NCBI GenBank assembly: GCA_015227615.1
Contig: JAALGZ010000059.1
Location: 62,001-126,000, forward strand
DNA: 64,000 nucleotides
Source: Labyrinthula sp. Ha
Lineage: Eukaryota > Sar > Bigyra > Labyrinthulida > Labyrinthulaceae
Direction of reading: 5' to 3'
The translations under genes were made by a program, and so were the position numbers. Shown piece by piece: positions 1-64,000 of this stretch; within the stretch, counting starts at the first letter, position 1, and every line of letters begins with the position of its first letter. The notes beneath the pieces were generated by a model. The model worked only from the letters and a program-made list of their open reading frames with translations, was not told the DNA's origin and did no database searches.

Positions 1-3000
1 TCTATAGATTGGAATACCTGTATGGGCTGAAATCATATTGAAAACAAAGAAAACTAAAAGTACGGCCAAATGATTTACAAGAAGAGATTAATAGTTAATA
101 TAAGTACGTAAAACACATATTTTTGAAAATATTGAATAATGGGGGTGGCATAGCCATAATACCTAAATATACTCATAATAGTAACAAACCTGAATCAATG
201 TGAATAGGAAAAATAGCAAAGCAAATAAGAAGGAAATACAAAATCACAAGATTCATTTGATGAATTATGATTAAATTACATTATGCTCCTAACTACAGCA
301 ACTAGATATCCAATCTTTAGTCTCTGAATAACCAGCTTCTTGTTTATTCCTCATGAAGATAATTCATATCTGGATTCATCTAAGTTTTTTGTAATTTATA
401 ATATAAACTTAATGTCTCTCATAGTTGGCTGCGATCTTTTTCTACCTTTCTCAGACAAAAATCTTCTAGAGTATATAATCCGCATTATTAAAAATACTGA
501 TAAAAATAAAATAGTACCACGAAATTTAAACTCCGTATTTAGCATCAGTTTTACTCCATGGTGCTTCACTTTTGCTTTTAAGCATCGATTTTTTTAAGAA
601 TTATCAGGGAAATTTGTGTTCACTTTGAACCATTTGTTCATCAGAAGGTTCCGATAATTTTTCTTTCACTGTTATCATACTATTCACCAATTTTAAATAA
701 CATGGGAATTCAAATCCTAGGTAAAATAATTGCCGTGGACATATTTAAATAAACCAAAACTTCCATAACTTATTAACTTAATTCACATCATCATCAACGC
801 TTTTTCTTAGATGTTTCTTTGAGCAATATAGCTAAATGATTAATCTTGTGGTTTGAAACGCGCCCTATGATTCACTTCTCAGGGGGTGCAAATTCATTAT
901 ATTTTCCCCCATAAGAAACTTATTAGCTATCGTAGAAGACTCCGACTACTTGAATAAGGTGAATATGTCATATATTGCCATTGCCTCGAACAAAAAGAAC
1001 GTATTTTCTCATAGTTAACTAAGTTTGAGACAACCGCGAAACGTTATAGTAGATGGTTAATCCTAAAGGTTTACCTTAATAAAAAAATGATGTCATTGTT
1101 TATGAGTTCACGAACTTTAGGAACTTTTTCAGGAGGGAACTATTTGTAGAATGATAACCTTTACCTGTAACTACTTGCTGCCTCATGGTAACACCTTGCA
1201 CTAGAATATATTTGAGAAAATAAATAACTTAACATATTCAAAACATTTGCTTTTCCAAAGTAAATAGTATTTTAATGATATTGAAGTGACGAGGTAAGTG
1301 TATAATAATGTTATCTATTTTGATTGTACGACACAAGCACATTTTTTTCAATACCATTGCCGAGTCAAGGTATATTGGTATACAAGAAATTTAGCTAAAA
1401 CTTCTTACTCGAATACAAAGTTAATGATTGAATTGAAACTAATTCGATTTGTACTGCATTTAATCTTTATTTAGTGGGTTGGGCTCTTAAGTTTATACTT
1501 ACCTTTAGGTCTGTGATTAGAATCCTGCAGTGTGAATTGAATTCGTAAAATTTTGGAAGGATCCAGTAAACAGAAACCCTCGTTTATTTTTGCATTAGAT
1601 ATATTATTCTAGGTTTTTCGACTTCTTAGACGTTTTCTGCAAATAACTACAACTATCTTATTATTATTTTTGTCGTTTATAAGTTCAAGAAAATAAAAAT
1701 TGTACAGAATGTGTATTTTCTCTAGATATTTTCGAGCTCAGTTATTTTACTCTAATGAACTTAAGTTAATCATAATTCAAAGCTTTTTTTTCACCGTTAG
1801 TATTCTATTTACACGTTTTTATAACGATGTGCGTGAAAGAATTATACTCCCTCACTTCCTATACATTTCGTTCTGGATGGACTATTTCTGTAACAATATA
1901 TTAAAAAGAGCAAATATTGTATATTCCATTATATCTCAGGCTAATTGTTTCTTAAACCAAAGAAAAAATGAAAAGCTATTACATTGGACTGAAAAGACCG
2001 AGAAAAGGGCAATCAGTTTTTAAAGATCTGCTAAAATGTTTATTGACAGGGACCTTTGGTGTTGGTTCAAGTAATTTTCAACTAGGTTAACTCCAAGGTA
2101 TAACATAAAAGAAATGCAAATTTTCCATCCTAGAACGCCAAACGGCCACAAATCAAATCTTCAATCAGAAACGAGCATATATACCAAAAGTGCTTTTTTA
2201 CAATGGGAGATCAATTGATAAGGTTTGAGGAGAAACAGAATTTTACTACTACGGTGATTGATTATCAGAATGTAATGTTAACATAATGTTGAAGTGTCGA
2301 ATCTCTTTGGGGGAACATCTTCGGCTTGTAAATTAACTCTGCACAGTATATATAGGCAACATTTGGGTATGGGCTGAAGATGTACTATGAGAAAACGCTT
2401 AATGGTGATTATCCTTGCTATTATTAATGTTAGTTTTTGTGCGATTTTCCATCAAGCTAAATAGGATAATATCATTTGAACTGCTATAGATAAGTAGTGT
2501 TATTCCTTACTCATTAGTTGATTGAGGCAGATCATTAAACATGAAACTTTGTAAATTCTAGGAGAATTATAGTCAAGGGCTATCTATGAAGATGACAAAA
2601 TCTATGGATGAATTAATTTATATTGCTTTAATTTTACTTAGGTTTCAATGGCTAGGGGATTTATCATGTAACCTCTTTCTTTCAGCATCATTACATGCAT
2701 TGACAGATGTTCATGCGTTTATAACCAAATAGACGACAAAACGAACGTTTTAAAGAGTCCTTAATAATAGAAGGAAGTTCTTTATTTCATCAGGAGCAAG
2801 AGTATTCTGGGAACCCAAAAACTTGCTCTTAGTTTGGTCATCACCGATTCACACATGTTGTCCGAAAAAATTGTAACCTGAAGCATTGTGAAAAGGTCAG
2901 AGATTTTTTCAGATTAGTAGTATATGGCAAATTATTTTCATAGAAAACATTTTTAATTGATATTTACCTACTATATTGAAATGTATAAATCAGTGTCTGA

Positions 3001-3480
3001 CAGTTACTACTCTCTCAAGTTCACATGGTTTCAAAGAGCTCATGTCTAGCACTCAAATCATCAGCAAGACTTCAACATGGGCATTTAGTTGATTGATTGG
3101 AACTAATATATTCCAATTCATTGGAGTGGCGATTGGTATTAGAGCACATGAGTAGTAAAGGATGATGTCTTAGAAAATAGAGTTTAAACTAATTGCTTTT
3201 CATTGTACGTAACAATCTATTGCGGATATACCAATTAGAAGCTTAAGTTCTATTCACATCAAATTATTTCCGGTGCTTGGCACTCTTCTGGATTTAATTC
3301 AACCCCGCAAATGATATTCAAACCAGTCTCAATAAAATATCCTTACGTACAGATCCTGCCATAGCAAATAAAAGACGATCAAACTGAAAACTTTTCCCCG
3401 AGCATTAAAGGTTCAATCTTGTTTATAGCTGGGGCGGTAAGAGTGAAGATCATAGCACAAGACTGATATTTTTCTGGATG
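1..3480. other. gene-free AT-rich tract
   Basis: I see no convincing coding region, RNA gene or repeat pair here. Open frames are short, hydrophobic and without family motifs on either strand. The tract looks like decayed intergenic or old transposon DNA. Confidence 0.6.
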
Positions 3481-4450
3481 CTATATCTACTGCAATCGCC
3501 CCAACGGACCTAGCTGGCCCTTTCGGACTAGGTGAAAATTTCCTGGTTAGATCGGGAAATTTCAACTTTTCTGATATTCTAACAGCAAACTCATTTTTCT
3601 TATATTCATCTATGAATGTATAGAGGCCCGAACCTGTGCAACAGAGAAAATACCCACATGCTTGGAGGTTTTATCTTGCAATTTTCCACTTACCAGTAAA
3701 TTTTATTCTTGCGAATAAAGTTGCGTGTATCTATGGAACTTGCTTTCCAAGTAGTGGTTATCAATTTTGACCAGCTCATTAGCCCAAGAGACAGCTATGT
3801 TGCCATTACTGTTGTGGGGAAAACTCTTAGGAAAATAGACCCCTTAGATTTCCTGCCTTTAATCTTGATACATAGTGTCTCTTCCCGAGCAATCTCCACA
3901 CTGCTATGAAAATAATTCTATTGTTGAAAATCAGTGTAAATTACTCTCATGATTCAAGAGAGGTTGGAAGTGTTACCTAGCTGGGAAGTTTTCCGTTCCA
4001 GAATAAACGATATTATCTTAGCAGCTTGAAGATGGGTTGGAATTTGCAGCGAGCCTATGACTATGATAGCTCAAATTTCCTTTTGGACAAAATATTAGAA
4101 GTAATAGGTAGTACTTAACATTCCTCTTCTTTTAGCATCCCTGACAAGGTTTCTCTAAAATGGACCCAGAATGCTCTTTCTAACTGATAGCTCAGATGTA
4201 TATCAGACACCTACAAAATTGGTTCCCTGATATTCTTGACATTTGAACACCTGGTGCTTAAGATTACCCTCAAGCAAGCATTTAATGAGTTCGCTCTTTG
4301 GCTTCTACAGAATTAGTTGGGCTGTTGGAAGTCATGGTACCTTAACTAACCAGCTTTGTTTCAAGCACAAGAAACGAGCTTCTACCACTGATAGGAAGCG
4401 AACAGGAAGCTATTATGTTCTTGAGCAATTGCTTGAGTAGAAACATCTTT
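3480..4450 (+). mobile_element. possible old Ty1/copia relic
   Basis: This stretch is slightly richer in GC than its surroundings. The frame near 4.25-4.44 kb reads FYRISWAVGS and later TTDRKRTGSYYVL, which recalls the GYSDADWAG and DRKSTSGYVFxL blocks of copia RNase H. The resemblance is weak and no terminal repeats were found. If real, it is a fossil with many breaks. Confidence 0.22.
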
Positions 4451-5765
4451 AAATCTCAACACACAAAATCGGGTTGGATGGGAAAATTTGGTACATAGTT
4501 AAGTTTCAATGTTTTCTTCCCAAATGTTCTTAAGCGTTAATAGGGCGGCAATTCAAAAAGAAAGTAACAGTATATAAATTAAAATTAGCTTATTTTGAGG
4601 GTTGGACTGATAATAGTTGACTACTAAAGTCTCACTATAAAACTCCTTCTTTCAAACGATGCACAAAATAACCTGGTCATATTTCAGTCTTCGGGATATT
4701 ATTACTGTTCTTATACGATTTTTGGTTGAATATAACATAGTTTATTCATGTGCAAAGTATAACAGAAAAAAACGAGAATTGTCTCGAGATTCCTGCTCTG
4801 ATATCACATCTATATATATCTTTATCAAAAATAACGTTACATAACGTCAAAAATCTTATCCCATATTCTTGTTCCATATACCATTTGGAATAGACACTTC
4901 TTAGTTCCAAACACTCATTTCCACAGTTACCCACTAGAATTTCATTATTTTGTTTACCCCATCCACGAACGCCAGACTTCATCCTACGACCAGTCGTGCC
5001 TTGTGACTTTGTATCATCTTTCCCATCTCATATATTACACGTTGTTCTAGCCTTGAAGTTGTATTTACTCACTTATTTCTTCCGCTGTACAGCGCAAATT
5101 AACTATAACAGGCTAATTTTAGGGTCATCTCAATGGCAACAAACACTTACAACAATTTATATGACAAACACGAGAATTTCCTTTACATTGATTAAAAGCT
5201 TTTCACCATCCCTATATTTTTAATTCGTTAGTCCAATGTTTTGTTGTCTTTGAAAAGTTTTCTCACTTTTCTAATTCCGGTTAGATTTATTGTTCAATTC
5301 CATTCCTTAAGATTAAAAAACTAAGAAAAAATGTTCCATGAACCATTTTGAGCATATTATTCCAATATTTTTCATGGAAAGTATTCCTATAAAAATATTA
5401 AATAATGTTTATCTTAATATGAATGACATCGAGCAAAATATATAATTTTTCGTAAAGTGTGTTTTGGTTGATTGTCTCTAATAGACAAAACACTGCCGAT
5501 ATCTTGTTAGTAATATCTACCCATCAGTATTGTAATAACATTCCGTACCATTAGGGCAAGACCAAACATAACTTTCAAGGGATAATTTTGAGCTAGTTGC
5601 GATAGGTAATCATTAAAACTGCGTAACTTTTAACAATATTAAATAGATTTAAAGTAAAACTGATGAATTAATGCTAATTTTTATGATTATAATATCATCC
5701 CTTAGCAAGATTTCAACACAGCTTGATTTATCTCATAAGAAAAACTGTAGTTCTAAGTCTATTTT
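4451..5765. other. gene-free tract
   Basis: Nothing recognised. Several 60-80 codon frames overlap each other on both strands without motifs or gene-like composition. Confidence 0.55.
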
Positions 5766-5875
5766 GGCTCGGGGGCTATTCGGATGATAGAAATCCAGCG
5801 GTCTTAAAGGCCGGCTATAAACGTTCCATTTACCCTTTCTGTTGTTATGTAGGGCTTAAACGCACCGAACGAGCC
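5766..5875 (+). ncRNA. possible structured RNA or inverted-repeat relic
   Basis: A GC-rich island in very AT-rich DNA is bounded by complementary ends, GGCTCG at 5766-5771 and CGAGCC at 5870-5875. Inside, the stretch from AGCGGTC to GGCCGGCT around a TTAAA loop can form a second hairpin. The layout could be a closed stem ncRNA of about 110 nt or the tips of a small inverted-repeat element. No known RNA family was recognised, and the strand is arbitrary. Confidence 0.25.
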
Positions 5876-6687
5876 TCGGTACGTAAATTATAACCATTAA
5901 GCCAGATCTGCTAACAATTGTAACTACTAAAAGTTTCTATAGAAACGTTCAAGTGTATAATCTTTCCAGTCAACCTTTCATTTTCGCGTTGTTCACTTTT
6001 GCATTCTGATCTGTTTTTCTATATTTAGTAAAAAAAGTTTATAAGAAAATTGAAATAATTTGAGGTCGAATCAAGTACGTTTTCCTTAACCCGAGGAATA
6101 AAATCCAAACTCGTCGAACCCGTAGCTCATCACTACTTAAGCATCGACTTGCAAGAGACTAAACAAAATGCTGTTCTAACTCAAAATCTACCATCTCCCT
6201 TTTATGTTATCCAAGATATTTCAAGTCTTGTCTTTAAAATTTTTTTCTGTATTTCACTTAAGAGTTCTAATTATACTTACTTTAAACCTAGTTCATTTTT
6301 CTTATAAAAATTATTTAATAATTTCTTAATTCTATATTTTTATATATTTTTTTTATATAATAATAAATTGTATATTATTTTTACCATTAACAGATAACCG
6401 TTACCGATATATTATTTTATATTTTAGTTCTGAAATACCAATAAATATATCTCATTAAAAGAATAAACACAAGTTATATATCTGGATAAAACAAAAACGA
6501 CTATATTTGTGAAACGTAAGATTGGTTTATTATTAATTAATATGTACGAAATATACGCTGTATAAATTAAAGCAATCAAAATAAAGAGTGGAACAAAAAA
6601 ACATCCGTGTTACAAAAAAGGAATAAAAGTACACTATAAAACCAAATAAAAGAAAACTGTGTTATTTAATAAACATTCAGTTAAGAT
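5876..6687. promoter_or_regulatory. upstream region of the 6.69 kb gene
   Basis: There is no gene here. The last 400 bases are extremely A/T-rich, with homopolymer runs and a CCGTTACCG-like site near 6.39 kb that resembles Myb-type sites. Transcription of the gene starting at 6688 must begin in this stretch, but no unambiguous TATA or initiator element can be chosen. Confidence 0.3.
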
Positions 6688-8076
6688 ATGTCAAACTCAC
6701 AAGAAGAACAAGAAGAGGATTCAACACAATTATTATACCAAAAGTTTAAGGATGCGATATTTTTTGTAGCAGAAAACCAGTCTCGTTTTACACAACAAAA
6801 ACTGACTAAACTGGAAAACTTAAAAGAATCAATATTTCGGGAACTTAAACAAAGAAAAAAAGAAAAAGAAAGTTTTAATCCAACAGAATCTTTTGTAAAA
6901 GCAAAACTTGTTTATCAGAGGTCACCAGATGATTCTCTTGGATATATGTCAAATACAACGTTTCTTTCTTCTTTTTCTTCTGGTTCTCTTGCTAAACCCA
7001 GATTTTCAAATTTTTCAAATTTCTCTCGTTTATCTTCCCAATTATTTTCTGGTGGAACAAAAGGAAAAAGTTTTTTAGAAAAATTAAAAAAATATATTGA
7101 TTTAGTTATTCAAAGTTTTCCTGAAACTTCACGTTTATTATCATACAAATATGAAAAGTCTAATTTTAATATTGCTTTAACAAAAACTTTTTTTGAGGAA
7201 ATAGAAACAGAAAACTTATTAAAAAAAGCTGATATTATGACATTTGAGAGTTTATATATTCGTTTAGGAAGTTTCTATAGAGATAAAGATAAAAAACAAC
7301 TTGAATTTGGTATTGGTGAAATTGTAAAATTTGGTGTAAACTTTGGTGAAGAAGAATTGGATAAAAAATTAAAAGAAAAATATGATTTAAGTTTAACAGA
7401 GTTTGAAAAGGATAAAATAGCTATGAGAAAACTAGAAAGAAAACAACTTCGAGATGCAAAAAAAAGACAAAAGAGATTAATACGAAAAGAAAAAGATAAG
7501 AATAAGAAAAGGTGGAGACAAAGATTATATAGATACTTTAGTCTTGTAGATGATAGTATGTTGTTAGAAGATTTTTCTAGTTTTATTCATTACGCAGAAA
7601 AAAAAGGAAGATCTGATTTAAATCAGAAACTTGCATTAAAATATGGAGTTGATTTAGATAGTATAAAAACAATTCCTGAAGAAGAGAAAATACAAATGAA
7701 AAAAAAATTTAGTTCTGAAGCATTTGATGAAGCAGCTGAAGAAAATTTACATTTTATTAAGCTATTTTATGCAAAATATCAACCTGGAAGAGTTCTTGAT
7801 GGATCTTTTATTAAAGTTTATGAATGGTCAAAAAGAAATGGTTTAGATAGTTTGGAAGAAGAATTACAAAAAAGATTTAAAACTTCGTTTTATGAGTTTT
7901 GTGAAATAGTTAAAAGTTTAAAAGAAGAATTAATAAATTTTTATACAAAAATAGATAAAAAAGTATTAAATCAAGATCGTTTTGAAAAAGTTTTAGTTTG
8001 GGCTTTAGGAAATGATAGAAGTGGATTAAATGTTCAGTTATTTAATAAATATCAAAAAAATTTGAATACAATTTAA
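6688..8076 (+). CDS. unknown protein with four ~43-residue FYxKY/LxxKY repeats
   Basis: This is a 462-residue single-exon protein starting at the first ATG after an A-rich leader and ending in TAA. Residues 1-60 are acidic and then basic helix, and 85-125 are Ser/Phe-rich. From about residue 190 the chain holds four degenerate repeats of 43 residues (about 191-234, 279-322, 357-400, 414-457). Each begins L..FY or RYF, and most end L..KY or K[RY]. Between repeats 1 and 2 lies a very basic helix (residues 240-278). The pattern recalls the FYxKYxPxKV...LxxxLxxKYG repeats known from kinetoplastid and stramenopile proteins of unknown role; that link is inference. There is no signal peptide or membrane segment. 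It converges on the prefoldin gene with only 4 nt between the two stop codons. Confidence 0.85.
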   Translation: MSNSQEEQEEDSTQLLYQKFKDAIFFVAENQSRFTQQKLTKLENLKESIFRELKQRKKEKESFNPTESFVKAKLVYQRSPDDSLGYMSNTTFLSSFSSGSLAKPRFSNFSNFSRLSSQLFSGGTKGKSFLEKLKKYIDLVIQSFPETSRLLSYKYEKSNFNIALTKTFFEEIETENLLKKADIMTFESLYIRLGSFYRDKDKKQLEFGIGEIVKFGVNFGEEELDKKLKEKYDLSLTEFEKDKIAMRKLERKQLRDAKKRQKRLIRKEKDKNKKRWRQRLYRYFSLVDDSMLLEDFSSFIHYAEKKGRSDLNQKLALKYGVDLDSIKTIPEEEKIQMKKKFSSEAFDEAAEENLHFIKLFYAKYQPGRVLDGSFIKVYEWSKRNGLDSLEEELQKRFKTSFYEFCEIVKSLKEELINFYTKIDKKVLNQDRFEKVLVWALGNDRSGLNVQLFNKYQKNLNTI

Positions 8077-8080
8077 AATG

Positions 8081-8494
8081 TTAATATTCTAAATTTATTT
8101 GTTTACCAAATATTGAATATAATTCTGTTTTTAATACTTTTTGTTCTGCACTTAGACTAGTATGTTTTCCTTCCAAGGAATTTAGTTTCTCAGTTAATCT
8201 CTCACGTTTTTCTTCCAAAGCAACAGTAAAATCTTCTTCACTCATTTTATAAAATGTTGTTCCAATTTTATTCGAAACTTTTTCTAAAGAATCTGCCATC
8301 ATAATTTCTTGTTCTGCATCTTCAAGTTCATCCAACTGTTTTTGAATATCTTTCTTTTGTTGTTCAATTTCAAGTAATTTATTCGTATTTCGCCCAAACA
8401 AACATATTTTATTCTGATCTTTTTCAGTTACCTAAGAATTATTATATATATGATTTTATTGTACTGGAATATCTTCTTCAATGATTTCTGTCAT
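8081..8494 (-). CDS. PFDN4: prefoldin subunit 4, two exons
   Basis: This is a subunit of the hexameric prefoldin chaperone, which passes unfolded actin and tubulin to the TRiC/CCT chaperonin. Exon 1 (8494-8465) encodes MTEIIEEDIP and exon 2 (8431-8081) the rest, giving about 126 residues against 130-135 in animals and fungi. The second exon matches the family block by block: VTEKDQNKI for the VTFEDQQKIN start, then FGRNT, then LEDAEQEIMMAD in the first helix-hairpin junction, KIGTTF, and the conserved end LYSIFGKQINLEY. Without splicing the frame would lack the conserved VTxxDQxKI start, so the intron decides the start site. Two coiled-coil helices flank the hairpin, as expected for a beta-type prefoldin. 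It is the only spliced gene I could show in the window. Confidence 0.9.
8432..8464 (-). other. 33-nt GT..AG intron in the prefoldin gene
   Basis: Read on the minus strand, the intron runs from GTACAATAAA to AATTCTTAG. It contains an in-frame TAA and joins codons CCA and GTA in phase 0, restoring the conserved prefoldin N-terminus. At 33 nt it is among the shorter spliceosomal introns known in eukaryotes. No clear branch point is visible beyond A/T-rich sequence. Confidence 0.85.
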
Positions 8495-10569
8495 CTTTTT
8501 TTTTGCTCCTTTGATTTATAATGTAGTATTTTGCAATTTGAGTGTATTTTGGGGAAATAACCGGAAGGCTATACATTTCGAAGGATAGAGTGGAATACAT
8601 TAGGACAAGTGGCCTTTAATGAATATATATGGAACATAATAAGAAACAAACTAAAATATATATTGAAGCTTTTAGTTAAATAATTTAAACAGGGTGCAAA
8701 ATAAGTTGTCATAAATATAATGTCGTCAGGCAGGATACTGTAATATGCCTAGGATCAATTCTTGTCTTAGTTTGAAGGGTAGTAGTAGCATGCACGTAAC
8801 TGAAATTAGGCTATGAAAAGATATGTTCCAATTTAAAATTCAAAATAGTATATGTCAATAATCATCTTGGTATTGTTCGTTTCCTCCGAAAAATAGCACC
8901 TGTAAATTATATGGGTTTAACATTACATTTAGCGTTGTTCTAGAAAATTCTCAATAAATGTCGGTAGTTATATCCTCAACAAAATATAAGTTATGCTTTA
9001 ATTATGAGTCATACCTAATTTTTCTAGCTAATCTGAATAGTACAGACGCCACAGTATGAAGGTTTAGTAGAAATAGTAACCTTAATGAATATATTTGATG
9101 GACGATTGGTCAAATTAATTATTTGGTTGTTATGAACAAGTTCCAGAGTTACTGCTATTCAAGAAGGTAGTACCATATATGATTCATAATATTGTGTGCA
9201 AAGTTTTGTTTGACGGAATATTATAAACAGTGAATACGAACAAGCTAGGGTAGGGTGGCCAACAACGAGCAAAATACAATTGTGAATTATCTTCATAATA
9301 GCTATGATCAGATTGTGAAGTGTAGATCTTACATATATCATTATGCTGAGCTAAAAAAATAATTAGGTTCTAAGATTAAAAGCTCAACAGCTGAATTTCA
9401 CTAATATCCAGAGCATTCATAATATCGAAGATTTAGATATTTTTATTCCTATCCTAGCATCTATTTTTCTAGTTAAGCATTGCACACTGAACTATTTTGT
9501 AGAAAGTGTTAAAAATCTAAAATTTTCCATGGAAATACTTTTTTTCTTCATCACATGTTCTCCAAGATATCCTGGCGATTCTCAAATACCATAAACTTTC
9601 TTGGGAATTTCAAATGTTTAAGGGTTGGTTTCCGGGACAAGTTATCTTGAAATTTTTATGATCTGAAACTTAAATTAATTTTTAAGGTTTTCTATGTCAG
9701 AAATTATATCGAGTTCTTTGAGAAGGCGATTATTAGCATTTCGTTTCTCTTTTTAGAATTCTAATAATTCAGAAGAAGACCTAAAGGAGAAACTATTTGC
9801 AAAAACTCACAATCTGAAAACATGATATTCCTTATTGGGGTAAACCTTTGATGATACTACAGAAACCAAAGATAACGTAATTCATCGAGTATGTCAAAAG
9901 GACAAAATTAGTTAAAAACCTTTAATTTATGTCACAAAGTTACATAATATTCAGCCGCAAAAATTTACCTTCAAGGTAATTTTTTCTTAGTAACTACAGA
10001 TTTTCGTGTGACACTGACACATTAATCAAATTACTTGAACTCAAAATCTTATTTTGGGTATACTAGAGTATAAATACTGGGTAAATGTACTGTAATTATG
10101 GACAGTTCTAAAGTATAAAGAAGTCATATGAACAAAGTAGTACAATTCTCTGCATTTGAAGAATTCAACAGGAAAACATCGACAAAGCATACTAGAATTT
10201 TGAAAAATATCAAATTAATTGGTAATATTGGTGGTAACACATAGGAACCTAACTAAAATATACCTATTGATAGGTTTTAATGAGATATTTAACAATATGG
10301 CTACTATTATATTTAGATGAGAAAGTCAGATAAGATTCCCTTCTTTGATGATGACTACGTAAAGGTGAGGAAAATACCTATTTCTACGAAAAATTTATCA
10401 AACGGAATAGACTCTGTGCTTTATTGAATTGGATTCAGGGCTGGCGCATATTCCTACTTTACTAGAGTTGTATGTCAGTAATATTCTTCATCGAATTTAT
10501 TTCGCATAGGTCTTTCATACCAACTTCATGATATTCATATAGTATTATCGTAAATAGACGGGCATTAAA
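8495..10569. other. gene-free tract
   Basis: Nothing recognised. Apart from the first bases, which must hold the prefoldin promoter, this is AT-rich decayed DNA with only short unsupported frames. Confidence 0.55.
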
Positions 10570-10700
10570 CTTTATCTCCATTCGTCACAATAGAAATCCT
10601 AGAAGAACAAGTGCTTCTAAAGTTAAGCAGGCATGGAAGTTACTGAATGTAGTAATAGTCCCATGGCTGAGTGAGATAACTATATTCGAACGAGTACTAT
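10570..10700 (+). rRNA. 5S rRNA-like sequence, probably a relic
   Basis: The string AAGTTAAGCAGG at 10619-10630 matches the universal 5S core AAGYTAAGCAGG. It is followed at about the right spacing by TAGTAATAG and CATGGCTGAG, which resemble the 5S blocks TTAGTACTTGG and ATGGGAGAC. The preceding AGAAGAACAAGTGCTTC could be the helix III region. The 5' and 3' ends do not pair convincingly, so this is more likely a pseudogene or a 5S-derived repeat head than a working gene. Confidence 0.3.
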
Positions 10701-11883
10701 GTTCTTGTTGAGCTCTTTCTGTAATGAGAGTTAATGAGCAAGGCTCTGACCATGTATTTCGCATGAGGAATGTTTTTAGCAGTATACTGCTAAAATTGCA
10801 ATCTTCTAACTAGAATAGGTATATCGATCCTCAAGATCTAAAATTGTAGCTTCAAATAAAGAAGCTACTGCTATGATAGGAACATAGAAAATGAATAGGC
10901 AATTGGTATAAAAAACGTTTTCAGTAGCTGTTTAAGATATGTTCTACTAAAGTTTCCACGATGATATTTGAATTTATAATGGTAAGTTTTAGTGAAAATT
11001 AAAAATCTAATGCGAAAAAAGCAACCAATTTAAGTTATAAATTATTACGGAAAGTTCATTCATGCTTCACGAATGAAGAAATTAAAATAGTTTACAATTA
11101 ACCAAATATTGCAAGTTATATAGTTACACTTTCATCTGAAACCTCATAAATCAATAAAAGCTTTCTCTTTGGCTTGGCTTGGCTGAAGTTATGTCCTTAG
11201 ATGCCCAGGCTCAAAAAACTGGGTGCCAACATTCAGTTTTTGAAAAAACGGACAGCCTGAGTTGAGGTGAAGTAGGTTCGAGTAAGTAAATGAGAAAGTC
11301 GAGCCAAATCAAATTATCATAATGGAAAATGATTGGACATCAATAATAAAGAGTCATCACAGAGAACATAAAACATGGTCGAAGAAAAAATTGGCTGATT
11401 AGATATAAGAAGACTGAATACAGGAAGTACTAATACAATAAAAAGTTATAAATCGGATAATTTACAGAGTAATTAGGTAACTCGAGTTACCTTTTTTTAA
11501 ATAATACGAAGCACAAGTAGTGAATTTAACATGATTTACTGCCACATGGAGAATCTGTACCTGAAAGAATATTATGCTACAACCACTATACTTGAGAAGA
11601 ACCATAAATTTTCCATGACTGATATTGACTTGAGATAATATCATTTTACGTGTTTTCTTTAGGCATCCCGGACAACATAATTAAGTAGCTATAAATAAAG
11701 AGCACAGAAAAAGGTTGCTGAAAACTACTCTAAAAAACATGTGGGTAGGATTGTTTTTGGTCAGAGTTTTTGTAAGTATATTTTAAATCCAAAAAATAAT
11801 AGAAAATTTTCATTCTAATTTGATTATAGTGTTGCTGACCTTATGTAGGATTTCCTATATTTCATTATTTTCTATCTTGTTTA
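10701..11883. other. gene-free tract
   Basis: No gene seen. A GGCTTGGCTTGGCTG run near 11.17 kb is the only local oddity. Confidence 0.5.
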
Positions 11884-12260
11884 TTAGAGAGCATCCTCCG
11901 AGGACCCTAATCTAAAATCTAACACTGCGTATGTAAGTACTGGCCAAAACACTGAATTGAAATTAAATATAGACCAAAATTCTTGAATATCGTGCAAAGA
12001 GCATAACCAAGGTATAATATTCCACTTTCGGCCAAGAATAATAATCCAGAAACTTTGCCTATGCGTATAATTCAAAACTTGTTCCGCAAGAGATGTTAAA
12101 CGCACGAGATAATCTAAATCTAGGCATCCATTGCCAAAGACTTTCATTTATGTTAAGAACTTCATGTTTCTTACTTGAAACGTGTTGTCTTAATTCTATT
12201 GCAAACATCGACCGCATAGTTTTATTTTCAGCATGTGCTTTTGTTGGTTTCACATGGTAG
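11884..12260 (-). mobile_element. possible old Ty1/copia relic
   Basis: On the minus strand the sequence around 12.13 kb reads NINESLWQW, with LDLDYLVRLTSLAEQV nearby. This recalls the LWHxRLGHL...L block in front of the copia integrase. It looks like a short, old, much-broken pol fragment. No LTRs were found. Confidence 0.25.
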
Positions 12261-13313
12261 TTTCCTTAAGTCTCTTTGTACAAGCATGATTACCTACAAT
12301 TTGCTTTTCTTGTGCATCTCTATAAAAATTTTGTTGGTATGATTTATCTGATGAGGTTGTTCAAGACAATGACAATTTTATTTAATGTTCATCTCGTTGT
12401 CATGTGCTAAGACTGAGAACAAACTTTGCGCTTAAGAATGAGAAAACAAATTACTTGTTCATTACGGTGGTGCTGACAAAAGTTGAAAATAATACAACCG
12501 ATATTTTCCAAGAGAAGAGCACCGTTTCCATAACAGCACCTGAGGAAGAGAAACAATAAAGAAGAATCCGTTCGGTTCCTACCTTTGCAGATTCGACTCG
12601 GTCTGATTTTGTTTGGACATGGAAAAAAGGATTATTCATCTAGAAATGATTTTGACGTTAGAATTTGGTATTTTAGCCATACCTTGGTACTCTATTACAT
12701 TTTCTCAAACTCATCAAAAGGTGGATCTTAATCTGCTCTAGCCTAAATGTTGCCATGAGACAAGATAATTTTTATTTTTGGGTGTTGTTACTAACTCTGT
12801 TTCACCTTTAGTGTTTGTTTATAAGAGTTTCTTTACGGGTATTAGTGTAGTGCTATACTTTCTTCATGTTAATTAAAACTTATGAAGGACGATCTCTTAA
12901 GCTCAATAAATTCTAACCAAATGTATTTTAATTGATATAAAAAATTATTCGACTTTTATGTATTCCTATCTTATCTAATAAGGTAATAGATATAAAACAA
13001 TATCATAAATATCAAAAAAAGTGAGACAAAGGAAATAGAATAACAAATATTTAATACAAGGCATTTATTCTATATTAGAATTTACAAGAAGTGAATCTTC
13101 TTTGTGATGTAGTACAATTTTTTGTATTATTTTATGTGTATGTCATATAATATAAAATTACCATAATATCAATTTTGAATCTCCCTTAATTTGTGTAATT
13201 TACAGATCATTGAAATAAGTACTACAATGATTTACTATTTACCACATATACTGTTACTCATATTTGTAGGGTAGTACAAAATCAAATACAAAAGAAAACA
13301 AACAAAATCAAAC
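12261..13313. other. gene-free tract and ELO upstream region
   Basis: No gene is visible. The last 60 bases before 13314 are an A/C-rich, T-poor leader (CAAATACAAAAGAAAACAAAC), similar in style to the leaders of the other host genes here. Confidence 0.45.
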
Positions 13314-14243
13314 ATGACAGTAGAACAACAACTTATTCAAAGCACCTTTTTCTCTCAATTAAATGCCTTCTTCGTAACCCAAGTTTCTGCTTTCTTTCCT
13401 CAAGAGCTCATCTCTCAAATCAACTCCCTTGAACCCCAAATTATCCACTTCTTCAATCCCAACTTACTCCATGAAACAACTCCAACTGAATCCTACCCAC
13501 TAAATTCCTTTCTTGCAACTATCTCTGGAACTTTGTTTTACCTAATCTCCGTATTTTCACTAACTATTCTAGTCAAAACAACATCTAACTCCAAATCCAT
13601 ATCCTCACCACGTAAATCAAACACTGTGCTTTCCAAGTTCACAGCAGAACCACTTCTTTTCTTCATCAGCATCTATAATTTTGTACAAGTAGTTTTATGT
13701 TCTTATATGACTATTCGTACACTACAAATATTCTTTCAAGAAGGATATAATCTTGCTCCAAATCAATATATTATACAAAGAAATACTATGGCAAATATTC
13801 ATTGGTTATTTTATGTTTCAAAAGTTCTTGATTTTTTTGATACTTGGTTTATTATTCTTAGACATAAATGGCGTCAACTTAGTTTTTTACATGTATATCA
13901 TCATGGAAGTATTTTTCTATTACAGTGGATTTATCAACGTGCTGGATATGATGGTGATGTATATTTTATAATAGTTGCAAATGCTTTTATTCATTCAGTA
14001 ATGTATAGTTATTATTTATTGAGAACTTTTAATATAAAAATTCCTAGAGTTATGAAAATGATGGTAACTAATTTACAAATTATACAATTTGTAAGTATGC
14101 AAGTTCATGGTGCTTTTATAGCTTGGAATAATGGAGAATATCCAGTTAGACTTGCTTATTTATATTTAGTATATATATTTTTTATGTTACTTTTATTTTT
14201 GAACTTTCATAGAAAAAATTACACTAAGCAAAAAGTAAACTAA
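13314..14243 (+). CDS. ELO-family very-long-chain fatty acid elongase (3-ketoacyl-CoA synthase)
   Basis: This enzyme condenses malonyl-CoA with an acyl-CoA in the ER membrane, the first step of each elongation cycle. All four ELO hallmarks are present in order in the 309 residues: KVLDFFDT (170-177), HVYHH (193-197), HSVMYSYY (227-234) and TNLQIIQF (252-259). Hydrophobic segments near 65-87, 113-140, 172-182, 198-207, 215-235 and 281-297 fit the multi-pass fold. The chain ends KQKVN, a KxKxx-type ER retrieval signal. A Gln five residues before the first His of the box is usually linked to the PUFA-type subgroup; that is recalled knowledge, not a test. The first 60 residues are longer than usual. 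No intron is needed. The first third is rich in C-ending codons and the rest in A/T-ending ones. Confidence 0.93.
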   Translation: MTVEQQLIQSTFFSQLNAFFVTQVSAFFPQELISQINSLEPQIIHFFNPNLLHETTPTESYPLNSFLATISGTLFYLISVFSLTILVKTTSNSKSISSPRKSNTVLSKFTAEPLLFFISIYNFVQVVLCSYMTIRTLQIFFQEGYNLAPNQYIIQRNTMANIHWLFYVSKVLDFFDTWFIILRHKWRQLSFLHVYHHGSIFLLQWIYQRAGYDGDVYFIIVANAFIHSVMYSYYLLRTFNIKIPRVMKMMVTNLQIIQFVSMQVHGAFIAWNNGEYPVRLAYLYLVYIFFMLLLFLNFHRKNYTKQKVN

Positions 14244-15323
14244 CTCTTAATAATATGAAAGGTTTTTTTTCAAGAAATACAACTTGAATGTGTTTAACCA
14301 AGTCTTTAAAAAGATTTACTTTTAGTTCTATTGCAAACATTCTAAAAGAAGAATGAGTCCTGCTTTCATAGGTTGCAAGTGATAAATAAAAAACGGAGTT
14401 AAAAGTTTGAATAGTTTGAAAAGTAGAATATAAATTACTCTGAAGTTCTTTATTAGATTCCTAAGAAAGAAAGAAGTTTCTAATGTTGAAGAAAGAATCA
14501 GATTGAATAAATGAGTCTGAGAAGTAAGTGTATAGTTTAAATTTTGTATGCAGTTTTATTTTAAACCAAGTATATGAGAAAAATTATTTGAGAATATATT
14601 TTTTTTATACATAATTAAGAGTAATAAAAATTATTGAGTGAGAAATTGTTTTAATTTTTACGTTAGCGACAGTAACTCTAGTTAGCAAAGTAAGTTGAAG
14701 ATGTTTGAACACAAGGTAGAAGCTTTTTCAGCCATTAATTCAGTATTATCATAAAAAATATAAAAATTTTATAATGAAAACTGATCTGTAACCAGTCGAA
14801 TAAACAGTTTACTTCAACTTTACTATTAGAGCAAAATGTTTAGGCGCCATAGATTACTCGACCTTCTAATGAAGGTATATAAGAAAACGAAAATGCTATA
14901 AATATACAGTTTTTCAAAAAAAAATATTTTAAAATCTTTATAGTAAACATGTTCTTTTTATTTTCTATGTCTAAACTTAAGATTCTCAAAAAATATCCTT
15001 TAATATAAGTTACATAACAGTTTTTTCGGTAGAAACACAATATTACATTACTATATTATTTGCTTATCAAACAGACAAACAAATTTGAAAAGTGACACCA
15101 AATATTCACAATTGAGAACCTTTATTCTACATCAATTCAAATCAATTGAGATTCAAAGAAAGTAAAAAAATAATTTACTTATCAAGTAGTCATAACTAAG
15201 AACAATCGACAAAAGTAAACTGTTACCAAGGGTTATCTCAACTAGTTTGGCTTCTTACTAAACAAGTCAATCTTGCCACTTCATTAGAAAGTTGGTACAA
15301 GTAAATTCACCTTTTATTTTAAT
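14244..15323. other. intergenic, no gene seen
   Basis: This is AT-rich spacer between the elongase and the next gene. No frame with protein-like composition was found. Confidence 0.5.
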
Positions 15324-16049
15324 ATGATAACCACCTGGAAATTAATTTTTAGCTATCCCGATCCAGTTTCTGAGAGGAATAAAATATTAGAAGCTTTTGA
15401 TAATTTTGTTGAAACAAATTCTTTAACTTACTCAAGAAATGATATCAAAACTATTATTCTAGGAAAGAGAACTTTGTATTATAATATTCAATGTTTATGC
15501 ACAAAATTAAAGTACAGACTTTGTTATGATGAGAAGATCAGTAACTTTACAGATTGCTTTCTAGCTATTTTGTATAGTTTACTATTTTTTTTAGGTTATC
15601 TGTATGAATTTATTTTTTCTATTTTAGGTTGTTTTTATGGTTGGTTTATTTATGTTTTTTGTATAAGTGAGTGCTTAGATATTAAAAAAGGAAGAAAAAG
15701 TCTTTATACTAAAGCAATAATTTTATCTGATGCATTTTTTATTTATCAAGAGACTTTGCCAGAAGAAATATCTCCTGACCTTTCATGTACCTGGAGGAAA
15801 ATATGCTTCTATTGGATGTCTTGTTGTTCAAGTGATTATTACCTTGTCTATCACCAAAGTGAATACAAAAGAGTAATTCCTTTTAAAGACGAATATTTTA
15901 CTGGTAAGTTGGTTGTTCCTGTACCAACAACTAAAATCAAATATATTATGTTTCATCGACTTTCTTACGATCTTTTGTTTACAGAAGAAGAAAGTCATAT
16001 TATGCAAGAGGTATTCAAAAAATATAAAGATCAACTTGATATAGTTTAA
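15324..16049 (+). CDS. unknown membrane protein, 241 aa
   Basis: I do not recognise this protein. The frame runs from ATG after a TTTTATTTTAAT leader to TAA. Residues 1-75 are soluble-looking, with several Cys and aromatic residues. Residues 78-117 form one long hydrophobic stretch, best read as two transmembrane helices with a tight turn. The C-terminal 125 residues are polar with a Cys-rich patch (CFYWMSCCSSDYY, 161-173). Both ends would lie on the same side of the membrane. Composition is that of a real gene, and it follows the elongase in the same direction, but no functional link can be read from that. Confidence 0.7.
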   Translation: MITTWKLIFSYPDPVSERNKILEAFDNFVETNSLTYSRNDIKTIILGKRTLYYNIQCLCTKLKYRLCYDEKISNFTDCFLAILYSLLFFLGYLYEFIFSILGCFYGWFIYVFCISECLDIKKGRKSLYTKAIILSDAFFIYQETLPEEISPDLSCTWRKICFYWMSCCSSDYYLVYHQSEYKRVIPFKDEYFTGKLVVPVPTTKIKYIMFHRLSYDLLFTEEESHIMQEVFKKYKDQLDIV

Positions 16050-16691
16050 TAAATACTTGTGGGTAATACCAAAGGTTTTTCTTATACATAAGATTCTGTT
16101 TTTCAGCTTCTTCAAGAACAAGTTAAATTTAGTTTTATCACCCATCAGAATATCAAGAAACAAAATGCAAACCGAAGAAAAATAACTTAAGCAACTAAAA
16201 TAGATATCAACTGAATGTTCAGAAAAACTTGAACAAGGAAAGGTATTTAATTTCAACTTGAAATCAATTACTAGGTTTGATATATAGTATCCAGTTTTTT
16301 AACCTTTATTATGATTCATGAATTATTTGGAGATGATACTTATATAAGATTTTTTTTTGTATTTGCGAGAACACACAAAATATTTTGACAGATGATTTAT
16401 TCATAGATATATAGTTTGTTCTTGATATTTTTTTCTTTACTTCTGTGCATTCTAAAATATTTTTATGTATTGAATAATAAATATATTATAATTTAAATAT
16501 AAGATCCAGTCTGTGTATTATTGAATACTATTTTCATTTTTTAACAGGTTCACCCATTTTTTCACGTTGAAAAGGTTATTAAGCTAAAGTCAGAGAGGTA
16601 TAGAACTTCCTGGAGATAAAACATAAATATACAAAGTAATAACAAAAGGATAGACTATTTTAATTTTTATTAGAAGAAATGAATAATATAT
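16050..16691. other. intergenic tract up to the copia insertion
   Basis: No gene is visible. It ends with the TATAT target-site copy at 16687-16691 that flanks the young copia element. Confidence 0.5.
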
Positions 16692-16829
16692 AGTGAATAT
16701 CTAGTATAAATGTGTAAAATGTAAGTATTTAAAAGTATTTCTTGTATTATGTATTGTGTCTTAGTAGTTAATTGATAATTACCCAAAATATATATCCAAT
16801 TGTAACTTGTAAATCTGTAAATGCTAACT
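16692..16829 (-). repeat. 3' LTR of the young copia element
   Basis: This 138-bp repeat is base-for-base identical to 21421-21558. It is unusually short for an LTR. The TATAT target copy lies directly outside. Confidence 0.95.
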
Positions 16830-19800
16830 CCGTGTCCGCAAAATGTAAACGGGGATTAGGTAAAAAAAGGTAAAACCATTAAAAAAAACCTAATTTGTGT
16901 CGTAAGTTAGATTAAAGTATGTTTCCATTGAAATTTTGAAGTTGCAGCTTCCCAAAATTTATTAAATGTTTTAAATTCCAAAGGTTTAGTCAGAGCATCT
17001 GAAAAATTGAACTGTCTTGAGATGTAGGCAACAGTCAGGTTAGAATTTTTGAGATGAGATTTAATGAATGCTACCTGTACTGCTGCAAACTTGTACCTTA
17101 GTGTTAAAGGTCTTTGTAATGTCTTTACAGTTGATGCTGAATCAGTAAGAATGCCGAGCTTTGCGTTTGAATTTGTCATTTCAGTAACTAAGCCTTGAAT
17201 GTAAAGTAGATGTTTTGTTGCTCTGTAGACTTCGTAAAGCTCTGCATTAGGAGCAGAAGTAGCAATGATTGCCTGGTTTGAAGCATGTGCAGAAACTAAA
17301 GTGCTGTCAAGGTAGAGGTACCTACCTGAAGTTGATCTTCTAGAAATTGCGTTAGTTGCAAAAGACGCATCAACTACAGCAACAATTTGATGAAATTTAG
17401 TAATTGTTTCCATTCTGAAGGTTCTTTTGAAAGATTGATTCTGTTGTAAGTAGCCTAGTAGGCTTTGAAGTGCAATCCAGTGTTTAACTGATGGTTCAGT
17501 AGATCCAGTTGCAATCTTACTTAGAGCTAACAAAATGTCCAACCTGGTGTGTCTCAAAAAGCCTAAGCTACCCAAACACTCTCGAAAAGGCACTTTGTCT
17601 TTAAGTTTTTCCACTGGTTGTGTGTCAAAATCAGATTGAATCGGAATGTTAGAGATTTTGATGAAAGTTTGAAATTTGTTTAAAGTCTTGCGCAAGTAGC
17701 TTTCTTGTTGAAGGTAGTAGTTTCCAAGCTCATCTCTCTCAATCACGCAACCAAGGAAGTCAACTGTTTGGTTGATTTCAGTAGTTTTTAACTTGAAATG
17801 TTTCTTGAGTGCTTGAGTGCAATGTTGAATTCTAGCGAGAGTACCCAGTAAAAGTAAATCGTCAACGTAAGAAAGAATGTAGATGTCTTTTCCAAAGAAA
17901 ACACACTCATCGTACTGTGATTGGTTAAGTTTGAGTGATGTTTTCATGATGTTTGAAAAATGATTCCACCAAATTAGTGGTGCCTCACGTAACCCGTAGA
18001 GGTTTCTTTTAATTAGTAAGACGTGATCTTTTCTAAGTGAGAAGTCAGGATGTCCTTCAGGAATTTCTGCAAAAAGTTTAACATCTTTTGGTAGAGGTGC
18101 GTAGAGAAAAGCAGCTTCTACATCTGCTGTTCTGAAAGAAAATTGCTGTTGAGCAGCTAGTGTTAGAGCTGTTGTAAGGCTGTCTAGGTGTAGAGTAGGA
18201 GAAGAGTAGTCTGCTTGAAGTTTGTACTTTTGATGACGTCCGTTGAAGACAAGTCGCGCTTTTGCTAGACCACTTCTTTTTCTTGTCAAAACAAAGATTA
18301 ATTTTCCAACTTCGTCGTTTGTGTTAATTTCTGAGCGTTTTACGATGCTAAGAACATTTCTAGCATGCATGTGCTGAAGCTCCTTCTGAATTGCCTTGTC
18401 GTACTCTTCTTTTTGCGGATGGTTGGCGAGGTCTTTGTACATTCTCGGGTGTTGCTTAAGTTTTGAGTCTAAAATCATTTCTTTTAGTTTTTCCTTTTGT
18501 CTGGGAGTTCGATTTTTAATCTTGTGTTTCTTTGACTCTGAAGTTTCGTAAACAAAGTAGTTTAAGGAATTTTCAAATCGTTTTGGAAGTTTAAGTGTTC
18601 TTCCTGTTCGAGAGTGTGATTGTTTGAAGATCGGGTGCTGTTGCGTACCTTCAGTGTCTAAGTTGCTAGATTCAACAGGTGCAGTTGGGGGTGTTTCTTC
18701 ATCATCTTCTGGAGGATTGGTTTCCTCTGATGTAGTACTAGACTTGCTAGTTTCAAAGTTTAGAGATTGAATTGGTTCTGTGGTTGATTCATCATCAGTG
18801 CCACTACTCTCTGTAGAGTCAGTTTCGTAGAGATTCATTGAATGTTTTGAAATTTTAATCAACGGTAACTTTTCTGCTCTTGAAATTGAATCATGAAATT
18901 TAGTTTCTACGAAATGAATGTCTTGTAATTGTGCATGTGAGATTCTTTTTGTTCTTTTGTTTAGTAAGGTACAAGTAAGGAAAGATCCAAGTGGATCGAA
19001 GCCAAGAAAAATCAATGGAATTGAAACATCATTGAACTTGTCTTTTCTTTGCTGAGAAGGAACAATTTTGTGTGCTAAACATCCAAAAACTTTTACATGT
19101 TGGAGCTTTGGTTTGTACCCATGAAAAACTTCAAGAGGGGTTAGGTTTTCCAAGGCGATGTGAGGTAATCTGTTTTTAATGAAGGAAGCGTGGTTGACAG
19201 CAAATTTCCACCAGTCAGTGGAGAGTTTTGCATGTTTAAGTGCAGATCTAGCAAGTGTTCTAAGTGAAACGAATTGAACGTTCTGCTAAACCATTTGTTT
19301 CTCCATGTCTTTCCGGAGTCGCAAGTTTAAAACGGATTTTGTTTTCATGAAGTGTGCTAAGAAATTCTGTAGTTAAGAATCCAGTTTGTCTGTCTAAAAC
19401 AAGGAGATTGCAAGTTGATTTTGCCTGACTAAGTAAATTGTAAAAGCTGTGTTTCAAGTCAGATGATTTGGTTGAGAGTGAAAACGATGTCCAAATCCAT
19501 CGAGTAAATTGATCAGCAACCACCAACATGCATCCTGTGTGGTGCCTGCTTGGTAGCAGCAGGTCCAAATGCCAAACCTGATTTTTCTTCCGTGCATTAG
19601 TCTTAAGGAGCGAATCAGTTTTCAAAGGCATTCGTCTCATCTTAGTTAAGGCACATGTTTCACAGTCCGCGCTAGTAAATTTTTCATTTTCAAAAAGCCC
19701 AAGGTGAGAAAGTTTGTTTGTTGATGCATGCATGAACCTGTAGTGCCAGATCGAGTCTGGTGAATGATCCAGGGTTGTGTAGCAAGGATCCGTGCTGTGT

Positions 19801-21420
19801 TCAATCCAAGCTTTACTGATGCCATTAATGTTCTGAAGCTTGCTGTGCTCTCCATTTGCAAACTTGATCGATCCATGTGAAGGATCGTAGTTGATGTTGC
19901 ATCCCAACTGGTAGAGGAGCTTGTTTGAAAGTAAACATGTTTCTGCATCTTTGATGTAGTAAGCTGGAAGTGTTAGAGATCTTGTAGTGTCAGAAAATTT
20001 GATCTGAACTGTTCCAACACCAGTGATCATTACTTTGTTTTTCAAAACTTGAATCGTGTTTTCGTTTTTGTAAAGGTTTAGATGAGTAAAGAAGCACGGG
20101 TCGTTAAAAACATTGCAACTAGAACCAGTGTCAATGACACACGAGACCAAATTCTGTCCTCCTGTTTGTGAGTTCTTGACATTTTCTTCAGCCAGGTAAG
20201 ATTGGGAGGTAGATTTGTTTGTAAGGAAAGTGACGAATGTTTCAGGAGCTACAAGTGGTTTGTCTTCTGTGATGTAAGTTGCTGCATTCGAGGACTGAGT
20301 TTGTTTGCCTGTGTTGTTGAATGTTTTCGGTGTTCTGTTTTTCCTGTTTTTAAGACTCTGTAGAAACCTTCTTTCACTGGCAAATCTGGTACACACGCTT
20401 TCCAAATGGTTTCTTCTTCCACATGAGCATGTGTTTCCTTTTGCTTTGCAGCTCCTGTAATGATTGTTGAATCCGCTGGAAAAGTTTTCACCGCACAAGA
20501 CGCAGGTGTTTTGTGGAAGTCTAAAGTTGTTTGAGCTCTTCTGATTGTTAGTTTGGTAGTTTGTGAAGTTTACTGTAAGAGTTTCGTCATGTGGTAAAAT
20601 GCCTCTGGGATCGTGTGCGTAGACCTTAGAAGAGATTTGAGACTGAACGGTGTTAAGTTTTTCAGTGCTTGTTAAATCTAAATTTGTAAGTGTAGAAAGT
20701 AGAATGTTGTTGCTAGTTCGATTTTCCTTGATCTTTGAAACGTAAATCATTGCCTGGTCAAGCGTCTTCGTAAACATTCCATGTTGTGTACAGAAGGTTA
20801 GAGCTTTGTCGAATTTTTGATTGAAATCCATTAGACTTTCTTCGTTTTTCCATTTTAAGTTCATGAAAGTTGAAAAGATTGCAGAAAGTTGCGTGTCACG
20901 TGAGAGGTAAAAGCTGTGACCTAGAGTTCGAATGATTTTGTTCAGTCTGTAAGGGTAGGTGAGACTTGTAAGGTAGTCAATTTGTTCGGGAAAGAATGTG
21001 ATCAAATGATCAGAAATGAATTCGTCCGCATCTTCGGAAAGGACAAAGTAGTCTGTTTTCGTAGCATTTGAAAAGTCAGGAAGTTGCTCTGGGTTGATTG
21101 AGTCCACCAGTAAGTCCAAGTGTTTTCTTCCCTTTTCTCTGCAGACTTTGTTCAGTTGGACAGCTTCACCAGCTTTTTCTGTGTTTTCCACTACTGTTCC
21201 ATCACTTGAGTAAGTAGACTCTACGCAGGTATGATTCAGCTGCTTAATGTAGAGCTCAATGAACCTCTTGAGTGTGATGAAGTTTTCTTGCGTTCTCAAA
21301 TCCAAAACCTTATTTTTGAGTGCCTCAGAGAGAATTAACTTCGCAGCTTTCGTAGTTTGAGGGAGAATAGTATTGTCCTTAAATCTAACAGTGTAGAGGA
21401 CCATTTGCCAGTCGCAACCA

Positions 21421-21558
21421 AGTGAATATCTAGTATAAATGTGTAAAATGTAAGTATTTAAAAGTATTTCTTGTATTATGTATTGTGTCTTAGTAGTTAA
21501 TTGATAATTACCCAAAATATATATCCAATTGTAACTTGTAAATCTGTAAATGCTAACT
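21421..21558 (-). repeat. 5' LTR of the young copia element
   Basis: This is the identical partner of 16692-16829 and is followed by the second TATAT copy at 21559-21563. Being upstream of the coding region on the minus strand, it should hold the element's promoter. Confidence 0.95.
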
Positions 21559-22312
21559 TATATATTAATATGTTCAATAAGTATTCTTCTCACTTCAGAT
21601 ATTTAAGTTCTCATATATCAAGAAAAAGCGAAATGTTGCATTACCACAACAATTGAATTTATCTTAAACCAGTGTTGGGATTTGGGAAAGGGGGAGTCAG
21701 ACAATAAGCAGTCGAGTGTATGACTCTCTCCATACTTACTGTTTACACTTTATATAGTTATAATACAATATTACATTACCGCACAATTAGTGCAACTTTA
21801 CATAATACATCTTTACTAATACATAAGCACCGGAAACAACAGATTGTAAAACCTCAATATCTCAACAGCTGCTTAAAATTAGAAGACGTTACTTATATCA
21901 TTTTAAAGCTGTTTTCAAGTTATTTCAGTTTATTTAATTTAATATACGTATCCTCATACACATATAGACGATACGGACAATTACTTGTCTAACTGGGGGA
22001 ACCATGATTGTTCAAGAAATCTCGGGTAACCGCAATATTTCAGACAGGGAAATGGGAAATCGTCACAATTCTTAAGGTTTTCTTTATTTCCCATCGAGAG
22101 AATTTCCCAGATTAAAAGAGCATTGAGAGCTATTAAGAAACTTTTGAGAAAACACATACGTAGCAAAGCGAAGATGTGGATAAACCTTTAGAGGTTGGAA
22201 GCGCTAAATATTGTCTTTTTTTTTCGTTGGTTCGTTTTAACCTAAACCCTGTATCTTCCGAAAGACTGAGAATCAATCATTTACCAAAATGTTACTCTTA
22301 ATGTAGTTTAAC
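21559..22312. other. spacer between two copia elements
   Basis: No gene seen. The stretch separates the young copia element from the old one. Confidence 0.5.
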
Positions 22313-22411
22313 GAGTTTCTGTCATTCTAACTTAAGCTCTAAAGCCCATACTAGTAACTAGCATGGTCTATATTTACTCTATGTAACAGACTAAGTCATA
22401 TTTCAGATATT
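22313..22411 (-). repeat. 3' LTR remnant of the old copia element
   Basis: The stretch from GAGTTTCTGTCATTCTA to CTAAGTCATATTTCAGATATT aligns with 27330-27428 along its whole length, with scattered differences and small gaps. Confidence 0.65.
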
Positions 22412-23824
22412 CAAGACGCTCCGTCTTTTTCTTTATCTTTATCTTCTTCCCCTTTCTTTTCTTTTTTTCTGCACCTTTTTCTTCGACTTAAAAATCCACT
22501 TGGCCATTCTGTCGTACGTTCCTCTTACTGTTGTTTTCCTGAAAAAAAATCGAGGATTTTACCTGCCTTCTACATAATTTAATACCTATCCAGTTTCCTT
22601 GAGCACTTATTTACTTAAAGAATACTTTATTCTAGCAAGCCTCAATTTCTTGGAGAAACTTTTTCTTTTATCCATTGTCATCGAACGATGAAAATCTAAA
22701 TATGTATGAACTGTCTTCTTTTTTACTCTAATCAAATTTCGAATTTTCCCCAACCTCACTAAGTTACCCAATTCTATACTGTAGCTAATAAATTCCAGTT
22801 AGGTGATACTTTTTGCGACTAAATCTATTTTTTTCAAATAATTCGAAGTAAAATCCTGCGAATAATGGCCGCGTCTATGCTTTTCTATGAAGCTAATACG
22901 TTCTTCCAGCTGGAAACATGAAACATTTCAATTTTGTTCTGATTTATGTTTTGTATTTTATAGTTAAGCCCTATTTTGAGACAAGTGTTCAGGTAGCTAA
23001 ATAAATTTTCTTTTCTTAGATGTTACAGTCAGGGTTGTTGCAATGACATAGGCAACCTGTTGACCAAAACTGTGATATCTGTTATCACTGCTCTTCCACT
23101 GAAGAGGAGTGTGTCGAATAGCCTCTTAACCAGTTGCGAATCTACCATTGCTCTCGTCTTGTTCAGATAAATCCCCGGTTGATGGGGTATCTATGTATCT
23201 TTCATGTTATTGCATTCGCATGTACTAGTTCTTTGCTATATGTGTTTTCAACCAACAGCTTCAAGTTTTTGTTTTGTACGCTTTTTGCGAGCATACAAAT
23301 TTCTTATCTCATTAGTATGTTTTATTCCATTAAGAGCAGCCATTTTTTGCATTATTGCTTTATCGCTAATAGATATTAAAAACGAAGATGAAAAATCATC
23401 GACATAAACGACCAAGAAGCATGTGTTTCCTGATTCAAGTTTCCTGCGGTAAAATGTCCTCTCAAAGACACGGAGCTTAAACCCAAGTATCATCAAAGCC
23501 AAGTTCCGGTTTTGAAACCGGCCGTAAAAAATTTCCTTGATTTCAGCAACAACTCTGTCGGTAACACCTACCTTTAGTTTTCTAATTCGATAGTCTTTGA
23601 GTGGCACAGTATAATAATTATTGCTCGGAAGCTTCGCCTTTAAAGAAGTGTTGGTAACGTAAATTTATAACAGTTGATGATAGTTGAAAGAGTGTTGGTC
23701 AAAAATAATCTAATGGCTTCAAAAAGTGGAACTAGAGTATAAATTTCTGTGACTGGGCAAAACTGGGACCTGGTAATAGTAATTATTACATTAAAGGTAT
23801 ATTTCGGGCTCGGGTTTTTTGACC

Positions 23825-24669
23825 CCGGAGTCAGATACTCCTCTTGATTTCATTGGTCAGATCGATTTCCCAAATTTTTTTTTCATTATACTTCGTCTGA
23901 ATAATCGATGAGCAGAACAATAATTTCCAATACTTAGACAAAAAAGAGGGGGGGGGGGGCTGGGAACAAATTGAAGTGTAGTAGAAGATACCAAAAACAT
24001 ATTAATAGTAAAAAAACATTAAAATGTGAAGTTACATGACCCTAGCATAGCGGGAAGTCTTTCATGCTCCCCGCATCTTTAAAAATGGCCCCATGACTCG
24101 GCCCTCGATGAAGATGAGGATGGATTTAAATCTTTTTCCATAGTTTGAATACAGAAACTTGAAAATATGTGTAGAAGTTAATAAGTAAACATATGAAGTG
24201 ACATAATTAAAAGTTTAAAACAAATAATTTTGAAAACTCAAATTCAGAAGATATAGATTTTTGTTAAAATTAAAATTTAAGAATTAAGTGGATTCGTCAT
24301 CTACTCTAGGTTCAAGTTTTTTTTATCCAAACCAGATTTATTTTTTTTCTTGAAATATAAATCCTTCAACCTCATCCCTTTTTTTCCAATAATCCTTAAC
24401 CTTGAGTTTTGCCTTGAGTAAAATCTGCATTTTCAACCCTCTGAGCAGCATTAAATCTTGTAAATTCTTGTTAAATCTTGTATGTTCTTGCCAAATCTTG
24501 TAAATTATTATGTTTTCGCGGTACCAGCTTTGTCCTGTCCTGGCTTTCATTATGCAACTGCCATGATTTAAAAATTTTTATTTTGATTTTGTTGGTTTGT
24601 TCTTTTTTCAAAAAAAAAATTGGGCAATTAAAAATTCAGCCAATGAAATTTAGGAGTGTCTGACCCCGG
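23825..24669. mobile_element. 845-bp inverted-repeat DNA element (MITE-like)
   Basis: The ends are inverted repeats of about 30 bp. The left end runs CCGGAGTCAGATACTCC then TTGATTTCATTGG, and the right end, read in reverse, runs CCGGGGTCAGACACTCC then AAATTTCATTGG. There is no transposase frame inside, so it would be non-autonomous. The interior has a G11-12 run near 23.95 kb, a 377-bp segment also found inverted at 59.4 kb, and three 20-bp tandem units at 24451-24510. No target duplication is obvious. It sits inside the old copia element and so is younger than it. Confidence 0.6.
24451..24510 (+). repeat. three 20-bp tandem repeats
   Basis: The unit TTAAATCTTGTAAATTCTTG is repeated three times with small changes. 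It lies inside the inverted-repeat element. Confidence 0.8.
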
Positions 24670-27329
24670 ATTCATAAAATCCTATTCGGTATATTTCTAA
24701 TGATAGGTTGCCATATTTTTTGGTGAACGTTTCGAGCAATCAACCTATCTTGACATGTTGCGGGATATGTTTTATATATACTTCTTCACACTTAACTATG
24801 GCGATGAACTTTTATTTTTCTTTGTTATAGATTTTTTGTCACTCTGCTGCTCTTGGGGGTCTTATTGGCTTGAAATAGCTCTACGCTGTTGCCTTTTTTA
24901 TATTATTGAAACTGAAATACATCCAAGACAGGAACATTGTCTATTATTTTTTCGTCAGACAGTCTGAATAAATCAATTTCAATTAATTATAACCCTTTTG
25001 TTTTTCTTTATGCGTGTGTGTTCCTCCTTGCAAAATGATTTGTATTTTGCTGCTCGTGGGACGTCTCTTTATTTTATGTTACGCATATTTCCGAATTTTT
25101 CTGTTTTGTTTTGGACCTATATGATTTTGAATTCATTCTTGGTTGCATGTCTGGCTGCTCCCGTTTTTCTCTTATCTTTTTGTTTAAGATAACTTTTCTC
25201 ATTATATAGTCAAAGATAATTGCTTCAGCGTTTTTTTTGAGCGACCTAAAGGCAGTTTAATACTACTGCATGGTTGATTCTTTTTATTCTACTTTCTGAG
25301 GTACAATAAATTATCTGTGCCATGAAAACGTTGAACTTTATGTTGACAGTCTTTCCGTAGATTTGTTTAGCTGGCGGTTTTTCATTTTGCCTACACATGA
25401 GTTGGTTTAAGATATCTACGTAGTATCTTGCAGTGTAGAACCAAAATTTATATAGGGGTCCTGAAGTTTGAACTAACAAACTGGTTCTTATTGTAATTTT
25501 CTATTAGTTTTTTTCAGCCAGTTCGTTTCTTTCAGGCAGAGATTTTGCTCAGAACTTTATCTTTATCTCGTTGTTTCTACAAAGATTTCTCATTTCTGTT
25601 ACTAAACTCTTTGTTTTGACATGTATACATATAGCCAATTCTATATATAAAAATCATATCACCTTGTTTGCATTATTCAGTTGTTAGATAGGTTGCTTGC
25701 TTGGTGAAGTAAAGACACTTTTATTTTGAAACTTGTAAAGGTATCAGTACTAATTACAAAATCAAATTGAACACCTTTACAATTGTTATCCATCATAGCA
25801 AAGTCAAAATAAACTATGTTAAGTGGCTGGTCAGGTTTGAATAACTTTGTCTTTAAACTGTGTTTTTTGTTTATTTCAGTCTGTTTCTTCTTTCACAGTG
25901 ATTAGATTTTGGTATCTCATTACAAGATCTTCTTATAATACTTCATAGTCTTAATAAATCTTTCGTTTGATGAATGACCAAGAAGGACGTTTCGATTTTT
26001 TGATGTCTATGAAATAATTTTATTGTACCGAGTTATTTATATGGCATCGTTGATGGCAAATTGATTATTATTGTTTTTGAAAGTTGAAAAATATTTCTGT
26101 TTTATTTTTGTTTATCTTCTCCTTTTCTTGTTTTAGGGCTAGCTTGTATTTTTGCCCTCTTAGTCTTCTCGCGGAAATAGGTGTCTATGGCTTTCAGAGA
26201 GTGATATAGCAAGACTGCAATCAAAAACAACATATAGTCTGTTTATTGTTTAAATTCCGAAGTTTCTTTGTTGCAAACTCCTTTCATATTTCTAATGTTG
26301 TTTATTTGTTGTGTTTGTACGTTCTTAATTTGTTTTATGTAGTTCTTATAATATTTGGATACTAGACGATGTATTACACCTGAACTTAATGTTTCTTGTT
26401 CCTACTATGGGCATGGGTTCTAAAAATTACATTCTCAGTAATGAAATTACAGATAGAAGCACCTGTCTTTGGGCTTAGAGTCGTAGATATGGTCCTCCTG
26501 TTATCATAATGAATATTTTCATTCCTTTGGTTTTGAATGTTGGATAGATTTTGGCTTGTGTCATTTTTCTTACTTTGATATGACTCATGACATTGTATTC
26601 TACTGGTTTTGAAAAGTCGCTTTCATGCAGTAATTTGTATCATGGGTGTTGCTTCTACATATTTTTCATCACCTTTTCTTCTTTCTGATTTTGCTGATTA
26701 AATTAACTCTGTATTTTCTCTATTCTTTCTATCTCTGTCAATTTTTTCTACGAATGTTGAATCTTTCTTCAACAATTTTTCGTAATTGAATGTTTCTGGA
26801 GATCCTTCTCGGGAAACTTTTAGAATGTGCACTTTCTGATGGTTGGGAAGTATGTCCCCTAACTAATAGATCTTTTCTTCCTTCGCTATGGATCTTTCAT
26901 CTGCCTATTTTTTTATCCAGGTTGGGTACTTTACTTTCCTGAGTATTCCCCTCCTATTTGAGAATTTCGCCGCATGGCTCAGTATACTAAAACTCCGGTC
27001 TCAATGTGGAATCACTCCGTTTCCTTTTTGAAAGTGTTAAAAAACTACTTCAGAGTAAATGTTCTCTTAAAAACTTATATGAAGGCATATATGATATTTT
27101 ACCTCTCCTGCTCTTAGTGTGGCTTCAGATGTTGCACAAGTTTCGGTAGCGGTACCCTTTGAGATTGCTTCTAGATCACCTTTAAATTGAAGCAAAGCTC
27201 TCACTTTGGCTATCCAAGAGAACCACTCACTTTTTTAGTAATTTTAGATGTGTCCTTATTCTCTGTATTCATGTTTTATCTTTTTTCTATTTAAGTTTGT
27301 TGCTTTCTGCTGTTAACCTGTTATTTGAG

Positions 27330-27428
27330 GAGTTTCTATTATTCTACCTTAAAGTTTAAAGCTTATACAGCTAACTAGGATAATGCATCTTTTCTGTATG
27401 GTATATACTAAGTCATATTTCTGATATT
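27330..27428 (-). repeat. 5' LTR remnant of the old copia element
   Basis: The stretch from GAGTTTCTATTATTCTA to CTAAGTCATATTTCTGATATT matches 22313-22411. It ends about 330 bp upstream of the Nop58 start codon, so this element lies next to that gene's promoter. Confidence 0.65.
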
Positions 27429-27758
27429 AAATAGTTAAATAGATTAGTGATCTGAATAGTGGTGTACTAAAGGTATAGAAACGTCTTGTATAACTAAACT
27501 AGAATCCAAAGAATTACCTAAAGCACTATTTTGAGTTTTAATATTAATTTCAACCAAATTATTGGTATTATCCAATTCTTTGAGAGTACTATAACTATTA
27601 TTCTTATAAATGTTTTGCATAATTCGTGCTTTTCCATGCTTTTCCATACTTTGCTTAAATAACTTGCATATAGTACTAAATATTGAGGAATTTGATATTT
27701 TGCCCAAAATGTCAATATTCTGCAATATCACTTTGTTAGTGAAAACCACAAGAAACAA
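27429..27758 (+). promoter_or_regulatory. Nop58 upstream region
   Basis: This 330-bp spacer lies between the old copia LTR and the Nop58 start. The plus strand ends with the leader CCACAAGAAACAAATGG. No distinct core promoter motif can be singled out. Confidence 0.35.
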
Positions 27759-29174
27759 ATGGCAACACAAGTTCTTTTCGAAGCACCGGCTGGTTTTCTT
27801 TTATTCGATGTTAAACCAAAACCTGATATGTCTAATATAACACCATCTCTTACATTCAATTCACTTCTTCCTTTTGAAAGTACTACAGATGCATTATCAG
27901 CAACAACAGCACTTATTGACTCTTCCCTTCCAAAACCACTGAAGAAATTTCTTAAAAAGAAATCTAAAAAACATACTCTTGGAGTTGCAGATACAAAATT
28001 AGCTGTAGAAATAAAAGACAAACTTGGAATATCTTGTGATAACTCTGACTCTGTAAACGAAATCCTCAGAGCTGTAAGAGCTAATCTTGAAGACCTTGTT
28101 CCTGAAGAAGAAAACCAAAACGCTTTTCAAAGAATGAAACTTGGTTTAAGTCATTCTTTGGGAAGATATAAAGTAAAATTTTCTCCTGATAAAGTAGATA
28201 CTATGATCGTTCATTCTATTGGTTTATTAGACGATTTGGACAAAGAAATCAATACTTATGCTATGAGAATGCGAGAATGGTACGGATGGCATTTTCCCGA
28301 ACTTGGAAAATTAGTTTCAGATCATATTCATTATGCTCAAATTGTATTGAAAGTTGGTTTAAGAAGTATGTATAAAGAAAGTGGTGACGTCATTAAAGAA
28401 ATATTTGAAGATAATGACGTGGCAGAAGAAGTATTAAGAGGATGTGAATTAAGTATGGGTACAGAAATATCTGAAGAAGATCTTAATTCAATAAGAGCAT
28501 TATCAAAACAAGTTGTTAGCTTATCGGAATATCGTGGAAAACTCGCTGAATATTTGAGAAGTAGGATGAATGCTATCGCTCCAAATTTAACAATACTCGT
28601 GGGTGAACTTGTAGGAGCTCGATTAATAGCAAAAGCAGGAAGTTTGATGAACTTATCAAAAATGCCAAGTAGCACTTTACAAATTTTAGGAGCTGAGAAA
28701 GCGTTGTTTCGAGCTTTAAAGAGTAAGCATGCAACTCCAAAGTATGGTTTATTGTATCATGCGAGTTTAATTGGTCAAGCAGGTGTAAAGAATAAAGGAA
28801 GGATGAGTAGAGTATTAGCAGGAAAAGCAGCTTTAGCAACAAGAGTAGATGCACTTGGAGAAGAAGAGAGTGAAGAAAGAGTTGGTTTAGTTATGAGAGA
28901 AAAAGTAGAAAGAAGATTAAGGATTATGGAAGAGGGTGATCCTGAAAAGAGAAAAAAGTTACAAAAAGAGTTTAAAAGTTTAGATAGAGAAAAATATAAG
29001 AGTGAAAGAAGTGAAAATGGAAAAAAAGTTGTTGTTGAAGAAATTGAGTTAGGAGAAGAAATAGTAACTAAGAAAAGAAAAATAAAAGAAGTTAATGGAA
29101 ATGAAGTGGAAAAGAAAAAGAAGAAAACTAAAAAGGAAAAGAAAAGTAAAAAGAAAAAAAAGAAAAAGGAGTAG
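27759..29174 (+). CDS. NOP58: Nop58 (Nop5), box C/D snoRNP core protein
   Basis: This nucleolar protein scaffolds box C/D snoRNPs, which guide 2'-O-methylation and pre-rRNA processing. The 471 residues carry the NOP5 N-terminal domain (2-65, starting VLFEAPAGFLLF), the coiled-coil NOSIC region with MREWYGWHFPEL (171-182), and the Nop domain with NAIAPNLTILVGELVGARLI (271-290), ILGAEKALFRALK (309-321) and GLLYHASLIGQ (330-340), then KGRMSRVLAGKAALATR. The last 60 residues are a KKE/K-rich tail typical of Nop58 rather than Nop56. The start is the first ATG, with a purine at -3. It is single-exon. Its TAG stop lies 3 nt from the stop of the converging gene on the other strand, so the two transcripts must overlap at their 3' ends. 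Confidence 0.95.
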   Translation: MATQVLFEAPAGFLLFDVKPKPDMSNITPSLTFNSLLPFESTTDALSATTALIDSSLPKPLKKFLKKKSKKHTLGVADTKLAVEIKDKLGISCDNSDSVNEILRAVRANLEDLVPEEENQNAFQRMKLGLSHSLGRYKVKFSPDKVDTMIVHSIGLLDDLDKEINTYAMRMREWYGWHFPELGKLVSDHIHYAQIVLKVGLRSMYKESGDVIKEIFEDNDVAEEVLRGCELSMGTEISEEDLNSIRALSKQVVSLSEYRGKLAEYLRSRMNAIAPNLTILVGELVGARLIAKAGSLMNLSKMPSSTLQILGAEKALFRALKSKHATPKYGLLYHASLIGQAGVKNKGRMSRVLAGKAALATRVDALGEEESEERVGLVMREKVERRLRIMEEGDPEKRKKLQKEFKSLDREKYKSERSENGKKVVVEEIELGEEIVTKKRKIKEVNGNEVEKKKKKTKKEKKSKKKKKKKE

Positions 29175-29177
29175 ATA

Positions 29178-30797
29178 TTAAAGTGTTATATATTTGACTT
29201 CTGTTGTTTTTAGAAAACGTTTTACTTGATCAGGAGTCAAATTTACCATAACGTGTTGAGAGTGATCAAGAGGATTTTCACAACCTATACATACTCTAAA
29301 TATATCTTGCTCAAGTAACTTGTCATCAATAATACTTTTAACTTTTCCTTTGTTGTTTAAGAGACTCAATAGAGTTAAACAACCTTTATCTTGTGCAATA
29401 TACTCACTTGCTTGCCGTACTAATCTTAACTTTCTTGCCCCTATTTGTTGCCCAACAATATCTAAGTTTATATTGATATTTTGACGCATACTTATCATAT
29501 ATACTTCATTTTTTTTACTCTTTACCAACAAGTTATGACTACTGTGTGCATACGGTCTATCCCCAGGCTGATATCCTGGGCGTTTTGTTAAATCTTCTTG
29601 TTCCCATTGAACACCCATATCTTTTAATAAATCTCTTACTCGTTTTCTTCCTTCTTCAAAACTTATTTCTTTTTCTTGTTGTGTAAACTCTACTTGTATA
29701 ATTTCTCTTCCAGTTTCTTTGATAAACTTTTCCAAAGTATTTAAAGAAATACCAACAGTTGCTTTATTTGTTAAAGGGTGGAAATATAAAGTTTCAGTTG
29801 GATCTACCTTTTTAGGAAAAATAAACTCAACAAGTTTTTCTTTATCTTCAGCAAGTGAAAAAGGTGAAATATTTCCACCTTTTATGTTCAAATATTGAAC
29901 TAATTCTTCTTCAGTGGCTTGTCTAACGGCTGACTTCAGCTTTAAACCTAGGGAGTTTGACAGAGCCGTGGTTAGCTGTTTGTAATCTATCACTGTCTCA
30001 TGTGGAACGCTTAACAAAAAGAAATGTTTTTTTCCACCTGAAGCTTTTCCTCTAAGAAATAAATTTTTAAACACATATGTTGAGTTTTCAAGTGAAAGTT
30101 TAGAAAGTAGATCAGGAATAGTTGGTGTTGGATCGTGTAGTTTTTTATATGAAAATGGTTTGGATAATAAAGTTTCAACATAAAATATTTTTTGCTCTGT
30201 TGATAGATCATTTGTTTCTTTTGTTTCAAGCGTAAATTTTAACTTTGGTTTTTCTTTTGGAGTTTTTTTTTCGTGAACAGGTTGTTCAGAAGGAAAGAAT
30301 TCAGTTTTACGAATAGTAGAAAACTCAAGGTCTAAATCAACTTGTGAACCTGCTTTTCTTTGCCCAGAAAAATATCTATCATATTTTGAAAGAGATAACT
30401 GAGGAAGATCCAGGAACCTTTGAATAAACTGCTCTAGCTTTTGATAATTTTCTTTTTGTTCTTTTGAAAGAATAAACGCAATAAATGGATAACACAGTTT
30501 AAATACTTCAACTTGTAGGAGTGTTGGTATTTCAAATTTTTTATCGGTATTAATAGTATTTTCAAGGATATTTAGTAGAGAAAATATAGTATCATTACCA
30601 AGTATTGTATCTCTCGCTCTTAGGAGATGTGAAGATGTCTCAATTTCAATTCTGGAGCATAGGCGACATATTGAATATGAAGATTTATTATTTATAAGAA
30701 TAGTTTGAAGAAAAGAAAAATCTTTATCTGGAAAAGAAGTGGATAAAGATGGTTCTGGAATTGGATTAAGTATCTTCTCAAGGTTTTCAAATTTCAT
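29178..30797 (-). CDS. tandem YbaK/ProX-type aminoacyl-tRNA deacylase-like protein
   Basis: The family of free-standing or synthetase-linked YbaK/INS domains hydrolyses mischarged tRNAs, notably Ala- or Cys-tRNAPro. The 539 residues hold a first good YbaK-like domain at about 205-370: KNLFLRG (244-250), GGNISPF (307-313, the GxxxPF loop) and FHPLTNKATVGIS (339-351). A second, weaker copy lies at about 385-537: HNLLVKSKKN (421-430) and GCENPLDHSQHVMVNLTPDQ (505-524). The second copy lacks a clear GxxxPF loop and may be structural. Residues 70-135 are helical and might be a GST-C-like docking domain, as in multi-synthetase complex proteins; that is inference. The mid-region 165-195 is Lys/Glu-rich linker. 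It is one exon, ends 3 nt from Nop58 and shares its promoter with the coiled-coil gene. Confidence 0.8.
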   Translation of the reverse strand: MKFENLEKILNPIPEPSLSTSFPDKDFSFLQTILINNKSSYSICRLCSRIEIETSSHLLRARDTILGNDTIFSLLNILENTINTDKKFEIPTLLQVEVFKLCYPFIAFILSKEQKENYQKLEQFIQRFLDLPQLSLSKYDRYFSGQRKAGSQVDLDLEFSTIRKTEFFPSEQPVHEKKTPKEKPKLKFTLETKETNDLSTEQKIFYVETLLSKPFSYKKLHDPTPTIPDLLSKLSLENSTYVFKNLFLRGKASGGKKHFFLLSVPHETVIDYKQLTTALSNSLGLKLKSAVRQATEEELVQYLNIKGGNISPFSLAEDKEKLVEFIFPKKVDPTETLYFHPLTNKATVGISLNTLEKFIKETGREIIQVEFTQQEKEISFEEGRKRVRDLLKDMGVQWEQEDLTKRPGYQPGDRPYAHSSHNLLVKSKKNEVYMISMRQNININLDIVGQQIGARKLRLVRQASEYIAQDKGCLTLLSLLNNKGKVKSIIDDKLLEQDIFRVCIGCENPLDHSQHVMVNLTPDQVKRFLKTTEVKYITL

Positions 30798-30884
30798 GTT
30801 TTTTTGGTTGAATTTGAATATTCTCTAATATGATTGGATGAATTAACCAATAGAAAATGGATATATAAAACGAATTGTTAAACG
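30798..30884. promoter_or_regulatory. 87-bp bidirectional promoter with paired CCAAT boxes
   Basis: Two genes start head to head from this spacer. It holds ATTGG and CCAAT in mirror positions (30833-30837 and 30847-30851) within TAATATGATTGGATGAATTAACCAAT. A TATATAA-like string (30861-30869) points towards the plus-strand gene. The string TAATATGATTGGAT recurs upstream of the 40.5 kb gene. Confidence 0.6.
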
Positions 30885-32017
30885 ATGGATTTACCAAATG
30901 ATGATTTTTTAGTTTTAGAAATTTCAGAAAGATTATGTTTTGAGCGTGAGAAAAAAGATAAAGAAATAAGAAAGAAAAAAGAACAAAAAGAATTAAAAGA
31001 AGAGCTTGATCAGCAAGCACATGTGAAAAAGGAAAACAGGAGAAGAGAGTTTTTGGAAGAGCAGGAGTTTGCTAAACAAGTGGAAAGGGAAATGAAAGAG
31101 AGAGAAAGAATGGAGAAAGAAAAGGAAAACAAGAAAAGAAATGATTATCAAAAGCAGAAAAGGTTAAGTCTCGAATTGTTGAATCAGAGGAGGAAAGAAA
31201 AAGTAGAACAGAAGAAGAGAGAGATGAAAGAGAGTCGGGCAGAACTGGAAAAATTAAAGAGAGAATTACAAAAAGAGAGAAAAGAAGTTCAGTTAAAGAA
31301 ACAAAAAGAATTAAAACAATTTAGAAAAACAATTGAGGAGAATGAGCGCTATAAGAAAATTCAGTTAGAGAACTTGAAAAAACAGACTGAAGAAGACAAA
31401 AAAGCACAAGAAGAATATTTTGCCAAACTTGAAAAAGAAGACAAGAGGCGAAAAAAAAACTTAGAAAAGTTAAAAAATAAAGCTGCTAAACAGGAAATGA
31501 TTCAACAAAAAGCTATGGAATCATTTCATGAGGTAAAATTAGTTAAAGAAGTTTCTGAGACTGGTTTTCTCATTGGAAAAGAAGGAGTAAAATCTGCTCA
31601 TGATAGAAAGAAAATTCGAGATGAGTTTCGACAGGCACTTGCTGATCAAGTAAAACAAAAATATCAAAATAAATTAAATGACCATGAAAATGAAAAAATA
31701 GAAGCTTTTAATAAAAAAAAGATTTTTGTCAACATGAACTGGAGATGTTTCAGAAACAGGAAAAATGGAGAAAAAAGCAGATAGATTATCGTAACACGTT
31801 GGAGAAAGACATAATGAAAAGACATCGGGAAAAAGTATACTTGAGTGACGAAACTAAAATGTCGGAGGAGGAAAAGGAGCTAAACAAGAAGTTGACCAAT
31901 AAGGTTCTTCAGGATCCTGTCATGAGAGAAATGATTTCACAGAAACTGCATACAATAAAAAAAAAGGATGCGGGGAAAAGTTCATCTCTAAGAGTACGTA
32001 AAGATTTTTACTACTAG
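30885..32017 (+). CDS. long coiled-coil protein, reading frame shifted at an A8 run
   Basis: The first frame (to 31784) encodes 299 residues, almost entirely charged Lys/Glu/Arg/Gln helix, with a short non-coil segment SETGFLIGKEGVKSAHDRKK near residues 223-242. The homology-like coil then continues in another frame from about 31721 (ELEMFQKQEKWRKKQIDYR and on) to the TAG at 32015-32017. The switch falls at eight A residues at 31713-31720, so it is a one- or two-base slip, an assembly error or a real mutation. The combined length would be about 377 residues. The composition resembles trichohyalin/TPH-type ciliary coiled-coil proteins, but no family can be named. It shares the 87-bp promoter with the YbaK-type gene. 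Confidence 0.7.
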
Positions 32018-35000
32018 ACATTTCAAACGAGCATCAGCAATATAGTATTTAAGAAATCACACTTTAATAAGTAATTTTTTCTACTGGATTATAATATAAG
32101 CTATATTGAGGAATGAATTCTGATACTAGATATCAATGAAGGAGAGTTCTTCCATAGTTTACAATATTACTTTAACTTAGCTATCTGAGTTAGTCTTGCA
32201 CCTAGCGGAGTTGTCTGAGGAAAAAAATATCAATACTAAAATGATATTATCAAAATTTTGGAATCTTTATATTCCTAAAATGATATTTGATTTTTATTGA
32301 TATATCAAAATTCCCCAAATGATATTTAGGCCATATGACCTAATGCCCTATTACCCAATCTTGGTTGTGTTTTCAAATTTTCATTGTTTTGAGCCCCAAA
32401 ATATGCGTTTCTTGAAGAAAGAAAGAAACTGGAGAGAACCAATCGAAGTGAGTTTATATTGTAGAGTCGACATGTTCATTGCTGTAACCGCATTGTATTC
32501 GCTATTATGGATTAACTATCTAAAAATGCAAATATGTAAGCCTAAAGTTGACCAAGAAGAGTCTCTTCTGGCCCAAGCTTAAGTTTTAGGTGTTAGTTTG
32601 TATTTTTTTTTAGTTTTACAACCAGCTTGATGGAAAATAAACTTCAAAGCTATAAAATTAAACTTATTGTTTAAACAGAGTAGATGCACTTTGGCTTCTC
32701 ACAATGAAGTTTAAAAAATTGTTACTTCTACCAGAACCTCAATATATATTAAAACAAAAGTACCCAATTCAAAACAGCTAAGTTACTTAAAGCTAAAGCT
32801 CAATCTACTCAAATTATATGTGGGAGGGGAGGAACCCTGTGGAAAAAGAACCCCTCCTAATTTCTCTTTATATACTACACATAAAATTATTTCGTATTTA
32901 GATCCGGTTCCAAAAAGCTTTAACTCCCTCGCTTCCATCAACATCCTAAAATAGTGGTAATTGAGCACTTACTTGTGCGATAATGTCCTCCTACTGCAGT
33001 TGGTGGCGATGCGAAAGATGAATCGTTTTTCATGGCTTCGACTTTCTATGAACTGTAAAAGCTGTCACGGCACTAACATGGAATATTTCAAAGTGAAAAT
33101 TTCAGAAAATATCAAGAACTCAAAGTATCAAAATATAAAAAAAATGGGCCATACAGCCAAAACCTCAAATGATAATCATAACAGTATCAAAACTCACTTA
33201 AAGTAAAATCAAAATCCTCAAAATTCGTTTGAAATATAATGATAATATCAAGCGGCACCCCTACTTATACCCAAAATGCTATATTTCCCTCTGAAAAGCT
33301 AAATGGAGTTACTATATGCAAGTAGTTTCAAAACAAGAAACATTTCAACGAATCTTTTTAGCATTACTACATATTGTTTGGTTTTATTTCCTATGGTTGG
33401 TAGATTTTCGGCCTATATATTCCATAGCAATCATAATTATCTCGAGCTGACCTCATTCTATAGACTATTATTTTTGTACCAATATATTCTGTAACTATTC
33501 TTCACGATATTTCTACGAAAAAAACGAGTCAAACTCGTTTTGTATATCTCCCTGGTTTCTAGATGAGATCGGATAACGCCATTGAGACTAATGACATTTT
33601 GACTCTGGGTCGATGATATTTTTCTTCTCGCCAACGTAACTATCAATAAAATACCACTACTATCATTATTGTGAATATATGAAAAAACATAGGATAAAAT
33701 AAGTCTTTCATATATCATATTATATTAATATTGAAAACATCGATACAACAGATTACAAAATAACTCTATTCTTTACATTACTAAATCTATTAAAATAGCA
33801 CTTCGATTTATTATTAGAGCAATAAAGCCAAACTAAAAAATAAGAAATATAATATTTTTTTCAGAGTGTAAGACGTTCTTCTTAATTCAGGAGAGGAAAC
33901 AAAAGAGAACAGGAATTGCGAAGGGTAAGTATACTTACGAGCATTCAGCGTTCATGAAAAAGCAAAGATATTCAAGAAATCATTTGACTACCAAGAGATA
34001 CAATGGCTTCATATACATGAGTAAACATTGTTATTAGTAACTCTAAATATATTAAATTATTTAAGTTCTTGACAATGGAAGCTAACATTCCTGGCTATAA
34101 GTAACAACATCCTTCAAGTTTCGGAACTAAGAAGCCAAACAATGAATCAGCTAAAGACATTTTTTACAGCAGCACTCAATCAAACTACTTAAATCATGAT
34201 CATGTACTTATCGCAATTCATTGAATTATTAAAGTATCCTAATTTGTATTTTAGACAATTGGTTTATCCTATGGAATGGAATATTTATATTGAATATTTC
34301 CTACACAGATGCCTTCAGGGTATTACAAGATAATGCAGGGAAGGGTTGGTCTCTTCTAGTAGCACCAAAATATAATAAATCTTACTATATTCATTCAACA
34401 ATTCTTAGATGTGTTTCAGTTTATGGTCATTTTAGCATCTAATTGCATAGCTAAGGAGGGGCTTTACCTCACTTCTGTTAAAGATAAATTAAGATACCCA
34501 AAAGGTGAAGTGAACATCTACGCAGTTGACGTTTCGAACTAAGAAACATGATAGACCTTAGTTTCAGTTATTAATGGGTAAGGGACATCCCATGTAAGAT
34601 TTTGGATTCAAGAAACTCAGCATTTTCTAAGATTCAGGCGACATGCATTTATGGATGTTAGAATTTGAAATAATGAACTGAAGTTCACGAAACCAGCTTC
34701 CAACATGTTACGTCATTTTGCTCATCCCCAGTTTCAATATACCAATTTTCAAGGTACATCTTAAAGGTTACTGTAGTTCCTGAAAAAGAAAAATATATAG
34801 TATTAAACCTCCTCGCCAATGAGCTTTCTTGGTCTTATGTTTAGGTACTACTTGTGCCGAATAACAGTAATAAAGAAGCTTCACATTAGTGTACATTCTT
34901 AGGATAAATAAGTGTCTATTGTTGTATATATCTATCCGAAGCAAGTTACAGGATTATTCAAAGTTACAGATAAGTAGTATCAATGGCTTGAGTATTTTTC

Positions 35001-36171
35001 CAATATAGAAGACATCACCAATCAAATTTTACTGTAGATGCACCGTTTTGGGGCTTTAATTGCGTGTGATTAAGGAAAACAATTTCTCCTGTCGGTATAG
35101 CTACATATGAAAAGCAAAAAAAAATGGTCCGTAATAAATCTAAGTTGGTAATTTAATCTACAAGAATATAGAGATCATACCTTTTGTCTAGTAGAGCATA
35201 TAAATATAGGTAGTAGACGTTGTATTCACACGGTTTTAATGAACACAAAGCACTATCTCGTTATTTAGCAACTACTTACATGCTCATAATGCTCTATATA
35301 ATAGAGTCATTCTTCTATTTTTTTTGGTTGAGTAAGTGTAAATTTGTATTACTCGATGAAAACAGGTACTATTATCTACAACACGTTTCTATCAAATGTA
35401 CCAGCGGGTACTCTCATATCTGATTCTTGATAGGTAATAATTTATAATCTACAGATTGTATTAAAATAACTATGTATTACTTTTGAACATCAATTGGGGA
35501 GCCTATAAAAACAGAATTCGCCCTTATATATTAGTTCGGGTTCTAGGCATATTTAATTTAACTACAGAAAACCAACTAAGAAAAGGAAAAAATACAGACT
35601 AGAATTGTAAAAAGTTGAACACATTCTGCTTCACAAATGAATTAAATTTTAATTTGGCTATATTTATGCCCTTTTCACATTTTCTCGGCTATTGTTGCCC
35701 ATCTATTTTACTCAAGAGCATCTATTTTGCCTGTAGCAAATAATTATCTTAAAATTAGTTTCTGTGAATATACTGTTAGATTCTCTTGATCTAAATTTTA
35801 TTCTCAATTTATTTCCAAACAATAAGCTCTATAATACTTTTTTTATGTTTTTTCTTTTTACTATATTTGCTTATCTATAACAGTTTCTTCACAGAAGATA
35901 AGCTTCTTAATCTCCTTAGATTGAGATTTGTGCATTGCCGTTATTCAAATAGTTTCTGTATTATATTAAAGATTATAATATTCATGAATTGTGATATTTA
36001 AAATGAATATAAAAAGATGTTCACTTATTCTTAATATCTCAAGATTTTGGTGAACAAGAAACTTTTAATCCATTTAACATTGCCCAAAATATTTCTTGCC
36101 ACGTCATCACTTGATTTAACTAACTATGGTATCACCCTTTCCTAGCCGTTATGAAAAATGTTAATAAGAAT
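32018..36171. other. gene-free tract before alpha-tubulin
   Basis: Over 4 kb without a supported gene. At 32230-32330 there are short AAAATGATATTATCAAAATTTT-like inverted motifs, which could be remnants of a small DNA element. Other frames lack gene-like composition. Confidence 0.5.
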
Positions 36172-36186
36172 ATCTAACCGTTAGAT
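36172..36186. promoter_or_regulatory. 15-bp palindrome with Myb-like core upstream of alpha-tubulin
   Basis: ATCTAACCGTTAGAT is a perfect palindrome around a central C. Related CCGTTA (36146-36151) and GCGGTTT (36194-36200) strings lie close by. AACCGTT/AACNG cores resemble Myb recognition sites. It lies 79 bp before the tubulin start codon, a reasonable distance for a promoter site. Confidence 0.35.
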
Positions 36187-36264
36187 TAAATCAGCGGTTT
36201 CAAATCAAATTCAAACAAAAAAGAAAGAAAGAAAAAAAAACTTGTCTTAATTAACAAGTGAAAT

Positions 36265-37641
36265 ATGCGTGAGTGTTTGTTAATCCATTTAGGCCAAGCT
36301 GGATGTCAGATTGGGAATGCTTGCTGGGAGTTATTTTGTTTGGAACACGGTATTCAGCCAGATGGACAAAAGCCAGATTCAGGAACTGATGACGTAGATA
36401 ATGACGATCCAGTGCAGAGTGATGATTCATTCAGTACGTTCTTTAGTGAAACTGGAGCAGGAAAGTATGTTCCTCGTTGCGTTATGGTTGATCTAGAACC
36501 TACCGTCGTGGATGAAATTCGTACTGGGACGTATAGGCAGCTGTACCATCCAGAACAGTTGATATCTGGAAAAGAAGATGCCGCAAATAACTATGCGAGA
36601 GGACATTACACCATTGGAAAGGAAATTGTGGATCTCGTCCTGGATAGAATCAGAAAGCTTGCGGATAATTGTACTGGGTTACAAGGTTTCATGGTGTTCC
36701 ACTCTTTTGGAGGTGGAACTGGAGCAGGATTTGGAAGTTTATTACTGGAAAGACTCTCCATTGACTATGGGAAGAAATCTAAGATCGAGTTTGCCGTATA
36801 TCCCTCTCCACAGGTGAGCACTGCTGTTGTGGAACCATACAACTCAGTGTTGTGCTCTCACACGATGCTGGAGCACTCGGATGTAGCTTTTATGATTGAC
36901 AACGAGGCACTGTATGACATCTGCAGGAGAAATCTGGATATTGAGAGGCCTACCTACACAAATTTGAACCGCCTTGTTGCCCAATGCATTTCCTCCATCA
37001 CGGCAAGTTTAAGGTTTGATGGACAGCTGAATGTTGATTTAACAGAATTTCAGACAAACTTGGTACCTTACCCGAGAATTTCGTTTCCATTGTGCTCTTT
37101 TGCACCAGTAATTGCAGCTGAGAAGGCTTATCATGAGACTATGAGTGTTGCTGATATCACTAATTCAGTGTTCGAACCTGCTAACATGATGGTCAAGTGC
37201 GACCCAAGACATGGGAAGTATATGGCCTGTTGCATGATGTACAGAGGTGATGTAGTACCAAAGGATGTTAATGCCGCTATTCATACGGTGAAAACTAAGA
37301 GAACCATTCAGTTTGTTGACTGGTGCCCAACTGGTTTCAAAGTTGGTATTAATTACCAGCCACCAACTGTAGTACCAGGTGGAGATTTGGCAAAAGTGCA
37401 GAGAGCTGTAACAATGATTAGTAATACTACGGCCATTGGAGAAGTAACAAGTAGAATGGATCATAAATTTGACTTGATGTATGCAAAGAGAGCTTTTGTT
37501 CACTGGTATGTAGGAGAAGGTATGGAAGAAGGTGAGTTTTCAGAAGCTCGAGAGGATCTTGCAGCATTGGAAAAAGATTACGAAGAAGTAGGTGCTGAAA
37601 CTGCAGATGGAGAAGGTGAAGAAGAAGGAGAAGAATACTAA
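36265..37641 (+). CDS. TUBA: alpha-tubulin with an enlarged acidic K40 loop
   Basis: This is the alpha subunit of the microtubule heterodimer. The 458 residues carry MREC at the start, [14 protein letters not shown], the GTP-loop [10 protein letters not shown] (canonical GGGTGSGF), the catalytic-Glu segment [16 protein letters not shown], and the C-terminal [10 protein letters not shown] with the terminal Tyr used in detyrosination cycles. It is 7 residues longer than the usual 451. All the extra length lies in the H1-S2 loop: where most alpha-tubulins read MPSDKTIGGGDDSF, this one reads [21 protein letters not shown]. The acetylated Lys40 therefore has no counterpart at its usual place. Another departure is [11 protein letters not shown] where AEAWARLDHKF is usual. 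The coding sequence is richer in GC than its neighbours, as expected of a highly expressed gene. It is single-exon. Confidence 0.97.
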
Positions 37642-37853
37642 ACTGCAAAAGGAGATACTTTGTGTAAACTATTTGTTTCGTGTTCAGTCATATTAACAGT
37701 GAAACATTTGTTACGCAAACAATTTATAATGGGAATAATATGTAATACTAATGACGTCATTATATACTAGTCCAAAAAAACGTAGAATAAAGAAAATACA
37801 AAGAACTAATCAATTTACCAAATGTAATCAATTTAATTCAAAAATAAAATAAA

Positions 37854-38198
37854 ATGAATCCAAATAATTTTATATCTGCTCTTGATTCACATATGAAAGA
37901 AAAAATATCTTCTGGTGATGAAGCTTTTCTTAATCAGTTATTTACTATCACAGTTGTTTTAAGAGCACAAAATTCACAGTGGTCAAGAGATGGAACAGAA
38001 TATCACATATTAAACGAAGTAAATTTTCAAGTAGACTGTAAAAATATATTTACTTATTTTAATATATATGAATGGTATGAAGAACTAAAAAAGTTTGGTT
38101 TTGCTATATTTCGTAAAGAAGGAAGAGTTATAGTAAGACATAAATATTTTATTAAAGATAAAGTTCATTTAATGAAAGATATAGTTAAGAATATGTAA
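37854..38198 (+). CDS. small unknown protein, 114 aa
   Basis: I do not recognise it. ATG follows AATAAAATAAA, and the frame ends in TAA. The protein is soluble-looking, with a predicted amphipathic N-terminal helix (MNPNNFISALDSHMKEKI) and a central region rich in Phe, Tyr and Trp (FTYFNIYEWYEELKKFGF), followed by a basic strand (FRKEGRVIVRHKYF). The layout could be a small winged-helix or beta-barrel fold, but that is a guess. It lies 212 bp after tubulin and 99 bp before the LRR gene, all in one direction. Confidence 0.6.
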   Translation: MNPNNFISALDSHMKEKISSGDEAFLNQLFTITVVLRAQNSQWSRDGTEYHILNEVNFQVDCKNIFTYFNIYEWYEELKKFGFAIFRKEGRVIVRHKYFIKDKVHLMKDIVKNM

Positions 38199-38297
38199 AC
38201 TCTTCTTATTTCATGTAAACAAATTTATATTTTTTCTCTACATTTCATTCATTTTTGGAACACTTTCTGGAACAAATATAAAAATAAAACTAACCAT

Positions 38298-39737
38298 ATG
38301 AATAAAAAAAAACTTCTTTCAAGCTCTGCTATTATTAGAATATCAAAAGCAAGAAAATTATTTAATGAAAAACAAAAAATAAAAACTCATGAAAATAATT
38401 TTATAACAAAAGAAGATACTTTTTCAGATGAAACACAAATAATAACTCTTCGAAATGTTCTTCCTAGTTTTAATAAACTTATGGAATCTGATACTCACTC
38501 AACTCTTCCTCCTCCTCTTCCACCAAGAAATCATAAAAAATATAAAGATATAAGTTTTTTTCCTAGAAATAGAACTTTACAAGAAGTTTCACATAGAGAA
38601 AGTTTTTTAAGTCCACATCCATCAAAACAAAGTACATTTGATATAAGAAAGTTTGGTATGCCAAAAAGAAATAAATTTAATAAGAAAGTATTATTGAGTA
38701 TATTTGCTTTTTTTATTATTTGTGGTTTTATATTTTATTTTGTTTTGAGAAAAGAAAAGAGGAAAAATTTTGTTTGTAGTGAAGAAATATTAGCAGAAAG
38801 TTCTTTAAGATTAAGAAGTGTTTTTGCAGAACAAGAAGGAAATGAAATTAGAGTTGAGAATTTAGATATTGAATGTCTTGGAAGTTCTTCTTTTTCTTTT
38901 TTATCTTCTGAAAGAGAAATTAAACAAATTTCTTTTAAAAATAGTTCACTTAAAATTATTGAAAAAAATACTTTTAACTTTTTTCAAAATTTAGAGTTAT
39001 TAATATTTGAAGGAAATAAACTTGAAAAGTTTGATGATCAGCAAATTCTTAACTTGAAAACACTGATTATTGACAATGAAAAATTAAATAAACTTCCTAT
39101 TGAATTAGGCGCAAGTCTTAATCACTTACAACTACGAAATTTACCTAATTTGAATCTTGAAACCTTACCAAACTTTTTCTATGAAGCTCGATTTGAACAT
39201 TTAGTATTTTCAAATACGAATATGAACGATAAGACAATGAAAACATTAAAAAAAAGTTTAAATGCTTTTGTTAAAACTTCAGAAATACCTCCATTTAGGT
39301 TTTCTGAAAACTGTACATCCTGTCTTTTTCAATTAGAAAAACAAGAATTTACTACATTACCTTCTGAGTTATTTTCTTCAAAATATTTAAATACATCCAA
39401 AGTGCACATAAAAATTACAGAAAACGAAAACCTTAATCAACTTCCTTCAAATCTGTTTACAGGACAACAAAACTTACCAGCTCGTTTACATCTCTCTTTT
39501 CTCCCAAAACTCACATCTCTTCCATCTTGTATTCAACAATTTACTTCTATCCAAGAACTTAATTTACAAGACTCTGGTATTTCTTCTATAGAAGAAAATT
39601 TCTTTTTAGGTTTATCTTTAGAAACTTTGGATATATCAGAGACTCCTATTTCGTTTGAGTGTACAGATGAAAACTCGTTTCGTATTCGTTATGGGATATC
39701 CCCAGATGTTAATATTTTGGGGTTGAGTTGCACTTGA
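38298..39737 (+). CDS. one-pass membrane protein with extracellular leucine-rich repeats
   Basis: The 479 residues divide into three parts. Residues 1-130 are basic, presumably cytosolic, with a PPPLPPR proline motif (71-77) that could bind SH3 or WW domains. Residues 131-150 form a single transmembrane helix flanked by NKK and RKEKRK. Residues 205-455 hold irregular leucine-rich repeats such as LKTLIIDNEKLNKLPIEL and IQELNLQDSGISSIEENFF. The outer part has Cys at 160, 193, 339, 342, 411, 455 and 478, and N-glycosylation sequons at 215, 338 and 364. This suggests a type II receptor or adhesion protein whose LRR domain faces outside. No ligand can be inferred. It ends in TGA and converges on the next gene, 65 bp away. 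Confidence 0.8.
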   Translation: MNKKKLLSSSAIIRISKARKLFNEKQKIKTHENNFITKEDTFSDETQIITLRNVLPSFNKLMESDTHSTLPPPLPPRNHKKYKDISFFPRNRTLQEVSHRESFLSPHPSKQSTFDIRKFGMPKRNKFNKKVLLSIFAFFIICGFIFYFVLRKEKRKNFVCSEEILAESSLRLRSVFAEQEGNEIRVENLDIECLGSSSFSFLSSEREIKQISFKNSSLKIIEKNTFNFFQNLELLIFEGNKLEKFDDQQILNLKTLIIDNEKLNKLPIELGASLNHLQLRNLPNLNLETLPNFFYEARFEHLVFSNTNMNDKTMKTLKKSLNAFVKTSEIPPFRFSENCTSCLFQLEKQEFTTLPSELFSSKYLNTSKVHIKITENENLNQLPSNLFTGQQNLPARLHLSFLPKLTSLPSCIQQFTSIQELNLQDSGISSIEENFFLGLSLETLDISETPISFECTDENSFRIRYGISPDVNILGLSCT

Positions 39738-39802
39738 CGACTTAGTTTCACGCTGCATAGTTTTCTAATAAAAAAAAACACTATTCTACACAAAAATTGT
39801 TT

Positions 39803-40501
39803 TTAAAAACCACTCCATCCTTCATATACTTCTAACTTTTGCTTCTTTTGACTCTGGTTAAAAATATGTAATGGATCTATTTCTTCATATTGTTCTTCTC
39901 TTGGTCTACTTTGTCCAACTTCAACAGAAATATCCACATGAAACTTATCTGGTGTAACTGAATTTGCACTATCATTTGAAAGGTGACTATTTAGTCGAAC
40001 TTCTTTTCCTACACCAACAAGTGGTGTTGGTCCATCTTCTTTAACTACAACCTTATGCCTTCTATCTTCTAACTTCCTTAATTTTGAGTTTAACCTAATC
40101 CCACTATTCTCTCTTGTAACAACAGTCTCTACTAAACTACTTTTAGCATATTTTCCAAAAATGTCTCTCCTACTCTCATGAAATCCGTTCTTTCTAAACC
40201 CTTTTACACCTATTGTTATTCCTTCAATATCTTTAAAACATTCCCATATTTGTTTTTTTCGTAATTCTTTTAATAAACTTGATTCTACATCAGCAGGAAA
40301 TGGTTTACGTCCAATTAAACCACACACATGAGCTGTTAATACCCTACGGAATGATTCTTCAGGTTGTTTAAGAGAAGCTTTACGAGTTGATTTCCAAGCA
40401 AGATAACAAGGGGTTGATAGAATAGCTGAAGCATCATGAGATTTAGGATCTACATATGACATAAAGACTGCAAATGATGATTTCGGGTTATGATTATTCA
40501 T
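39803..40501 (-). CDS. unknown basic protein, 232 aa
   Basis: I do not recognise it. ATG at 40501 starts a frame with an ordered-looking first half (residues 8-115, including CYLAWKSTRKASLKQPEESF and a CGLIGRKPFPADVE loop) and a polar, Ser/Lys-rich second half likely to be disordered. The end QSQKKQKLEVYEGW contains a short basic patch that might serve nuclear import. No membrane segment or signal peptide is seen. It converges on the LRR gene. Confidence 0.6.
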   Translation of the reverse strand: MNNHNPKSSFAVFMSYVDPKSHDASAILSTPCYLAWKSTRKASLKQPEESFRRVLTAHVCGLIGRKPFPADVESSLLKELRKKQIWECFKDIEGITIGVKGFRKNGFHESRRDIFGKYAKSSLVETVVTRENSGIRLNSKLRKLEDRRHKVVVKEDGPTPLVGVGKEVRLNSHLSNDSANSVTPDKFHVDISVEVGQSRPREEQYEEIDPLHIFNQSQKKQKLEVYEGWSGF

Positions 40502-40556
40502 TATTTAAATTTCTTTTTGTTGTCCTTTTTTATTTTTAAAATTGATTAAGTGATTT

Positions 40557-40592
40557 GATTGGTATAACTTAATATTCTATCCAATCATATTA
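40557..40592 (-). promoter_or_regulatory. paired CCAAT promoter element
   Basis: Read towards the gene ending at 39803, the sequence is TAATATGATTGGAT, then a short spacer with GAATATTAAGTTAT, then ACCAATC. The first 14 bases are identical to the bidirectional promoter at 30826-30839, and the ACCAAT partner is kept with wider spacing. It lies 56-91 bp upstream of the start codon. Confidence 0.55.
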
Positions 40593-41103
40593 TTTTATTT
40601 ATTACCATGTTTGTATTGGATTATTGAATAGCAGTTTAAATAATTTAAAAGAGTCGAATTATTTTTATGCGATTAATTACACAAAAATTTCAGATGATAA
40701 ATTTATTTAGTAATATAAAGAATTAATTCGTTTAAATTATTTGGTTAAAACTTTACTTTAGGAAAAAACACATAAAGAGTTTTTTTGTTTTTATCCGTGT
40801 AAAGATAACTTTGGCTGAGAATAGACTAAACCCTTCTTTTAGTGATATAGTACTTTTTGAATTGAGAAAAATATAAACCTTTAAGAGCTTTGTCGGTTTC
40901 ATTGTAACATCAAACGTAATATGTTAGTTCCCTTGAAATTAGCTCATCTCTCAGTTCGAGAAGTGCTTGTAAACATATTTAAATTTTAACCTCATCATGC
41001 TCTGTTTTCAGCAGATTAAATTGAAATTTCCCTCACAGTATTCACTTCAAATTAGGAAATGAAACGACATGATTGGTAGGTTTAAGCCATGATCCAGTAA
41101 AAA

Positions 41104-41176
41104 CTAGCAGGTGGCTAAGTGGTTTGGCTTTGAAAGAGTGAGCACTAGGGATAAACCCATTCCCCAGAAACTCAGC
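41104..41176 (+). repeat. tRNA-like sequence, possible SINE head
   Basis: TGGCTAAGTGG is a perfect RNA polymerase III A box (TGGCNNAGTGG). About 35 bp on, AGGGATAAACCCATTCC is a poor match to a B box. Acceptor-stem pairing is not evident. It looks like a decayed tRNA or a tRNA-derived SINE, nearest to Ser/Leu type. Confidence 0.25.
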
Positions 41177-42162
41177 TTTTACATGTTATTTCCAAAAGAT
41201 GAAATAAGTAAAGCAAAGCAAACAAACGCCTAACACCTTTATGCTATACCTGCTCTAGCACCGTTTTATACAGCAACTAAAGGCATTTCATTAAAAAAAT
41301 GAAAGAACGCAAGGTTTAGAAACTGTTTTTAAGTTAACCCTGGCATCAGTGAGTAACTGATTTGGTTAGGATATTGTAGTTTTGCTTTCAGGGCTGAGTG
41401 CAGCTACTAGAGAATAAATTAATCATAAAGTCAAAGAAGAGCTCCGGTAAGAACCTGTCGAGAAGTAAAAACTTTAAGAAAAAAGTAATTGGCACCGGTA
41501 GAGCAAAATATTCAAGCTATGCTGGAGCAAGAGAGCAAGTTTATGTATTATAAAAATTTTATTAAAAAATTAAGTACATACTGTAACTGGCAAAGTTTAA
41601 CCAGTTCAAGAATTTAATACCAGAACTAAAGTATAGCAGCAGTAAATTCATATTTATGATTAAATTGTAAGTTAACATAATATTTGGCAATCAATTATCA
41701 TGCATGAAACTCATATTTCAGAAATTACGTGTACTGCAATTTTTTTTCATATTTTTTTGTTTGATGAGAGATACTTAGCTACGTTGGAGTCTTAGAGACG
41801 GCTATCCAACTATCCTTGAATTCGTTGATTAGGCTATTAACATGGCAAAGAGCATCCATAGGAAAATCTTGAGAAGAGAATAAGTTGTGTGGCATCAACC
41901 CGGTGATGGTTGATATTTTGTGCATTACTCAGGGAAATAGCATACAAAACAACTGTATCAGATACGGGTCGGATTCGATAAGGGTTATCAATAATTATTT
42001 GAAGTTCATTTTGATTCTGATCACCAATAAAAGACTTTGGATGTTGATTCTTATCAAATGATTCTGATTATCAATAATAGATTAGGCTACATTGCCTAGG
42101 ACCAGGCGATTCATAGGCATATATGATATTCTTCTACCTAGGTGTATTTACCGAGAGAGTCT

Positions 42163-42256
42163 TAACGAGAGTTTCTCAAGAAGAGCTCTCTCGTTATCCC
42201 GCTATACTGATATTTGATAGAATCCCTCTGGAGAAGCTCTAGTTATCTCGCGAGAT
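42163..42256 (+). repeat. CTCTCGTTAT repeat, copy 1
   Basis: TAACGAGAG (42163-42171) and CTCTCGTTA (42188-42196) form a 9-bp inverted repeat. The following 70 bp (from CTCTCGTTATCCCGCTATACTG to GAGAAGCTCTAGTTATCT) recur at 43.35 kb. Such strings are typical of pogo-type transposon ends. Confidence 0.4.
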
Positions 42257-43346
42257 CTAACAAGAGAAATATTTTGGGGAAATGGATTTTCGTCGCCTGC
42301 GCCAACACTTAGTACAAAATTTTGGTACCAAGCAAAAAAAAAACAGAAATACAACAGAATAACAAAAGTTGTAAGAGCTAAGCGCTAAAGAATGTAATAT
42401 TTCACTTAGCTTCTATAACTCTGGATTTGTATTATGGTAGTTAACGGTTGGGAAAGTAGTACAATATTGGATTACTAAGAGATAAGTTGACTAAGAATAT
42501 CCAAGAAAAGTGAAGTTTTAATGACAAAAAAATATTATATCTTAATTTGATCAATTATTGAGACATACTTGAAGAAGATATAGCTAAGTGAAATTACACT
42601 TGGCCAGTTTAAACACGCAGATTAGTACACGGCTGCAGTTATTACTGACTTTTGAATTAGTGCTCTTGAAACTATACCTAGGTTTATTACTTTTATGTCC
42701 TGAGAAGGTTATACTTCTTCATTTTTTAGAGTTTTGTGAGGTTAAAGTTCAAAGAAAACTTTGCTTGCTCAAGTTAATTTTACAACACTTATACATTTAA
42801 GTTTTTTATGTTGTGGAAGTTAGAGCGAAGACTTTGAATGCAAAATAAATAAAACTTTATTTGTTAAAACACGGGAAATCCCGAAAGACAAGAACCCTGA
42901 AGACAGTCCAATAAACTTTCCCACTTTCTATTATATATGTATCAGTTTAACTCAAGTATTAGAGCTTAATTTAATGTGTTATTGCTTTGTCAAAACCCTC
43001 CAGTTTTTCAAATCACATCTCAGAATGAACGTATCATCTTGAAGTGACTTCTTACCTTTATACTAACTACTTACAAGAGAAAATACCCTTTCGTTATTGA
43101 CAGAGGTAGAGTCAGTTGTATATGATGATTTTACATTAATCATGCTGACTTCTGCAGCATTTTTTCTTTTTGTCAATTTAAGTTGGTAAAAAATCAAAAC
43201 AGAATAGATAAGAAAAATTAAAAATACAACGTTTTTGAATGATGTGTTTTAGGCTTTATAACTCTTAGTCGTTGCTTAATGTTAGCTGAATTGGAATGTG
43301 AAAATTTTAGACAATATTGGGCCATAAATGATTTAATTTCGTGAAG

Positions 43347-43600
43347 GCTTCTCTCGTTATATCGCAATAGAATTTTTTGGTAAAATCCTTTTCGAAGAGC
43401 TCTAGTTATCTTGACAAATTTGCCTAACCTGAAAATCAGGCTTTAGCTGTTCAGGAACAAAAGGATATGGGGTTTAGTAGTTGTAGGTCGAGGATGAAGA
43501 TACCGGATCAAGTTAAAGACGGCGAGGGACAGTTGCGGAAAGTGAAGTGTCCTATTTGAAAACAGGGACGTGGAATGAATGAGTTTCTAATGGCAAAAAC
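43347..43600 (+). mobile_element. CTCTCGTTAT repeat copy 2 and possible pogo-type relic
   Basis: The first 70 bp match the 42.2 kb copy (CTTCTCTCGTTATATCG and later AAGAGCTCTAGTTATCTTG). Directly after, a frame reads ENQALAVQEQKDMGFSS, which recalls the CENP-B/Tigger HTH block (EEQALVxWIxxxxxxGFPxT). The frame breaks soon afterwards. This would be a fragment of a DNA transposon, but the assignment rests on one short match. Confidence 0.25.
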
Positions 43601-45077
43601 AAGTTTTAAGTAATAAGGAAGTCTTAAGAATATAAAAGATCAGGTTTTAAGAGGATTTAAAGAACAAAAATCCTAGTTAGACCACATGGTTAAAACTATG
43701 TAGTATAGACTCCTGTTTTTTTGATTTTGTACATACCTATGTTCATTTATTTTAAAAACGTTCCATCCTTCACGAGAAAATAAATTTACCGGGCTCAATT
43801 TAATTTTTGCTAGTTTGGGCCTGTTTGAGACGTGTTTCATCGGTTACACTTTAGAAACTTGTGTTATTGTGTGACAACTTTGTGGCTTTGATTCCTAATT
43901 AGAATATATAGGACTTTTCCGGAGAATTCCATATTCTCAAACTTACGGCACAGATGCCACATAATTCTGAGAGATATCTTATTTGGTTAAGCTGTAACCT
44001 ATTTGTAGAGATGGGAAATACAGGGCGGCTTGCTGGGAGGGCTGAAGATACTGCTGAATAAAAACATAGCAAGGCAAGAACTAGAGAATTCAAGAACAGT
44101 AGGAAACAGTAAAGGACGGGTTGGGTGCAATAAAAACAAGATCTTTTAAAAAAATACAAATATCGAGGAGATAAAAAATTAGAGAAAAAATAAGAAGAGG
44201 TTATGCTTTTAAGTATAACTAATTCAAGAGCAGAAAATATTAATAACTGTAAAAGCTTTTATAGTAGCGGGTGTTGCAGCGGAATCGATTCATCGTTAAT
44301 GAAGCCCTTGGTAGTACATATATCCTAGGGTGTCACTAGCTAAAGTAGACCTTCTAAGCTTAATGGAGAAAAATAATCTAAACCTAGTGTTGACTAGTTG
44401 CTAATATTGAAGAGGTATATTTTAAGTTTGTCTTTATATTTTAGTGGTTTTGTTAAAAGCTTAAGAAAATACAGTTCGGTGAAACTCCTATTCCCTATTT
44501 CTAGTATTCTAAATACAAGACAATACCTAGAATACTAAAATTTTAATACTGACAGGGAAATTCCAAAAGGTGTTTTTCGTATAATAACAACTTAACCCTC
44601 TCACGTAGGTTTCAAAGTCCATGAGCAAGATTGTCAGCTTTTCTGCAAACCACTAAATGAAACTAAGAGGTAGCTTCACTTGGAATCAAACTTTACTGTA
44701 TTGATCTTTGATACCATCTACTTCCAATATTCTATTTAGAAAAAAATATCTCACTTTAGCTGTAAATGCTTTTTAGGTTTGATTGTTTAAATTTTTCTCA
44801 TTTCAAGCATTGGTTTCTTATCAGATTAGATGAATTTTCTTAGAGCTAAGTTGAATTACACATGAGTTATTCATCAAAATCCTCAGTGCCAATAATATAT
44901 TCTTTAATTTATCGAAGAAAATAAGGAGAATTAGTGGTTACATGATCTATTTAATATTTACAACTTCTTTATTACTCAGTTAAATAAATTTAGCTATACT
45001 CAAACTAAACCATGTCAGAAGACAACTCATCCATAAACCTTCTGGTCAATACATCCATAGTACTTTTCAACCAAGTC

Positions 45078-46232
45078 TTATTTATAAATTTTAAACCAAG
45101 CTTTTTTTGTTGGTAAAAACATACCAACAATCTTATCAGCATCGAAAATTAATCTTGCAAAATATCGATGCAACAAAATATTTTTAGTTGATTTTCCTTT
45201 TTATATTGAAGCACTGCTGTTAAAAATGCTATCAAGTTGATTGGTTTTTTTAATTTAGTATAGTCCTCAGTATGTCTTGAAGGTCTAATTCTCATATATT
45301 TTAATATAGGAATCAATTCAGGAACAATTAAACTATTTCTTTTTCTTGGATCTACAAATAGAATTAAATTATGTAAAGCAACTTTTAAGACATATTCCCT
45401 TTACTGCTAAATATATTCTTTGAGAAGAACATCGAATATAGTTTTCTTATAATTCCAGTATCAATATATTTTCTATATCGAGGAAAAATTTCTGAATTCA
45501 ATCCAAGAGCAAGTTGATGAAGATGTGAATCCCGAATGAAACATCCTAAAACTTGAGCAATAAAGGAAGGTGCAAAAAATATAAAATTAGTTTCTTCAGA
45601 TAGATCAAGATTTTTGTGGTAGAAAATAATTCCTGCTTTTGAATAAATCTTAAGCATATTTTCAATATCTTCACCTGTAAAGTTACACAATTTTGTTTTA
45701 ATTTTGAACTTTTTCACACTTATATAATTAGATTCTTCTCTACAATTATCCAGAAATAAAACACAAACACAAGGTAAACTTAACTCAGTCTAATCTTATT
45801 TGCTAAAAATGTATCTTTTTTTGCAAAGCTTATAAGTCTTTCATGTATTTCAAAAAGAGTTTTAGAAAAAGGATTTGAATTCTCAATGGGGAAAAAACTA
45901 ACCTTCTCACTTTCTGGTACTTGAAAATCAGTATAAGGCTCAGAAAGAAGCTTAGAAACTTTAAATTTGGTCCTTTCTAGTTCTTCTTTCTCCTTTTCCC
46001 TAAGAACTAGCTTTAAATTAGTTCCAATAAAAATAATAGGTGCTCTTGGTACACTCTTGACAACAGCTTTAAACCAAAATTTAATTCTATTTATATCGTT
46101 GTTACTTTGTTTTGTTAAGTTAAATGCAAAAGCATAAACTGCATTTGGATTCATATAAACATGATGAAGAGAGGGAAAAAACTTCTTGACCTCAAAAATC
46201 GGAAACACGATAGAAAGGACTCTTTGACACAA
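45078..46232 (-). pseudogene. degraded ROCO-type gene (Roc GTPase + COR domains)
   Basis: On the minus strand the upper part (46232-45780) resembles the second half of a Roc domain: FFPSLHHVYMNPNAVYAFAF, then KFWFKAVVKSVPRAPIIFIG and TNLK (G4 region). The lower part matches COR: KAGIIFYHKNLDLSEETNFI, then FVDPRKRNSLIVPELIPILK, then YFARLIF. The pieces lie in at least three frames, with shifts near 45.75, 45.4 and 45.17 kb. A short intron could explain the first but not all. The P-loop half of Roc is not seen upstream. It is therefore a pseudogene, or a gene damaged by assembly errors at homopolymers. Intact ROCO proteins are large signalling GTPases with LRR or kinase partners. Confidence 0.6.
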
Positions 46233-47673
46233 AATTTTTAGTTACTTTCGTAAAGTAGTGTTGTAGTAAGTCTTTGGTTTTCTAGAGAAATTCTCAGTTA
46301 GTTAGTTGCTCTGTCCTAAACAGCCAATTGTACTGAATACTACAAGTTACTCACTAGCAACCACAACAAAAACCATCCAAGCATATATCTTTCGGAGGAA
46401 GAAGAAATATATCTGATAAAAGAATTGACAAGCAATAGTATATGTAACACCAATTATCTAAACAAAATTCACTCATTTCCCCTCTTATTTTCTTTTTTTT
46501 TGTTATTGTCTTTTTTTTACTCTTACGTGAAAGGATGTTGAGTGGTAATTCAGAATTTGTTGCGACTTTTTGCATCAAACTTTGAGCTCAAACTTCTGAA
46601 ACTTTTCTTCTTAAACTTCTGATATTTACTGTTTAACTGGACGAAAAAAAATCTAGAGTATGTCATCTTCACTCAACTGTTTTGTATTTTTATAAAGCTT
46701 GACCTCAATACACTTACATGTTCTAGAAATAATCTTTCTTCTATTTGCTGGACTTCCTATTTCTGCAACCAAATTTCTTGTGTTTTTTTGAGATGCGGCG
46801 CACCGTCCTCATGTTCAAGCAATTTTTCTAACAGTTTCTTTTCGGTAATTCCCATCCGTACCCTTCCACAATGCTGGGTTCACCAGATATCAATCCATCC
46901 TTCCCAACTCTTTAGCCCAGTCAACAAGGGAGCTGAGTCAGAGTTCTTCAAACTTCCTCGGTGACGAAGGAGCTAAACTATTCATGACCAGGAGGCTCTG
47001 TTGATCGCGTGACAATAAAACCCGGTATTATAAGGAAAGAGGAATTCATGGATTTATTTTGCGCACCATCTTTATACCACAGCAGGAGGCCGGATGTATT
47101 CCATTAGATCCTGAACTTTTCTTCATCGAAAGAAAGAAAGCTGTAGTTATTTGGACAAGGATTGGAACGCACGAATATCATGGTTGAGAATGGGATTGGA
47201 AGTATATGAGTCTGGAACTTTAGGATAAGGTAGTGTAGCTCCAGCCCCGCCTTGTGTTATTGATAGTTCTTAACTTCGTTTCTCAGTGAACTGGTTGGAG
47301 GAGTTTGGGGACTTGAGTGCATGTCCGCCTAACAAAGTTTTGTGGAAGCAGGAAAAGAATACTGCCTGCTGAAAACCTGGTGTAGGAGTTATAGAAAGAG
47401 AGAAAACGTACGAGTCTGTGGGAAAAGAAGATATGAAGAAGAAAACAAGCGGCGAACAGGATAGAAACCACAGAAAGTTGGCCTGGTAGATAAACTCTTC
47501 GGAAAAGAGAAAATGAGAAGTGATAACAAGTTTGATGGATATACAGGGCAGACTTAAGGGAAGCATGAAGACTAAGAGCTATATTCTTACGCCGTCTAGT
47601 TAAGTAGTTAAGTCAGAAGAATCAAGGAATTATTTACAACTTTGATCACTTAGCAACATCCTACTACGTTAGG
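46233..47673. other. no gene seen; patch of higher GC
   Basis: From about 46.75 to 47.6 kb the base composition is clearly less AT-rich than the surroundings, yet no frame with family motifs survives. It lies between the ROCO remnant and the bacterial-type ATPase gene and may be decayed transferred DNA. Confidence 0.4.
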
Positions 47674-49791
47674 TTAATAGAAGCTGTCCAAAAAATCACT
47701 ACTGACATTAAACATATTTTCATTTCCCAATACATCTATTCCAAAAATATCTTTCTCATTGAACATATATGAGGCACATAAAAGTTCTATGGATCTTTTT
47801 TCAGGTTTTACTTCTTTTCTCTCTACATTTATAGCAACAAATATTTTGTTCCTAGTATTTAATAAATTTCCATAACTTATTGCTTGTTTTATAGCGTCTT
47901 TCATGTGTCCATCGTCAGTAGTTGGTACTGATACACATTTTACTTCTATTATTATACCTACATCACCCTTGGCAAGTTTTATATCAGCTCTACCTTTTTT
48001 ACCTGAATCTAGTTTACTAGTATAAATTTCACTGCCAAATGTGGAATGTTGCGTTTGCAATGCTATATAATTTAATAATGAATGTACTACATCTTCATTA
48101 GCAAACACACCCTCATTATTGTGATCATCAACTAGTTTAACTCCTTTGATCATTTCTTTAAATTGGTTATAGAAGTTTTTGAAGAGTACTCTAATATTAT
48201 TTTGATTATACTCTTTTGTATCAATTATACTCTGCAAGATGTCAATTAAGGTCTCAAGTTTTTTAGAATCTATGCTGTAAATGTCTTGATAGTAGTCTAT
48301 TATTTTTTTTCTCATTTCATACTTAATTTCCATATTAGGTAACTCATAGCAATCTTTCTTTTTGCCATCTATTGTTAAATATCCACCTATAAATAGGTAA
48401 GAAAATAATAAGTTTAAGCCAACTGAATTGATTTCTTTATTACCACCGATTATATTCTTAAGAATTTCAAAGTCAGATACCGAAAAGTCATCTTTTCTTT
48501 CTAAGTAAATGCTCTCACCATTTACCAGCCTTTCCATTTGTTCTCTAACCTCTGGGTTGCCAAATAAGACATCGATAAAATTTATACTTCCGCTTTTTTC
48601 CCAATAAGACTTAAACTCAGTAAACTCACCTTCTCTTAAATAACTAACGATTGACCAGATATTATATTTACCAACTATTTCCTTTAAATGCACTTCTTTA
48701 TTTTGTGGACAATATCTCTTAACTTTATATCCATTGTACCAAAGTTTAGCCTTGTCCCCAAGTTCTTTAGGTACTTCAAAATGCTCAAAGAATAAATCAA
48801 CGTCAGTTTGATCAAGGCCATAATGTTGCGCATATTTAGCACTAGTAAAATTAATTTTACCAAGATCGTTTAGTCCAGATAGCATACCGCTTTGCGAGAT
48901 ATACTGAACTCCTGTTAGTACTCCCTTTTCTAAGTAAGAATTACTCTTTAGAGCAGTCTCATAGATACCTGAAAACAACTTGATTGTTTTGTCAAGATTA
49001 TCTTTATCAAACTCCCTATATGCGATATTAGCTACAGCATCATATTCATCTATCAATATCCAAACTTTCTTATCGTAATGACAAAAGAGCATTTCACTTA
49101 AAACTTTTAAACCCCTTGTTATTTGCACATCTTCATTTTCCTCTATATATTTCCTTATTAATTTACGCTGTTTTGGTTTGAGTTTAGTACTATTTTGGAG
49201 ATATGAATGTTGGCTAAAGATTTCACTCAAATCTGTTCTAATCAATCCTTTGATGGAATTATAGTCTCCAGCTTTACAGTTTTTGAAATCAGCATGTATG
49301 ACTGGATACGTTCCTTGTATAGTTAAGGAATCAGTTACCCCAAATAGTTTTGTTTTCGCTATATTTAAAGGAAAGATTTCTCTTTTTCCACGAATACCAG
49401 CATCAATTTGACCACCGGCAAACAGCTTATAATTATCACTCTCTTTTTCACTTATTGGCTCACCCTTACTGTCAACTTGTATTTCTAGAAATCTCTTCAG
49501 CATATCAAGATTTATAGTTTTTCCCCAACGTCGTGGCATTGATATTAATAATGTTTTACAGTAATCCTCTATAATATCTTTTATAAACAGACTTTTGTCA
49601 GCAAATATTGTACTTTGCACTACTAAATCCTTAAAATCACCACCCAGCAAGAAGTGAGGTTGAAATTTTGGTCCCCTTTCAGTTCCAGAAACTTTATCAG
49701 TATATTCCTTTAACAAGCGAGACGAAGCTTGCCCAGTGCCCCGAACTATTCTCTTTTTCGGAATTTGGTAAGCTTTAAATGCTTTTTTCAT
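47674..49791 (-). CDS. AAA-ATPase-like / PD-(D/E)XK nuclease protein of bacterial type
   Basis: This is an uninterrupted 705-residue frame from ATG to TAA. Residues 42-340 match the AAA-ATPase_like family (Pfam PF09820, formerly DUF1703): FADKSLFI, a Walker A variant MPRRWGKT (85-92) and Walker B VWILIDEYD (243-251). LTGVQYISQSGMLSGLND follows near 292-309, and WYNGY at 351-355. The C-terminal 130 residues match PDDEXK_9 (PF08011): GRADIKL (600-606), IIIEVKC (613-619, Glu616 and Lys618) and AIKQAISYG (633-641). The likely chemistry is ATP-dependent DNA binding or cleavage; the true role is unknown. These proteins abound in intracellular bacteria such as Rickettsiales and Bacteroidetes symbionts, so transfer is the simplest origin (inference). 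The frame is intact while both flanks are decayed. Its start lies 55 bp from the 3' LTR of the gypsy element. Confidence 0.9.
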   Translation of the reverse strand: MKKAFKAYQIPKKRIVRGTGQASSRLLKEYTDKVSGTERGPKFQPHFLLGGDFKDLVVQSTIFADKSLFIKDIIEDYCKTLLISMPRRWGKTINLDMLKRFLEIQVDSKGEPISEKESDNYKLFAGGQIDAGIRGKREIFPLNIAKTKLFGVTDSLTIQGTYPVIHADFKNCKAGDYNSIKGLIRTDLSEIFSQHSYLQNSTKLKPKQRKLIRKYIEENEDVQITRGLKVLSEMLFCHYDKKVWILIDEYDAVANIAYREFDKDNLDKTIKLFSGIYETALKSNSYLEKGVLTGVQYISQSGMLSGLNDLGKINFTSAKYAQHYGLDQTDVDLFFEHFEVPKELGDKAKLWYNGYKVKRYCPQNKEVHLKEIVGKYNIWSIVSYLREGEFTEFKSYWEKSGSINFIDVLFGNPEVREQMERLVNGESIYLERKDDFSVSDFEILKNIIGGNKEINSVGLNLLFSYLFIGGYLTIDGKKKDCYELPNMEIKYEMRKKIIDYYQDIYSIDSKKLETLIDILQSIIDTKEYNQNNIRVLFKNFYNQFKEMIKGVKLVDDHNNEGVFANEDVVHSLLNYIALQTQHSTFGSEIYTSKLDSGKKGRADIKLAKGDVGIIIEVKCVSVPTTDDGHMKDAIKQAISYGNLLNTRNKIFVAINVERKEVKPEKRSIELLCASYMFNEKDIFGIDVLGNENMFNVSSDFLDSFY

Positions 49792-49845
49792 TATTTCCTT
49801 TTTTTGCTTTGTCCCTAATCTTTCTCCAGTATTCGGTTATTATAA

Positions 49846-50122
49846 AAAAAAATCAGCAGTAAATATGATCTCGGCTCCTTCTACTGCGCATAAAACAAGG
49901 GAAACTTGCTTTCAATTCAAATTCAGAATTTATTCACAAGTTCTTTGTTCTTAATTCGTACAACGGTCGCATTTTAAGATTCCTTTTTTTTTGCGTCCCT
50001 ACTTTTACAATATAGCATTACCCCAATGTATTTTTAATTATAAGGTACCCATTGAAATGAGCACTTTGCTAATCCCAGGTCACTATTTCAGTTCAGTTCA
50101 AATATAGAAATTTATCCACAAG
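49846..50122 (-). repeat. 3' LTR of the minus-strand gypsy element
   Basis: About 280 bp, aligning throughout with 56957-57234. Shared strings include CAGTAAATAT, TCGTACAACGGTCGCATTTT and CAATATAGCATTACCCC. Only this part of the LTR is clearly shared. Confidence 0.8.
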
Positions 50123-50269
50123 ATTGCCTCTTAACAAAGTCTCATTTTCATTCTTATCTCAGTCTTCCTTTCTCCCTATCATCTCCAATCTCACCACAAA
50201 CACTTTCCCCAACGTAAAAAACCCACGATATTTCACTTGCACAGCAAATAATCCTAACACCAACTCTCC

Positions 50270-50480
50270 AGTTCCAAGTTAAACAAATTTCATTTTTCAA
50301 ATTCCAAGTTTAACATAAATCCTCAAACTCCATATTCAAACACAAATCCTTAAGTTCCAAACTTCAACACAATTTTTCAAAGTTCCAAGTTCAATACAAA
50401 TTTTCAAGGAGCAAATTCAATACAAATTTTGAAGGTCCAAGTTCAATATAAACTCTCAAGCTCCAAGTTCAAAATTCCAA
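50270..50480. repeat. degenerate tandem repeats of about 30 bp
   Basis: The motif TTCCAAGTTCAATACAAATTTTC and variants are repeated about six to seven times, just inside the 3' LTR of the gypsy element. It looks like a minisatellite in the element's untranslated region. Confidence 0.75.
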
Positions 50481-50542
50481 ATCAAATCAAATCAACTTTC
50501 AATTCTATCTCAATTTATCACATCATGCTTATTTCAAGTACA

Positions 50543-51370
50543 TTATAATTCATCTCCTACTGACATCCATCCTTTCCGCAAAATGTTTTTCCTGCACAAC
50601 AGAACTAAATATTGTACCTTGGCATTGAAACACCCCTCAATCAGCTCATATATTTCTTTAGGCTTTCTAAAAGTCCATGTACTAGGAGCCATTAAAATTT
50701 CTTTACCAAAGTTACCTTTCTCCAAATTCACGGGTAACTCACCTTTTTCACATATGAACAACTCTTTTATACCCTGCAATGCCATATTTGCTAACGTATA
50801 ACGCACTTTCCCATTACGCTTAGTCTTCGTCCATAGCACATGATTTATATATTTCAACCGCCATTTCTCCAAACATTGGAATATGATGTCTCTCTTGCCC
50901 CAAAATGTCCAAATAAAAATCAACGTGTTCCTTGCTGCCCTATAAAAATTCAACTCTAAGAATTTTCTATCTTCCACTTGATTGACGTTATCCGCCGGAC
51001 ACCTTATAGAATTCCCTTTACAAAACTAATGTGGGGGATCTAGCATAATTACATCAAAAGCTGCCCCTTTGTAATCATTCAATAATTCAAACATATCCCT
51101 CTTAATGCTCACCGAATCTGCAGATATTGTGCACCTATAAACTCTTACCCTTCTTGTTTCCAAAATGATTGCATTATTACAAACCCCACCTCCAATTTTT
51201 ATTCCAGGTACTCGACATGTCATATTTTCCATTACTATCTGTCCCATCCTTATCAATTCGTATATTCTATGAAGTTTCTCCATATCCTCCGTTATCAAGC
51301 TGCTCTGTTTCATCTGATCGAGAACTCGCGTTCTCAACATCTCTAGCTCCACAATAGAATCACTAATCAA
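50543..51370 (-). mobile_element. MT-A70 (METTL3/14/4)-like adenine methyltransferase region inside the gypsy element
   Basis: This region is on the same strand as the element's pol and lies downstream of integrase. Readable blocks follow the MT-A70 order: FDVIMLDPP (catalytic DPP motif area), NTLIFIWTF, LEKWRLKYINHVLWTKTKRN (family LxxWGFkyvxxxxWxKt), LFICEKGELPVNLEKGNFGK, RKPKEIYELIEGC and RKGWMSVGDEL. The family transfers methyl from S-adenosyl-methionine to N6 of adenine in RNA or DNA. The region is broken like the rest of the element and is treated as a fossil. It could be a cargo gene of this gypsy lineage or a host gene that was captured or inserted there. Confidence 0.75.
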
Positions 51371-54300
51371 TTAAGGGTATATTCTACACTTCTCTTTCTT
51401 TTTTTAACACTTTCGCCATCATCCTTAATCTCGCTTTCATATGATCCAAATTGTTCCAATCATGAACTACTACTGGCACATTCAAATTTATTTTGCTACT
51501 CAAACTCTCATGCATACCAAAAAATTTTCATGGCGTTCACCACTTTTGCAAATCCAATTCCACAGTATTGCTAATTCTCCTTTCTATTCTATATTCCTCT
51601 CCCAACCATTTATTGTTTTTCTTTCCAACAACACCCAAATTCAACCGAATATAAGTATAGTCACCAATAGCTTGCATGTTTATCCATGATTGAAGCTTAT
51701 TATATGTCTGTTGGTGATTGTGCTGAGGCATATACTTTAAAATCATTTTGTAATTAGCAAATCTAAAGTGCATCACCAAATTTTTCAGCAATAGCGCCTG
51801 ATATATATTCCAACCAACTTCTACCAGCTTGCCATCCAAGTCATACTCGACTCGTGAAAAGTTCATTTTCTATACCTCAAACGCAACATATTTACTTTTT
51901 ACCTTGCCCATCCATTAGGATATGCCACTTTCAAATATCTCTTAGCTTCATTCGTCTTCTAAATCTTTTCTTTTGCCAAATACTTTATCACCAGCTTAGG
52001 TAGATCTTCAATCATGATGCTAAGCAGTTGCCATGTCCAATCCGTCTCATTTCTAAAACCTCTCGAATCCACTTGCAACAAAAAACCTCTTGTTTCTTCT
52101 TTTATACCACGGATCCTTTGCACTTCCAATTTTCCGCTATCATTTGAAAACGGTACCTTCGTTCTAGGATTTTGAAGGAGCTCACTTGGAGCAAAAAAAA
52201 AAGATAAGACAAGGAGGATGTACCTCCATAGTTTGACCCATAATTTTTGCATCTTTGTAAAGATGCTCATTCAGCTGCCTTTTTACAATATATAGTCCAA
52301 CCCACTGAGGCCTCAACTTTTTGTGTTTGACTGCCTTGCTTACCAATACAAACTCTCCACTGAAACATAACGGTGTAAACTTAAATCGCTTATTATATAA
52401 TGCGTTTTGATACTCTATAGCTCGCTGCAAAAACTCAATACCTTCTCTAGATACTTGAGAATATTCTTCTGAATCCTCTTCATCGGCTCCTCTAACGTTT
52501 CTTCTTAGTTTTTCTTCAAATCCAAAACTCCCGTTCTTCCCAACACATCTTTCCGAGGTATTTTCCTAAGAATATTTGAAACGATGATAAATTCTCTCTA
52601 GACCTCATGGACACAGAGTTTAAATAATATTGCACCTTATCCAGTAGCATAAGCCAATTCTCTGTGGTCAGCGACAAATCCGATATAAACATCCGAAAAT
52701 GTTTTAAGGTTTGCCTGTTCTACACTTCAGCTGCACTATTGGAAAACGTCGCGTAGGAACATGAAAACTACTGTGATCCTCCACTTTTCTTGACAAATTC
52801 AGTAACCACCCGGTTTAAAAAATGTTACCTCTTATCTGAATTCAAAACAAAATCACCAGCTGGTTCGTAGTGAGAATGAAGAATTCACAAAGGTGTAACT
52901 ACCTTGCTCGTCTTGGCCTTCTTACATCTATTCAGCATCGTTAACATCGACAATGAGTCAATAATCGTCAAAAATATATTCCTCTCTCCTACTAAGATAC
53001 AAAAAATCACTCAATATATAATCTCTACAACTTCTTTCTAAGCTCGTTATATCGAACGGTCTTGTCATTATCTTTGTAGGCCACTGGCCATGAACACATT
53101 GTCTTCTAAATCTAATCCATCCATCCATGAGAAGACCAGCCAATTTCTTGTCTAAAGGTACATGCTCCTTCTAAATTGCTCTTTTTTCAAGCTCAGCAGC
53201 TCCAGTGTTAAAACACAAATGCGTATGCATCAATATCGAGGGTATCAGCGACGGGGTTCCCACCAGTTTCCTTCACGCTTCTGCAACCCTATTATTATCC
53301 CACCCAAGTCCCTTATTTGTAGCCCTAACAGATAGCCTTCATCCATCTCAGGCTAAATTTCCGCGCAATTCGGACTTTGACAACTCAAATGTATCTTATC
53401 TATCTCTCTCAAAAAATTATCTATACATTTGACATCTTCCATCGACATCTCTAAAGCATACATATTAAGCAACTCTTATTTGTCTCTTGTACTTTCCGGA
53501 TATATCAGTCTATTTAACGCGTCAGCCGCCACATTATAATCTTCATCAGTGTGATGGGCCTCCAGCTGTAAATCCTGGAAAATTACGCTCCAGTGACACA
53601 ACCTCTCCGATTAAGCCTTTTTCTTATATAGGTTAGGATTCAATACATGCACCAGGACTCGGCAATCTGTAAACAAAGTTTTCTTTACCGAGTTTCTTTT
53701 TAGATAGTAATCATACTTCCGAGATGTTGCAATCACTGGGAACAACTCCTTTGAGTAAATGTGCCAATACAGCGTTGAGCCCCAAAAGTTAACACTAGAT
53801 ATTAATATTACTTTAAACTGCTTTTTCAGAACTTGTTTCACATCAATTTCTTCCTTCATTTGACATGTAAAGTAAGCCCAATGTTTCTTTGACGCGTCCA
53901 CAAATAAAATGACATCCAACTTCGCATCAAAATATGCCAATGTTGCCGTGAACAACTCTTTCAGCTTCTCTACCGACACCCTTTACGCCGTATTGATCTC
54001 TTTTGTCCAAATGATGAGTTTTTTTCTTTCTCTCCAGTACCTTTATCTTCTCCACTATTAAATAATTTTCTGTAAGCGTAAACCTCAACCACGCAAAATG
54101 TGGCAAAATTTCTGTGATTAAGTTCCCAATAAAAATAAACTGTGTTACTTCATGCACATATTTTGGTTTTCTTCTCCCCAAAAGGTCAGCCACATACTTC
54201 TTATCCAATCTGTGACCTTTATCCGTTAGTAAATTTCCGCAAAAAGTAGTTTTCTTCTTTAGAAAATCACATTTAGATATATTTAATCTTAATCGCCTCC

Positions 54301-56956
54301 ACATTACTTACTTCAGAAACTTCTCTGTAACCGCACAAAATTTATTAATCATTGCTCTCCATAAAATATTATCATTCTTTTATTGTAGAGTATTTTTGCA
54401 AAGCAGTTTCTCCGGTTCTAACATTTCTCTTATTATTCTTTTCGAAAACAAAGAAGATGTATTACATCATCCCGGAACCCCCTCTCCCCCTAAAACTATA
54501 GCACAAAATCCACGGCGTTCAGCAAGTGAAAAAAAAAGTTGAAAGTCCTCCTGCGTTGGTAAGTAGTCGAAGTCACTAAACAACTCATGCTGACCAAAAT
54601 ATATAGTCTCTTTAATTTTAGACAACTGGTTGTTAATATCTAGAAGCCTAGAGTCTACTTTCCTGGTGTAATGATTTAACGACCGGAAATCTACAACAAA
54701 ACAGTACTTCTTTGGTTCTAACTTGGACACAATTAAAGGCTGTATGGATATCGTCAGGTTCCGATTTGGCTTAATAATCCCGGCTTTCAGTATTTACTTC
54801 ATTCTGTTTCTAAGAAATTCTTCCTTCTCCGGTCCCATCGGTCTCGCTGTACATACAACCATTTCGTTCTCATTATTCACACTGCATTTAATATGTTTCA
54901 ACCTTAATATCAGAGTTGGGTTCCTGTCATCTCCAAATCCACGCGCGTTAATCATAATTATCCCTTTCAGTCAATCCAAATCCCCCACCGGAACTATATT
55001 TTTTTATATCTACTAGTTTCTCACTAATTACCTTTTTAGCCTCAAAACATCTTCCTCAATGGAAGTCTCCAAGTTTTACCCATTGTTCAACTCATCCTCC
55101 ATCACTTTATCTTCAAATGCTTTGAATATTATAGGCATTTTCCTTTCGCTGATGATTCCTACTCACTTTACATTCATTTCCCTAACCTTTATCCCCTTCT
55201 TCTTTTTTCCCCGGATTTTTTTCTCAGACCAATTTATCATAACCTTACTACCCACTTTTATTTCCACTGATCTTGCAATCATTACCTCACTCCTTTAAAA
55301 GTTGAAGTAGACTTAACCCATGTCTTCCCAACAAATCATTTCCTATGAGTAAATTTGCTCATTCTTCTAGTTCATTCAGTAATAGAACTTCCACCTCTCC
55401 AAAATCATACACCCTTTTCCCTTCAAAACGTATCTTTATCCTCACTATACCTGAATGTGTCACCCGATGCTTGACTCCATTTGCATCTTTGACTCTAATG
55501 GGTTCTCTCAGCCTCCTCAAACGACTGCAGTATTTTTCAAACCTGCTCCTCGCTGCGGCAGACATATCGGTATCAGAGTTCAAGCATCCACATACCACAA
55601 ACTGCTGAACACCCTTCCGCACTACAACATCATAAGTATTCTCCTTTTTTCCACATATCTCCCCTGATGCTATATCCACATTTAACAACGTCATATCTTG
55701 TTTATATCCTCGCATGACTTTCTTCCCTGCCATTGTTAATTTTCCATTTTCATTTGTCTGAACATTTTCAAAGGCAAGCTTCATTGTTTCTGGCTCCTCT
55801 ATTTCTTGCATCTCATTATCCACATCCGTTTTTTCATTCTCCACCTGCTGCATCTTCCGCCCTACACCCAGATATTTCCTCTGCGATTTTAATTTCAACT
55901 TCTCCTTATATCTTTTTAAACGCTTTGAAATTACATTTTCCGGCGGTCTAAAGAGTAATCTGGGATTTTGTTACCTTCCAGCAACAAAGTCTCTCTTCGC
56001 GTAGCAAGTATCTTCTTTGTGTTCATATCTATGGCAAAGTGAACACGAGTTTTGGTTTCCACTACCTCCATCTGCCCCACAATTATTAACATATTTAATA
56101 CTAAAACAGCTTACATCTTCTTACATTCCTTTTATCTAAACTCTTTTTCAGTTCTTTCTTAATAAATCTGCTCCCACTTATCCTGTTTCTTATCTATTTT
56201 TCATGCGGATTTCTCTTCCGCATCTTCTCCCTTACATGATATGGTGGTATGTAGCTTATTATATACTTCTCCAATTTTTTTAAAGTCTAAATTGCATAGT
56301 GAGAGTTTGATCGTCAACATATCTTGTCGTACCCAAATATAACCGGGTAACAGCCTAAATATAGATGAGCATATTTTCTTTTTCAAACGTGCACTTTCTT
56401 CCGGTAACAACTCAATGACTTCTCTAATTTTATTAAAAACTTATTTGAATGTGTTTTCTTTTAAAACTCCCAAGTTGAATACAACATTATCCAATATAAT
56501 CTGGTCAGGAGCTTTTAGCTCCTTCATTTTCTCTTCTTCCACTATATCCTGCAGATGCTTAATAAGCACATTGTTATACCTAGTCACATTGAATCTCTTC
56601 AAGTTTGTAGACAGCGTCATTTCTATCTTCAGGTTTTGGATTCACCTTCTTTCGCTGTACCGCATTCAAAAGTTTGTACTGAGAAATAAAAAACTTGCAA
56701 CTCTGCTTTGAAAAATCAGTTAATTTATCAATTTCTAAGTCCATACAACACTCTTCATCTCAACGGTTATTGCGACTTACATCCCTCAATACATTATCAA
56801 AATGTGTGGGCAAGGTATTAATCTGGTTTGGGTTAAGTGTAATAGTTCGTCCATTATCAGATCCAGTTCCAGTTCCTATATTATCGTTTGTAGTCGTGTT
56901 CTCATTGTTTCCCGATATTATTGTAATCCTGGGGAATATTGATCAATATTTAGTTA

Positions 56957-57234
56957 GTATAACAAATCCAGCAGTAAATATAATCTCGGTGCCTTCTACT
57001 GGGTATTAAATAATGGAAACTTTCTTTCAGTTCAAGTTCACACTTTATTCACAAGTTGTTAGTTCTTAATTCGTACAACGGTCGCATTTTAAGATTCTTT
57101 TTTTACATCCCTACTTTTACAATATAGCATTACCCCCAATATATTTTTAATTATAAGATACCCATATAAATTACCACTATGCTAATCATGATTCACTATT
57201 TTAGTTCAGTTCAAATATACCAATTTATCCACAA
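56957..57234 (-). repeat. 5' LTR of the minus-strand gypsy element
   Basis: This is the partner of 49846-50122. It directly abuts another LTR-type sequence (57255-57575), so the real LTR may be longer or two LTRs may be joined. Confidence 0.8.
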
Positions 57235-57254
57235 GAACAGGAGTGTTTGTAAAG

Positions 57255-57575
57255 TGAACATAAAGCAGAATTGAGTACGAGAGAATTAAGTAGAAAATAA
57301 ACAGTTCGAATAGAATTGAGTCCAAAGTAAAAATAGAAAGATAAAGTATAAGAATAGAAAATTAAGTTTAGTGAAATTAATTGTCGTAATATAAAAGTCT
57401 TCGTATGTAAAAATGCTCGTCCAGATATGAGTAGTACTGTAGTTTGAAAGAATCCGCCTTTTACAGCGATGTAAGTTACATCTTGTATTTGATTGGCAGA
57501 ATTTTAGTGAGAGTAGTCAATTATGGTGTTGTTCAAATTAAGACATTAATGATATTTTAATTTTGGGCACGAAGC
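57255..57575 (-). repeat. LTR-type sequence related to the 60.2 kb element, opposite orientation
   Basis: The reverse complement of this stretch aligns with 60232-60545, sharing CAATCAAAT, TTTTTACATACGAA, CTTATACTTTATCTTTCTAT and GAACTGTTTATTTTCTACTTAATT. It is either the U3 part of the minus-strand element or a separate LTR of the plus-strand family. Confidence 0.75.
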
Positions 57576-59130
57576 AAGAAATGTAGTTAAAAGTCCTTGC
57601 CTCAACGAAGCTGCTTGACTTCGACCTCCACGGAGGGCCTAGAGTGTGCGACCCAACGTGAACAGAGACTACTTGTAGTTTATGTGAATCTAAGTGGTCT
57701 TACTACAACAAAACTTAACCTCTTAGGAGAAAAAACTCAGCAACTGTCAATTTTCATGTTACAATAGCTGCACGCAAATAGCTACAAGATACTGAAGGGA
57801 GAGGTGAAAGTCAACGGTAGCAAAGGTAGGAGCTTTTTTAAACCGCCTACTAGAGCTGCAGGCGTAGCGCCCTACTTGGCCGAAGAACTTGCTTGCAACG
57901 CCTCCTCAGTTGAAATATCGAGAGACAGGATCCTGAAAGTAGTTCTTAAAGGTACCGGGAAGAAAAACATTAACTTAAAAGAGTCAAACTGGTTGATAAG
58001 GACCGTGAAAAAGAAAGGGATGTTACTTTTTAGGTGGATATTTAAACACACAAGTGAGTAGAGTTTCGCTGAAGATGATAGAGAAACTAGGGCTTAAGGC
58101 ACAGTATCAAGAACAACGACCAAGTGAAACTATCTAGAACAAGCAGCAAGGTACCTCAGAACCGTACCAGTCAACATCAACCTTTTAACCTATGAGCAAG
58201 AACTTCTTAGACTTTCTGGAACATCCACATAGCAGGGAACTTAAATTTTCAGAAATACTCAATGCATAAGTAACACGTCTGAAAACAACAACTGTACCTA
58301 AAAGATATTACAACCCAACCTGCAATAGAACATAGCTCCCTGTCTCTCCCCCAGAATAGACCAGAATACAGCCAAAATGAATCTCACAACCTTCCTAGCT
58401 CTTTCCCAACCCAAACACCCAAACAGTCAAAATTCACATCCTAAACCTGAAACCAGCAGGAATCTCCACGATACATCCCCATTTAACCTCTAAGAAACAT
58501 AGAGAATAAAAATATACCTTTCACGGCTCTTAATCAGCTTCAGCTAGAACCCAATGAATCAGAATAACCGAGAAACCCCACTTCACCACCTTCCACTCAA
58601 AATCAGCAATAGCCACTCGGAAATTTGCTCAAAAAACCTCCATGCTCCTCAATACATCCCTCAAAAGCATCTTTCAGTTTCATCATCGCTTTCTTAGAGC
58701 TCTTCTGACTTGGCGTGCGAGAATTTCAATCTTCTTCAATTTGGTTTGATTTAAGATTAAAATTTGGGAAATTAAGAATAGCCCAATCTGGAGTAATACA
58801 ACCTTGGACGAATGAAATCAGGTATCCTGGGAGACTGACCAATAAAAGCCGGAGAAAGTGGATAAGGTATTGATAGCAACAAGAAGAGTATAGAAAATGA
58901 CAAATGACTCTCAGTAGGTTAAGAACATAGTAAACACCTGGCTCGTAGAAGGTTTGGCCAGTAGGCCCATTTAATCCTTAAATAACTAACTAACAATCCA
59001 ACAATCAACAAGTGCATATGAAAAGACGATAAAAACATCGTGATCTCCAAGAGAGGTTTAAAACAGTGCGAGATTCATGCAGTTCCTCTCACTCGTTGTG
59101 AATAAGCTTTATTATTATTTTTTTTAATTC
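57576..59130 (+). other. unclassified tract, possible LINE-like relic
   Basis: The tract has higher GC than the surroundings. An 85-codon frame at 57804-58061 (VKVNGSKGRSFFKPPTRAAG and on) looks protein-like but matches nothing I know. Near 58.96 kb a TTTGGCCAGTAGGCCCA hairpin is followed by AATAACTAACTAAC, a layout found at 3' ends of some LINEs. No reverse transcriptase motif was seen, so the assignment is weak. Confidence 0.25.
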
Positions 59131-59189
59131 TTAAGTTTGAATAAAAAGCAATGAAAAACAATATGAAGTCAAGATGAAAAGAAGTCGAA

Positions 59190-59392
59190 AACGAAAAAGG
59201 ATGAAAGTTTAACAAAAATATGAAAAAGCAACCGAAAACGATGGAAGTTTAACAAAAAAATATGAAGTGGAAAACAAAGAAGAAAAGGGATGAAAGTTTA
59301 GCAAAAACATAAAAAAAACGAAGAAGGATGAAAGTTTAACCAAAATATGAAAAAAGGAAACGAAAAACGATGAAAGTTAAAGAATATTGCAC
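59190..59392 (+). repeat. A-rich tandem repeats, ~40-45 bp unit
   Basis: About five units contain GGATGAAAGTTTAACAAAAATATGAAAA with variants. The purine-rich strand is the plus strand. Confidence 0.75.
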
Positions 59393-59770
59393 CTAGATTA
59401 AAGTATCAACCCACTCAAGTTTTAAATTTCAATTTTAACAAAAATCTAAATCTTCTGAATCTCAGTTTTCAAAATCATTTGCTTTAAACTTCTAATTATT
59501 TTAGTTCACAAATGCATTTAATAACGTTCAGATGTATTTTCGAGTTTTTGCATTCAACCTATGGAGAAAGATTTAAATCCATCCTCATCTTCATCGAGGG
59601 CCGAGTGTGGAGAGAAGGCAGAGTCACGGGGGGGGGGTATTTTTAAAGACACGGGAAGCATTGAAGGCCCCCCGCCACGCTAGGGTAATGCAACTTCACA
59701 TTTTAATATTTTATAACTTTTAATATTTATTTTCTATCTTCTAGTGCACTTCACTTTATTCCCAGCCTTC
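59393..59770 (+). repeat. interspersed repeat, inverted copy of 23.93-24.31 kb
   Basis: The reverse complement of the segment inside the 23.8-24.7 kb inverted-repeat element matches here. Shared strings include TTTTAACAAAAATCTA, TCTTCTGAAT, GATTTAAATCCATCCTCATC, TTCATCGAGGGCCGAGT and CACGCTAGGGTAATG-like sequence. Both copies contain a G-run. Terminal inverted repeats are not seen at this copy. Confidence 0.75.
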
Positions 59771-60231
59771 TTTGTATTTCATCAAAGTCTAAGAAAATGG
59801 AATTATATTAGAAAAAATAAGTTAATCCTTGAATTTATATTTACGAGAAAATAGAAACAAGAGAACAATTGCTAAAATAGCACTGCAATATTTTCTGTTA
59901 TGTTTAAAATACTAAAGGTTAAAATTATAATTTCTGAAGTAAAAAATACTGAAGTCCTTTTGAACCACTTGAAGCAACCGTTTGCAACCGTTGAAAGGTG
60001 CAAAAACATCTCGCTTTCTGTAGCAACTTCAAAATGTAACTAAATTTCTAGCTCCTTTCTTTTTGGAGAGTTTTCTATACCCTTTTCGTTTTCAAGTTAG
60101 TTCTCAATGCCGTTCTGAATTTTTTACATTTTCTCTTTTTCTTTTGTTTTTCTGATATTGGATCGAATTGCCCACTGTTTCCCTCCATTACCTCCAAATT
60201 TTCGCAAAATATGGTTTTTGGCCATATGGCC
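59771..60231. other. spacer, no gene seen
   Basis: AT-rich spacer before the LTR-type sequence at 60232. A GCAACCGTTTGCAACCGTTG doublet near 59.98 kb is the only notable string. Confidence 0.45.
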
Positions 60232-60545
60232 CAAATTTGAAATCCTGAAATCACAAATGTCATTAATACCTTAATTTCAAAAATGAAATAATTGGCCATT
60301 CTCACAAAAATTCAACCAATCAAATGCCACGTGTAAATTACACGCGTGTAAAAAACGGATTCCCATATATGGAAAAACCTTTTTACATACGAATACTTTT
60401 ATATTACAACATTTAATTTCACTCAATTAAATTATCTATTCTTATACTTTATCTTTCTATCTTTGCTTTAGACTCAATTCTATTTGAACTGTTTATTTTC
60501 TACTTAATTATCTAGTACTCAATTCTGCTTTATATTCATCTTAGA
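60232..60545 (+). repeat. LTR-type sequence of the plus-strand gypsy element
   Basis: This is the inverted counterpart of 57255-57575. The right-hand copy, which would prove it is an LTR, is outside the window. A CCACGTGTAAATTACACGCGTG inverted motif lies at about 60.33-60.35 kb. Confidence 0.65.
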
Positions 60546-63500
60546 AACTGTTACGGTTTGATACCTTTTTTATGAATATCTCTTATTTATATTTCGTTAT
60601 TTACATTTACACCGCGCCACGTCATTGGTTTACATAAGTAGTTAGAGAATACACACTTTTAAGTTATTAAGGGTAACACAAAGAAGAACAAGTTTTTATA
60701 TTTTACGTTTACCTCTACACGACTGCTACTCGGCCGAGTCTAGAGAAGAGTATATTTACTGGACGGAAAACTCTCAATATTGCAATATTTGTTTTTGTAG
60801 AAACGAAGTTGTGCGAGGTATTTGTCTTTTGTCAAAGAACTGATCTTGGTGTTCACTAGCTATGGCTTCCTTGTTTGGATCTCCTAGTAATAAGGGAGAT
60901 AATAGTGAGAGGAGGAACTTAAATAATGCCCAGATAACTCGCTTAATCAAAGAGGTGTCTGAACAGCAGGCTAATCAGATGGCGGGTGTATTGAAAACAC
61001 TAGTTACGTCTTTTAAAGACTTTAGTTTAGTAAAACTGGATGAGCTAAATAGTTTGAATGTTGGAGATATAGAAGATTTTCTATTTCAATATGAAAGGCT
61101 TACTGAAGAACAGAAGAACCTTATTTCTGTAGCTCAGAAGTTATCTAGAAAATTATCTCAATACTTGAAGTTTTTAGGAAAGACCGATACAGATCAAGAC
61201 ATCATTAAGTATTTAAAAGAAAAAGTTCAACAAGAGAAGACAAAAGATTTAAAATCTACTGAAGATTTAATTAAAAAAATATATTTATTTTAATGAAGAT
61301 ATTCTTGAAGAAGAAGCAATTGTCATTATGTTTAAAGAGGTGGATGAGTTATTGGAAATTATGCCACCAGGGGCTAAAATGAAGCCCAGACTTATTGCTA
61401 AAGATATCTTCGAGAAACTTCCTGACTATGGGTGGGTAAGAAAGGAAGACCTGAGGCTTAAACCAGAGTTGAAGCAGAAGAATATAGATACTTTAATGGA
61501 TTATGTTCTCGATAGCCTACCACCTCTCCATGTTAGATCTAGGTTCAAATCAACGAATAAGACGAAAACTAAGAAGCTAAAACCTAAGGTTAAAGTTGAA
61601 GCCGTAGATAATATGGGTCAAGATATGCCAGCTGAGTTATTAATTGCCAGCTTATGCAGCCATCGTTACGAATATGGCCATAAGGAAGCTAAATGTTTTG
61701 CGAAAAGAAATGGGAATCCGAAGTCTGTTATCCCAACTGAGCCAGAGCTGAGGCAAAAGTGGGAAAATATAAGAAGAGAAGAAGGGAAAAAGGTCGGCGA
61801 AGAAATTTGCTGCCAAAGTTGGGGGTCAATCGGATGGTAACATCTCCAAACCTAAAAGCCAACAAGATATTAATGGCAAAGAAAATATCGCTGAATCTGT
61901 GCCTTCTGGGCAGCTGTTGGAACCAGCGACAGATATCGAGTTTTTACTGGTCAAAAAGCTGTTAGAAGAACTCTTTTCAACCCTAAGAAACTAAATATGA
62001 TAAAAAGTACAACAGTACTCAAGCCTAACTTGATCCCTGCTGGTCATATTTATGATTATAGTGAATTAGATGAGGATGCAGAAGTTGAAGTGTATTTTGA
62101 AGAAGGTGGAGAAAAATACACAGCACTATTATATAGTGGAGCTTTTAAAAGTGCTATGAACCTGCGTCTCGGAAAATATTGTTCAAATACAATCACTCTT
62201 AATAACGCATTTGCTATAAAAGTTGCTGGTGGAAGGATTTATTAGGTATTTGAACTTGGTATTTTAGCCAAGGTTATTGTTCGTTTAGATGGTGGCTTCT
62301 ACACTTTCACGAACGTTGAATGCATGCTCATGGATGTACCCCAATGGGATGATTCGATCATAGGTAATGATCAATTAAGAACTCATGGGTTGGATCCCTT
62401 AACGTCTCTGAGGCAGAAACTTAATAATAAGAAGAAAAAGTTTAACGAAGTTCAGAGCGGAAATGCTATTGAATATTGGGCCAGCTGGCTTGAGGAAACT
62501 CTGAATTTAGAAGAAAAAACTATTCAAGTTGAAGATGCTTCAGTAGAACCGAGAGGTGTATTTTATATTGATCAGGATGATGTTTTCTACGATGCTTTGT
62601 CTGATAATTTTTATTATGAAAAAGATATTTTCTATGACTCTTTAAATAAAAAAGAAACTCAATTTGCATCTATCAATGAACTTATTTTGCCGAAAGAATT
62701 GATGAAGAAAGATCCAGTGATTTTTGCTGAGCAAGATGATGAGGTTAATTTCGAAATAATAGATGAAGGGGCAAACCTAGACATAAGTTCAGAAGAAGAT
62801 ATAAGACGTTTAACTAATATTTTAGAGGATAAAGTTGGGAGCTTAAATTTAAAGTATTTTGACAATGATTTAAGTAGGAAAAACGAACTTCTAGATTTAT
62901 TAAAAAACAATGTGAGAGCATTTGGGGATTCAGAGTCACCTACTTCTCTCTCCAATTTAACTCCTATTGAGTGTGAACTCAAAGAAGGGAGAAGTGTTGG
63001 GGTCTTGAACCAACACCCCTTAGGATATGAGCAGGAGAGTTTTTTATTGAAGAGGATCCAACAAATGTTGGATGCTGGGATTATCGAGGTTAATCCAAAT
63101 CCTACAACGGCCATGAGTACTTTAGTAGTACCTAAAAAAGGCCCTAAAAAGTTTAGAATGGTTGTAGATTTCAGGCCTCTCAACGATGCTACAAAAAAAG
63201 TTACTAATACCTTACCTAAATTAGAACTACAATTACACAGAGCCCAAGACATGAACTATTTTTCATCTTTTGATTTACTTTCTGGTTTTGACTATTTACG
63301 TTGTGACAAAGCTGCTGGGAGTCTGTTTACTTTTGTAACTTCATGGGGAGTTGCATACAGCTTTAAGGGTGCACCACAGGGTTGGTGCAACACCCCGGCT
63401 CTTTTTAGTATGAGGCAAATTCATCAGGTACTAACTCCTGTTGGATTGTGGCCTAAAAATAGTATGAAGTGGATAGGTGACACTGTTCTTATGTCTCCAA

Positions 63501-64000
63501 CGTTTGAAGGTTTATTAAAAATACTGGAAAAATATTTAAAGCAGATACAAGCTCGTAACTTGAGGATTAACATCCAGAAATGTAGTTTTATTGATAATAA
63601 GGCGACCTTTTGTGAAAGAGTTTTGAATGGCAAAGGATATAATTATGATATTACTTATGCTACGAAGCTCTTAGAAAGAGTTAAGCCTCAATATATGCAC
63701 GAGCTTGCGCAATTTGTGTATAGGGCTAATTTTTTATGTGGAATTATACCTGAGTTTTCTAGGATAAGAAAATTAGTACTTGGTGATTTCAAATTAGGTG
63801 GTAAGTTAAAGAACCTTGAAAGAAAGCGTTTATTAATAGAGTGGACTTCAAAAATAGAAGTAGCTTTCATTGAACTTAAAGAAGCTTTGAATAAAACTCT
63901 AGTTAGCTCTTTGGGTTATTATAACCATAATGAAAACATCCATATTTTCGCTGATGCAAGCGATAAATATTGGAGTTTATATTTATGTCAAACTCCTGAC
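60232..64000 (+). mobile_element. Ty3/gypsy element on the plus strand, leaving the window
   Basis: An LTR-type sequence (60232-60545 or longer) is followed by gag (about 60.86-61.84 kb) with a Cys/His knuckle (CSHRYEYGHKEAKC), a protease-like part (about 62.0-62.3 kb) and reverse transcriptase (about 63.0-63.6 kb: FRMVVDFRPLN, FKGAPQGW). RNase H begins near 63.9 kb (IHIFADASDKYWSLYL) at the window edge. Gag and pol resemble the minus-strand element at 49.8-57.2 kb, so the two belong to one family. This copy is better kept, with about three breaks in the part seen. Its integrase, any methyltransferase region and its 3' LTR would lie beyond 64000. Confidence 0.88.

Follow-up and report, generated by a model that had tools for sequence, protein, structure and literature searches.

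The window analysed here, a 64,000-nucleotide stretch of Labyrinthula sp. Ha DNA (C109:62001–126000; the genome searched comprises 50.8 Mb in 153 contigs), carries on its minus strand a decayed Ty3/gypsy element extending from LTR to LTR over positions 49827–57236, as delineated by LTR-like direct repeats and by tblastn with a relative, L025. Repeat comparison places the matched part of the 5′ LTR at 56944–57236 and that of the 3′ LTR at 49827–50123, the two remains being 85% identical over 298 columns. Between them, minus-strand matches to L025 mark gag-like N-terminal pieces in two frames (56285–56747, L025 residues 60–213), the region before the reverse transcriptase (55296–56045, residues 283–519), a frameshifted reverse transcriptase with RNase H (53305–55135, residues 626–1237), a frameshifted integrase (52561–53314, residues 1235–1485) and remains of the integrase C-terminus and chromodomain (51911–52442, residues 1526–1701, the L025 chromodomain being residues 1631–1677). 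A much decayed p1-like Myb domain lies on the same strand at 51615–51815, within the frame 51540–51869; it scored 83.5 bits against an iterated profile of which the window row is itself a member, and is 25% identical to Tetrahymena p1.

The final coding part of this element, located between the integrase and chromodomain remains (53314–51911) and the LTR-like repeat at 49827–50123, is an MT-A70 domain with one internal stop (50552–51058, minus strand). The initial annotation had read four MT-A70 peptide blocks here, FDVIMLDPP and RKGWMSVG among them, on the coding strand between integrase and 3′ LTR; all four are present in the minus-strand translation of 50543–51370, and the placement agrees with our map. 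The check it had proposed, a search with Pfam PF05063, was significant, with a match at 50546–51025 on the minus strand (E = 3.3e-15; score 56.9 bits, family cut-off 23.9), while a Pfam scan of the upstream piece 51029–51370 taken alone gave no match; a profile of 20 element domains from sister copies spans the whole MT-A70 domain of the window copy at 107 bits. The stop follows directly after DPPH, SIRC stands where PTRG is expected, and the pol pieces are scattered over several frames; the window copy is dead. Elsewhere in the window, two long frames at 16907–21557 on the minus strand resemble a Ty1/copia polyprotein by eye.

A sister element lies on the plus strand, with its 5′ LTR at 60549–60779 and its gag-pol running from 61033 to the window end at 64000; its remainder, including the p1-like and MT-A70 domains, lies in L029. 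Extended past the window in this way, as had been suggested, the element ends in an MT-A70 domain (L029:2825–3328, 159 bits with the element-domain profile) in which DLPF replaces DPPW at motif IV, followed by a 3′ LTR (L029:3364–3594) that is 96% identical to the 5′ LTR across 231 nt. A gene matching AAA-ATPase_like adjoins the 3′ LTR of both the window element (47677–49836, minus strand) and the sister (L029:3608–4000), and another such gene (L010:5–613) is found some 0.9 kb away from the 3′ LTR of L010. The flanks preceding the two 5′ LTRs in the window (57245–57557 and 60255–60548) are also alike, in inverted orientation, although the two elements themselves differ; the similar flanks and the AAA-ATPase_like neighbour perhaps reflect a shared target site.

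Searching the genome with the Pfam MT-A70 family yielded 354 candidates, and every one of the best 150, which were scored, lay above the family cut-off. The open frames holding these 150 matches reach at least 1000 aa in 53 cases and at least 2000 aa in 19. Eight further matches from a second search, with the host AMT1 gene removed, bring the count to at least 157 MT-A70 places beside that gene; the context of most was not examined singly, and some of them may belong to further MT-A70 genes of the host. Among the best 150 of 549 integrase candidates, 38 had an MT-A70 match from the best-150-of-354 list 1.5–4 kb downstream on the same strand, against 1 in the control, which counted matches upstream or on the other strand. 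We also inspected four integrase matches chosen for having no listed MT-A70 partner and found the domain in three; the fourth, L030, which is Copia-like by eye, had no MT-A70 within the 3.5 kb fetched. The arrangement that the initial annotation had singled out, MT-A70 after integrase in an LTR-bearing gypsy element, thus recurs in many copies of the genome, and the survey of other family members that it called for found the domain in place.

Of the 53 loci with frames of at least 1000 aa we fetched 20, selected by frame length rather than at random. Eighteen of the 20 have their coding region enclosed by an LTR pair, with the MT-A70 domain before the 3′ LTR; L014 begins at a contig end, and L028 yielded no LTR pair. 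The matched 3′ LTR begins 26–80 nt past the MT-A70 domain in 15 of the 18 paired loci and 370–600 nt past it in L016, L019 and L021, where the matched LTR part is clipped by the stretch ends. LTR identity is 87–100% over 83 to 700 nt, and at least 97% in 14 of the 18. Upstream of many 3′ LTRs lies a purine-rich tract, and of 15 flanks inspected visually, 8 show a 4-bp target duplication. When 11 polyproteins were scanned with Pfam, all gave matches to RVT_1, RNase H, rve and MT-A70, with reverse transcriptase, RNase H and integrase in that order; rve exceeded the Pfam cut-off in four. A chromodomain was matched in 10 of the 11 (over the cut-off in six; none in L019), and no cytosine DNMT family was matched in any of the 11. 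By domain order, LTRs, purine tract and short target duplications, these elements are Ty3/gypsy LTR retrotransposons, and by the chromodomain match most of those scanned can be counted among the chromodomain-bearing gypsies.

Two further features of the elements were observed. A perfect palindrome of 12–18 bp straddles or abuts the 5′ LTR end, at the expected tRNA primer site, in all 15 elements with a mapped 5′ LTR end (L009–L013, L015, L017, L018, L020 and L022–L027), and the window has such palindromes at its 5′ LTR ends (56935–56950 and 60776–60789). Its letters vary between families, and a length of 12 bp is attained by 0.4% of random windows; non-tRNA (self-)priming or an RNA dimer site are possible explanations. 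Retropepsin-like matches, weak and mostly under the Pfam cut-off, fall after the p1-like domain but ahead of MT-A70 in some families (L009, L010, L011 and L019) and before the reverse transcriptase in L020, so that the protease may have shifted place within the polyprotein.

The MT-A70 domain of these elements is accompanied by a p1-like DNA-binding domain, which the initial annotation had missed. For the stretch between chromodomain and MT-A70 in L020, the best PDB match was p1 of the MTA1 complex (E = 1.4e-7). A profile built from 17 such stretches matched p1 at 73.5 bits over all 68 positions, the next Myb protein reaching 42.9 bits over 48; the remaining Myb proteins align to the initial part of the profile only, at most 48–49 positions, and AMTP2 matches 60 positions at 21 bits. 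An iterated profile seeded with L009 recovered the domain in all 20 polyproteins, in the sister and window elements and in L031–L033. Judged on these matches, the partner is a Myb/homeobox-like domain with the p1 extension. In a recent survey, p1 and p2 are described as co-occurring exclusively with AMT1 (PMC12695648).

The methyltransferase itself appears to be of the same affiliation. A profile of 17 element tails scored 246 bits against Tetrahymena MTA1, covering profile positions 16–314 of 320, whereas METTL3 reached 165, METTL14 96, 7cv6 70 and MTA9 49 bits; 7cv6 bears the database name Methyltransferase-like protein 2, and we take it to be of METTL4 type. In the second of our two trees, both built without AMT2/5, AMT6/7 and METTL4 rows, element and AMT1 rows are united against METTL3 and METTL14 (support 100/96.6). 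The comparison that had been proposed, with METTL3, METTL14 and METTL4, was thereby carried through for the first two, and METTL4 is represented by profile score only. All 28 element rows share with the host AMT1 a P-x-R-G motif after motif IV that METTL3 lacks. An AlphaFold2 model (mean pLDDT 77) had chain 7yi8_B of the MTA1 complex as its top Foldseek match with METTL3 close behind, and the fold search alone did not separate the two. In the structural work on MTA1, D209, S332 and N360 contact the methionine part of SAM and R357 its ribose, and the D209A substitution almost abolishes activity (PMC9852454). The equivalent positions in the 28 element rows are kept in 28 (D209), 27 (R357), 26 (N360) and 20 (S332) cases, and motif IV reads DPPW in 16, DPAW in 7, DPPY in 3, DPPG in 1 and DLPF in 1. 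Taken together, sequence comparison places the element enzyme nearer to MTA1/AMT1 than to METTL3, METTL14 or METTL4. A METTL3-type capture is disfavoured by the profile, the P-x-R-G motif and the tree. With the MT-A70 domain nearest MTA1 and the Myb-like domain nearest p1, these polyproteins fuse relatives of two subunits of a single complex, and the elements thus carry a fused p1–AMT1-like cassette.

The host encodes stand-alone counterparts of both parts. Its AMT1 gene (C91:220560–221273, in a 327 aa frame) is 49% identical to P0013 and scored 243 bits in a search with that protein, where the highest-scoring element copy reached 156; there are two stand-alone p1 genes (C100:136084–136311 and C1:1284467–1284688). 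In the first tree, the host AMT1 (L008) clusters (99/93) with the sole labyrinthulomycete row recognised, P0093 of Mucochytrium quahogii. Neither the host AMT1 nor the host p1 is a particularly near relative of the element domains, suggesting that the capture is old or that its source lies elsewhere; capture from the AMT1 of the present host is unsupported, as the element rows are not next to L008 in the tree. A host p1 paralogue (L035:1336–2487) additionally has an Agenet match above the cut-off and a Tudor-like match below it, which may point to a link between 6mA and a histone reader in the host.

Several comparisons bear on the history of the cassette. Among nine pairs of copies, seven of them divergent and two close, dN of the MT-A70 domain was near the pol core value, falling below it in three divergent pairs (0.18 vs 0.21, 0.27 vs 0.29 and 0.18 vs 0.26) and above it in four (0.39 vs 0.28, 0.44 vs 0.36, 0.60 vs 0.55 and 0.62 vs 0.45), with synonymous sites saturated or nearly so; the two close pairs, which differ by few changes, gave MT-A70 dN/dS of 0.27 and 0.16. 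Mantel correlations over 20 copies, a set that includes near-copies, were 0.91 for MT-A70 with p1, 0.91 for MT-A70 with pol and 0.87 for p1 with pol, and none of 5000 permutations was as high. The pol, p1 and MT-A70 trees have their main groups in common, though not every branch, as would be expected of a p1–MT-A70 cassette with a long common history with pol. That the element MT-A70 domains arose only once is not proven by the two trees that include AMT1 and METTL rows: one change suffices in the first (71/91), two are needed in the second, and there a constraint keeping the element rows together is not rejected (p-AU 0.20). In the first tree, four rows that we took for bacterial by their appearance were placed within the element side; the second omitted 10 of the 63 rows, namely these four, the window row and five element rows.

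Outside the assembly, a protein search with the L020 tail returned nine proteins, seven EukProt gene models and two from plants, and one EukProt model is 100% identical to L020 and was therefore taken to be from the same species. A profile search (A1, E ≤ 1e-8) returned 12, comprising seven EukProt models, one ENA protein of the host AMT1 type (P0013) and four others. Searching with P0013 gave 672 proteins, and none of the best 120 of these was named as a transposon; a tblastn scan of viral contigs with the L009 MT-A70 domain found no match.

An element-borne relative of a 6mA enzyme together with its DNA-binding partner suggests that the elements may mark chromatin for themselves. Our favoured explanation, which we consider moderately probable, is that a diverse set of Ty3/gypsy elements has a pol ending in a captured, fused p1-like and AMT1/MTA1-like module that marks the element's own DNA, or its insertion site, with 6mA. 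The module forms the C-terminus of the integrase–chromodomain polyprotein and, if left uncleaved, would reach the insertion site with the integrase; joined to it, the module would bind DNA through p1, transfer methyl groups from SAM to adenines of the element cDNA or of the fresh insertion site and, by analogy with AMT1, act at ApT. In species with AMT1, 6mA is reported at ApT sites close to where active genes begin, and AMT1-dependent 6mA accompanies permissive chromatin (PMC12695648). New copies would then gain the same mark as active genes receive from AMT1, helping their continued expression. That the elements write 6mA on themselves is, by this analogy, the simplest reading and a likely one. 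More tentatively, and with somewhat less than even expectation, we propose that the integrase–chromodomain–p1–AMT1 chain methylates each integrating copy, which would start with an active-gene mark and keep it through replication by maintenance-type methylation. Counting against easy activity, and so against the favoured explanation, only two of the four writer subunits are recognised in the elements, MTA9 and p2 not being among them, whereas all four are required for activity of the Tetrahymena writer as described in PMC9852454. The favoured explanation also has against it that motif IV is variable, with the S332 position occupied by serine in only 20 of 28 rows, that a single origin is unproven, that the element domains show no special closeness to the host AMT1 or p1, that loci were selected for long frames and that METTL3 follows closely behind MTA1 in the fold comparison.

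Motif IV departs from DPPW in 12 of 28 rows, which would fit a module that is mainly a targeting device, with p1 and the chromodomain steering the integrase to chosen chromatin and catalysis of minor importance; the p1-like domain in 20 of 20 polyproteins and the chromodomain match in 10 of 11 scanned are equally in keeping with such a role. However, the SAM-contact and catalytic positions, unneeded for targeting alone, are kept (D209 in 28, R357 in 27 and N360 in 26 of 28 rows), and we regard a mainly targeting function as unlikely. Less probable still is that the enzyme methylates element RNA (m6A) as METTL3 does, affecting export, stability or packaging: the MT-A70 fold is common to METTL3, and UniRef automatic names call AMT1-like proteins mRNA m(6)A methyltransferase, but the scores favour MTA1 over METTL3, the P-x-R-G motif is absent from METTL3, and the neighbouring p1 is a DNA-binding subunit. 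The family thus favours DNA over RNA as the predicted substrate. A chance insertion or host gene capture confined to the window copy, for which only the broken state of that copy speaks, is ruled out for practical purposes by recurrence, since the 20 of 20 fetched loci (picked for long frames), the sister element and three of the four partnerless integrase matches all have MT-A70.

These elements allow a direct test of whether 6mA helps to keep a transposon active. The eukaryotic MT-A70 families are described as relatively static in the 2025 survey (PMC12695648); the present genome, in which MT-A70 domains number well above one hundred and many lie in retrotransposons, departs sharply from that pattern. 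We found no report of an AMT1- or MT-A70-bearing retrotransposon in the literature searched, preprints and most subscription papers lying outside it.

Partial precedents exist. The nearest are retrotransposons with cytosine DNMTs, as described in PMC5890265: KnitGypsy-Dnmt3 of Klebsormidium, of Gypsy type, and Symbiodinium DIRS and LINE elements, with Ka/Ks under 0.2. They share with the elements described here a eukaryotic DNA methyltransferase captured into a retrotransposon pol or ORF; however, theirs are cytosine enzymes of unrelated fold, whereas here an AMT1-type adenine enzyme is accompanied by its p1 partner. The same source mentions DIRS retrotransposons with Dam-like N6A methylases, which are likewise retrotransposon-borne adenine methyltransferases, but of Dam type and combined with a tyrosine recombinase rather than MT-A70, integrase and LTRs. 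In the stramenopile Ectocarpus, Sola1-1_Ec32 encodes a ParB–methyltransferase protein (PMC12477816) and so also joins a DNA-binding domain to a methyltransferase on a transposon; unlike our elements, it is a DNA transposon, and the domains of its accessory gene are reported to be characteristic of prokaryotes. Retrotransposon capture of cytosine methyltransferases and of Dam-like enzymes was thus known before (PMC5890265); in the elements described here, the capture involves an AMT1-type enzyme and its DNA-binding partner. The closest biochemical counterpart is the Tetrahymena MTA1 complex, composed of MTA1, MTA9, p1 and p2 (PMC9852454), to whose MTA1 the element MT-A70 and to whose p1 the Myb-like domain is closest. 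There, the subunits are separate host proteins, whereas here p1- and MTA1-like parts are recognised in one transposon polyprotein, and such fused p1–AMT1 proteins might be simpler 6mA writers for study than the four-part ciliate complex.
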